From the NCBI RefSeq assembly GCF_008831285.2, contig NC_045142.1:25929876-25993875 (forward strand): DNA of 64,000 nt, given 5' to 3'. Below are positions 1 to 64,000 of this stretch, one piece after another. Source of the DNA: Nymphaea colorata. Lineage: Eukaryota; Streptophyta; Magnoliopsida; Nymphaeales; Nymphaeaceae. Every line of letters begins with the position of its first letter. Positions within the stretch are counted from its first letter, which is position 1. Position numbers and translations under genes: made by a program. A model generated the notes under the pieces. The model was not told where the DNA came from and ran no database searches. It saw only the letters and a program-made list of their open reading frames with translations.

Positions 1-57
1 TATTGTTGCGAACTTCCAAAGTATGCCCGAGAAGTGTCCAAAATTGCTGAACAGAGC

Positions 58-430
58 AAATATCGGTTGTCCAGGGGCTCTTTAATCCACTGGCGTTATC
101 AAATCCAACCACAGGAGCCGTCGAACAAGAGCTCATCCAATTTCCAGGTGTCTGGAGATCATTTTGCCCATTTTTAGAATTTTTGAAGGTCGCTCAAGTG
201 AGCGCTCGATTTTTGAAGGACTGTTTGTTGTTCTTAGGTCCTCTGTCTATCAATAGAGGAATTGCCATAGAAATATCGACTGTCCAACAGCTCTTCGATC
301 CACCTTCATTATCAAATCCGACTACCAGAACCGTCAAGCAGGAGATCATTCTTGCCTATTTTCAAAATTTTTAAAGGTCACTCAAGTAAACACTTGATTT
401 TTGAAGGTTTGCTTGCTGTTATGGAGGTTC
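58..430 (+). repeat. Imperfect tandem duplication in leader of element A
   Basis: Two related blocks begin with AAATATCGRYTGTCC at 58 and 271, 213 bp apart. Both contain a GGAGATCATT-like stretch (153 and 341) and end with a TTTTTGAAGG-type stretch followed by TTGTTG/TTGCTG. The first unit carries about 26 extra bases. It lies between the expected primer site and gag, so it is probably part of the untranslated leader. Confidence 0.7.
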
Positions 431-651
431 TGCGACAGTTAGCAGAGGATCGCCATAACATCCTATTTTCTCCTTTTCTGATATAGAACTCTGGTTTCCA
501 AAGTTTCCAGTAAATTGGTCTCCCTCTGATTTTCCATTTTGATATGCTATTCTCCTGCCTGCAAAAACCTGAAACAGAGGAGTGCGACTGAGACGTCGAA
601 CAACAATTTGCCTTTTGCTGAGTATTACCTTTCTCTTTCTATCACTCATCT

Positions 652-1530
652 ATGGCCTCACCAACTACCTCCAGCTTGGTGTCTATGAAGCTAAACAAAG
701 ATAACTATCTTCTTTGGCGAGGTTGGATCCAAATGGGAATGTGCTCCCAAGGATTCATGAAATACGTCGATGGATTACTGTGAAGAAAATCCAGCATACG
801 AATCTTGCCATCGCTCAGATCAGCTAGCCTTGAGTTGGATAATGGCGACGGTTTCTGAACATGTGCTTGGTCAAATTCTTCATGTTGAGACTGGTCACCA
901 AGCTTGGGTCGAATTAGAATGATCTTATGGTACAGACACTCATCTCCGTATCATGATGCAAAAAAAGGAGTTGAATTTTATCAAAAAGGACGGTGGTGAC
1001 ATGGTTTCTTACTTGAATCTTGTAAAATCCCTTGCCAATACTCTTGTCGTTGTTGGTCATCCAATATCGACACTAGATTTAATAAAATTACGTTGAATGG
1101 GCTTCCAAAAGAATATGAGAGCCTAATCACATCTATAACCACCAGTGCCACCATTAACAAGCTCACTTTCAATGGTTTATACGATTTGCTGCTCAACCAA
1201 GAAAAGAAAATTCAGATTTTCAAGTAAAAAAGGTCCATATTCTCTACATCCGAAAGTACACATGTTGCTTTTATGTCCTACAGGGGACGAGGGAGAAGTA
1301 CTTATTGTGGAAGAAGAGGAGGTCATTTCGCAAGACGATCAATCCATCCTCCGAATGTTGATCGCTTCCAAAACCAAGGACGATCAATCCAATTTATCCT
1401 CCTAATGTTGATTCCAATAATAATAGTGGACAAAACAAAACAAAATGAAGCGTTGAATGTCAATACTGTGGAAGAAAAGGACACAATGCAAGGAATTGCT
1501 GAGATATTCTTAAAGCGTTTTCCGCCATGA
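652..1530 (+). pseudogene. Copia A gag remnant
   Basis: Translation from the ATG at 652 gives a copia gag start, with LNKDNYLLWRGW at about 690-725. This matches the LxGxNYxxW pattern of plant copia gag proteins. The frame then breaks repeatedly, for example at a stop near 780. Short open pieces to about 1530 show fragments rich in R, G and Q, but no intact CX2CX4HX4C zinc knuckle was seen. The product would have packaged the element RNA. Confidence 0.7.
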
Positions 1531-1554
1531 TGCTTGAAGAAGCCAAAGACTAAG

Positions 1555-2832
1555 CATGGCATCTCGACACCAGAGCAACAAACCATGTCACCATGGATGA
1601 CTCCCAGATGACTGAAAAACAAGTCTACCAAGGAGGCAAAGGTATAATTGTAGGAAATGGTTCCTCTATTCCAGTTTCTTATGTTGGGAATATGGTGATT
1701 CAATCTAATGGTCGAGATCTTAAACTCCGACGAGTCCTTCATCCACCTCATATTACCAAAAACTTACTATCAGTAAGTCAATTTACATTAGAAAACAACT
1801 GTACTTTTGAGTTCATTCTGTTTGGATTCTATGTGAAGGATCTTCAGACAGGCGATGTACTAGTTCAAGGGTTGAGGACACGGGCAGGACTATATGAGAT
1901 TAAGCCACCAAGAAAGAAAGTGTTATTAGCCAACAAAAGCCAGCGACCCGCATCGTTTGACATATGGCACCAAAGACTAGGACACACAGACAAAGGATCA
2001 GTAGGAATTCTCCGTTCAAAGGGATTGATTTATTTTTCAAATAAGGAAGATGGAGTCTGTGAATGATGTGTTATTGGAAAAGCTCACAAGTTGCCTTTCA
2101 AACCAGCCTTGCACAAGTCAACTCGTCCTCTTGAGCTACTTCATGCTGACGTCTGGGTTCATCTTTATGTGAGTTAAGGGAAAACTTTAGTTATTTTTTG
2201 CTTTTGGTAGATGATTTCAAAATGTTTGTTGACTTCAAATCTATTGTTGAGAACCAGTTGCAAGAAAAAATCAAAATTCTCCAATCGGATAATTGAGGAG
2301 AATTCATTAGTACCCAATTTAAATCTTTTCTAACTGAACATGGTATTTTCCATCAATTTTCCTGCCCATACACACCCGAACAAAACATATTAGTCGAAAG
2401 GAAACATAGACATGTTGTGTAAATGAGACTTTGTATGCTTAACTGGTCCAAGATGTCATATCAGTTTTGGATAGATGCTTTCCAAACAACAATATTCATT
2501 ATAAACAGGCTCCCCAAAAAACATGACAGTCAACAGACACAATAGGAAATCTTGTTCAAACACAGACCTGACTACTCTCTGTTTCAAATTTTTGGTGCTA
2601 CATGCTACCCTGTGTTAACAGCTTATCCTCAAGACAAGTTGGAACCCAAGACTAAGGCATGCGCCCTAATTGGATATGGTATCAAACACAAGGGGTATAT
2701 GTGTTTTGTTCCTAAAAAGAAGAAGACTTACATTAGTCGACATGTCATAGACCTACCAACATCAATTTATGACAACCTTTTTTCCATGAACCTAGACCAC
2801 CAAAACCAAAATCCACCCAACATCACCCAATG
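1555..2832 (+). pseudogene. Copia A protease-integrase remnant
   Basis: The protease region reads DTRATNH where intact copia elements have D-S/T-G-A, so the catalytic triad is altered. It continues with LLSVSQ at about 1766-1783 and the GAG-pre-integrase signature WHQRLGHTDKGSVG at about 1965. A stop at about 2064 interrupts the zinc-binding part (next residues CVIGKAHKLPF). Integrase core pieces follow to about 2550, with stops. The frame from 2552 to 2833 is the SH3-like region downstream of integrase (FGATCYP, KLEPKTKACALIGY). Homology is clear; function is lost. Confidence 0.82.
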
Positions 2833-3219
2833 ATAATACCAAAATGAACTGGTCCCATTGCAGCAACTGAACACCTTAATCCAAGTGACCCATTGGTTCC
2901 AAGTGTTAACCACCCGTTAGAACTCACTTCACCTCACCTACGTCCCTTCCCTTCGTTACCACTGTCCACTATTCCATCTATTACAACCATCATCCCTTCA
3001 ACCTCCCTCAATGAACAACCATCCCCAAGCTCTCCCAACTTACAACCCATTATACCATCTGTTCCCCTACCTTCTCACATACACCCCATGATCACCACAT
3101 CAATGACAGGTCACCTCAAACCTAAAACCTATGTCACCATTCAGCGCCATACCACAAAAAGTCACTATGAATCTGCTACTTATACGGACGCCTCTCAATC
3201 TACTGCTTGACGATGTGCC

Positions 3220-4105
3220 GTGGATGCTGAATTTTTGTGCTTTGTAGCAAAATCACACATGAGAATTAGTACCTCGTCTAGATCATTTTCATGTTATTAG
3301 ATCCAAGTGGGTTTATAAGCTGAAATATAATCCTGACAACACAATTGCTCGACATAAATGTAGGCTCGTGGCCAAGGGTTATCTTCAAGAAGCTGGTGTG
3401 GATTTTAATGAGACATTTAATCTAGTCATTAAGCTAACCTCTGTATGCATGCTTCTCTCTTTGGTAGCTCAATTCAAATGGGACATTCGGTAGCTCAACT
3501 TTGATAATGCCTTCTTGAATGACATTCTCACAGAGGAAGTTTATATATTGCAGTCTCAAGGCTATGAAGACCCCAAGAAACCCAATCATGTGTGTCGACT
3601 TAAAAAGGCCCTATATGGCCTAAAACAAGCACCACGTGCCTGGTACATGCGCCTCAATAACTTTCTCCAAGAGCTGGAATTTCATATTTCCAACTCGGAT
3701 CCCTCTCTAGTCTCTATTCATTTCTCAAGGATGCCAAGCCTTCGTTCTTGGATAATTTAAGAGCTCAAACAACACTTTTCCATAAAGATATGGGTCGACT
3801 GTCATATTTTTTAGGCATTGAGGTTTTCCATCAAGATGATTGTATTTATCTATTATCTAATTAATATCCTTAAACAAACCCACATGGAAAAACCCAAGGC
3901 ATCTACTACACCCATGAGTACCACTCACAAGCTACACAAGGTTGGAATTCCAAATGACAATGATACAATCTACCAAAGCATTGTTGGTGCAGTTCAATAT
4001 GCCTGCTTGACCATACCCGATCTTTCATTTTCAGTCAACAAAGTATGCCAATACATGCATCAGCCTACCATTGATCATTGGAAAGCAGTAAAAAGAATCT
4101 TGTGA
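3220..4105 (+). pseudogene. Copia A reverse transcriptase remnant
   Basis: Recognisable RT blocks are SKWVYKLKY near 3303, RLVAKGY near 3365 and the copia hallmark [16 protein letters not shown] at 3600-3645. After SNSDPSL (about 3692-3712) the sequence jumps to a piece resembling ELKQHF at about 3762. The segment that normally carries the catalytic YVDD box is absent, so this RT cannot be active. Stops at about 3492 and 3758 also break the frame. A later thumb-like part (KASTTPMSTTHKL, VGAVQYACLTIPDLSFSVN) runs to about 4105. Confidence 0.85.
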
Positions 4106-4620
4106 TATGTTCAAGGTACTCTCAACTATGACTTGTGTTTCAAATCGACCACATATCCACTCACTTTTCAAGCCAATGTCGATGCCGACTAGAGAGGTTG
4201 TTTGGATGACCAGAAGTCAACCGGAGGATGCATGATATTTCTTGGAGGAAATGTCATCTCGTTCTCAAGAAAACAACAGACAGTAACACTATCTAGCACT
4301 GAGGTTGAATATAAGTCTCTAGGAGGAGGCATTGCAGAATTACTTTGGAATCAGTCCTTACTACAAGAATTCAGCTTCAAACCAATCATGGCCCCCATAC
4401 TATGGTGTGATAATATTCGAGTGCTTTATTTGGCCACCAATCCAATCTTTCATGCTCGTACCAAACATGTGGAAATCGACTTTCATTTTGTTCGATATCA
4501 TGTCAACAAAGGTCACATCAATGTTCAATTCCTGCGATCAAAAGAACAAGTTGCTGATGGTTTAACAAAACCATTGAATGTTACTCTACATCATCAATTT
4601 ACAAACAATTTGAATGTGGT
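4106..4620 (+). pseudogene. Copia A RNase H remnant
   Basis: The copia RNase H signature is clear: DDQKSTGGCMIFLGG at 4205-4250, SFSRKQQTVTLSSTEVEY at 4261-4315, LLWNQSLLQE, then TKHVEIDFHFVRYHV and EQVADGLTKPL near the end. A stop at about 4191 replaces the residue after the conserved D-A-D. The open frame runs on from 4202 into the start of the 3' LTR. The domain would have degraded the RNA strand during reverse transcription. Confidence 0.85.
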
Positions 4621-4647
4621 TGATTACATGCTCAAATTGAGGGGGCA

Positions 4648-5000
4648 TGTTAAGACTAACTATCCAGCCGTTGATGTTAATTATGCCAAGACCTGCTATC
4701 CAACCATTGCAAATCATCCAGCCATTGACGAAACCTGTTGTTCAGGCGTTGCAAATGAAACATCAGCTCCAGTTCGACAGCTAGCCTTCTCAAAACGTAA
4801 TCACATGGATACAACGTCTGCAGTTACACGATAGTCTTTTTAGATTGAATAATTTTCAATTTATACTCTTGAATGTATATACAACAAGTATATTCTTGTT
4901 ACCATAACATACACTTGTAACATACAAATGATTGTTAATATAAATTGGTACCCACACGTAGGTGTGGAAAGAGGTTTATTTCCTCCATTTACTAATTTCC
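4648..5000 (+). repeat. Probable 3' LTR of copia A (end undefined)
   Basis: It begins with TG directly after a purine tract (4637-4645) at the end of the RNase H region. It holds an AT-rich stretch and a GGTACCCACACGTAGGTGTGG motif near 4948. No clear terminal CA or second LTR copy is in the window, so the right end is an estimate. Confidence 0.5.
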
Positions 5001-5982
5001 TAATAGTGCTTTGGGTTAGCCCAAGCCTAACTTTGTCGAGCTTTGGGCCAGCCCAACTCGACCTCATGCCTAGCCTTAACATAGATCATGTGCACAAACA
5101 GTTGGAGCAATTATATATCGTCTCTCTATATGCATGTGCATATTTTTGTACGTGTAAGAACATACGTATAAGTGTAATAACATGTTACATGTATTCATCA
5201 CACATCTCTCGTGTCACAAACTCTATGTGGTGGCGCACTTGGGAATCTCTAACAGTCAAGAGCGCACCACAGTTGGTGTGGTGGGCTAGGAAGGGCTTCA
5301 ATATGAATTTTTGACGTATTTGCCGCACATTGTCGCTGATGTCGCATTAGTTCTATGATATAACATGTCAAAGTAGACACAAGACACAATCTTAGTCGTT
5401 TATGAAGATAATGTTATTAGTTGTTTATGAAGATAATGTTACAAAGTCCTTCTCTAACGCAATTCTACTTTGTGTTACTAAAAGTACCTCTTCCTTACCA
5501 TAAAGTTAAGTAGTGCTACCTATAACAATTTTATAGCTAAAACACTTGCGCACCTCTCTTGTATTAAGAGAAGCGAAGACTCTGCTTTCTTCCGTCTCGA
5601 GGGTCTCAAGTTGCTTCAAGGCTTGCGTGATCCTTTTATCTTACCATCATTTGCAGGTCTTAAGAGAAAGACACTAGAGCGTGACAGGATACATCTTGAA
5701 ACATATATATTAAGTCTGAAAATTAGACATTGACGTCTACTACATGCAAAATGCATACAAAATACATACTATAAGCACTCATGCAACATAAACAAAGATA
5801 CACTTGCAAAGGCTTACTCCGAACTTGGTAACATCATGAGTTTCTATAGAGTCAGACTTGGCAAAGCCTTGGTCTGAACCTCGTCTGAGCAGTTCACATC
5901 CCCAGCCCGACTGCTGTATGCTAAAATTACATAGTAGCTTTACGGTCACACACAACACACAAGCAACACAACCCAACCAACT
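5001..5982. other. Intergenic DNA without recognised gene
   Basis: No convincing coding frame was seen. The stretch includes a short tandem duplication of TTTATGAAGATAATGTTA at about 5399-5442 and low-complexity AT-rich sequence. Open frames in it are short and lack family motifs. Confidence 0.6.
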
Positions 5983-6225
5983 TTAATGACGGCCCTTGTT
6001 GCCGCCTTTGCGAATTAATATGAACCCATTAAATCTAAATGCGGCTTCCATCGCATCCATGACCGGCGGTTCAGGACCAGCGCTAGCTGGTGGCTGAGCT
6101 TGGAACCCAGCAGCGTCGTGTTGCTTAGCCAGCGCATCAACTTTCTGACCATCTGGAGGCACCGCCGGCAGGTTAATTGGTGCTGCCAAGAACTTCCTTG
6201 CCTGAGAACAGTCAGCATATGCCAT
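5983..6225 (-). CDS. Hypothetical small protein (80 aa)
   Basis: This is a single-exon open frame of 80 codons starting MAYADCSQARKF and ending IRKGGNKGRH. I do not recognise the family. The protein has no signal peptide or membrane segment. It has an Ala/Pro-rich middle (residues about 20-55, including QPPASAGPEPP), a short hydrophobic FNGFILI block and a basic tail. Support comes from context: a TATA box (CTATATAAG on the minus strand) sits about 110 bp upstream, giving a leader of about 80 nt, and the frame is GC-richer than its surroundings. It could be a real microprotein gene or a chance frame; transcript data would decide. It lies between two retrotransposons, so it may be the remnant of a larger gene. 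Confidence 0.45.
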   Translation of the reverse strand: MAYADCSQARKFLAAPINLPAVPPDGQKVDALAKQHDAAGFQAQPPASAGPEPPVMDAMEAAFRFNGFILIRKGGNKGRH

Positions 6226-6330
6226 TCTATCTCTTAGAGCTGAAGCACCGGTTTGCTTCTACTGGGTGAGTTAGAAACTTAGAAGAGAAGGTCTTTGTGG
6301 CTTGGTAAGAAATGATGAGGAACTAGTCGG

Positions 6331-6340
6331 CTTATATAGT
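6331..6340 (-). promoter_or_regulatory. TATA box of the 80-aa small gene
   Basis: The minus strand reads CTATATAAG about 110 bp before the ATG at 6225. It is the main reason to treat that frame as a gene. Confidence 0.45.
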
Positions 6341-6344
6341 GGGG

Positions 6345-7414
6345 GTGGCACGGTGCACTCTGCCTGTGTGACCATCGAGTTACAATTGCATGAAGCTGAG
6401 TGGTTCAGGCCGTCCACTTGTTGGAAACCAATTGCATGATCTGATTGGTTATGAATCCCTTTCGAATTCTTGAGTTCTTGAGCTTGTTTGACTTGAAGAT
6501 CTTAAGTCCAATTCCTTGCCAAGTGGGCAGAGTTTCTTACTAGAAATATTGAACATATTTTCGTTTGCTTGAGAATGATGTTGAGTCTCAAATCTTCCTT
6601 AAACAGTACATACCGATTTGCATGATTAGGGGCACATATTATAAACAAGATATACAGTTCCTTATATAGTAATGTTGGGTTGGGTCCAGCCTCAAGGGAC
6701 CCGACCCGATCCGACCCGTCACTTAAGTGACGGGCGGAGGAAAAGGGAGGGCACCCGATGGTGCCCCTCCCTCTCATGTTTCTCTCTCTCGTGTTTTTTT
6801 TTGGGAAAAAGAAGAGGGTATCCCTCTTGTGGCTGCACACGGTAAGAGAAGGAGAAGGAGAAGGAGAAGAGGAAGGCAAGGAAGAGAAGAAGGAGAAATC
6901 GCAACAAGGTGCGTGGGTTGATCGGCACGCCAAGAATAGAGAGGAAAGACAAAGAAGAAAGAAAAAATGAAGGGAGTCTTCATTAGGTGATTTCTTTCTT
7001 GAATCTTTGGGGCTCTTTCTTTCATTCGTATAAGAGAGTCTTATTGTTCTCTTGAGTTCACTGTTTTTCTTAAAACAGTAGGGATATTGCTGCTCCTGTA
7101 TTTGGCTCCCTTTCTTGATATATAGAAAGTCTCTCTTGCCCGTGGTTTTTTACCTCATTATTGGGGGGTTTTCTACGTAAATTGGTGTCTCATATTTTTC
7201 TGCATTTTTAGCATATACCTTGACGTATATTGCTGCAATAGTGGTGTTGGAAACTCGTTCTTATGCTCGCAGCCCTGTGATTCCGTTTTTAGCAGTTTTG
7301 TGGTGGTTTGCCCTCTTTTATTGTTGTTGAAGCATTCTTTTGGGGGAATACGACTATAACAAGTAGCTCATAATTTTCCATGCATTTCAGAATACGCGGT
7401 TCTATCCAGATAGC
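6345..7414. other. Unassigned region before copia B, possible old element or transcribed unit
   Basis: No recognised protein. A perfect 20-bp palindrome lies at 6715-6734. Pyrimidine- and purine-rich tracts follow (6770-6900). A stretch that looks like a splice acceptor (TTTCAG at 7385-7390) lies 24 bp before the copia B insertion. The start TGTTGGGTTGGG at 6673 resembles an LTR start, but no partner copy was found. Confidence 0.35.
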
Positions 7415-7784
7415 TGTTGGGTAGTGGCCCTGTGCCCTATCCCTTTCACTCTGTAACAGCAAAGAAGATCCTGTAGTTATGGAATTAAAACAGGAAATAA
7501 ATCACAATATTATGTTTTCGTTTTATTTCTTACCTTACCTTGCCATAACCGTAGTTGGGTAATTGGGGAAATCCTGAGAGGCGCTCTATAAAACCCAGCG
7601 TCTATACCTTAATAGAGCATGGTTGAGAAATCAACTGTGCGCCTCTTAAAAGCAAACCCCAAAAATCAATTTACCTCTTGCTTCTTCCTTTTTCTCTTCT
7701 ATTTTGTCGCAGGTGCTGTTGCTGCATTGTGGCTGAAGAATCACTGAAAGCTTCCACTGCTTTAGTTCTTCTCTGTTTCCATCA
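7415..7784 (+). repeat. 5' LTR of copia B
   Basis: It is 370 bp, starting TGTTGGGTAGTGG and ending TTTCCATCA, and matches 12382-12744 along its length. A CTATAAAA sequence inside (about 7586) is a likely retroelement TATA box. Relative to the 3' LTR it carries extra bases near 7712-7725. Confidence 0.95.
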
Positions 7785-7785
7785 G

Positions 7786-7799
7786 TGGTATCAGAGCCA
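7786..7799 (+). other. tRNA-Met primer-binding site of copia B
   Basis: TGGTATCAGAGC, complementary to the 3' end of plant initiator tRNA-Met, follows the 5' LTR after one base. This is the standard position for priming minus-strand DNA synthesis. Confidence 0.93.
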
Positions 7800-9297
7800 G
7801 GTTTTGTCGAATTCCAAGTAAGTGAACTCGACCGTAGTAATGCCTGTGATATAGAGATATATATATGTTGCATGATATAATGATGGATGTATGTGTGTGC
7901 ACGCCTAAATCTGAATCCCTGCGTGAAAAGTTATATGCTAGAATGGTGATACAGTATTCTTATTACTGGGCCCTTTTTGATTTCATAGAAAGAGGAAATG
8001 AAGCATGTTAGTCTTGGGTTTTGAATCTCTCTGATGTTCGTACTATGTTGTTTCTCCTTGTTGTCTTTTGTTATTCCATTCGTAAGAAACTGAGAGTGGA
8101 GTCGACTTTAGAACAGAGTATGCATATCTGCTATCCAAAACAACATCGATAGAGGACAAGGCCTGCTCTGCTCGACTATGGGTAGACCCAAAAACAGTAA
8201 ACAAGAAAAAAGAACCTCATGCTCTAAGGACTAATAGAACATTCGTCCGACTGACTGAAATTCTGCCGCCTTCCTTGCAGTGATAGCAGAGGGGATTTGG
8301 GAAAATGGGGGACACGGCAGGGGAGTGCAGGCTTCCTCCTGTCATTCCTCTGTGAATGCCAATTCACCCCCATCGCTCTTCCTTGCTGTCGGTTCATTAT
8401 CCTCGCAAGGAAGGGGGAGCAGAGAGAGACACCTGGTTTGGGGAGATCGTCTCCCTCACGGTGGCAAAGCGAAGAAAAAAAAAAGGAGCAATAGAGGAGG
8501 CAGTGGTGGCTGCGGCTGTGAGTGTCAGTCGCTCGGTCGGGGCTCCTTCTGTTCGCCTTGCTGCACGCAGAGGAAAGACCACAGAGGAAGACGGGTCCCT
8601 CTCTGGTTCAGTCCTCCTTTGGAGATCGATGGATGCTCCATCGTCAAACGTGAAGAAGAGGAGGCGCTCTCGAGAAGAGAGAGAAAGCCCAATGAGAAAA
8701 TGAGAAAGGGGTTTGGGCTCGAAGGATTTGTGTTATTTTTGAAATTTTCAAAACCAGTCCATCATTTTCGTTAGTTTTTCAAAAAGGCTGTTATACTTCT
8801 TGAAAATTAAAGCCGCAACACTTTTGCTGAGAAGTTTTTCAGAAAGAGGCTTGCGAAAGATATTTTCAATAAAAACCAGAAGCTTCATACGAAATTGCGA
8901 TTTGGTACCCTCTAAGTTATTCAAAATTTACGAAAGAGGGTTTTTCGTATATTTGTCGGCAATTTCATTGGAAAAACGCAACGTTATGCATTATTGCTTT
9001 ATGGTACCCTTAGTTTTATTTAAATTTCAGAAAAAGGGTGCCGACTCACTTGTTTCTAAATGGTGATTATTGCGTTAATATGAGATGTTATTTGCCTATT
9101 GGTGCTTTTAGTCATGTTTAGAATTGCAGTTAAATTTATTGAATATAAACTCAAAAATACAAGAGGAAATTCACATTGTGTTGCTTCCTAATATGCCTTA
9201 GACTTCTACTGGGAATTTTCTAACATGATATTTCATTGTTTGCTTCATATTTATTGTACAATTGTACTTTGCTTGCCATTACAAATTAATTTAGAAA
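7800..9297 (+). other. Long untranslated leader of copia B
   Basis: About 1.5 kb separates the primer site from the gag ATG, which is long for a copia leader. It holds open frames at 8280-8774 and 8356-8703 that are low-complexity (Arg/Lys/Glu/Gly-rich) and lack recognisable motifs. I treat them as non-coding. A GC-rich block at about 8280-8700 contrasts with AT-rich sequence on both sides. Confidence 0.6.
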
Positions 9298-10053
9298 TGA
9301 CTTCAAGAGTGGGAGCCTCTGAACTGGCCAAGACTGAAAAACTCAGTGGAAATAATTTTTATGCATGGAAACGTAGGATCATGTTGGCTCTAACTCTAGA
9401 AAGACTGATTTATGTGATCAACAAGTCCTTTCCCACTTTAAGAGACAAAATCAGAGTGTTTGAAGATTGTTCAATAGCAAAAGATATGTTAGATAGTATT
9501 TCATCCAAATTCAACACCACTACTACTATGCATGTTTAATTATTGCTAGAACAGTATACCTCGTATAAAATGAAGGAATCAGATAGAGTTGTTGACCATG
9601 TTAACAAAATGTTGGTCATGGCTAAAGACCTAGCAGTAGTGGGAAATGTAATATCTGATAATATGCAAATATGCACCACTCTGAATAGTCTACCACCTTC
9701 TTGGGATATGACTGTCACAGCGTTGAGTCTTCAGTTTGACACTTTGACTCTAGAGAAACTCCCCACACAATTAGCTATTCAACAAGAACGTTTGATCAAG
9801 AAAAATGATGCAGAACTTATGAATGTTCAAGAAAAACCAACAAATCTAGCGCCTATAAGGTCTAAAGATTTTAAAAAGAAAAGCGATGGCAAGTTCAAAG
9901 GCAATTTTTGCAGGAACTCCAAGAACTCAATGAACTGTAGTGAAATGCTACAGATGTGGGAAGCTTGGACATATAAAAAAGAACTGCAGGACAAAATTCT
10001 CGAACAAGAAGGACAACAAGAGTCAGAACAACAAAAACAAAGGAAAAGATCAT
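9298..10053 (+). pseudogene. Copia B gag (with stop and frameshift)
   Basis: The start MTSRVGASELAKTEKLSGNNFYAWKR fits the copia gag pattern LxGxNFxxW. A stop at 9537-9539 breaks the frame, which continues as LLLEQYTSYKMKE with the typical LNSLPPSW motif near 9688-9710. Near 9930-9940 a frameshift separates this part from the zinc knuckle CYRCGKLGHIKKNC (9946-9987), which is open in the next frame. The product is the capsid/nucleocapsid precursor. One stop and one frameshift make the copy inactive. Confidence 0.88.
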
Positions 10054-10533
10054 GAGGACTACAATGAAGAAGTCATTTGTGTTGTGTCAGAGTGCTTGTT
10101 TGTAGATGGAGATCTATCTGGTTGGTGGGTTGATTCGGGGGCTACTCGTCACATTGCAAAGACAAAAGAAGGCATTATTTGTATGGAAAACCTGAGTCCA
10201 GGAATGCAAAAAGTTTATACGGGTAACAACTCATACTGTGATGTAATGGGTGTTGGGACATATCGACTGAATGTTGGATGTACAAGTGTCATTTTTACTG
10301 AAGTCTTGCATGTTCCCTCCACGCGGAGGAACTTAGTGTCAGTCCCGGCTTTGACTGAAAAAGGTTTTGAAGTTCGTTTTGTTCCAGGGAAAGTTACAGT
10401 GGAAAAACATGGGAGGACCATGTTCGATGGAAAATATGTTAAGGAACATGGTATGTTCAAACTCAATGAAATGAATAAATCTTCCAGTTCTGCTTATATT
10501 AATTGTGCAATGAAAGTGAGTACAAATATATGA
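9940..10533 (+). pseudogene. Copia B zinc knuckle and protease
   Basis: The frame opens with the CX2CX4HX4C knuckle of nucleocapsid, then a Lys/Asn-rich linker, then WWVDSGATRHI at 10120-10152 with an intact D-S-G-A protease active site. It continues with the copia LHVPSTRRNLVSVPALTEKGF block (10306-10370). The frame stops at 10531-10533, just before the HERLGH pre-integrase motif, so a full polyprotein is not made. Confidence 0.88.
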
Positions 10534-11430
10534 CATGAAAGATTAGGTCATGTAAGCATCAATAAGATGAAGACTCTAGCACAACAAGGTATTATACCTG
10601 ACATTAAAGCAAATGATTTCATGAAATGTGAGGTGTGTTTATATGAAAAGATGACAAGAAAACTCTTTCTATCTGAAGTAATTCGGGCCACTGATCTATT
10701 GGAAATAATCCACACTGACATTTGTAGACCTTTTTAGAGTCCAAACACATAGTGGAAAGTTATACTTTATAACTTTTATTGATGACTTCTCAAGATTTGG
10801 TTATATTTACCTTATTAAATATAAGTCAGAAGCACTTGAAAAATTCAATGAATATAAATCTGAAGTCGAGAGACAACTTGAGAAAAACATCAAGGTTATA
10901 AGGTCTGATCAAGGAGGTGAATATACATCAAATGAATTCCTCGAACACTGCAAAGACCTTGGAATTAATAGGCAAAGAATAATGCCTAAGACACCACAGC
11001 AAAATGGTGTCGCTGAGAGGTCTAACAGAACCCTTTTGAACATGGTGAGATCCTTGTTGGCAGATGCACAATTACCCAAAGTTTTTGAGGGAGAAGCTGT
11101 GTTAACAACCATGTATACTATAAATTGAGTGCTCTACAAGACGGTCCCAACTACTCCTTATGAAAGATGGACTGGTGTGAAACCAAACTTATACATCTTA
11201 AGAGATGGGGATCTGTAGCACATGTAAAAGTTTTTGATCCAAAAATGGATAAACTGGATAGCATATCAGTAAGATGTGTATTTATTGGATATCCAAAAGG
11301 ATCCAAAGGCTACAGATTATATCACTCTACTATGGGGCTCATAGAAAGTAGAGATGTAGAGTTCCTTGAAGAACTCAATAACATTGATAATAATCCAGTG
11401 AAAGATCATAATGATCTATTGGAGGATCTA
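10534..11430 (+). pseudogene. Copia B integrase
   Basis: HERLGHVSINKMK at 10534-10572 is the GAG-pre-integrase motif. IHTDICRPF near 10710, DDFSRFGYIY near 10780, and RSDQGGEYTSNEF then TPQQNGVAERSNRT at 10902-11030 are integrase core motifs with the D-D-E residues. Stops at 10735 (TAG) and 11125 (TGA) and a frame change near 10740 interrupt it. From 11167 the SH3-like region follows (WGSVAHVKVFDPKMDKLD, CVFIGYPKGSKGYRLY). It would have joined the element DNA to the host chromosome. Confidence 0.87.
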
Positions 11431-11449
11431 ATTTATTCAGATGATCAGT

Positions 11450-11700
11450 CTAGCAAAGAACCGACTGGAGTACAGTCTGGTAATGAATCGACTGTGGATC
11501 AGTCTGACAATGAACCGACTGGGGATCAGTTTGGTAACGAATCAACTGAGCATGAAATTTCTGGAATACAGTCTGGTAATGAACCGACTAGAGATCAGTT
11601 TGGTAATGAACTAACTGAGCATGAAATGTCTAGTATACAGTCTGGTAAGGAACCGACTGGAAAACTGTTAGGCAATGAACCAACTGATCCAAATACCTTA
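11450..11700 (+). repeat. In-frame short tandem repeats after integrase of copia B
   Basis: The frame downstream of integrase repeats variants of Q-S-G-N-E-P-T and D-Q-F-G-N-E-x-T six to eight times, ending with GNEPTDPNTL and a stop. At DNA level the core is CAGTCTGGTAATGAACCGAC with variation. This is where the integrase-RT linker would be, next to the RT deletion. Confidence 0.85.
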
Positions 11701-11703
11701 TAA

Positions 11704-12269
11704 AAGGAACTAAAGGACTGAAATTGTCTTATCAAGCGAATGAGCTTACTGTAGTTGGCTATACCGATGCAGATTTTGCTGGTTGTAAAGATGACAGTAA
11801 ATCCACATCTGGATATGTATTTCTCTTTGGAGGTGGAGCAATAGCCTGGTCCTGTAAGAAACAAAGATGTGTTGTTCAACACACACAAGAAGCAGAACAT
11901 GTAGCATGTAATGTTGTCACCACATTTGCTGTCTGAATAAATCGGTTCTTGAAAGACTTGAAATTAGATCTTGATCATGAACCAGCTCAACTATATTGTG
12001 ATAATCAGGCAGCGATATCACTTATGAAAAATGGAGCTATGAGCTCAAAGAGTAAACATATAATGGTGAAATACCATTATATTCAAGAAATGATTGAGAA
12101 AAATGAAATCTCAGTCGAATACATGCCTACCAATGACATGGTAGCAGATCCCCTTACCAAGGGAATCAGAAGACTTGTTTACCAAGCATGTAGCCCATAT
12201 GGGGCTGAGATATATTTGAAAGGTTGCGATGGAATAACCTTGAATGGAAAACCTCGCTACAAACCTTGA
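11704..12269 (+). pseudogene. Copia B RNase H
   Basis: LTVVGYTDADFAGCKDDSKSTSGYVF (11743-11821) is the copia RNase H start. IAWSCKKQRCVVQHTQEAEHVA follows, then a stop at about 11935 in ...TTFAV. The second half (QLYCDNQAAISLMKN, KHIMVKYHYIQEMI, EYMPTNDMVADPLTKGI) is open to 12269. The upstream junction at about 11700 goes straight from the linker repeats to RNase H; all RT blocks are missing. Confidence 0.88.
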
Positions 12270-12370
12270 AAGAAAATTCAAGTTACAAAGGTCAAACCAA
12301 TGATGGAAAACTTCGTAACTCAGAAACAGGAAACCCACATAAAGTGGAAACAAACCGACGGTCTCATGGC

Positions 12371-12381
12371 CAAGTGGGAGA
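12371..12381 (+). other. Polypurine tract of copia B
   Basis: AAGTGGGAGA lies directly before the 3' LTR start, the normal site for plus-strand priming. Confidence 0.8.
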
Positions 12382-12744
12382 TGTTGGGTAGTGGCCTTGA
12401 GCCCTATCCCTTTCACTCTGTAACTACAAAGAAGATCCTGCAGTTATGGAATTAAAATAGGAAATAAATCACAATATTATGTTTCCGTTTTATTTCTTAC
12501 CTTGAATCTCCTTGCCACAACCATAGCTGGGTAATTGGGGAAATCCTGAGAGGCGGTCTATAAAACCCAACGTCTATACCTTAATAGAGCATGGTTGAGA
12601 AATCAATTGTGCACCTCTCAGAAGCAAACCCCAAAAATCAATTTACCTCTTGCTTCTTCCTTTTTCTCTTCTATTTTGTCGCTGAATCGTGGCTGAAGAA
12701 TCACCGAAAGCTTTCGCTGCTTTAGTTCTTCTCTGTTTCCATCA
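12382..12744 (+). repeat. 3' LTR of copia B
   Basis: It is 363 bp, starts TGTTGGGTAGTGG and ends TTTCCATCA, colinear with the 5' LTR. It is followed by the target duplication ATAGC at 12745-12749. Confidence 0.95.
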
Positions 12745-12749
12745 ATAGC

Positions 12750-15424
12750 AACACCTCTTGAAGTGAATTTTGTAAGTATATAATGATACTCTTGTTTGAC
12801 ATTTGAATGGGGTTTAAATGTTCGGCCCCATGCACTCCTTCATGTGCGCCACCCGTTTCGTAAATTTCAGTCTCTTCTCTGGTAGACTTGCTTCACTTAA
12901 ACATACCTAACAGAGGGGTAGATACCCAAAAATGCCTAATCTCTCTTCCTTTCCCACTACTTCTAGGGTTCAGGGAAATGGAGAGTGATATACTCATCAT
13001 CTAAGTATCACATATTCACTGTCTACGGTTCACAAGAATAATGCCCATGAAAATAGAACTCATACACTACGCCCCCTCCTGCTCTCTCTTTCTCTCTCTC
13101 AATAAGTGTTTTACTGTTCCAGCCGTGAACATAAGATCTGCTAATAGATTTTTGGGGCCACCCCGTACGTATATACTTCGCCTTTTAGTGACAGGTCGAA
13201 TTGAAGAAATGACATCCTCTTCGGAATCGATACACTTTGGAATTTCCAGCAATTCTTTAAGAATCCTGCTGCAACTTGTCTGAGCATCTGTTGTAAGTTG
13301 TAACAGTTACTAAAGCTACTTCAAATTCCTTACAGACAGTTAGGCTGCTACAATTTCCTCCAGTTTTGTGGAAGGTGACAGATCTTGATGACGGCATGGA
13401 GTTATGGGTGGACTTTGGAGATTGAACTCAAGAGATTAATTAAGTTTGGAATCGGTTCTGATCTGTGGCAGATCTTTTAGCGAATCTTTTTGAGGGAGGA
13501 CTAGTACATGACGACATTGATGAACCTGCTATGATGGTTATAAGCTCTGATAGCATCATAGGAAAAGGAAAACTGATGGTGCAAAAAAGAGGGAAGTGGA
13601 ATTTTACCACGCCAATGGCAAGTTGAATGCTATATGCTCATGGCTCGGTACATATTTATGTAAGAATGGCATTCACCACTGTTCTGTTTCACAGATTCAC
13701 GATGACCCGATCTCTTGTCCTTATCGATTGGCCAACTTGGACTGAGTTACAGAAGTGTAGTCTGAATTGGAGTATGAATAATAACCTTATTTATTTTCTT
13801 AATGAGATCTGACTATAATTCAAGCCTAAGTTATGAGACCTGTTGACAACCCTAAACTCATGCCACCGACTCTGCAAGCATCCTCTGTTCATGTCTACAT
13901 GAGGAACAAATTAACACTATGTGTTAGGATGCGAACGATTTGGATTTGGATTTCTCTGATACTGATATTCAAATTAGAGACTGTTTAGCTGGTTTTACAA
14001 TTTAGATTCAGATTCAGTAGATAATTTCAGAACAGAATCTAAATTGAAGTCTAATGAAATATTAACCAAATTATGTATAAGTGTTGGATCTTATGCTAAT
14101 ACCAACCAAATTCACTTCGAAAAATTAAAATATGTAATTAAGTCTGAATAAAATTACGTAGTCATATCATGTCAAAATTTTCAAAAGCAAGACCGCGACT
14201 CAAATTCAAAACATTTACATCCCAACTGCTGATATGGCGTCCCCTCGTTATAAAATCAAAACATCTCTGGCATTCCAGTGGTATTGGAGGTGAAAGTACT
14301 TAAACTACCCGGTTATCCAAGTCTAGAAAGATGAGGTAGGAGGATCCTTGGGATGATCAATGATGCCAAAACTTTAGTTGATTTCACATCAAGGGGAGCA
14401 GAAGGAATTGGAGAGCCTTGTTGGATGATTTTCCTCCGCATATAAACAAACATATTCTTGGAAGAAAGTTGACCATATTGATATACATTTCCAGATTGTC
14501 CAAGACAAGCTGAAGTGATGTTTTTAATTAACATCTATGATGAAACGGTGGACAAGATTGTCGGAATTCTGGCTTTAATTATTGAGGTTTTTCAAAAAAA
14601 AGTCCTCACCTCACCTTGTTAGATTTTTCTAAATTTAGTCTTTTTCTTTTCCAGTTTGCCTAATACAATCAGTAGTTTTCGAATTGTCGGCACCTTCATC
14701 TTTCAGTCTCCTAAGTACTACCATTCGAGTGACGTATCATTATAAACTTAACTTATGATAGCTAATGGGAAAAAAGATCAATTTACACTGAAGTCCACTC
14801 TAATACATGAACAATGATAAATTTTTAGTATTTACACGCAATTATCGAGAAGCTAGATGTAATTTTCATGCCCAAAAACCTTTAAAATGATATAAAAACA
14901 ACTTTTTATAGGTAATCAGGATTGTAAACTTAAAAATGTGGACCGTTGATTTTAAAATGTGGACCGTTGATTTTAAATTTCCAATAACATGTTACGTATT
15001 CATTAGGAAAACATGATTCTTGTTGATTGTTAGCTTGTTTTAACATAAATATCATATTTGTGTACTTAAAAGACATTCATAAAATTCTTTTATTGTTTAG
15101 TTTTCAAAACCATCCGTCGTTTTTCATTTTATATGTAAAATCATTCCCAAGTCGTAAGCAAAACAATCTTTTTAGCATGATTGGCAGTTTCCGTTTGTCA
15201 CTTCATCAGTTCATAAACCTTAGACGATGGATAGGTCTTCTCAAAAGAAGAATTTCCAAAACCTGGAAAGTGATTATCGAAGCAGAATTCCTGCGGCTGG
15301 GTTTTGCCAAGCAATCCTCCAGCCTCTCACAGCACGTCCTTTGATGCACGTATTGAGGTGTGCGTGTGATTAAAGGCCGGAATTTGCTTGCCTCAAGCGG
15401 CTTTGATGCGAGTAGAATCAGTAA

Positions 15425-15481
<57 letters not shown>

Positions 15482-15848
15482 CCAGACACTTAGGTTAGAG
15501 ATGAAAATCAGACACTTTCATTTTTTGTTAAAAAATTATTGTAAATAAAATATAAATATCTTAAAATATGTATGAAAACTATTTTAATATAAAACATGCT
15601 TTGATTCAAATTGTTTTTATGAAAAATTTAGATTTTTTTATTATCAAAATATTGATGCTATGGGGGCCATTCATTTTTTCTTATTATAAAAACACTATTA
15701 AAGTGTAACAAATAATCAACTTAATATAGGTTTTGCATCAACCCATTCTTAAGATCATATCAATATAAGGTTAAATTGCAAAAAAAGTCATTTTAAACAT
15801 GAATACCAAAGCATCTAGCTTTTTTTCCTGACCTAGGCGTAAGATTTC

Positions 15849-15912
<64 letters not shown>

Positions 15913-17200
15913 AGAGAGAGAGAGAGATTCCTTTCCAAAGTCCTATGTTTGATAGATGTGTGTGTGTCTATATATAAGAACACATCAGACCCCTTAAAAT
16001 TATCAAAACTACTTTTTTGTGAAATAAAATCTTATAGGCACGATCTTAATATTGACTTCATAATAAACATAGATTTATGTTAGTATTTTTTAGCTTAAAT
16101 GTACTTTTTGACAGTAAAGAAAATTAATGGCTGTCAGTATGAAGATTTTAATAGTAGAAAAGAAAAAAATTTTTATCAAATAAACTTGAATAAAAATTTT
16201 GTTTATATTGAATATTTAGGGTTCATCAATACATTAGGATCTTCATATTCAGTCTAATTTTTTCTTTTTCAAACAAAAAGTTGGAAAAATCCGGTACAAA
16301 TAGGCACTCTAGGAGTTTATGCCGTGTGCATTTAAGTCTATTTCCTAAATTATATAATAAAAATTAATTGATTTCAGCGTAAAAATGCCATTTTACATTT
16401 TACAAAGAGGCCAAGTAAGGCTCAGTAACCATGCATTATATATATAGTCATGAAATTAAGAAGATTAATTGCTTTTACAAACCGATTCATTGAAGTCATA
16501 TAATCTGCTCACTTGCAATATACTGAGCTGATCAATCAGTTGAATCACTTGTAAATCAATAAAAATTTATTATTTCATTCAATCTGGAGAATGAAAACCA
16601 GTAGAAAAACACATTAAAAAATGAAAACCTTTTAAATTGTTTAAAACAATAATAGAACAGCAACTTACGCGCTTCCGCGTAGCCCACAATTAAAACAGTC
16701 AGTCTGGAGCCTTTCGATATGAATGCCGTCGAACCAGAAGCCGGGAGTTACGGCAGCGGCGGACGGCTCTCCTCCATTGCCGGAGATGCCGCTGTAACAG
16801 CACTTTTTCACCGCCTTCTCTGCACATCCCAACTGATCTAAACGCGTATCTCTGAATCATCTTCTCTACTCATTTCGGGAATGCCGTCACTAGACATTCC
16901 TGTCAAAGTCTATCTATCTCTCGTCTTTTAGACCATCCATGTCACGTAATATCTCCAACCACACAGGGCGGGCGTGCTTCGACCGTGTCATTACCAGAGA
17001 GAGAAAGCGAGAGAGGATTCTCCTTCTACTGAAAAGAAACAGAACTTCCTTCTTGTTTTGCTTAGTTCACGCGAAGCAAGAAGCCAAGCACCGGAATTAC
17101 TCGGTCATGTGATTGGATCAACTTTCGTTCACTCTGTAATTCCAGTTGTAGCTCAAGAAGAAGAGGCGTAAGAGAGAGATTCAGATTGGGGATTCGAAAT
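12750..17200. other. AT-rich intergenic region
   Basis: No supported gene. It includes (TA)n tracts at about 15427-15481 and 15852-15909, and a two-copy 21-bp repeat with GTGGACCGTTGATTTTAAA at about 14938-14980. Open frames in it are short and mostly low-complexity. The last 250 bp before 17259 are GA/CT-rich and probably belong to the leader of the next gene; no clear TATA box was found there. Confidence 0.6.
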
Positions 17201-17258
17201 CACCGAGTTTTTTTCATCGTATCTGCTATTACTTCAGGCAAAACCAGGACGCAATAGC

Positions 17259-19281
17259 ATGGAGGAAATGGACATTGCGTTCAAGAGGAAGACAAAGTGG
17301 AAGAGAATTTTTTTTGGTTGCTTCTCCGTTATATTCATCATGGCAGCCGGAATTGGTATTTTCTCGGCAGTCGTGCATGCAAACAGAAGCGGCAACGACG
17401 AATTCGACGGAGAGGTAGACAGCCTTTCATCAGTGAGCTCCATTTCTGCAATATGTGGGCGGACAGATTACAGAGATGTATGCGTCTCCGGTCTATCTTC
17501 TGCAACAGGTCCTGAGCCTGCTGGCAGCCGCACAAAACAGTTGATCAGGAAGGCGATCGTGCTCACCATTGTTGAAGTCGCCAGGGTTTTGAATCTCACA
17601 GCTAACATTGCTTCAGCCCATCAGAATTTCTCTGATTTCAGGCAGTTTGAAGCTCTTGCTGATTGCCAAGAGCTCCTGCAGAATGAAATCGACGAGCTAA
17701 GTAATTGTCTGTCTGATGTTTCTGGCAATAGCTTGAGGGAACTTCCAAACAGAGTTGATGAACTGAGAAATCGGTTGGGAGCTGCTATGTCATATCAAAG
17801 CTCATGTATCGACGGCCTGACCGATACCCAAGTAAGATCAATGATGGAGAATGAACTGGTGAATGCAACCAAATTGACAAGCAACGCTCTCGCTATAGTT
17901 ACAGGGGTTGCCTCCATTCTCACTGATCTTCAAGTCGATGCCAAATCCAGTCGCTTACTTGCAGAGGAAGCCATAGAAAAACTCCAATATGATGGCAAGA
18001 AGGCAAGTACAGAATACCCATGTTGGTTTGAGTTGAAGGACAGGAAACTCTTGAGCCTTCATGATTCTGGAAAAGTGACACCAAATGCAATTGTAGCCAA
18101 GGATGGCAGTGGGCAATTCAAGGCGATATCTGCAGCACTAGCAGCAATGCCTGCGGATTACAATGGCAGATATGTCATATATGTCAAAGAGGGCATATAT
18201 GAAGAGCAAGTCATTGTGACAAAGAAGATGAAAAACGTCTTGATGTATGGTGATGGGCCAAGAAAGACGATAGTCACAGGTCGAAAAAATTACGTCGACG
18301 GGACGACGACTTACAGAACGGCAACTTTTGGTGAGTATTAAGAATTAATTTTGGTCATGATTATAGAAGCAATGCTGACGTGCTATGAATTCAAAACCAA
18401 TTTAATAAACAACCTTTGATGAGTATCTAAAGATTTTCAGTAGCATATCAACTAGGATCTCCGATTAATTGGAAGTACCACATTGAATTGCCAAGCAACT
18501 TTAAGTGTTTTACTAGGTTGGATTGAATCAATAAGTCCTTAAAAAGGAACTGAACAACAACTAACTCTTGAACCTGTTTACAGCCGTGAATGGCGACGGC
18601 TTTCTCGCGAAATCGATGGGATTCCAGAACACAGCAGGAGCTGCAAAGAACCAGGCAGTTGCGCTCAGGGTGCAATCAGACCGGTCTGCCTTCTTGAATT
18701 GCCAAGTAGAAGGATTCCAAAACACCCTCTATGTGCAAGCACATCGCCAATTTTACAGAGACTGTGTCATCTCTGGTACCATCGACTTCATCTTTGGAGA
18801 CGCTGCTGTAGTCCTGCAGAACTGCTCCATGTTTGTAAGAAGACCACTTGACCATCAACACAACACAGTCACTGCCCAGGGAAGAACTGACAAGAGGAGT
18901 CCAACAGGGATAGTTATTCAGAATTGCCAAATCATGCCGGATGCGGAGCTCTCCCCTGTTATGTGGAGGATCCGGAGCTATCTCGGACGGCCTTTAAAGA
19001 AGTACGCGAGGACTGTGATCATGGAGTCTACAATTGGGAAGGTGATCCGGCCACAGGGATGGACTCCCTTGGATGGTAGCTTTGCTTTGGCTACTCTGTT
19101 GTTTGCAGAGTATGAGAACAGGGGACCTGGTGCAAACACTACTGGGAGGGTGAAATGGAAAGGGCACAGACTGATCACTAGCAGAACAGAAGCACTTAAA
19201 TACACAGCCATTAATTTCATTCAAGGTAGGCTCTGGCTCAGGAGAACTCACATTCCTTATGCACTCGGCTTACTGAACTGA
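17259..19281 (+). CDS. Pro-pectin methylesterase with altered active site (PME-1)
   Basis: Two exons, 17259-18330 and 18584-19281 (intron 253 bp, GTGAGT...CAG), encode 589 aa. Residues about 19-40 form a membrane anchor. The PMEI pro-domain (about 60-220) has the expected Cys pairs (CGRTDYRDVC, ADCQ, SSCIDG). An RKLL processing-type motif precedes the PME domain. The PME domain keeps GIYEEQ, QAVALR, DFIFG (nucleophile Asp425) and the Arg of LGRP. The QDTLY box reads QNTLY: Asn404 replaces the Asp that acts as general acid in carrot PME (D136). LGRPW is LGRPL, and the Asn after DFIFG is Asp. PMEs demethylate homogalacturonan in the wall; this copy may be inactive or altered. It converges with the next PME, 597 bp away. 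Family call is secure; activity is inference. Confidence 0.95.
18331..18583 (+). other. Intron of PME-1
   Basis: GTGAGT donor after GCAACTTTTG and TTTACAG acceptor. The phase joins Phe to Ala-Val-Asn-Gly-Asp-Gly across the same position used by all PMEs here, a conserved intron of the family. Confidence 0.93.
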
Positions 19282-19878
19282 GATTGATTCAGACTGTAAA
19301 ATATGTCGGTTGTTTCTCATAAAACTAGGACATGTTCCAATATGGTAGAATACATCATGTTAAATTGAGGCAGATTTATGCAATATAGAGGTCCCGTTTG
19401 CAAATATCCACATCATAAGAGAGAGACAGAGAGAGAATTGAATGGGAATTCGTTGACAAAATTAGGCATTGAGGTGCTCTCAGTAATTAGAATAGAGCAA
19501 CTTGATCTTAGATCACTGAGATAGCGAGGTTCTAAGATCCATGAATTTAAGGTTGGAACCCCCCGACATACAATCTAGCCTTAAACCAATGGTTTTTTTT
19601 ACATGAAATGTGGATTTAAGATCCACTTATTGAGATCCTCAATTTGTTTAAAAATGAGGATCATACAATACACCTTTTGATGCAGCTTAGAACCTTAGAT
19701 TTGAAGCTATCAAACACAACCTTAACTAATTTTCATGACAAAAAATGCTTAAAATCATATAACATTTGCTTTGATCTTAAACATCTCATCATTGAGAGTT
19801 TCTTATTTCAAATAGCAACATGATGCATCTTAGAATAAAAAGCCACGAATTTATATACCCACACACATAGTAGCGTGC
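19282..19878. other. Shared 3' intergenic space between convergent PMEs
   Basis: About 600 bp between the two stop codons, AT-rich, with no frame of note. It should hold both 3' UTRs. Confidence 0.7.
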
Positions 19879-21968
19879 TCACAGCCCAGCCGAAAATGGT
19901 ACACCGGTTGCACCTAGCCAAGCACTCCCAACAATGAAGTTCTGGACCGTGAATTGGCTAGCGACGGATGCGCTGGTAATGACCCTATATCCAGGCCAAG
20001 TTACCCGCTTCGCCGTACCTGCACCCGCACCCCGGTTCAAGTACTCCCCGTAAAACAAGGTGCTGAGCGCGAAACTTCCAGACCATGGAAGCCACCCGGC
20101 TGGGTCCACTAAGCCGTCGATCTCGGACTGCATGACCACGGTCCGGGAGTATGCCTGCCATGGCCGGCCAAGGTAGGTCTTGAAGTTCGACTGGACCTGG
20201 GCCAGGTCCGACGCAGCTGCCAACTTACAGTTTTGGATCGAGATCCCGGTGTTCTGGTTCGGGTCCTGCCTCCCTTGAGCGGTGAACGTGTTGCTTTGGC
20301 TCGGGTTCGGTCTCCGGGCATAGATGCTGCATCCCTGGAAGACGACGGCCGCGTTGCCGAAGATGAAGTCGACGGTCCCGTAGATCTCACATTCCCGGTA
20401 GAATTGCCGGAGAGAGTGCACGTAGAGCGTGTCTTGGTAGCCGACGAAGCTGCAGCGGTAGAAGGCCGAGAGATCGGACCCGACCCGGAGGGCCACGGCC
20501 TGGTGCTTGCTCGGACCTGCTGTGTTTTGGAATGTGATGTCCCTCGCAACGAACCCGTTCCCCGCAACACCTGCGTTTGATATGAGAAGCAACTAGTTCA
20601 GGTCTACCCTTTACCAAATTCGACTTGATCAAATCAAGACTTGAATTCAAAAGATCAGATTAGAATCCGAATAGAATAAGGCCTGGCGAACGTGAAAGAT
20701 TTGGAATGCAATGGAACTACAAACGAATTTCGGATTCAATTATTAATACGATTCGAACTCTTTGCAAGGTTCGATAAATCGGTTCAAATTGGAGACATAA
20801 TTATGTAACATTGGATCAAAAACCACAAACAGACGCAAGTTCTTTCAATAGAGACAAGAAACGGTGAATGACAAATTATTGCACTTTGAAAGGAACCCGA
20901 ATTTCTAGAGTTATTTTTCTTTAATTACAAGGAAAATTAAATTAAATTCTTGACAAAGGCCCCTTTTTCATCCAGCATTTCATGTCGGGCTTTACTTTTT
21001 CTTTGTAAATTTCTTAATCAACTCACAAGTTGCAATTACCAAGTGTAGATCTAGAGCTGATAAAGCACCGAAAGGCCAAAAAAGTGGGTGATATCATTAA
21101 TGTGTTGAAAAGCAACGTTTACGCGACTTTATGTCGTGAAGTTGTACTAAAAAGAAAAAAGAATCACTTAAAAACTTGTCATTAGTTGTTTTAGAAAATG
21201 TTATAAAAATGCAGAAAAACTTACGCGATGGAGATGTGATGGGACGATACAGAAATAAAGTACATGTGGAAATGTCAAACAAAAAAATGGGTAATATCAT
21301 TAATGGTTGAAAAGCAACCTTCGGCAACTTGATATCGTGAAGTTGTACTAAAAAGAAAGAAAAACTTGTTATTAGTTGTTTTTTTGAGAAAATGTTATAG
21401 GGTGTAGAAAAGTAAGCAATGGAGATGTGATGGGATGATACAAAAAATAAAGTATACGTGGAAATGTCAGTGAAATCGATGAGAAACCAAGAAAAGGCTC
21501 ATGTTATATGTAGAAATACCATTGAACTTAAACAGTCTTAGTTGCATTAGTTAAATTTAATAAGAATTAACATGGAAATACTGTTTTTATATAAAAACGC
21601 ATTTTATAGAAGAATATATTTTCTCAAATAATGAAATTTTGACTTTTTTCTTTATCAGTAGCAACTTTTGAATTGCCAACTATACAAATCCTTTATATAT
21701 CTGTGGTTTCAATCTTATTAAATATATTGAAGCACAGAATTTCATATAGGGGTGTTAAAAAAGAACAAAAATTTCTTCACTGAAGATTAAAAAACAAATT
21801 ATTAATAACGGTAGGGCTACCTCCCCAGCATCCGTTCATGAGAAGGTAAAAAAATAAAACTATTTCGTTAAAGACACATTAGTAAAGACAAAAAGAACAT
21901 ACAAACATCATCCTCATCAAACAAGAACAGTTTGTCGGGCATAGTCCCCGAATTATTCAAGTCCAACG

Positions 21969-22006
<38 letters not shown>

Positions 22007-22937
22007 CACCGACAGTGGCTGACCTAAAGGTGGTCCAGCCGTCCTGGACATTCCGGCTGCCGGTGATCACGGTCTGTCCGATGCCGTCCCCTACGAACAT
22101 CAGGTTCGTCTTCCCCCTAGGCACGTTCACGGCTTCCTGGTACGTCCCGGCCTTGATGTATATCACATACTTGCCCTTACTCCCACTGGGCGCCGCCGCA
22201 ACGGCGGCCGACACCGTCGTGAACTGCCCGCTCCCATCCTTAGCCACCACCACATTGGCCTTGATCCCACCGGCCGACGCCTGCAACAACTTCCGGTCGC
22301 CGGCCGACAACCAGCTGGGGAACCCATCCTTGTCCTGGGTATAGACCGACGTGGTAGCACCTGGCTGGCCGGGTTTGACCTTGGTGGTCAGAGAGAGAGA
22401 GTTGCTTACCAACTTCGTGACGTTATACAGCTTGTTCTGTATGGCATTTCTGACGGAGCCACTGCTGTAATCGAACCCCTCAAGACAAGTGTACTGGTTG
22501 GTCATGGCCGCACTCAGGAGGGCCATGGTTTCCTCGGACCGGTTCGAGCTCAGAGCCGAGCGCAGGTCGGCGACGCTCAGGGTCAGCTGGCTGAGTGTGT
22601 CCGAGAAGAGCTCTTGACAGTCTTGGAGGGCGGTCTTCTGCCGGAAGTCGAGGCCGGATTTAGCCTTGAAGATGGAGGCGCAGTTGGAGGAAGAGTCCTC
22701 GACGTCCTTCTCGGCGTGCTCGATGATATGGCAGATCATATCCTGGAGGGACCTCTTGGAGAGGCCGGGGAGGGTGGAGAGGGTGGACAGGCAGAGGTCG
22801 GGGTAGAGGGTGCCGTCGCAGGCGGAGCTCGCAGCCTTAACGTCTTCCTCCTCCAGGTGCAAGGACCTGGCAGGGAGGAAGAGCCAGACTGAGGCCGCCA
22901 TTAGAACCAAGAAGAGAAGGTTGGTGGTTCTGACCAT
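19879..22937 (-). CDS. Pro-pectin methylesterase (PME-2)
   Basis: Exon 1 is 22010-22937 and exon 2 is 19879-20570; the 1439-bp intron has GTGAGT and GCAG ends. The product is 539 aa. I chose the ATG at 22937 over the in-frame ATG at 22979: the TATA box at 23011-23020 puts transcription start near 22985, leaving almost no leader for the upstream ATG, and the 22937 start gives a clean signal peptide ([20 protein letters not shown]). The PMEI domain has [14 protein letters not shown] and YTCLEG. An RKLL site follows FPSWLSAGD. All catalytic residues are present: Gln333 (QAVALR), Gln355-Asp356 (QDTLY), Asp377 (DFIFG) and LGRPW. This should be an active secreted PME kept silent until its pro-region is removed. 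Confidence 0.96.
21086..21470. repeat. Tandem duplication in PME-2 intron (about 200-bp unit)
   Basis: GGGTRATATCATTAATG starts both units, at 21086 and 21289. Both continue with GAAAAGCAAC, a TCGTGAAGTTGTACTAAAAAG block, ATTAGTTGTTTT, GGAGATGTGATGGGA and end GTGGAAATGTCA. The second unit is slightly shorter. Confidence 0.9.
21970..22005. repeat. (GA/CT)n tract beside the PME-2 5' splice site
   Basis: On the gene strand the donor GTGAGT runs directly into a CT repeat of about 30 bp. Such pyrimidine tracts are slippage-prone. Confidence 0.9.
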
Positions 22938-23010
22938 CGTTGTATAGCTTTCTTCTGTGTCGTGTGTGTGGTTAACCACTGGGTGTGCTCTAGCGAAGTT
23001 TGGCTGGCCC

Positions 23011-23020
23011 CTTTATATAG
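23011..23020 (-). promoter_or_regulatory. TATA box of PME-2
   Basis: CTATATAAAG on the minus strand, about 75 bp upstream of the chosen ATG at 22937. Confidence 0.75.
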
Positions 23021-23693
23021 GGAAGTCGAAGGCAGTGTTTTCATAATTTATCGATGGAAAAACTTTTCTAAATTTTCATTTTTAAATGATTTTTTTTTGT
23101 AAAATTTTATTGATTTTAATGACTTTTTAACATTTTTGACTAAGTTGCATGTGGAATCACTAGACTTACCCAACCGACAGCCTCGCTGATTTGCTTTAGA
23201 AACTCATTTTCATGACATTGGTTGAATGTTATCATAACTTTAGAAACTCATTTTCACAAATCAACCTAACATAAGGTTGACGATGGTTGAAGCTCAATAT
23301 ATCAATATAAAGGTGTAACAGGCGAAATGAAAGTGAGTCGAGAGTGCACATATCATGCACATGCACGTAACTATCATATGCACAAAAAATGGATAAAATC
23401 TTCAAACATTTGGATCACTAGTGATCTTAATTAATTAATGGCGTCCATCAACACCTTTTGAAGATTTAAAGTCGTCGTCGGGATCGGTGGGTCCCACAAA
23501 GACTTTACCCACCGTCAGATCTATACGGTCTTTAGATGAAAGGCATCTAACCTTTTAAAGATGGACGGCTGAAGACCATTCCTCCAAATTTGCTTTTGCC
23601 TTTTTAGATGTTTGGCGCAGCCGGCTGAAAAAAGATGCCTTGGATGGTCTTCCATCTAAGGCACCATTGAATCGCGTCGCTCAAGTGGCACCG

Positions 23694-23742
<49 letters not shown>

Positions 23743-24163
23743 TCAATGACGTGTTTCATGGCACATAAAATTCAAATTGAGCAATGATAACACCTAATTA
23801 CAATTGGGACTAGACATTACATATGTCAAGGGGCGGAGCCAAGGAGAGCGGACAGGGCGGAGCGAAGCCAAGGAGGGCGGACAGGGCGGAGCCAAGTTGG
23901 GCTGACCGGGGCCACCAAGATTGTTGTGTATCATCTTCATATAGTGCATAGGAATCCCACTACCATAAATACTATGTGCGCCTGCCACCTGCCACGCTAA
24001 GGGAGAGCCCATGATAGGGCAGCATAGAGGTGGGTTTGGGCAATCGCCCTCACCAGCTCCCTAAAATCTCTTTATTTTCATATAGATATTATAAAAAATA
24101 TGCTTATTTATATATACCACTATGTTTGGAGACTGTTTGGAAATAGTAACATTATATTATTGT

Positions 24164-24230
<67 letters not shown>

Positions 24231-25930
24231 CTCAATAATTGATAGATTTATAATTATTTTTTTAAAAATATTTTATGAATCTGCTCCACTTTTTTGGGGC
24301 ATATGCATGAACCAGTAACAGCCCAAAGAACCCCTTAAAGTGTGAAGGCCTTATAATTAGTGCCCTTTCAACTCAAAATTCTTGGTTCTCTGGCGGAACT
24401 CAGCCAACTTGAGGATGCCAGTTGGGCAGGTACCAAACAAGAATTGAAGGAAATCAGAACCACTATGGAGAGTTAGGGCCCAATTCCCTTTTATTTTTAG
24501 ATTGGGACCAAAAAGATGGGCGAAGTTTCAACAACTATTGCGACTGGAATCTACTTCCATTAAAGTACATCTACCCAAGCTCGACGATAATGTGAAGCAG
24601 ATGTGAGTGGCTGATGTATAAGATTGCTAACCACTTAAACTCGAATTCAAGTCATTATACTATGCAAATCGAGCTCGAGCCTAAGAGTGAAATCGCCGTC
24701 TAGTTAAACAAACAGTGCTCGAGATAAAATAAGTTTGGCTCCCTTAAGTTTAAGTAAGCTCATTGGATGTTAGTGTTGCCAAAACAGCCAGACAATTTGG
24801 TCGTGGCCATCTACCACATTGTCGGTCACATAAATTGGCTTGGCCAAGATTTGACTCCCAAAGTGTTCTAACGAGTGCTTGCTTTTAATGCATTTTGGAC
24901 TTAACTGGACTTGATAAGACTCATAATATCCAAAAGTAGGGCCCCTTATGGGCTAGGCATGGACTTAATACTTTTTTTTTAACATGTAAACAAATATATC
25001 ATTATTATTATACATTTTTTTGACAATATAACTAGTTCATCGAAATTGATAGGGACATCAATGGATTGGATTCGGATTGAACTGCCAACTGAAGTGTTTT
25101 AAATAAGTTGAATATAAAAACAATTTAACATCCAATTAAAAATTGGAAGTGGATTAGAATTTAAGACATGTCATTTGATCTGATGTTAGATCGGATATAT
25201 TTTTGAATAAATGTTTGATTGGATAATAAGCATCAACTTTAGTCAGTTAAATTTTGAAATGAAGAATATCTATACATTTTGTTGTGTGAGTTGGAGGAGA
25301 GTTTTATGCTACCCTCCAACAAGAGGGCCAAAGCTCTCATCCTTTCCTTCATCTCCACATGATACCAAGTGTACTTTCATTGCATTCGGTGGTACCCCGC
25401 TATGATTCAACTTATATATATGTGGCACCTTTTGCAGCACAAGAAGTTTATGCTTCAAAACCTTGAAATGAAAACTAGCCGCCTACCAGCCCTTGCCCTT
25501 CACAGTCTCTGCCTTTTTTATTCGGGGATAATATCTAATACATATATTTTAAAAGTCGATCCTTAACATATCACAATGCAAATTATATACAGTTGTAAAT
25601 TTATAATTTAGATTCGGATATTGTAAGTTTAAAGTTCGCACCCGATTATGATATAGACTTTCATTGTCTACACCTTAAATGTGAAAGTCCAATAAAGAAG
25701 AAACGCTAAAAGGAACGTCTAATTTGTCCGTTATGATACAGTTTTCATTGTCTATGCCCAAAATATGAAAATCCAATAAATTAGGTATGGTAAAAAAAAA
25801 AAAAAGAATCCAATGGAACATCCCCATGAATTTGGTTTGATCGAACAGGTTAGGAGTTATAAATGGATCTTGTTGTTTAGCCCGGGTTCGATCGTAGACA
25901 TTTGACGTGTTTGTGTCTTAATTTTTATAT
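23021..25930. other. Intergenic DNA with repeats
   Basis: No supported gene. It contains TA tracts at 23697-23738 and 24169-24229, and short tandem copies of GGGCGGAGCCAAGG with GCGGACAGGGCGGAGC at 23826-23895, which match the termini of the hAT-like elements found elsewhere. Near 25050-25090 a piece of the GGATTGGATTCGG dispersed family appears. Confidence 0.55.
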
Positions 25931-25938
25931 AAGGAGAT

Positions 25939-26133
25939 TCAAGGGTGGAGTCAGAAATTTTTCACGAGGACGCTTGAATTAAAGTTTTTAAAATTTGGAT
26001 TATGACCCAAATATCGTTTTCAAAATTTTCATATACAACAAATGAAATTTTCTAAAATTTAAATGTAATTTTTTTTAGAATTTTTTTTGATGTGGGTTAG
26101 GGCCCATGTGGGCCCTACTTTGGATTCGCCTCT
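25939..26133. mobile_element. Short hAT-like MITE (perfect 8-bp duplication)
   Basis: A 195-bp element with related ends, AAGGGTGGAGTCAGA and TTGGATTCGCCTCT (inverted, imperfect). It is flanked by AAGGAGAT at 25931-25938 and 26134-26141. An 8-bp target duplication is the mark of hAT transposons. No coding capacity; AT-rich core. It resembles the elements at 27138 and 43079. Confidence 0.8.
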
Positions 26134-26141
26134 AAGGAGAT

Positions 26142-27137
26142 CAGGTGAGGTAGTGATGGTCCTGATGGATACATCCCAACCCAAGGCTCACAACAACTTT
26201 AGCAAAAGTGCAATAATTGAAAAAAAAAAAACTTCTTTTCAACATGTTAATGTGATTTATGAACCGACACTAATAAGGTAGAAATAAGGTAGAGTTTGAA
26301 TGATACATTGAAAAAATGATTTTTCATAAAACTTGGTTTTGTAAAAAATATTTTTCTAATAAGTTTTGAAAAACATGTTTTTCATGTTTGGGTGAGCAGG
26401 CAGAAACTGGTTTTTAAAAGAATAACATGAGGCGGGTAGTTTTTTCACTCTATTCTGAAAATGTTGTTTTCAGAATCTGCAAACTTTGATTTGAAACCAT
26501 CCAAACAAATCAAAAAAGGCATTTTGGAAGCAAAACAGTGTTTTGCCTCCAAAGCGCCGCCTTTTCGGGTGTATGTCTATGCATGCCCTAAGATGTTTGC
26601 TTTTTAAATTCTTGTGAAAATTTAACTTTGAGAAACAATAATAACATGTTTTACTCTCACAGTTTTGGGTATATAACATCATTTTCAAAATAAATAATTT
26701 AGCCTCGAGGGGCATAAAATAGTGGTCAGATTGGTGTGCTGATAAAAGTCTAGTCGTCAGTTTGCTTTCTATGAGTGTTACTCCTTTGAGCTATAAATAG
26801 TGGATGCCACAACACTAATTGACGTGTCGGGCTCCCTACCCAAGTTCTCAAGTTTTCCTGCACTCTTAGGGCAGAGAAAAAAAAAAAAAAAAGGGAAAAG
26901 GGACTTCAGTCTCTCCGGGTTACCTGCATGCCTCCATCTACAAAAATAATTTATGAAAATTATATTTATACAATTTAACTTATATTAATCAGGCTATACA
27001 AAATTGGCTGAGAGAGCTGGTTCATAGGTCTGCTCTACTAATCTAAAACCGTCAATTATTTGCCTGTCCTAATTAAGGATTTGGAGATATACACAACTTT
27101 CTTGAACTCTATAGATATACCTCTTATTTCCCTAAAC
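26142..27137. other. Intergenic, no gene seen
   Basis: AT-rich sequence with homopolymer runs and no recognised motif or frame. Part of it (about 26290-26560) may be another decayed repeat, but I could not define its ends. Confidence 0.5.
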
Positions 27138-27319
27138 CATGGGTGGAGCCAAGGTAGGCCCCGCATGGGCTCAAATCCCACCTCAATTTTTTTGAAATTT
27201 ACATGTAAATTTTAAAAAATATCACTTGTTTTCTATAAAAATTTTGAAAAAATGGTATTTCAGCCCTAATCAAAATTTAAAAACTTTAATTTGGCTCTCT
27301 TCATGAAAAATTGCTCCTG
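27138..27319. mobile_element. Short hAT-like MITE (8-bp duplication CCCTAAAC)
   Basis: A 182-bp element starting CATGGGTGGAGCCAAGG and ending TTGCTCCTG. CCCTAAAC lies at 27130-27137 and again at 27320-27327. Its interior (ACATGTAAATTTTAAAAAA, GGTATTTCAG) recurs at 35970-36140, so it belongs to a family with several copies here. Confidence 0.85.
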
Positions 27320-28029
27320 CCCTAAACCAAACTTCAACCTCACCGACGAAAGGTGACAGGTACAATCAACAGTTAGTGCATTGTCTGGAGCTTTTTCTTG
27401 AGTCAAGTTCTTGTTTTCCCCTTGCTTTTTCCTTTTTGGATCTTCACTTTATGGTACAATAGCAGATCCAATAAATCATTATCAATGTGTCCAAATTTTT
27501 GGCGGGGGTCTGCTGCCTTTCTTTATATTGTACTTTTTATCCAAAGAAATATACAACCAAAATGCCTGATTATAACCGACTCGGTGAGAAAATTAAGCAT
27601 CAATATGTGACCTTTTAGTTGAGAAGCGACACTATTAAGGTACATACATGCTGTTGTTATAGCACAAGATGTGGACACTAATAAGAAAATATATGCCTTG
27701 TTACATCATATCTAATTACATCTAGTAAGATTGGTCGTCGGAATCAAGATTTCTTTTTCAGGCGGCATCACATCTAACTACATCCTTATGAAAAAGGACA
27801 ATCAGTACCATTAGAAGATTTATTCATCCAATATGAATGCTCCGGCATGGGCATTTGTTAGGGTTTGACAAAGCAGCAAAAACCCCACATGTTAGAAGCC
27901 ACTGTTTTTGGACTCTTTTTTTTTTTTTTCAATTTTTAGATGTCCAGGCAAAGAGCTTTCGGGGTCATGCCATTAACATGGAAAGACATGTTTCCACGTT
28001 TTACCAGAGCATTTTGATAATTGTACAGA
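27320..28029. other. Intergenic, no gene seen
   Basis: AT-rich DNA between a MITE and the repeat array. No frame with family motifs. Confidence 0.5.
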
Positions 28030-28404
28030 GTATATATATATATATATATATTCATTTAACTCAAAAAAGGAAGCTGCTTTTGATCACCTTCGATTTAAGA
28101 TTCAAGATAACGTGATATTTTTTCCAATTTAAGAACAGTGGATTTCAGATCAGACCCTCCTCTGTTTGACAGTAGTGTGCGGTTGTTTACATGAGAGCAA
28201 GCAGTCATTTTGAGTAGTTGAACTTGCAGGTGGAGATTTGAGATTGGAGGCTATTAAACACTCATTTAACTTGAAAAAACGAGAATCTAAGCCTAACGTT
28301 CAAAGAAAAATTGTAACTGTAAAGTACTTTTTATTTGTTTGGTGAACAAAATTGAATTTAAGGGTTTTTTTTTTTTTATATCCGAGAAACAAATATAACA
28401 TAAA

Positions 28405-28445
<41 letters not shown>

Positions 28446-28820
28446 AGTATAAGAGTGCAAGCAGTAGCAGAGTTATATTTGTATATATAACTCAAAAAGA
28501 AGGCTGCTTTGATCACCTTCGATTCAAGATTCAAGATAACGCAAATTTTTTTCCAATTTAAGAACAGTGGATTTCAGATCAGACCCTCCTCTATTGGATG
28601 GTTGTTTACCTGGTAGCAAACACTCAATTTGAATAGTTGAACTTGCAGGTGGAGATTTGAGATTGGAGGCTATCAAACACTCGTTTAAATTGAAAAAACA
28701 AGAATCTAAGCCTAACATTCAAAGAAAAATTGTATCTGTAAAGTATTTTTTATTTGTTTGGTGAACAAAATTGAATCTAAGGGGTTTTTTTCTTTTATAT
28801 CCGAGAAACAAATATAACAT

Positions 28821-28861
<41 letters not shown>

Positions 28862-29538
28862 GCAAGCTGTAGCAGAGTTATATATATATATATATATATA
28901 TATATTGATCACCTTCTATTTAAGATTGAAGATAACGTAATATTTTTTCAAATTTAAGAACAGTGGATTTCAGATCAGACCCTCTTCTATCGGATTTTAG
29001 TGTATGGTTGTTTACCTGGGAGCAAACATTAAATTTGAGTAGTTGAACTTGCAGGTGGAGATTTGAGATTGGAGGCTATGAAACAGTCAATTAAGTTGAA
29101 AAGACAAGAATCTAAGCCTAACATTCAAAGAAAAATTGTGTTTGTATAGTAGGCCTGGGCAATGGGCCGGGCTGCCGCCGGACCTGCCCGATTGGGCCCG
29201 GGCTTGGGCCGGGAATTTCCTGGCCCGAGCCCGATAGGTCGGCCCGGCGGCAGCCCGGCCCGGTGGCGGCCGGCTCGGCCCGTTTACATTAAAAATTTAT
29301 CATTTATTTTTTTTTAAATTTTTTTTGTTTTAAAAATATATATTTAGTATTACTAAATACATTTTACATTTTAAAAAAATATTTTATAATTAAAAAAATT
29401 AATTTTTAATTTCAAATAGGCCGGGCCGGGCCCGGGCCAGGCTCACCGGCCCGATGCCCACCCTTACTGTATAGTATGTTTATTTGTTTGATGAACAAAA
29501 TTGAATCAAATGTTTCTTTTAAGATCTGAGAAATAGCA

Positions 29539-29589
<51 letters not shown>

Positions 29590-29961
29590 TCAAAACGGAA
29601 GCTGCTTTTGATCACCTTCGATTTAAGATTCAAGATAACGTAATATTTTTTCCAATTTAAGAACAGTGGCTTTCAGATCAGACCCTCCTCTATTGGTTTT
29701 TAGTGTACCGTTGTTTACTTGGAAGCAAACACTCATTTTGAGTAGTTGAACTTTCAGGTGGAGATTTGAGATTTAAGGCTATCAAACACTCCTTTAACTT
29801 GAAAAGCCTAACATTCAAAGAAAAATTGTGTCTGTGACGTATTTTTATTTGTTTGATGAAGAAAATTGAATCTAAGGACTTTTTTAGATCGGAAAAACAA
29901 ATATAACATAAAACACACTCTCTCTCTCTTTAGTATAAGAGTGCAAGCAGTAGCAGAGTTA

Positions 29962-29994
<33 letters not shown>

Positions 29995-30343
29995 CTCAAA
30001 AAGAAAGCTTCTTTTGATCACCTTCGATTTAAGATTAAAGATAACGTAATATTTTTTCCAATTTAAGAACAGTGGATTTCAGATCAGAGTCATCAGACCC
30101 TTCTCCATCGGATTTTAGTGTACGGTTTTTTACTTGGGAGCAAACACTCAATTTGAGTAGTTGACCTTGCAGGTGGAAATTCAGATTTGAGATTGGAGGC
30201 AATCAAACACTCATTTAAGTTGAAAAAACAAGAATCTAAGCCTAACGTTCAAAGAAAATTTGTATCTGCAACGTATTTTTTATTTGTTTGATGAAGAAAA
30301 TTGAATCTAAGGTTTTTTTTTAGATCTGGGAAACAAATATAAC

Positions 30344-30384
<41 letters not shown>
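28030..30384. repeat. Tandem array of five units of about 400 bp
   Basis: The anchor GATCACCTTCGATTTAAG (with small changes) occurs at 28082, 28511, 28907, 29610 and 30016. Spacings are 429, 396, 703 and 406; the long one contains a 325-bp insertion, giving about 378 without it. Each unit carries AGAACAGTGGATTTCAGATCAG, GCAGGTGGAGATTTGAGATT and AGAATCTAAGCCTAAC. Most end in a (CT)n tract, a GCAGTAGCAGAGTTATA block and (TA)n. No open frame spans a unit. Confidence 0.93.
29151..29467. mobile_element. GC-rich hAT-like MITE inside array unit 3
   Basis: It begins AGGCCTGGGCAATGGGCCGG and ends GCCCGATGCCCACCCTTAC, which are imperfect inverted repeats. It is flanked by TGTATAGT at 29143-29150 and 29468-29475 (8-bp duplication). 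The ends are GC-rich (GGGCCGGGC-type) around a very AT-rich core. It inserted after the array unit formed. Confidence 0.85.
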
Positions 30385-30385
<1 letters not shown>

Positions 30386-32820
30386 AGTTTAACTTTGATA
30401 ACAACAACCCAACCTACGTTACTTTGCACGTCGAAGAAGATTTTATAGATTGCCCATTAAAGTTCCGGTCATATTTTACTAATTCTGAGAACTTGTTTTC
30501 GTCGTCTGTGCTGGTTGAGCTTTACTGTTAACTGGTATATATTAAATCGATAATCATTCTTCCTTTGTTATAATACTATTGCACTGAAAACGATGGCGGC
30601 TATAAAGAAACCATACGCATGCATCTTTCTGATAGAAATGGTACCCAATAATGTGACATCAAGTTATTAATTTGTGGCATATATAAATCAGTTAAAAGCC
30701 ACCAAAATTTCCACATGATGACATGTCCTGACCAAATAAAGGTATCAAGAGCCCATTTGATTATAATGTTTTGGAAAACCTGCAGTCTTTTTCTAACAAA
30801 GCCTGGTGGTTTCAACTATGACTCATACATTGGAATAAAATAACGAACACTGATGACAAATGAGTGCGAACAAATGAGAGGACAAGTCTACTCCACGATG
30901 GAAAAGATGAGCACTGCAGGAAGTAAACGAAATGGGAATCTTGAGAGAGTTTAAGTAAAATATAGACCTTAGAAGACGCTTGATGTGAACATTATATTCT
31001 CGGAGTGCATGTTCTTAAAACACATGGTGCATGAAAACTACATTTTTTATGAATACCAAAGTTGGTGTGATTATGCATCTCAATTTTCAGTCGAACAATC
31101 AAATGCTCCACCATGTTTTCTGGAATATTAGTTCTACGAATATAATATTTTTCTTACGAAATGCTGTCGGATAGAGCTGCTGGCGCGGCAGAGATCGCAG
31201 GCCCTTACGAGCATTGACAGGAACAGAAAATTGCATGGAGTCAGCGTTATATATATATATATATATATAATATAAACTTCATGCATGTAAGTTTAGATTA
31301 AGGCGAAAATCGTGTATTATTGCAGAACTTGTCTATTTTGATTCAGACATTTTGCCAATAATATCGGGGAATGAAAAGCCTAATCTTTCGGAACGATGTG
31401 GAATAAAGACGACGACAATTGCACCCTTGTCTTTCATCGTTGGCATCCTCATCCATGAAGCAAGGGATAGCGATGAAGTGAGGGAAAGAGATCAAGGAAT
31501 ATTACTAATGAAAAACATGTATCTTAATTTCCCCTCTTTTTTAATTAAATTCATGGTGCTTGCATGCTTTTTGCATTTGTCTGCGGTGATTTGTCAATAT
31601 CTGCGTCTTATTTGATTTCTAAAAGTTTTCAACCTTATTCTTTTTAAAGGAAAAAGTAATTAGCTTCCATTAAAACTTATAGAAAATTAATATGAACAAT
31701 TAATTTCCCTCTACATTAGTACAAAAATAAGTAGGCCTTACCCTTTCAACCTCGTCATATATATATATATATATAATTCCAAAACTACTGAATAGATAGG
31801 TTTAGAGATATAAGAAGGGACACCCTAAAGCTGGTGAGATGTTTGTCTCCAATAACTGGGCAATAGGCAAAGCTGTCAGTGGGTAGTACCCGATACCCAA
31901 CCCAACTAGGGTCCAGGCCCAAAAAAAGGGCTTTGCTGGCCCAAAATGTTATCGGGCTGGTTCAGGTTGGCCTGATAAACCAGAGTGAAAAACTGATAAC
32001 AGTTTTTTAGTATATATTTTATTATATATATATCTAATTATAATATTTTATTATAATTATTAATATATATATTATTTTATATAAATTAATAATTTAATTA
32101 GGCGGACCCGGGGCTAGAGCCCCAGTTTTGGGTATCAGGCGGCGGTTTGGGCCGGTCCAATGCCCTGGCTTAAAAAAGTACCCTAAAAAATAATTAAAAA
32201 ACCTTCTTGAAAAAACAAAATTGTAAAAAAAAAAGGCTGTTTTAATAAATATGGTGCCCTCTCAACACGCACCACACATAAAGGAATGCCTTATTCTAAG
32301 ACCAACATTGCTAAAGGTAACTCAAACTTCATGCACAAATATGTATTGATGGGAATAAAAAGGGGAGTTGGGATATTTTCAAAATTTTTTATAAAAAATA
32401 TATATTTTTTGGACTTTTTAATTGTTTCGATAACCACTTTTTGCCTTTTAATAATTTTTTTTTTAAATTCCACATAACCCAACCGATTTTGATCGAGAGA
32501 GAAAAATAGCATATAATATGGAAATTTATTAACAAAATTGGGTGACTAATAATGACCAAGAAAACACAAAGTCAGCAAAAAAAAAAAAAAAGAGAAAAGA
32601 AAAATGTGAACAAAGAAGCCACCGCAAAAGAAGAAGTTGCAGAGAAAAAGATAAATATAGAGAAAGAAAAAGAGTTGTGGAGCATAAAGCTGGCGTGCCC
32701 ATGCAGATTAAGGAGACGCATTACACGTTGTTCTTCCTTGGCCACTCCCAACAATGAGAAAGACTCCAAATCCACCAATTTCTTGACCCAACTGACCAAT
32801 CTAAGCCACAAGAAACTGGC
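30385..32820. other. Intergenic DNA with degraded repeats
   Basis: No supported gene. Contains TA tracts near 31248-31270 and 31758-31774, and a GC-rich repeat pair around 31890-31990 and 32100-32170 (GGGCTGG..., GGCGGACCCGGGGC) flanking an AT-rich core, probably one decayed miniature element. Confidence 0.5.
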
Positions 32821-32830
32821 GTTTCCTCCC

Positions 32831-32837
32831 TATTTAA
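32831..32837 (+). promoter_or_regulatory. Probable TATA box of the inhibitor gene
   Basis: TATTTAAG about 110 bp before the ATG at 32943, giving a leader of about 80 nt. Confidence 0.6.
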
Positions 32838-32942
32838 GCAAACAAGACTACTTGGACTTCCACTACCCATCACAAAAGAGGAGGCGATTAAGGAAAAAGC
32901 TGAACTCTTGAAGAAAAAAGGCACAAAGAAATTCAAACAGAA

Positions 32943-33551
32943 ATGGAGGCAAAGCTCTACGGCACGCTGGGAATCAGGCCATGCTTCTTCTTCTTCCTGT
33001 GTCTCTCCATCATCTTCACGTTCTTTACTCCGGCCATCTCCGGCGCGAGAGCGCGCTCCGCATATAATCAAAACGCCACCGGTCCGAACGATAAGCTCAT
33101 CGCCCATGTCTGCAAACCGGCTCCATACTACAAGCTCTGTGTGGACGTCCTGAAGGCTGGAGCTCCGCACGAAATCGTCGACGAGGCGGGGCTGGTGCGG
33201 ATAGCCATTGGGTCTACTGTCCGGATGGCCATGCAAACGTCGCTCTACGTTGGTAGGCTCTCTAAGAACACCAACAACGAACCCAGGTACCAAACGGCCT
33301 ATACTGCCTGCCGGATTCGATACGCCGATGTGGTGGGGAAGCTCGCCGACTGGCTTCATCATGTTGGCAAGGGCTCCAACGTCTTGGCCAAGAGATGGGT
33401 CGAGTCCGCCATAGATGACATTATCACCTGTGACAAGCTCTTTAACCAGAGGGGTATGGTCAACACGCTCTCGGCTGGAAACATCCAGCTCCTGCAGATG
33501 TGCAGGAATGATGTGGAGATCTTGGAGCACCTCAGTTCCCACAATCATTAA
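32943..33551 (+). CDS. PMEI/invertase-inhibitor-like secreted protein
   Basis: Single exon, 202 aa. Residues 1-34 are a signal peptide with a hydrophobic core (FFFFLCLSIIFTFF). The rest is a PMEI-type four-helix domain with the expected cysteines: C57 and C66 eight residues apart (VCKPAPYYKLC), C123 and C163 bridging helices, and a free C187. Length fits the 150-200 aa family. These proteins bind pectin methylesterases or acid invertases in the wall or vacuole and block them; sequence alone does not tell which target this one has. It sits between PME genes, which favours a pectin role but does not prove it. A run of GA repeats lies in its 3' UTR (33579-33602). Confidence 0.93.
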   Translation: MEAKLYGTLGIRPCFFFFLCLSIIFTFFTPAISGARARSAYNQNATGPNDKLIAHVCKPAPYYKLCVDVLKAGAPHEIVDEAGLVRIAIGSTVRMAMQTSLYVGRLSKNTNNEPRYQTAYTACRIRYADVVGKLADWLHHVGKGSNVLAKRWVESAIDDIITCDKLFNQRGMVNTLSAGNIQLLQMCRNDVEILEHLSSHNH

Positions 33552-33570
33552 TTAAAGCCAAATTTTGTGC

Positions 33571-33602
<32 letters not shown>

Positions 33603-33667
33603 GTTTTGGTGGAGCAATGCAGACTCTTAGGATGTGAAAGAAGAGTGTGAATGAATATTTTATTGGC

Positions 33668-33673
33668 AATAAA
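33668..33673 (+). terminator. Polyadenylation signal of the inhibitor gene
   Basis: AATAAA about 117 bp after the stop codon. Confidence 0.55.
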
Positions 33674-33838
33674 TTATTAAAGAAGCTTTTACATTGAAAT
33701 GCAGTCGATTCTTGTCAAAATGGATTATAGTTATTTCCAGCGATCATGAAATTCGAGAACGCCCCGTATTAGGCGAGAAAAATCTTAAAAGAGCGCCTTT
33801 CTAAAAATGGAGGAAAAAAGAACGGATCTAAAAGTTTG

Positions 33839-33938
33839 CATGGCCGGAGGATTGCACCGTCCGTGATTGGATTGGTATGCATGGCCGGAGGATTGCACCG
33901 TCCGTGATTGGATTGGTATGCATGGCCGGAGGATTGCA
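33839..33938. repeat. 41-bp minisatellite
   Basis: Two identical 41-bp units starting CATGGCCGGAGGATTGCACC at 33839 and 33880, and a partial third from 33921. The exact match points to recent duplication. Confidence 0.95.
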
Positions 33939-34158
33939 GCAACTGCGTTAACGTTATTTTTTTAGGAAACCTTTTATTTTAGGGCACATCTTTTGCTTAT
34001 AATCTAAAGATAAAAGAAACAAAGCATATTTTTTATTTTGATAAGAAGGGTTGCAGAAAATTGTAACTAAGGGTTTTAAGGGCGAAACTGGTTGTATGTA
34101 AAGCACTTGTACACGATGTAAAGGTGTAGAGAACTATGTGTATGACAGGTATGTATAA

Positions 34159-34440
34159 CGCCTTGTTTGGTTGGAGGGAAAGAGAATGATTGAGCACTTC
34201 TTTGTTTAGTTGACTAATTAGAAAGAATGAAATAGAAGAAAATTTGTTTGGCTGTGAGGGGAGGAAAATGAAAGAAGAGTATAGTGTAAATCTAATCCCT
34301 CCAAAATTGGAGGGATTGAGAATGAAAGAAAAGAAAAGTGAAAGATTGAACATTCCATTCTTTTCCCTTTTTTTTCTCTTATATTTCCTTTCCTTTCCCT
34401 TCCTCTCTTTTCTTTCCTTTCCCTCCAACCAAACTGGGCA
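34159..34440. mobile_element. Tourist-like (PIF/Harbinger) MITE
   Basis: A 282-bp element with long inverted ends: GTTTGGTTGGAGGGAAAG near the left and its complement near the right end (34406-34435). It is flanked by TAA at 34156-34158 and 34441-34443, the 3-bp target preference of PIF/Harbinger. The interior has a further inverted CCCTCCAAAATTGGAGGG. No coding capacity. Confidence 0.82.
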
Positions 34441-34443
34441 TAA

Positions 34444-34979
34444 GAGTGAGAAGATATACCATTAAAGTGGTTTAAAGGTCCACATGTCATGTACAGTGAC
34501 ACTCCTGCCTTAGACTATTGTATTTTACAAGATTAAACTATACAAATGCAATATCCATGTTGAGAAAGCTATGAATCAACATCAAATTTTTCAACATGCC
34601 TGATTTTAAAACATGATCCGTGTAAGTGGATCTGAAAGCAACTTAATGTTTATTCTATCTTTTGGACGTGAAAATCACATCTGCATGGTTGGTTTTGCCA
34701 AACTAAAGTATGTTCCAACAGTTAAAAAAAGAAACAGAACGAACTTAGTCTATAAATATAGAGTGCACAAGAAGGGAAGATAAAAAAATGGGGGAAGCAC
34801 ACTTGCAGCAAACTACTAGTTTACATGAAACACTAAAACGTTTTCATATGCAAAAACTCATAATACAACTAATACTAGTCGTTACAATTACTTAAATACA
34901 TCACTGAGAAAGCCACCTAGAAAACGACTAAATAGTACTCTTATAATATGATTTCTCATATCATCTTCCAATTGATCAA
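34444..34979. other. Intergenic region, 3' flank of PME-3
   Basis: No frame of interest. The part nearest 34980 should be the 3' UTR of PME-3 on the minus strand. Confidence 0.55.
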
Positions 34980-37900
34980 TCATCCAAATGGCACCCCGGT
35001 CTTCGGCAGCCAGTTACTTCCTTGTATGAAATTGGACACAGTGAATCGGCCAGCATCACTTGAACTCATCAGATGGAACCCTTCCCACTTGACTCTCCCG
35101 CCGGTGGCTGCACCCGGGCCACGGTTGTTGTACTCACCATAGTATATGGTGCTTGGAGCTGAGCTACCAGACCAAGGCATCCAACCAGCAGGGTCGATCA
35201 AGCTGCCAAGATTTGACTCCATGAACACCGTTCTGGAGTACTCCTTCCAGGGCCTGCCGAGGTACGTCTTGATTCCAGAGCGGCCGGCAAGGTCGGAAGC
35301 TGCGGCGACGTTGCAGCCGATGAAGGAGGTGCCGGTGTTTTGAAACTGGCTGGTTCTGCCTTGAGCGGTCACGGTGTTGACCTTTCCACCGGGGACACGG
35401 GCATAGATGTTGCAGCTTTGAAAGACGGCGGCCGCGTTGCCGAAGATGAAGTCGACCGTGCCATAGATGTTGCAGTTGCGGTAAAACTGGCGGAGTGAGT
35501 AGGCGTAAAGAGTGTCTTGGTATCCCTCAAAGCTACAGCGGAAGAAGACCGACAGGTCGGCGCCGTTCCGGACAGCTACTGCTTGGTGGTTCCCTGTTCC
35601 GGCCGTGTTCCGGACGGTGATGTCCATTGCTAGAAAGCCAGTCCCAAGCACGGCTGCATCATGCAAAATTTTTGTTTGGTTATTTCAAATTAATCGCGAG
35701 GGGTCAGTCTTGTCTAAGGGGTTATTTGCCCCACTTATGTAATTTAGTTATTTTAGAAACCCTTCACTTTTTGCCTGCTTGGAAAGCATATTTAACCATA
35801 AAACTCATCAATTTTAGTATATATCTACTATTGAAACAAATATAATATTATGTCTATAGAGCTTTCCCAATTTAAAAACAATCAAAAGTGTGAAGTAATA
35901 TTTGAGATTTCGTGACTCTCTATACATACATACATAGACTCCAAAGTTTAATTAGAGGGTTTGGTTAGACACAAGGGGGGAGCCAAGGTAGGGTCTCCAT
36001 GGTCCTGGGCCCACCTTAATTTAAAAAAAAAATACATGTAAATTTAAAAAAAATTGACTTATTTTTATATGAAAATTTTGAAAAATGGTATTTCAGTGTT
36101 AATCGAAATTTTAAAACTTTAACAAAAGGCTCATTGACTTGACGAAGCAGTTGGACCCGGCTGGCCGGAGCAGTTGAAGGGCTTCTTACGCTGCTTCGGT
36201 GACGGTTCTTTGACATCAATAAAGCTTATTCTATTAATGCAAAGAGAGCGTCAGAATTGTCTTATATGATTAGATTTATATGGTATTGCGTACTCAAGAT
36301 GGATTATATATAAGGTTCATGTAACTTAATTGAAGCTTGTCTTAGGTGCAGTCCTTATAAACCACACTCGACAGCATGTAGTTCTCACATCTTGAATTGA
36401 ATGAACGAACTGGAACATGGAACCTGATTGTGACGTATATCGTGATGAATTCACGAACTTAGTCAGTCAATTTGATTATAAAGCATGTGGACTAAGAAAG
36501 GCGATTATTAAATAATTAAATCATTCAATCAACTTGATTGAAATTAAAGAAATACGTCATGTGTTAAATAAGTAACTTTTCACGTTGCTTTTCAAATTGT
36601 GATAGATCATCTACTTTTTTGTGGAAAAACAGTCGTAAATACTTATCTAAGGTAACCAAACTGGTCGTCATATATCAATATAATATACATATTCCATGCA
36701 TTATGCATGTAGTGCGGATGCTAAGCTTTACTTTTGAGTTAATATGTTCTCCTACCGAGTTTTTATTTATGATGTAACTCTGATAGCCTCCCTAACCTCA
36801 TCACATGTTCAAAACCCCAATATGTGGTGCGAAGCGAAGCCCATCCGACCTAACATCTAAATTTAGGTTCCTCCAAGTCACCAAAGCTCTTTTTTTTTCC
36901 CTCTTACTCTTGGTTCAACGCTGCTTTGAGACTTGGGTGGATAGCTGGATACACAAATTAAGATATGTTTATCCATTATTCATAATGAAAAGAACTGTTT
37001 AACGGAGTCAATAGGGCTAGTTTCTTGAGCTTTTCAATTTCAATGATAGAGTTACATGGTCATTTATAAAAGTTGTATTTTCCATTTTTTTTACCTTAAA
37101 CGAATTATTTTTTTTTTGGTAGAGCAGAGACTTTTTTGTCATTTCCAATCCCAACAGGCCCTAAGCCAAAATATGCGTGTATTGATTTTACCTGCTTTTT
37201 GGCAGGTTTTTAATATTCATTAATATTGGCTTTTTCTCTATATAATAGCTTTGGATAGTGTTTTTCTTTTCTCACGCCCCGAACCACAGAAGTAAACTTG
37301 AGAAACCTGAAGGGTCGGTCGAGCTCACCTAGAGTTGCAGAGCCGAAAGTGGTGGAGCCGCCACCTCCCACGCTCCGGTCGCCGGTGATGACGGTCTTGC
37401 CCATTCCGTCTCCTACCATCATTATGTACTTCTTGGACTTAGGTATGGTGACGTATTCCTCGTACACTCCCGCTTTCACGTTGATCACGTAGTACCCCTT
37501 ACTCCCGTCGTTGGCCGGAGCCGCAGAAATGGCTTCACGGATAGTGCGGTAATGGCCACTGCCATCCAGAGCCACAACCACGCTGCCCACGCTCTGTAGA
37601 GCCATCCTTCCTCCACCGGCGAAGTGGAAGATGTTCCTATTCACCCAGAGAGGCGCACCATCGCCGCCTACTCTCAGGTCGTCCAGAAGCCTCCTGTCGG
37701 GATGCACCAGCTTCTTGGGCTTGAAGGCCCAGGAGTGGGTGAGCATGGCGAGAGACAAGCTGTACAGCTGAGACCCATTCACCAGCGGAGCATAGAGCTT
37801 GTGGCCGCGGTGCAGGAAGGACGCCAGCGTGAGCTCATCCAAGCAAGTGTGCTGGTTAGTGACGATGCCGCTCAAGAGGGTATGGACCAGGTCCGCCTTG

Positions 37901-38286
37901 TCTCGGGCGAGGGTTGTTGTGTTGCCGGAGTCGAGGGTCGCCAGTGAGGAGACCAAGAAGTCGGTGGTGAGTTGGGAGAGCAGCAGGCAGTCGTTGAGGG
38001 CAGCTGCTGCTCGAGGGGTGAGGGTGGCGTGATCTCTTATGGTCTCGTTGATGAGGGAAGAGAAGGAGGCGGACCGCTCTAAGGACTTCTTGACAAGGTA
38101 CTGGCCGTAGCTGTAGAAGTTTGAGAGGGAGTCGGTGGGCAGGAGGGACTTGCAGAAAGAAGGGTTGGTGGTAACGTTGCAGGCCTTGTCTGGGGTGAGC
38201 ATCTGCGGGAAAGAGAAGGAGATGGGAAAGAGGAGCGTGAGGAGGAAGAAGAAGGAGGTCATGGTGGCGGCGAAAGATCGAATCAT
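34980..38286 (-). CDS. Pro-pectin methylesterase (PME-3)
   Basis: Exon 1 is 37329-38286, exon 2 is 34980-35653, and the intron is 1675 bp (GTGAGC...GCAG). The product is 543 aa. The ATG at 38286 is preferred; an in-frame ATG at 38310 would leave only about 15 nt of leader behind the TATA box. A signal peptide ([13 protein letters not shown] core) precedes a PMEI domain with [16 protein letters not shown] and HTCLDE. The processing-type motif is RRLL. Catalytic set complete: Gln343, Gln365-Asp366 (QDTLY), Asp387 (DFIFG) and LGRPW. It is the leftmost of four minus-strand relatives and the most divergent of them. It should be an active secreted PME. Confidence 0.96.
35654..37328 (-). other. Long intron of PME-3
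   Basis: It is 1675 bp, against 86-107 bp in the three neighbouring paralogues at the same position. A hAT-like MITE copy lies at about 35970-36140. The rest is AT-rich with no coding frame. Confidence 0.9.
35970..36140. mobile_element. MITE remnant in PME-3 intron
   Basis: ACAAGGGGGGAGCCAAGGTAGG start, then ATACATGTAAATTTAAAAAAA and GAAAATTTTGAAAAATGGTA, closely matching the element at 27138-27319. The right end is worn and no target duplication was found. Confidence 0.7.
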
Positions 38287-38350
38287 CTTGGCGTCCTCTC
38301 TTGGTACCACTTACGATGTACGTTGCTTGGTATGAAGGGAGTGAGGATGG

Positions 38351-38360
38351 TTATATATAA
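38351..38360 (-). promoter_or_regulatory. TATA box of PME-3
   Basis: TTATATATAA about 65 bp upstream of the ATG at 38286. Confidence 0.65.
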
Positions 38361-39299
38361 TATTGCAAGTGCCTCGAATAAAGCGTTGGCAATGGGCTCA
38401 GTACCCGACGGTACCGGTAGTATGCTCGATCAGGCTGCGCTTAGGTCCGGAAAAGCCAGCCCGATAATATATGGGGTTCGACTGTTATCATGCATGACAA
38501 CCATCCTTGTCATTTGCCAAGTGAAAGGTGGAGAATGATTTTCTCTGTTCAGACGGCTTGGAGACCAGCGAGTAGGAGTCAAACACGAGATGAGTCGAGT
38601 ACAACTGCTTCACTTTGCTCGAGCTTGAGAATAGCTTGATGGAAGCAACTCGACCTCGATTCCACAGCTCAATTCCAGTTATTGATATTCATCCTTACGT
38701 TTTAAGCTCAAGTTCAACTCAATTAAGACTCAACAAAATCTTTTGAATAGCCTTGATATTTATCATTACTTGTTGAGTTTAAACTCGACTCCATTAAGAC
38801 TCAACAAACTCGTTTGAATATATCGACTTGATTAAGGTTCGAGAAACTTGATAAAGGCTGAAACTCGATTCGGCAGTTATGAGTTGAGCTTGAACTTAAC
38901 TTGATTATTTAAACAAGTCGACTTATGAACTCGAGTTAGATTCATTAAGCAAGTGATTAAGTTCGAACTTGTTCAGGAGCCGATCTCATTGTGCACCCCT
39001 ACCAGCGAAGGGGCAGGAGAATGGTTATCGTGCTACACAAAAGTGGACGCACGTATTCCTTTTTCTTTTCTTCCCAACATTCAAATCAAATTTAACGCTT
39101 GTGAATCCGCTTGCTCATGCATCGGTTGAATGCATAGCATAACTTTGTAAAAATGTGAAATTTATGCCCTAAGTTTGTGGAAAGCTACATTTTGAAGAAT
39201 GTATCCGTTATTATATTAAACTGCGAAACTTCTATCACCAAGTTGTTTGCCAGTTACACATAACACCTTACTTTTCTTGCTCAAATTTACTGATCCACG

Positions 39300-39301
<2 letters not shown>

Positions 39302-39381
<80 letters not shown>
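39302..39381. repeat. (TA)n microsatellite
   Basis: About 80 bp of uninterrupted TA. Confidence 0.95.
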
Positions 39382-39384
<3 letters not shown>

Positions 39385-41644
39385 GCTAAGATCAAGTTTG
39401 CAGTTCGGTTCTCTTCAAAGTGTATTAATAAGGTAACCCCAAATCGATTGCTATCATCTCAAGGTTTCGCAGGAAGGGCCAAATGAAATGAAAAGTTCTA
39501 TTTTTCCCGACTAAATTTAGAAAAACTAGCTCCACAGATCACGTACTGGTGGCCGCCGATTCGTAAACCGATCGAAATTTGTCGCCGTCCGACGACACTT
39601 CGACCTTCTACCGATCGATAGTGACTCGTAGGCGCGTTTGGTTGGTGGCGATCACTTTCTTCGGCGAACGCTTTTTACGCGATGCTTATCTCGACCATGA
39701 CCATACAGGCTGTAATCTGACATTGCTGGAAAAAAAATATCTGAATATATATATATATATATACTCTGACCCGATCATTTAATCAGGACGTTAATAAAAA
39801 AAACAAAGGAAAAAAGTGACTGATGTGTATATATATGATATATCTCCATCAACTTTAATAATGCTATTTAATGATGGCTAAGTAGCGGGCATCACATCGT
39901 TGAACTTTCCTTCGAACCTGCACATCAAAGTTGGAAGTCGAGCCCAGGGTCCTAGTTCACACTTCATGACATTGGATCCAAAATGATTTGGATTTGGAAT
40001 CCAGTCTTTGTTATGGTCAATACTGTAGGTTCATGCTAATTATTTTTCAAGTACAATTTTTAAGAGTTTATGTATAAGCCTGGCATTAACCGCTTTCTTG
40101 ATCATGTCAAGAAATTAACTCAATTCGAACTTGGGTTTATTTGGTTCAGTGGACACTTTCTTGATCATGTCAAGGAATTAAGTAAACTCTTAACTTGGGC
40201 CGTCAACCAGCGGAGCCAGAAATTTTTAGCAAAAAAACAATTACAATAGTTTTTGGTATAGGTTGAGAGAGGATTCCACCTTCAGCTCAGCTAGATGATG
40301 AAAATGAGTCACACGCCCACACGCAGCTCCCCCATTGATTTTGTTTCAATTTTTGGAATGGTATTAGAAGGCTACAATTATATATGTGAACAGCAGGGCG
40401 CCTGATGCTATGACAATTTTCACTTGATCATGCACCCGATACCGTTCGCACCAAACAGGAAAAGTTCTCTCCTTTCTCCATGTTCGTGTAGTAACTGAAA
40501 TTTAATGGGAAAAATAGTCACGTCTTTTCATGCCGTGAAATGACAAAGTTGGTTATGTAAACCATACTGGTGCGCTAAATTTTAGTGGGCAGTGAAAATA
40601 GTCTAAGAAAAACTTTTTTTTGTAAGGATACAAAAATTTGAAAAAAGTTAAAAAAAAAAAAGGTTAAAAAGAACATTTAAAAAAAAAAATTTCCAGAATA
40701 TCCCCCTTCTTTTTTGGGTGTATACAGGCGCCCAACTTACTGTCATGAAATGGCCAAGGGATGGAGAACAAGTACACACACTTTTATATACAAAAAAGTA
40801 CTTGAAGAGTTGCTTCTACAACTAATCACCTACCAATATCTTGTCATGAAAGATGTAGCTTCTGTTGGTGGTTCACAGAAAGCCAAACCTTCCCGTTTCA
40901 GGGCGTATATCTTTCAACTCGAGTGTTGGACCTATCACTAATTAAACTGAGGCAATAGCATGGCACTCACGCTAACCAGCTAGATTGATCACTATCAAGG
41001 CATCTTGAAAGAATTGGAAAAATAAGTAGGTGGGTGGATACACATGGATTGAACGACTATTGAATAGCATGCTTTTATTAGGTGATTTCGTTTCATCAAG
41101 CCCTCATTAGGCTTTTAAAATGGTTGTTGAAGTTTGAATAAATATTGCAAGACTTGTCGCAAAGATCTAGTACATGGTCATTATTGTATAAACTTCTAGA
41201 AAATTAGACTTGGGGGCAGGAAACAGTGCTTCTTGGGCCAATCGTAACATGTTTTACTTGGTGCAAATTTTGCTAGAGTATTTGGGGAGGAGACAATCAG
41301 ATACAGCCTAAAGCAGAGTATGTTTGATTCGTTGTTCTGCGGCAAAAACGAATCACTTGTTGGTATCAGAGGAAGTCCTGTTCCGCTGATTTGAAGAATA
41401 ATAGCAAATCAAACATGTGTTCATAGGTAAACCACTAGAATTTTGTACCCATCAACAAACCCATTTCTTCAATGGATCTGGATTTTAGACTTGGTTGAAT
41501 CCAATAATGATATCAAGATCTAATTCAACCCAAATTGTTAAATGGCAATACAATCAAGAGTTGTCGATGGGCAGTGGCGGATATACATGGGTCCGGGCTG
41601 ATGTGAGTATATACTACTTTGGCTTGACTTGAGTACCCTTTAGC

Positions 41645-42117
41645 TAGGGGTGAACACGAGCCGAGTCTAGCCCGAATTCAGACAGTTCGAGCTCTGCTTG
41701 ACTAATGAAACCTCGGTTTTGAGCTCGAAAATAGCTTGACATAAGCAGATCGAGCTCGACTCGACAGTTACATGTTGAGCTCGAGCTTGACTCAATAAAG
41801 ACTTGACAAACTCGTTTAAATATATGGATTATTACTTTGCCATAAATCGAGCTCAACTCGATTAAGACTCAACAAACTTGAATGATTTTTTTTTTTAAAC
41901 TTACGTAATTAATTAACGTCAATATACTGGTTTTTTAATTAAGAAAATGAGAAAGATATTTACAAAGTTTCTACACATCATTTTTTAGGCAAGTCGAGCT
42001 TCGACAGTTCAAGTTCAGTGAACTTGAACTCAACTCTATTATTTGAACGAGTCGACTCATAAACTCGAGAACCAGCTGAGCTTTAACAAGTAGCTTGATT
42101 TGTTGTTCACCTCTACT
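41645..42117. mobile_element. GAGCTCGAG-rich non-autonomous element
   Basis: It starts TAGGGGTGAACACGAGCCGAG and ends TTGTTGTTCACCTCTA, which are inverted ends. Related copies lie at about 38585-39000 and 49563-49932. No open frame and no clear target duplication. Confidence 0.6.
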
Positions 42118-43078
42118 CAGCCAAAAAAAAAACTCAGTATTCTACTGTGGTGGACTTTACCATTTATGGATTTAATTACCACGTCCAAATTTTACCCAAC
42201 TTTTCCCCTATCAAAGGGTTTGAAAGCTTAAAAGGACTGCACAAAATGACAAAGAGTAGCCAAAGTTGGAGATATAAATCATATATATTATTTCTCGAAA
42301 GACATGAAGACTATATGAGAAAGCAGCGTCAAGAACGAATTGTAGAAAAGTCGCAAAGGAAGATACCCGTCTGGGTTCCATGCAGCTTATATATTTCGCA
42401 GGACGTGTAAGAAAACAAGGGCCTCATATAAATCATAAGTGGGTTCGTGGTCCCTGGCTCTTTCTCGGAACCTTCTCTTTGTCCCATATGACAGGAAACC
42501 GTCGTCCATCACTCCCTCAAAGCACGCAAAGTCCAGCTTCCACACTGAAGTGTTCCCCACCACTTTCTTACCAAACGTTGGGCATCGAGGGAAGCAGTTC
42601 GATGATAAAGGACTTGATTGAGATAGCGTTTGAATGATACTCAGCTTGCAAGATTCCAAGTCCTTTACTACAAGTCAGGTTTTATAAAAACTTTCTTATT
42701 TAATCAGTTTTTGAAACTTAGTTTGTGTCGTAATCCGTGGCCTTTATAGTCAGCTCCTCAATTGCTCACCAAGAAAATATTTCTGGCTCTGCTGCTGCTT
42801 GCATGCCATTGAATCACTTTGGTGGCAGTTGTGGTGGCGACCGTGGTGGTGGTGTTGTTGTCCATCCCTTTCTGTCCACATCAGAATTGTCCCGACCTTT
42901 TTGTCTGCCACTGTGGTGTCGAACTGGTTCCGCTCGTGATTGGACCGATTAAAAGTCCTAATGGAAGGGACCTGAATCGAGTCCAAAGCAGCCCAAGAAA
43001 ATTCGAATACACCCAACCCAGATCCAATTGATTTGGGGTGGACAGGTCAAATTCGTCATCTTGAACTTAGCTCTAAAC

Positions 43079-43274
43079 GAGGGGCGGAGCTAGAATTTTT
43101 TTATGAGAAGAGCTGAATTAAAGTTTTTAAATTTTGACTCGGGCTAAAATATAATTTTTTTTAAGTTTTATAATTGATAAGTAAAATTTTCTAAAATTTA
43201 CATATATATATTTTTTATAATTTTTTTTGAGATGGGGTCAGGACCCATGCGGCCCTTCCTTGGCTCAACCCCTA
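43079..43274. mobile_element. Short hAT-like MITE
   Basis: It begins GAGGGGCGGAGCTAGAA and ends TTGGCTCAACCCCTA. It is flanked by CTCTAAAC (43071-43078) and CTCTGAAC (43275-43282), an 8-bp duplication with one mismatch. Interior similar to the 25939 element (GAATTAAAGTTTTTAAA). Confidence 0.78.
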
Positions 43275-45619
43275 CTCTGAACCCAGCTGGCCAGAATTCT
43301 CAAGCCAACCCACCATGCATGGAAGACGTCGAGCTGACACAAGACTAAGTTCTTGCACCAGGTGCGGTTTGCTCAAGCAAAGATTGACTCCACAAGTGAG
43401 CCAAGTCAAACACACAGGCGACAATGGGAAGGTTTAGTGGAACAGATGGTTTTTGTAGTTGGTGATGCTCGCCTGTCCCCACCCCTTCCCAACCACATGA
43501 AAATGGTTCCGATCATTTTGTCCGGTACCGTAGTGTCCAACTGGTTCGGCTCGTGGATGAACCCAAATTGGTCTTAATCAAAGCGGCAAACCCTTGACTA
43601 GCTAGCCAAAAAAGTGGTCCAGAACATAGCTACGTACAACTTGTTCTCCAACCAAGATCAAGCCCAAAGAAGTTCCAAGACTTCGAACCACATCCAACCC
43701 ATCTGCGTCGGCTCGAACTAACTTCACGGTGATATATTTCTCCACAAGTCACTACCATGATCCATGCTGTCACCCAGCTGGTTGGGATCATCAAGGCCAC
43801 ACTGCAAGAAATTGATGAACTTGACCGTATCGAGGGATGTAAATGGATTGGATTCAAATTGGATATACTCTCCCTTTTTTTAGATGTTCACGTATTTGGA
43901 TTTGAATGTGAACAAAGAAAAGTCATCTCTGGATCTGAAATCTAATTCCGCAATTTGAATCTGATCCAAACCTGATTTTTATATTTATGTCCAAGTCCAA
44001 ATCTGAATTTTCAACATAGCCTGACCGATTCTCAAAATGTAAGGCGCTGGAAATACGATATCTGTTGAAAACTAGATCTGCAGATGTCATTTTTTTAAAT
44101 CTGAATCCCATCTGACTTCTTACTTAGATATTAAAACTTTTTCCATGAACAATTTTTTGGAATGGATCGATCTAATATCAGATGCAAATCGGATATATTA
44201 ACATCCCTAACACCATGTGTGGAATGACTCGCTCAAGTTTGATCTGATCGCTGAACTGACTGTCAATTTTCATGAAGTTGGATTCGGTAAAGAAACTTAA
44301 ATCTGCAGATGATTTACCGGATTGAGATCTAGTAAACAGTTTCATAATTAAATTTGAATTCAAGTATAATATCTGACTGGGACCCGATCAACACCTAACC
44401 TGGTGTTTCTAGGGATTCAAGTAAGTCAAATCCATTAATGTTTGCATTTTTTCCTGAATTCTAACCGCCTACGTAATGTGCAGACTTCATCCCGCAGCTA
44501 CCCAATTTCTTCTGAAGATAAAAGGATCATACACCTGCTCCCCTGCAATTTCAAAGCGCAACGCATCATCAGCCAAAGAATATTGCACCACATAATGTAG
44601 TAGGTAATTAAACCCCATCAAGTTTCCTTGTCGGTTAGAAAATGCACCCAACTTTGGTTTAATGGCAAACCAGATAAAGCTAATCAGATTTATAAGTAAT
44701 ATAAGTCAATCAACTTGGATAACTTCTTCAACAAGAATTTTATGCCGCCGTATACTTAAGATGTTGCTGGATGGTTAAAAATTAAAAACCGATAATTAGA
44801 AATGCCATGAACCATCACTATATCATAAATAATCATCACTAATCCTCATCTAATGGTTGTTTTTTAGTAATAAATTTTTGATTAATTTTTAACCAACTTA
44901 GCGTCCATAATGTCTGAATGCACGATTCGTTTTAGACTCTCGACCAATATTGCTTCGTTTGTCATCCCAGCCGCCGAAAGGAAACTATGATGCATACCAC
45001 TTTATTCAGCTTTATGGAGCTACCGAGCAACCAAAATCACGCAGCCAAAGAAGTTCAGCAGCCAAAGAAATTTTTGTAATTTAAAAATTTACAAATATGG
45101 CAATATCGGTGCTTCCTCCTATTTCATGTGGAAAATACATTCTTATTGCCATGCCGTGTCAAAATTTTGTTATATAACTGCTCGACCAAGCAACTCCAAC
45201 CGTGTTTTATCGAAAGTTCGTCAACTGCTCCACACTTGTGAAACGAAGCAGCTCCTGCACCAAGAGAAAAAATGCATTATTCTCTTACGACGATTTCATC
45301 AAGCAAAACCCTTGATCCTGCTTGTCAAACACAACACATTATTACTTGACAAAGTCGAGAAAGTTTATTACAATTAAAGTTACAATATTGATTGCGTAAA
45401 AGATCCGGATGATCTTCTTTACAGTTCAATCTGAAAGATAGAGCTACAACCAATGTCTTCTTAAGTACACCAAATCAATAAACAGATAAGATATGAGAGG
45501 GCAAGTGCCCTCCCTCTCCAAAATACAAACAAATTAAAAAATCGACACATCAATAAAATGAATAACCTAAAGGCTTAGGCTACAGTGGAACTCGTTCACA
45601 TTTCTTCTCATCAATATAA
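43275..45619. other. Intergenic region up to PME-4
   Basis: No supported gene. A decayed element with GGGATGTAAATGGATTGG and ATTAACATCCCT ends lies at about 43836-44213. The final 250 bp include TTTATT at about 45364 (AATAAA on the minus strand), a candidate polyadenylation signal for PME-4. Confidence 0.5.
43836..44213. mobile_element. GGATTCGGAT-family non-autonomous element
   Basis: Ends AGGGATGTAAATGGATTGG and ATCGGATATATTAACATCCCT are inverted repeats. The body is rich in GGATTTGAAT / ATCTGAAT words. Related to 48540-48975 and to 60811-61010. Confidence 0.65.
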
Positions 45620-47337
45620 TCAGGCCGTGAATGGCACGGTTGTCTTGGGCAGCCAATTTCCTCCTTGTATGAAACTGGACACGGTGAAGCGGCTAGCATC
45701 GCTAGAACTCATGATATGGAACCCAGGCCATTTGACCCTGCCACCGGTAGCTGCACCTGGGCCACGGTTGTTGTACTCTCCATAGTATAGAGTGCTGAGA
45801 GCAAAGCTACCGGCCCATGGAGACCACCCCGCCGGGTTGATCAAGCTACCAAGGTTGGACTGGATGAACACTGTCCTCGAGTACTGCTTCCACGGCCTGC
45901 CTAGATATGTCCTCACCTCGGAGTGGCCGGCGAGATCGGAGGCGGCCGCGATGTTGCAGTTGATGATGGAGATGCCAGTGTTCTGGTTAGGGTCGGTTCT
46001 CCCTTGAGCTGTGACTGTGTTGAACTGTTTGGCAGCTGGCAGCCTCACGTATATGTTGCAGTTTTGAAAGACGACAGCGGCATTGCCGAAGATGAAGTCC
46101 ACTGTGCCGTAGATATCGCACTCCCGAAAGAACTGACGCATGGAGTAGGTGTAGAGCGTGTCTTGGTATCCCTCGAAGCTGCACTTGTAGAAGGTCGAGA
46201 GGTCGGCGCCGTTTCTAACGGCCACGGCCTGATGCTTGGCTGGACCGGCGGTGTTCCTCACCGTAATCCCGATTGCTACGAAGCCCTCACCAAGTACAGC
46301 TGAAACAACCCAAAGGTTGAAGATTAATTTTTGAAGCTTCAGTTAACAAATTCAGAAAATGGGTTGACTCAGTTTCGAAATTTACCGAGAGTTGCAGAGT
46401 TGAAAGTGGTAGATCCGTCAACAACGTTACGGTGTCCAGTGATGATGGTCTTGCCGATCCCGTCTCCAACCATCATTATGTATTTCTTGTTCTTGGGTAT
46501 GGACACGTACTCCTCGTACACTCCCGCCTTCACGTTGATCACGTAGTACCCGTTGCTTCCGCTGTTGGCAGGAGCAGCAGCAATGGCTTCGCCAATGGTG
46601 CGGTACTTGCCGCTGCCGTCCTTGGCGACAACCACGCTCCCTACCGTCTGCAGAGCCATCCTTCGGGCAGAGCCAGAGTGGAAGATCTTCCGGTTGACCC
46701 ATTCAGGCACACCATCCTTGCCTACTCTCATCTCATCAAGCAATTGCCGGCCGGGGTTGGCCTTCTTGTGCTTGAAGGGCCAGGAGTTGGTCAGCATGGC
46801 GAGCGACACACTGTAGAGCTGAGACCCATTCATCAGCGGAGCGTACAGCTTGTGGCCGTGCTGCAAGAATGACGCCTGGGCGAGGCCATCCAAGCAAGTG
46901 CGCCGGTTGGTGACAATGGCACTCAAGAGGGTTTGGACCAAGTCTGCCTGGTCTTCGGCTAGGCTGGTGGCGTCGCAGGAGTCGAGGGTGGAGAGGGAGG
47001 AAGTCAAGAAATCGGTGGTGAGTTCTGAGAGCAGCAGGCAATCGTTAAGGGCAGCTGCTGCCTGAGGGGTGAGGTTGGCCTTATCTCTTATGGTCTCGTT
47101 TATGAGGGAGGAGAAGGCGTAGGACTGCTGTAAGGACTTCTTGATAAGGTATTGGCCGTAGCCATAGAAGTTGGACAGGGATGCACTAGGCAAGAGGGAC
47201 TGGCAGAAGTGGGGATCGGTGGTGAAGGTGCAGGCGTGGTCTGGAGTGACGGGGTCGATGAGAGAGATAGACGAAGGGAGGAGGAGGGCAAGGGTGAAGA
47301 AGAAGAGAGGGAAGAAGGACATGGCAGAACGCTTCAT
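45620..47337 (-). CDS. Pro-pectin methylesterase (PME-4)
   Basis: Exon 1 is 46386-47337 and exon 2 is 45620-46299; the intron is only 86 bp (GTAAAT...TCAG). The product is 543 aa. A signal peptide ([21 protein letters not shown]) is followed by a PMEI domain ([30 protein letters not shown]). The inter-domain motif is RQLL rather than RRLL or RKLL. Catalytic residues are all present: Gln341, Gln363-Asp364, Asp385 and LGRPW. The sequence is very close to PME-5 and PME-6, and the upstream DNA is shared with PME-5, so they are recent tandem copies. Secreted, wall-acting enzyme. Confidence 0.96.
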
Positions 47338-47410
47338 TTTGTTGCTTTGCTTCCTTTGTTGGTGTGCTTGTTTGTGTTTTGGTGGTAGTGAAGGAGGAGG
47401 AAGAAGAAGG

Positions 47411-47420
47411 CCTATTTATA
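47411..47420 (-). promoter_or_regulatory. TATA box of PME-4
   Basis: TATAAATAGG on the minus strand, about 75 bp before the ATG, in the same position as that of PME-5. Confidence 0.8.
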
Positions 47421-47512
47421 GATTGGTAACGCATGGCTGCTTTACGTAACTCTTAGCCGTTGTTTATAATATTTGCACAGTATTCTTTTTGCTTTCTTCT
47501 TGAACGCGCCCA

Positions 47513-47534
47513 AGTCAAAAAATTCGTTAGTCAA
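47513..47534 (-). promoter_or_regulatory. Paired TTGACT (W-box core) sites, PME-4 promoter
   Basis: TTGACT occurs at 47513-47518 and 47529-47534 on the minus strand, 16 bp apart and about 100 bp upstream of the TATA box. W-boxes bind WRKY factors. The pair is kept in the PME-5 promoter. Confidence 0.5.
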
Positions 47535-48539
47535 ATTATATCTACAGGCGCCTCTATCTGTCGAAAGATGATCGGGTCAAGAAGCCACATCCGAATCAAC
47601 TAACACCTTTGAATATTTCACACATAATATAAGCTTTAATATTCTATTTCCCATGTACACAATAAAGGGAAGTTGTCTTCAATTATAAGTATGCTGACCC
47701 TGGAAAGTCACCTTCTAATAGTCAACTGCATACCAAAGATACATATAAGCATCTGGCCCCATATATATTTATATATATGGGAATCCCCGACTCGTGCCAG
47801 CATTCATATTTGGCTTTGCTTATTCGCTGTGCAAAGGTGGCGGTCTATTTTGGCACCTGGTAAACACGGCTAATTATTTTCTCTGGTTTTTGTTTTTCCT
47901 TTGTGCCTGGTCGAGCTCACCCACCCACTGTTATAACGGTTCCATAAATTTCTAGGCATCTTCCTTATTGCTGCCTCCGTAATTTGATGTAAATTAATTA
48001 AATATAAAGCAGTGCAGGTTTCTTGTTGCATGCGTTGCCATGAACGCATGTGTGTGTACATCTTTGCGTGCTAGCAGGGGCGTATGTGTATGTGCCCATG
48101 TGAGCATTGCATGATATGGCAAAAGGTTTGTAGTAAAATTCATGGTTCGTCATATCTTAAGTAAGATTCATGTGATTTTATGATCCACTTTTAAAATGTT
48201 TGTTTTACTTCTTCGAATTGAAAAAAGATTGGAGGCACCCTTCTTAGTTCTTATATTAGAACTCCAGGCGGAGCAACGGGGCTCGGCATGGGCAATTGCC
48301 CTCCCTCATATTTTGTGAAAAAAAAAATCATAGTTATATTTAAAATATATATATATATCTTATGTAAAAATTTTGATTTGAAATATTATTTGAACTCTGT
48401 ACAAATTTTAAAAATGTTAAATTTCTGGCTTCGCCCCTACCAAGATTGGTCATGAAAAATTTTTAATTCATTACTTTTTCATTTCACATTTATTTGCCCT
48501 TAAGATGGGTTTTGCCATTAAAAGATGGAGTAGTGATGT

Positions 48540-48975
48540 CAATATATCCGATTTGAATCGGATATCCGATCGATCCGATCCGAAGAAATTGGATATGGAT
48601 AAAAATTTAATATCCGATTAAGAAATCGGATCGGATTCGGATTTAATAAATGACATCCGATCGGATTCGGATTCAAATGTAAATGAATATCGGATCAGAT
48701 TAGGATATGGATTCGGATCGGATTCAGTTTTAGACAAATATCTTCTATCTAATACTTGAAAAATGGCAAATCCGGTTCAAAATTCGGATTCGGATCCGGA
48801 TATAAATATAAAAAACGGATTCGGATCGGATTCGAATTGTAAAATCAGATTTCGGATTCGGATTCGGATATGACTTTGATTTATTCGAATTCGAATCTGA
48901 AGATATGAATATCCGAAAAAACGGATATGGTTGTAGATGTATCCGATCCGAATCTGATCCGTTGACATCCCTAGA
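48540..48975. mobile_element. GGATTCGGAT-family non-autonomous element
   Basis: Ends TGATGTCAATATATCCGAT and GATCCGTTGACATCCCT are inverted. The interior is packed with GGATTCGGAT / ATCCGAT words. Flanks AGATGGAG and AGATTGGAG may be a worn target duplication. Confidence 0.65.
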
Positions 48976-49562
48976 TTGGAGGCACTCTTTTGCACCTCGT
49001 GCACACGCAAAAATATGTACAGGGTTCATTCACATAACCCGCTTAGGTCTAACACACACTTCACAAGTTTAACCGATCTAATGCCACCACGCAATTCTTT
49101 TATGGATTTTTTTTTTTTGTTCTTGCCAAAATAAATTATTTTTTTATCTTTTGTATGTTTATCCTTAAGGGGACATTTAATTACGCGAATTTGAAATCCG
49201 TGAATTGGAGTTGATATGGCAAAAGATTCATGGTAACATCCATGCTTCATCGGGCAAAGGACGTTAGGTTAGATCTAAGATCCATTTTTTTTATTATCCT
49301 TGTTTTACTCCTTTGAATTGAAAAAGAATCGGATTTTAAGATCAGAGGGGGACGGTCTGATCTTAAAACGGTTATTAAATTCTCATGATTTCAAAGCCGA
49401 GGCTATGAAACGCCCTCTCAAGGATGCCGGATTATACAACCTTTTTTGGCCGCAGATATGTGTCTATTTGCTTTTCACTCCTAGACTATTCAAAAGCCCG
49501 AAAATGTTGTCGAAATTAGTTTTTTTAGCTAATTAATAATGTTGGGAGCGTGCGAAGATTAG

Positions 49563-49932
49563 TGGGCTGAGGAGCTCGAGTTCATGAGTCGACTCATTCA
49601 AATAATTGAGCTGAGTTCGAGCTCAATACGTAACTGTCGAATCAAGCTCTGTCGAATCAAGCTCAAGTCTTAATCAAGTCGATATGTTCAAACGAGTTTA
49701 CGAGTTTATCAAGCCTTCATCGAGGCGAGCTCAAGCTCAAGACATAATGATGAATATCAATTCTGCTCAAACAAGTTTGTCGAGCCTTAATTGAGTCAAA
49801 CTCGAGCTCAACACGTAACGATAAGCTCGAGCTGCTTCCATCGATCTATTCTCGAGCTCGAGGTTTCATTATTCGAGCCGAGCTCAAGCTGATTGAACTC
49901 AGGCTCGACTCTACTCGTGTTCATCCCCAGTG
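49563..49932. mobile_element. GAGCTCGAG-rich non-autonomous element
   Basis: Third copy of the family seen at 38585 and 41645, ending ACTCGTGTTCATCCCC. No coding capacity. Confidence 0.55.
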
Positions 49933-50104
49933 CAGGGGCGAAGCTAGGGGGCTGGCAATGGCTTTGGCCCTTCTTCAAAAAAGCTTTTTTTAAAAAATTT
50001 ATACATAAATTTAAAAAAAAAATGATAGTTTAGCTTCTGTCAAAATTCTAAAACTATAATTCGGCTCTCCTTATGAAAAATTTGGCTTTACCTCCTCTCA
50101 ATTG

Positions 50105-51895
<1,791 letters not shown>

Positions 51896-52719
51896 ATGGG
51901 GTGTATGTGTTAGTATGTGAGCATTGCATATTCTTTCTCGGAACATTGTTGTCATTTTTGAAAAAGAAAATTGGTGAATTTATCTTTTTCATTCGTCATT
52001 TTTAGTTTTTGAACTTTTTTTTCCACTTTCCTTTTTATTTCTACAAAAAGTTATATTTTTTATTAATAAAAAGGCATAAATATTATCTTTTTTTATTAAC
52101 CGAAAGCATTTTAGTCATAAAACATACTGGCGCACAAACAAATTGTGCATCAGGCAGCACATATAACCAGTTCCGCACTTTCATTACGAGTTTTTTTTTT
52201 CTTGGCAGGAAAATGACTTTTTTTACCCTTTTCAAGTTTATCCTAAAGAGAGGCTACTTGATTAACCTGGATTTAAAATCCATATATTGGATGTGAATAT
52301 GACGCAGCTTTATGGCTCGTCTAGGACTTTTGGATTTGGACCAAATGTACTTGGTCCTGGACACGGCTAATATCAGAAACTCTGACGTGCATTTAAGGGA
52401 ATCAGTTCTTACATTGGAGCCCCAGTTTGATCATGTAGAATAATTGCGTTCATTATCAAATTAACTAAGGCTGCAAATAACGTACTTTAAATTCCGTAAG
52501 TTATAAGGTTGCAGATGAAGATACAGTTGGAGTTTGTGTGATTATATCGAAAATTGACATTCACTTGGCTCAAGCGTCGGCGTTGATCGCCACTAATGTT
52601 CCTATTTCTTGGTGGCCAAATCTATCACTAACATTAGATGTTTATACTGATTAAATGATCATCGGCATGCAGGTCATCATAGATGTTTATAAATCAGGTG
52701 AGCGAATTGTTGTCGAACA
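51896..52719. other. Spacer between duplicated segments
   Basis: About 820 bp with no PME motif in any frame and no recognised gene. If the duplicated flanks once surrounded a PME, it has been lost here. Confidence 0.6.
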
Positions 52720-54015
52720 CGTTATGGACGAGATGTTTCTTAGCTTAACTATACAGTACTCCAAACATGAAGTAACCAAATTTATAGACCTATGCAAGTG
52801 TTCGTAAAAATTGTGATCATGTTGTTGCGCTTTTGTATTATTAATTAATTAAGATAACAGAAGAATTTAGGTATTATAAATGTGTAAACATATATAATAC
52901 ACGTAATAGGAAGATACAACAGATAATATAAAAAATCTATAAAGCTGGATCCGATCATTAACTTCGGCCAAGACAATTAATTAGGTAACATTGTCGTCGC
53001 TTCTCAAGCATTTATTGGATCTTAATATATCTTATGCGTGCAAGTAACCCGCTACTATTCTTGCCCAAGCTTGAACTGTTGGTTCAGATCAGGTTGAACA
53101 TTTGTCGCACTTCGTGGTTTGGTCCGCCTCTAAAAAAAATCCTGACTCCACCCTGATACGTAGTATGGTGAAGACTTCTCTCTCAAGTTGCTTTGTACTT
53201 CTTGCTCAAGCTTTTTGTTTGCGACAACCCTAATCATCTCATGCCATGTCCGAAAGAATCACTTGATCATGGTATCCTAGTTCTATTACCTCATTAAACC
53301 CGTATAATATAATATAATATAATATACTCAGGCAAAATGCGCCTGTGCATAACTCATATAGTTGCCATTCTTTTGGGGAGTGTCCATTTTTTGTGTTTTG
53401 CATGCCATCATGCATCCCATTTCTAATACGGGGCGCTTCAAATCACTAAGCAATATTTAATTATTTTGGCCTGTGACACACTATTCGTTTTCTTGTTTTG
53501 CTTTTAAAATTTTAAATTCCCTCTACCTTTCGAAAATGTTTGCCTTTAGAATCTTAAAAGATATACATAATTGCAGCACTTAAGTTCTTCCAATTCACAA
53601 ACGATTCTGATTTAAATCAAATTCACTCCCCTCTTAAAGGCTAACTGCAACCCTGTTGTCATAAAAAAGATAAAAAATCGGTTCTGCTAAGATTATAAGT
53701 TAAGGATATATAGATTGGATGTATAGGAGGAGGATCAGACATAATACATCAGAAGAGAAGAGATTTGCCACATGCGTCTGGCAATCAGTAGTTTTTCTTA
53801 CTAGCAGTTTGTAGTAGAGGCCTCTTGACCGTCCCATGGATCCTCAAAATCACATGCATCTCATTTATTTGCATCTTGGCCAATTGAACTGCGTCTCAAC
53901 TTTACGTTAATGAACATGCTCTTCCAAATTCTCGTTATGAGATTTATAGATGTTAGAGGTCTATAATTCTTGCCAAGTTGTGATCGAACAAATGGAAGAC
54001 ATGTCACAAGCGAAC
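52720..54015. repeat. Duplicated segment, right copy (3' flank of PME-5)
   Basis: Matches 50105-51895 in order and orientation, with small indels. It lies just downstream of the PME-5 stop codon on the minus strand. Confidence 0.88.
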
Positions 54016-54305
54016 TAAAGAATTTGATTGGTAACTAAATCTGAGAACATAATCCTTCAATGAGGAAAAAGTAAATTCAATATATTACGGGCAATCCGTG
54101 TATACATTTCTACATAGTTCACACAATCTGTTTAATATTTTTCTTCAAGATTGAAACAAATTAACTAACTGATTAAATACGCGAAAGCTTATGCTTTCTT
54201 TAATTACAGATAAATTAAACAAATTAATTAAAGACATCGATTTCGATCAACTAAAATATAAAATAATGTTTTGTAGCCGTTTGAATATCTTGTCGCCCAA
54301 CATGA

Positions 54306-56040
54306 TCAGGTGAATGGCACGGTTGTCTTGGGAAGCCAATTTCCTCCTTGTACGAAGTTGGACACTGTGAAGCGGCTGGCATCACTGGAGCTCATGGTAT
54401 GGAACCCTGCCCACTTGACCCTGCCGCCGGTAGCTGCACCCGGACCGCGGTTGTTGTATTCTCCATAGTATAGAGTGCTGAGAGCAAAGCTGCCGGACCA
54501 AGGAGTCCAACCCGCCGGGTTGATCAAGCTACCAAGGTTGGACTGCATGAACACTGTCCTGGAGTACTGCCTCCATGGCCTGCCTAGGTAGGTATTCACG
54601 TTGGAGTGGCCGGCGAGGTCGGAGGTTGCCGCAACGTTGCAGTTGATGATCGAGGTGCCAGTGTTCTGGTTGGGATCGCTTCTCCCCTGAGCTGTGACCG
54701 TGTTGAATTGCCCAGAAGACGGCAGCCTCACATACATGTTGCAGTTTTGGAAGACGACCGCAGCGTTGCCAAAGATGAAGTCGACGGTGCCGTAGATGTC
54801 GCACTCTCGGAAGAACTGACGCATGGAGTAGGTATAGAGGGTGTCTTGGTATCCCTCGAAGCTGCACTTATAGAAGGTTGACAGGTCCGCGCCGTTTCTA
54901 ACAGCCACAGCCTGGTGCTTGGCCGGACCGGCCGTGTTCCTCACCGTAATTCCGATTGCTACGAACCCATCACCAAGTACAGCTGCGAACAAATTCGAAG
55001 ATTAGAGATCAATGTTTGAAACTTCAGATACTAGACTCATAAAATTGGTGTATTCAATTTCGAAACTTACAGAGAGTGGCAGAGTTGAAGGTGGTATAAC
55101 CGTCGACGACGTTACGGCTTCCGGTGATGATGGTGTTGCCAATTCCGTCTCCTACCATCATGATGTACTTCTTGGCCTTGGGTATGGTCACATACTCCTG
55201 GTACACTCCTGCCTTTACGTTGATCACGTAGTATCCCTTGCTCCCGTCGTTGGCCGGAGCCGCTGTAATGGCATCACCGATGGTGCGGTAATTGCCGCTG
55301 CCATCATGAGCCACCACAACGCTACCCACGGTCTGCAGAGCCATCCTCCGGCCGAAGCCGGAGCGGAAGATCTTCCTGTTAACCCAGTGAGGCACACCAT
55401 GTTCACCAACTCTGGTCCCGTCAAGCAATTGCCGTCCGGGGTTAGCATTCTTGTGCTTGAAGGCCCAGGAATTGGTGAGCATGGCCAGGGAGACACTGTA
55501 GAGCTGAGACCCATTCATCAGCGGAGCATACAGCTTGTGGCCCCTCCGCAAGAAGGACGCCTGGGTGAGGGCATCCAAACAAGTGCGCTGGTTGGTGACG
55601 ATGCCACTCATGAGGGTATGGACCAGGTCCGCCTGGTCTTCGGCCAGACTGGTGGTGTCACAGGAGTCAAGGGTGGAGAGGGAGGAGCTCAAGAAGTCCG
55701 TTGTTAGTTCAGAGAGAAGCAGACAATCGTTGAGGGCAGCTGCTGCTTGAGGGGTGAGGGTGGCATTATCTCTTATGGTCTCATTAATGAGGGAAGAGAA
55801 GGCGTAGGACTGCTGTAAGGACTTCTTGATAAGGTATTGGCCGTAGCCATAAAAGTTGGAGAGGGACTCGCTAGGCAAGAGAGACTGACAGAAGGAAGGA
55901 TCGGTAGTGAAGGTGCAGGCATGGTCCGGAGCAACAGGGCCAGAACTGTAGTTTTGGGAGAAGGAGGAAGGGAAGAGGAGTGTGAGGACGAAGAAGAGAG
56001 GCATGATCGTCATGCTAAAGGTTTTGGCAGAAAGCACCAT
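54306..56040 (-). CDS. Pro-pectin methylesterase (PME-5)
   Basis: Exon 1 is 55071-56040 and exon 2 is 54306-54982; the intron is 88 bp (GTAAGT...GCAG). The product is 548 aa. The ATG at 56040 is chosen because the upstream in-frame ATG at 56142 lies beyond the TATA box (56101-56110). A signal peptide ([15 protein letters not shown] core) precedes the PMEI domain ([22 protein letters not shown]) and an RQLL motif. Catalytic residues Gln347, Gln369-Asp370 and Asp391 and the LGRPW box are intact. The residue at the splice junction is Ser where the neighbours have Ala. Nearly identical to PME-4 in exon 2. Expected to be active. Confidence 0.96.
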
Positions 56041-56100
56041 CTTGGTAGTTTGCCAGCTATCTCTAGCTTGTGTTTTGGTGTGAAACGAGGAGGAAGAAGG

Positions 56101-56110
56101 CCTATTTATA
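56101..56110 (-). promoter_or_regulatory. TATA box of PME-5
   Basis: TATAAATAGG, about 65 bp before the ATG at 56040. It rules out the longer reading from 56142. Confidence 0.8.
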
Positions 56111-56130
56111 GAATGTCTGCTTGGCTGCTT

Positions 56131-56136
56131 CACGTG
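56131..56136 (-). promoter_or_regulatory. G-box (CACGTG) in PME-5 promoter
   Basis: CACGTG lies about 20 bp upstream of the TATA box. The aligned site in PME-4 keeps only the ACGT core (47444-47447). G-boxes bind bZIP and bHLH factors. Confidence 0.5.
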
Positions 56137-56174
56137 TCTCATTGAAGTTGTTTCTAAAATTCGCTTTGCAAAAG

Positions 56175-56195
56175 AGTCAAGAAGTCATTAGTCAA
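56175..56195 (-). promoter_or_regulatory. Paired TTGACT sites, PME-5 promoter
   Basis: TTGACT at 56175-56180 and 56190-56195, 15 bp apart, matching the pair upstream of PME-4. Confidence 0.5.
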
Positions 56196-56695
56196 ATTAT
56201 AGCAACACGCCTCTCTATCAGCCTTGCTATCATAAAGAGGATCAGGCCAACAAGAAACCTTTGGCTCAACTAATATTTTACACATAAGCAACATTCCCTT
56301 CATGTATGGACCATAGATTCTGACGTCCAAATAGTCAAATCATGTACCAAATATCCAAATCATTATATATATATAATGATTATCGGCAGGTTTGGTTGTG
56401 TGTTACTGCAAATTCGACCCACTCCCACCGTTCTATCTTGGAAACGTTACGGGTCCATTTTGGCACCTGGTAGAGACTGCGACTTGATTCTTTCCCTGGT
56501 TCCTGTTTTTCCTTTGTGCCCGGTTGTTCACCCACCCACTGTCTGACGTGCGTTGTCTTTCCTTGTATGTTCCTCGTCCCCCCTCCACGGTAGAACGCCG
56601 GCGATGCTCCGGCATTTCCTCCGCGTCCTCTTTTCTTGGGCAATTGGTAGGTAGTCATGAACGTGCATGCTGCATGTATATATGTGCATGTCCCA

Positions 56696-58597
56696 TACAG
56701 CTACAAAATTGCCATGATCGACAGGGCGCTGGTGAATGTGCTGGAGTCTTCAGGTCAGTGGTTGTACCTTTTGTGACCTGTTGCGCATGTAGTCCCACAT
56801 AAATTCCTTGCTCATAAGCATCTTGCACCCATTTACTTATGTACATTAGTGTTGTATCTTATAAGTTATAATTTGAAGTATTTGCTCCCTACAATTGGAA
56901 ATTTCTGGCTTCACTACGGTTTTTAAAATAACCATGTTACTAGTATAAGGTTCTCGTGAAATCCAAATCCAAAGCCCATATTATGTTGGTGCCTAAACAA
57001 GCTCACGAAGCTCGATGTGAAATCTGAGCTAAAAACAGTCACAAAAAATGAGTTATTTAAAAAAAAAAAAGAAATAAACGCAAGAAAATTAAATGCCGCT
57101 TAAAAGTTAAAAATGAAAAAAATATGTTTCTAAAGCATTTTTTCGCATTATTTTCACTTTTTTATTTTTTAATGCCAACCGTCTTTTTTTTATTTTCTAT
57201 TTTTTATTTGTTGCAAATTTACTTGTTTTTGGTGTTTGTGTTGTTATTTTCTCACGTATTTTATTTTTCCTTCATTTTTAGTTTTTTTAAGTTTTTAAAA
57301 ATTTATCGTATTTTTTCTTTTTTTTTTCCACCATATTATACCGATAAAACCTGACTGTTTAAAACTCTGAAACGACTATGCCCAAAACCACCATATCATT
57401 TGAACTGAATATAAGTTTAGCTTGTGTGAACTCTCAAACCTACCAATTATGCCTGAGTCCGTAACTCATGAACTCTGTGGTCGGTTCTGACTTTGAGTTG
57501 AAATCGATGCACATCGTCTTTTTCACGACAAGATCTTATTACTTGGACCCAAGAAGGACTTGTAACTGGCACTATTTTATACGTCCAAGTCATGTACTCT
57601 TCTAATTTCTTATTTATATTTCAAGCGCCAAGTTTCAACTGTTGTAAAGACTGTAGAACAATAACGTTCAGTGCCAACTTAATATTGAAATGGGACCTTT
57701 TCATCTTTAGCGTATAAGATTGTGCTTGATTTCTCTCTAAACGATGCGAAAAAACCGCTTGCTCCTCAAAGCTTGTTAGTTGTGGAAAAGACCGTAGCAG
57801 CAAATGACAGCACCACGTTTCAAACTTAGGTAGGTGGCTTTCATTAACCGGATTTGAATTAAAAAAAAAAAATTATTTTGATGTCGTTATTCGGCTATCT
57901 TATTAAAGCATACGTGTAACAAAAACTTATCTTTATGCTGAAGACCCGCATGCTTTGGAAAATGGTTTCTTTGCCTACTGTCTCTTTTATAATGAAGGAC
58001 TTTCAGATCACCAATCATGTTTCTGGTTTGTCTTTCCCCCAACCGGATCCCAAGAAACTTAAAGGACTGTTTAACATTAGTAACAAACAGGATCCGATTG
58101 CCCATCGTAATTAGATAACAAGTTACGTAACAAGTGAAAGGTCACATACATGGAGGCTAGCTTGTTTCCCAACCGCCTAGAATTGAGCCGCCGAACCGAT
58201 TCATGGTTCTTCATCCACATCGAGTTTACTTTCAATTGAATTGCGTGCAATTTTACGCATATATATACAAGTAATATAATAAGCTTTAATGGAAGTCAAG
58301 TAAGCTACGGAATCCAGACAGTTTTATTAATTAAATACAAGTACAAAGATAAAGGAGCAATGAAAAAACAAACACAAATTTAACGATTGCATTGACCGTA
58401 TAAGATATCTAGCTATTCACACTTTTGTAGCAGGAAAGCGGGCTCTACGTGATGTGCCCTAATCCTTTCAGGTTTACAACAAATGGACAGAATCTAATTG
58501 CAGAGGAATTAAACAAATTAATTAACGACATCAATTTCAACAACCGAAAAGATTGCTTCTTCTTCTAGCAGATTGAATATATTGGGGTTCGACCCGA
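56696..58597. other. Intergenic region between PME-6 and PME-5 promoter
   Basis: No supported gene. A stretch at about 57560-57830 weakly resembles parts of 50405-50650 and 53030-53100, so it may be the matching 3' flank of PME-6. TTTATT at about 58322 on the plus strand gives AATAAA on the minus strand, 270 bp after the PME-6 stop. Confidence 0.5.
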
Positions 58598-60333
58598 TCA
58601 ACCGGTGAATGGCACAGTAGTCTTGGGCAGCCAGTTTCCTCCCTGTATGAAATTGGACACTGTGAACCGGCGAGCATCACTAGAACTCATGATATGGAAC
58701 CCAGGCCATTTGACCCTGCCGCCGGTAGCTGCACCTGGGCCGCTGTTGGCGTACTCTCCATAGTATAGAGTGCTGAGGGCAAAGCTACCGGACCATGGGG
58801 ACCACCCTGCTGGGTTGATCAAGCTACCAAGGTTGGACTGCATGAACACTGTTCTGGAGTACTGCCTCCATGGCCGGCCCAAGTAAGTCCTCACGTTGGA
58901 ATGGCCTGCGAGGTCAGAGGTGGCCGCAACGTTGCAGTTGATGATGGAGGTGCCCGTGTTCTGGTTCCGGTCGCTTCTCCCCTGAGCCGTAACCGTGTTG
59001 AATTGACCGGAAGAAGGCAGCCTCACGTACATGTTGCAGTTTTGAAAGACGACGGCCGCATTGCCGAAGATGAAGTCTACCGTGCCGTAGATATCGCACT
59101 CGCGGAAGAACTGACGCATGGAGTAGGTGTACAGCGTATCTTTGTATCCCTCGAAGCTGCACTTATAGAAGGTTGACAGGTCGGCGCCGTTTCTAACAGC
59201 CACTGCCTGATGCTTGGCCGGACCGGCTGTGTTCCTCACCGTAATTCCGATTGCTACGAAGCCTTCGCCAAGCACAGCTGCAAGATCGCAAAAATTTTAG
59301 ACAAACTCCCTAAGCTTCAGATACCAACAAAACTGGATCGTCTTTTAGTACCATGAATGTTCACGGTTCAGTTTCAAAACCTACCGAAAGTTGCAGAGTT
59401 GAAAGTGGTGTAACCGTCGACGACATTACGGCTACCGGTAATTATGGTCTTGCCGATACCGTCTCCAACCATCATTATGTACTTCTTGGACTTGGGTATG
59501 GTCACATACTCCTTGTACACTCCTGCCTTCACGTTGATGACGTAGTACCCTTTGGTTCCGCCGTTTGCAGGAGCCGCAGCAATGGCTTCACTAATGGTGC
59601 GGTAGTTACCGGTGCCATCCTGAGCCACCACCACGCTGCCCATGGTCTGCAGAGCCATCCTCCTTCCACTGGCGAAGTGGAAGATGTTTCGGTTCACCCA
59701 CCGAGGGGCACCATCTCTGCCTACTCTCAGGTCTTCCAGCAGCTTCCTGCCAGGGTTCATGGTCTTCCTGTGCTTGAATGCCCGAGAGTTGGCGAGCATG
59801 GCCAGCGACACACTGTAGAGCAGAGACCCGTTCATCAGTGGCGCATAGAGCTTGTGTCCGCGCTGCAAGAAGGACGCCTGGGTGAGGCCATCCAAGCAAG
59901 TGCGCCGGTTGGTGATGATGCCACTCAAGAGGGTTTGGACCAGGTCTGCCTGGTCTTCGGCAAGGGTGGTGGAGTCGCAGGAGTCAAGGGTGGATATGGA
60001 CGACACCAAGAAATCGGTGGTGAGCTCCGAGAGCAGCAGGCAATCGTTCAGAGCGGCCGCTGCCAGAGGGGTGAGGTTGGCCTTATCTCTTATGGTCTCG
60101 TTTATGAGGGAGGAAAAAGCGTAGGACTGCTGTAAGGACTTCTTGATAAGGTGTTGGCCGTAGCCATAGAAGTTGTTGAGGGAGTCACTAGGCAAGAGGG
60201 ACTGACAGAAGTCGGGATCGGTGGTGAAGGTGCAGGCGTGGTCTGGAGTAACGGGGCCAATAGCACTCAAGTTTAGGGAGATGGAGGAAGGGAAGAGGAT
60301 GGTGAGGACGAAGATGAAAGGGATGACGGACAT
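58598..60333 (-). CDS. Pro-pectin methylesterase with Lys in QDTLY box (PME-6)
   Basis: Exon 1 is 59385-60333 and exon 2 is 58598-59277; the intron is 107 bp (GTAGGT...GCAG). The product is 542 aa. A signal peptide ([15 protein letters not shown]) leads into a PMEI domain ([22 protein letters not shown]) and an RKLL motif. In the PME domain Gln340, Asp363, Asp384 and LGRPW are present. The QDTLY box reads KDTLY: Lys362 (codon AAA, 59141-59143) replaces the Gln that corresponds to carrot PME Q135, which helps form the anion hole. The change needs one base from CAA. Activity may be lost or altered; the gene is otherwise intact. Last of the minus-strand PME array. Confidence 0.95.
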
Positions 60334-60409
60334 GGTTGGTGAACTTTCCCTGCTGGTAATTTGCCGTTTGCAGGTTGGTGTGTGGGAAGAGGAGTAAGGG
60401 GAGAGGGCA

Positions 60410-60417
60410 ATTTATAC
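60410..60417 (-). promoter_or_regulatory. TATA box of PME-6
   Basis: TATAAATT on the minus strand, about 80 bp before the ATG at 60333. Confidence 0.7.
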
Positions 60418-60632
60418 AACCATCTGCATGGCTTCTTCCTAAGTGGCAATCTCAAATTAAGCGTTCCAGTTTCTTCTTCTGAAGCATAGGAGTCATAAAT
60501 AGAACTATATGACGTTTGAACTTGTAATCCGATCTAGCGTGTGCAAACATCTCTTTCACTGTCGTTAAAGCAATGCTATACTTTTCAATGAGATGGACTT
60601 AATAAAATAAGTAGATTAAGTGAACATTAGTG

Positions 60633-60734
<102 letters not shown>

Positions 60735-61092
60735 TTCCTTGGAAGGGAAGGTGGAAGTTGTCGTATGTACAAGTTTCATTGACCGTAGAATGGGAAGCGG
60801 TTAGGAATATTAATATATCCGATTTAAATCGGACATCTGACCCATTCGATCTGAAAAAATTTGATATGGAAACAACTTTCAATTTGATTAAGAAATTGGA
60901 TTGGATTCAGATTTAATAAATGACATTTGATTGGATTCGGATTCAGGTATACATATGTCTTCCACGTCATTCATTTTCAAACAAATATTTTGTATCTAAT
61001 GCTATTAAATTTTGAAATATAAACGGTCCTGACCCACGTAGTCCTTTAATACGAGATGGCTGGTGGACCCTTATAGAGTTTTGGTCAGAATA

Positions 61093-61098
<6 letters not shown>

Positions 61099-61158
<60 letters not shown>
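61099..61158. repeat. (TA)n microsatellite
   Basis: About 60 bp of uninterrupted TA. Confidence 0.95.
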
Positions 61159-61160
<2 letters not shown>

Positions 61161-64000
61161 GGTCTGACCATTGCATGGGTACCATGTTCATAATTGGCAT
61201 GTTACTGTTATGTGGTCCATGTTAGCTCGTCCGCCGGTTTCTGTGAGGGGACTTTTTACGTGACACGCGAAAGCTATTTAATGTCGCCGGAATTGAAACT
61301 GGATTTTCATGTATTAATTTAAAACCACCTTGCCATGCACGCAATCTGCACACTCGTTGATTCTCGGTCAAGTCTTCTACCTGATGTGCTGGACAGCGAG
61401 GGTATGTTTGATTGCTGGAACAAATCAACCGTAGTCCGGGACAGATCCATGAGCATGAACGCATGAAGAGTAAGGGTCGCCCCATCAGTTGTAGAATCCA
61501 TCGAACTTTGTTCTTTTTTTTTTCTTTTTCTTTTAAAAATGCGACGGATTTAATGGACGTACATGATTGATTTTAGAGGTTCCAATTCACGAATATGCTC
61601 ATTCTTTAGAAGTGCTCAAGGGTCCAAAGTATTTATTCCAGTACTTAACAGATAAGCCTTGTAGAAGACTTGTCAAAGTCTGATCTAGAAGGTCCTTATG
61701 CAAGTGGACTGCACATGTGCCCCATTTTTCTATCATTTGGCAATACCAAATTCCATGAACTGCATGCATCGATGGTCTAATATTCGACTCATATTTGGAT
61801 TTAGTTTTGGATCTGTATGCCCTTCTTGTGTGTAATCAGCAATCGAATCTGAATTTCTTTATAAGGTCCATGCTAAAGAGATCAAAATTGGATCCATAAT
61901 CGGGTATATCTTATCCATGTACAACCAAACACATGATGAAAGAATCTAAAATCAAACCTAGTTGATAAGGGATGCTTGATCAAAGAAGAACAGAGGGAAG
62001 CTTGTCAAAACATTTGGCGGGTTGGTGTTGATCATGCAGGTCTACTGAACCATGAGGTGTAGAAGTCCACGGTTACTTAGAATACAAGTAGGAGGAAGCC
62101 ATGCATCGTATTTCCCAGTTCTGGTAGGTGTCAATATCCATCCATCATTATCAGGATCTTCCAATTAATTCTAGAAATCAGCCAATCTTCCTAGTGGCTG
62201 TTTCAAGTCATGGATTTTTCTTTAAAAAAGAAGAAGAAGAAGTCCTAGGCATTGAAAGGTTCTGGCCATGCAATGTGGTGGACGGAAATTTCCGGCTAAC
62301 TTCCAATTGAATGCCATCTTGGATTACCGAGCACGTTTTTGTTTGAATTCGGGATTGAATTTTTTATGTGGAAAATGTGATCTCGTGGGGAAAGTAGGAC
62401 CAGAAATTGAAAGTTTGGTGGAGCAGCTTGTGACGTGTTTGTGTCTCAAATGATCAAAATACCATTAAGAAGAAGAAGAGTAGCTGCTTACAAGGGGTCG
62501 GAACCCAAAACCCCCATTTGCGGCACTTGCCCAAAAAACTTGTCATTTTCCCTTGAGAAAACAAATGTGGCCTAGGAATTTTAAGCACAAGAAGACTCTA
62601 GTTTAACACAATGTTTGGATGGAAGGAAAATGAATGAAAGGGAATGAAAAGGAATGAGAAAGGAATCAAATGTAAAGGAAAGAGGTCATTATAAAGCTTG
62701 TTTGGATAGAAAGAAAAAAAATGATAAAAATTTTAATATAAGAGCCCGACTCCGACGTCATGTGTACATCAATATCATCTTACCTCGTCCAACTCAAATC
62801 CAAACCCAGATCCAATTTGAAAGGTAAGAGCCCGACTCCGACCTTCTTTCACGAGAGGATGACGCCGGTGACGGACCGATACTGTTTGCTAAATCGGAAT
62901 TCTTCATCGAATTCTTTTGAAAACGTTCCAGGTGATTGACTCAGCCCTTCCGTTCTGTGTTGGGCGGCAATGCTCACGTCAAGGAGTTGTCGTTTATTGG
63001 CACGTCAAGTAGTTGTCGGCCCTCGCACGGCCACAAATGAATTCTAAATAATAAAGTCAAGTCATTCCAAATATATGCCTTTCTCTAGAATATTAAATTC
63101 ATAATTGGATTAGTCAAACTGCTAATCTCCTTATCCTTTTCGCTAGAATATTAATTTCATTGAATTCTTTCAATCTCTCTCTCTCTCTCTCTCTCTCTTA
63201 TCTGACATGAAATATTGAATACATCAATGTCGTATATGTGCATAATGTCCAAATGCATATTACTAAAGAATTAATGGTAGCAGGATGTCTAATGAATTAG
63301 ATTTTATAAGCGGAAAATTAAAGTCTTAAGATTGAAACTGCTGCACCATTTGTTCCACAAATCTCACTTTCATAATTTCTTGTTCTGAATGCAATCGTTC
63401 TTGTCATAATTCCACGCCTATTCACGGGTTCCGTTTGAGAAGAACGAGCACAAAGGTTTTCCCGTTTGCTGCATGTCATGAACAGTATATAACATAACAC
63501 AAGCAAATGTGTGCACATGACGTGCTTAACTATATGTTAGGTTCATCTGAAAAATAATATTCGCAGAGGCGAGGATGAAAAGCGAAATCTCACCGACATC
63601 ACAGCTCACGTCAGTGAAAGGTGGCGCCCGCTTTCTGCCCTTTAACGGCGGTCCCTTGGTTGGTGAATAAAACGAACACCTTTTTAAATCCTTATTGTCA
63701 AAAAATGTCAGTAAATCACGAACCTGGTTGGCATAATTGACATGGTAATCCCAAATTGAATCATTGAACAGTGGACAAAATGTTGTAGTCAATGAATCAA
63801 AATGGAACACATTTTTCTCTTAAAAGGACGTCCTTGCTTTTTGTCTTTGGGGGTATTATTGTTATTTCTGAACTTTTTTTTTCAAGAGGTACATCCTGTC
63901 TTTTAGCTCCGGTTTGATGCATAAAAAGTTTTTTGCATGGAAAAATGTTCAAAAAAGAAATTCTAGAAAAGTGTACGGAAGAAAAAAAATTGTCTAAAAA

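Follow-up and report, generated by a model that had tools for sequence, protein, structure and literature searches.

Does a plant pectin methylesterase (PME) whose general-acid/base aspartate has been replaced by asparagine still work as an enzyme, and what keeps its reading frame open? This question is raised by PME-1, a gene of Nymphaea colorata that lies within a 64,000-nucleotide stretch of DNA (G000:C5:25929876-25993875), referred to here as the window, which we analyzed together with the genome to which it belongs (407.8 Mb in 783 contigs). In PMEs, the aspartate at this site (D136 in carrot numbering) acts as general acid and then as general base.

PME-1 is a complete type-I PME gene with asparagine at the general-acid position

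PME-1 consists of two exons on the plus strand that together encode 589 residues with no internal stop. Exon 1 (17259..18330) encodes an N-terminal hydrophobic stretch recognized by eye, a PMEI pro-domain (PF04043; E value of 1.3e-27, profile positions 2–156 of 156), an RKLL motif and the first part of the pectinesterase profile (PF01095; E value of 3.5e-28, 98.7 bits, positions 1–82 of 298). It is followed by an intron with GT/AG ends (18331..18583, +; GTGAGTA ... TTTACAG) and by exon 2 (18584..19281, +), which supplies the remainder of the domain (E value of 3.3e-97, 325 bits, positions 83–297 of 298) and ends in a TGA stop. Both parts score well above the cut-off of 27, and together they cover the full pectinesterase domain (PF01095, CE8). 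The preliminary description of the gene as full length with good splice sites therefore holds. The PMEI pro-domain and the R[KR]L[LM] processing motif, here RKLL, place PME-1 among the type-I (group 2) plant PMEs. The same motif is present in five of the six clade genes compared (L007 lacks it), and the PMEI domain and paired cysteines of PME-1 resemble those of all six. Because its PMEI cysteine regions and RKLL motif are like those of its clade, PME-1 is not singled out as an inhibitor carrier, and the earlier suggestion of a PMEI-carrying decoy gains no special support.

Exon 2 aligns to carrot PME (1GQ8; E value of 7e-81) and to tomato PME1 (1XG2; E value of 1.9e-75) as the same domain, in each case over 228 residues without a gap; in the phmmer alignment, tomato numbering equals carrot numbering minus four. 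At window positions 18706-18735, the exon 2 frame reads VEGFQNTLYV. The asparagine of this segment is residue 404 of the protein (357 residues from exon 1 plus residue 47 of exon 2), is encoded by AAC at 18721..18723 (+) and shares its alignment column with carrot D136 (tomato D132). The presence of Asn in place of Asp in the QDTLY box, as first noted from the sequence, is thus confirmed.

Two substrate-binding tryptophans are also replaced

In tomato PME1, the catalytic residues are D132, D153 and R221, stabilized by Q109 and Q131, and the aromatic residues for substrate are F80, Y135, F156, Y218, W223 and W248, with F80, Y135 and W223 also touching PMEI, as given in PMC4008260. Among these 11 residues, PME-1 has lost the equivalents of D132, W223 and W248 and kept the other eight, with F80 present as Tyr at a position located by counting back from the phmmer alignment; the positions of Y135, F156 and Y218 are aromatic. 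In carrot numbering, four of the five catalytic-center residues of an active PME (EC 3.1.1.11) are kept (Q113, Q135, D157 and R225), and the general acid/base D136 is lost.

The two tryptophan replacements are additional to Asn404 and were absent from the preliminary description. W227L (TTA at 18994..18996, +) corresponds to tomato W223, a substrate-binding residue that also contacts PMEI, and W252L (TTG at 19069..19071, +) corresponds to the substrate-binding W248. Carrot PME keeps D136, W227 and W252, and tomato PME1 the corresponding D132, W223 and W248, whereas PME-1 has lost all three. PMC12109409 describes the Asp-Asp-Arg triad as strictly conserved in PMEs and lists Trp328, two residues after the catalytic Arg326, among the substrate-binding residues scored by docking.

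The replaced residues are conserved elsewhere in the family

Open frames of at least 40 residues from loci L001–L070 and from the window were aligned to the exon 2 part of carrot PME (phmmer, E ≤ 1e-6), yielding 84 genome rows, from which five rows of L004, L016, L021 and L024, loci that repeat window genes, were dropped before counting. Requiring at least 200 filled positions out of 228 retained 53 genome rows, which form a 55-row alignment with carrot and tomato, and set aside 26 less complete pieces. Counts refer to rows rather than genes; with scores for 132 of the 222 candidates, the family may have additional members.

Asp occupies the D136 column in 69 of 70 genome rows, the single Asn being that of PME-1, and Trp occupies the W227 and W252 columns in 62 of 63 rows each, with PME-1 contributing the one Leu in both. 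When ten key residues were compared in the 53 genome rows, five rows lacked one or more of them, and PME-1 alone lacked more than one. Across the other 54 rows of the alignment, conservation reaches 94% or more in 56 columns, and PME-1 deviates at four of them: D136N, W227L, W252L and Y263F (TTT at 19102..19104, +). Each of these four columns is invariant in all 54 other rows. Outside the cleft set, PME-1 is unchanged at 46 of 47 highly conserved columns; its losses at highly conserved positions are nearly confined to the cleft. Three of the four changes fall within the nine active-site or cleft columns among the 56 (hypergeometric P = 0.011), and a simple neutral model, whatever its rate, yields at least three cleft changes with at most one other change with a probability of at most 0.003. 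Both values are indicative, because the nine columns were picked once the four changes were already known; they equal the residue set of PMC4008260 minus F80, which lies in exon 1, and Y218, which is less than 94% conserved.

A bacterial sample, namely the best 80 of 575 loci found by motif, provided 102 ORF rows, of which 23 match neither motif; because of this selection, its counts are tilted toward intact sites. Among the filled rows of these best 80 loci, D136 is Asp in 99 of 100, both W227 and W252 are Trp in 100 of 100, and the Y263 column is Tyr in 84 and Phe in 15 of 99. Since Phe occurs in those bacterial rows, Y263F is probably tolerated or harmless; on the same alignments, D136N, W227L and W252L are likely to be damaging. 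The Asp counts at D136 in the genome and in the motif-biased bacterial rows rule out ordinary variation at that column. No second copy or haplotig of PME-1 was seen among the PF01095 genome matches listed (132 of 222 candidates scored).

Fold prediction, phylogeny and selection

A structural model of exon 2 (232 of 589 residues) has a mean pLDDT of 84, and its best structural match is carrot PME (1gq8; TM-score of 0.92 on the model, compared with 0.90 for tomato 1XG2), indicating that the PME β-helix fold is present. PME-1 groups with L007, L010 and L020 (support 99/88) on a long end branch of 0.48, and its identity to the other rows does not exceed 64%, the value for L007. The three sisters also encode a PMEI-like pro-region in exon 1 and, unlike PME-1, all keep D136, W227, W252 and Y263.

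Branch codon models were fitted to exon 2 (12 taxa, 221 codons) and exon 1 (7 taxa, 276 codons). On the PME-1 branch, omega was 0.059 for exon 2 and 0.030 for exon 1, values that are rough because synonymous sites are saturated (t of 2.5 and 7.5), and omega = 1 was rejected for both exons (2ΔlnL of 55 and 66, respectively). The test of purifying selection proposed in the preliminary description thus rejects neutrality over the whole branch. For the eight control tips tested among the 11 others in exon 2, omega was 0.06–0.33, and by this comparison PME-1 is not relaxed overall. Four other exon 1 tips tested gave 0.14–0.16 in three cases and 0.79 on the short branch of L007, for which a value of 1 was not rejected (2ΔlnL of 0.02); rows L017 and L025 were untrimmed at the exon end, and some intron may have entered this codon test. 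The estimate for PME-1 is an average over all the time since it diverged from its sisters, and any loss of catalysis may be recent.

Other PME loci

PF01095 exon matches are dense at about 25.95–26.13 Mb of G000:C5, a region that includes the window, and at about 23.73–23.88 Mb of C10. The window holds five more PME exon 2 frames besides PME-1. At window positions 58601-59296 (−), also recovered as L024, a PME carries Lys (AAA, within GYKDTLY) where the oxyanion-hole Gln is expected (Q135K in carrot numbering); the neighboring PME at 54309-55001 keeps Gln at this position. Elsewhere, L048 743-1729 (G000:C10:19022427-19023080) contains an open PME exon 2 frame with the nucleophile replaced (D157N, AAC), and its sister row L047 carries Y139C and R144S. 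A PME exon 2 at L052 155-856 (−) (G000:C13:12847387-12848049) has Pro for Q113 (CCA). L036 and L037 (G000:C7:2690900-2692100 and 2709800-2711000) encode identical exon 2 proteins about 19 kb apart and represent either a recent duplication or an assembly repeat. In L124, from Hymenobacter setariae, a downstream ORF is a pectinesterase-like piece that reads QNTVY, with Asn at the D136 position.

PMEs with altered catalytic residues in flax and maize

Among 105 predicted flax LuPMEs, some of which are short predictions, the D132 equivalent was reported in 91 and none was identified in 14, and the W223 position was reported as aromatic in 93 and the W248 position in 92 (PMC4008260). The same paper scores the type-I genes LuPME30, LuPME32 and LuPME50, which have fewer than three catalytic residues, as expressed, and LuPME51, of the same kind, as not expressed. 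These flax genes resemble PME-1 in their lost catalytic residues, with the proviso that some of the predictions are short.

In maize, ZmGa1P, ZmGa2P, ZmGa2F and Tcb1-f carry mutations among five conserved catalytic-center residues, and PMC9010485 presents unilateral cross-incompatibility (UCI) PMEs as proposed to act by contact with active PMEs, without activity of their own. The maize proteins are type II PMEs without a PMEI domain, whereas PME-1 is of type I. For maize pollen GA PMEs, PMC12239200 describes a Q to E substitution that all of them share, located at what is inferred to be an active-site residue and under positive selection. Not all UCI PMEs look inactive, because overexpressed ZmPME3, a maize Ga1 silk PME, lowers the methylesterification of silk walls, as reported in PMC9349285. 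The maize analogy is therefore itself unsettled. A literature search limited to openly licensed papers found no paper on the PME-1 gene. PMEs without catalytic residues have already been reported in flax and maize, and PME-1 is a clear new case from another lineage.

Discussion

From its sequence, PME-1 is probably a catalytically dead or crippled type-I PME, likely with a poor grip on pectin, that has been kept as a folded protein. We infer the loss of activity and, with less assurance, the retention of the folded protein for a non-catalytic job. Asn404 would be unable to perform the general-acid and then the general-base work of D136, and the reaction would not be completed; because D157, R225 and both Gln are retained, the protein could still present part of an active site, and with Leu in place of W227 and W252, pectin would be held weakly. 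Weak residual activity is possible because the nucleophile D157 is kept. Such a job would most likely be the tuning of active PMEs or their inhibitors through protein contact, as proposed for the maize cross-incompatibility PMEs, although that analogy is no evidence for PME-1.

The preliminary description had suggested a pseudoenzyme, perhaps a pectin-binding decoy. The pseudoenzyme part is strengthened because two more cleft residues are lost while 46 of 47 conserved columns outside the cleft are kept. The pectin-binding part loses ground: the replaced W227 and W252 (W223 and W248 in tomato) are among the aromatic residues that bind substrate according to PMC4008260, so that a role through protein contact is more likely than one as a decoy that only binds pectin.

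Other explanations account for parts of these data. A one-base error in sequencing or assembly would suffice to turn the GAC of the sister genes into AAC, and one assembly only is at hand; a single error cannot explain the whole active site, because two more substitutions lie in the same cleft and one of them, W227L (TTA), is two bases from TGG, which makes this explanation extremely improbable. It is also quite improbable that PME-1 is a still-active esterase of changed chemistry or substrate that turns over slowly with the help of Asn or some other residue. The four kept catalytic-center residues (D157, R225 and both Gln) are in its favor, and the Q to E change of maize pollen PMEs under positive selection indicates that active-site changes can be adaptive (PMC12239200), but both lost tryptophans are present in every filled row of the best 80 of 575 bacterial loci. 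The structure 2nsp is titled as a PME D178A mutant with hexasaccharide I; crystallization of this bacterial mutant with the hexasaccharide is consistent with a disabled enzyme. By alignment counting and a signal-peptide offset of 24 residues, we take D178 of 2nsp to be the Asn404 site of PME-1.

It is harder to set aside the idea of a redundant paralog in early decay, which lost catalysis not long ago, has no job and retains a leftover open frame. The family is large (the genome yields at least 138 exon matches to PF01095), and in flax the conservation of critical residues is generally higher in expressed genes, as stated in PMC4008260. An open frame would often survive a brief phase of neutrality: in simulations of base substitutions alone (400 runs per level), 56%, 28% and 16% of frames stayed stop-free once 0.01, 0.02 and 0.03 neutral changes per base had accumulated. 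We nevertheless regard early decay as somewhat unlikely: the changes cluster in the active site, at the indicative probabilities given above, the W227L codon is two bases off TGG, the PMEI domain, the processing motif and the splice sites are all intact, and conserved columns outside the cleft are unaltered save one.

Within our preferred reading of PME-1 as a catalytically dead or crippled but folded PME, a more specific version is rather doubtful: an old, selectively kept pseudo-PME of a probably early-diverging angiosperm that controls active PMEs or PMEIs through protein contact, as an independent parallel to the maize UCI PMEs with a PMEI domain of its own.

PME gene counts in plants are easily taken for enzyme counts. 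Annotation of the family would gain from inspecting the general-acid site together with both cleft tryptophans. With its scaffold kept and its cleft dismantled, PME-1 is well suited to a clean test of what PMEs may do in wall control apart from catalysis.
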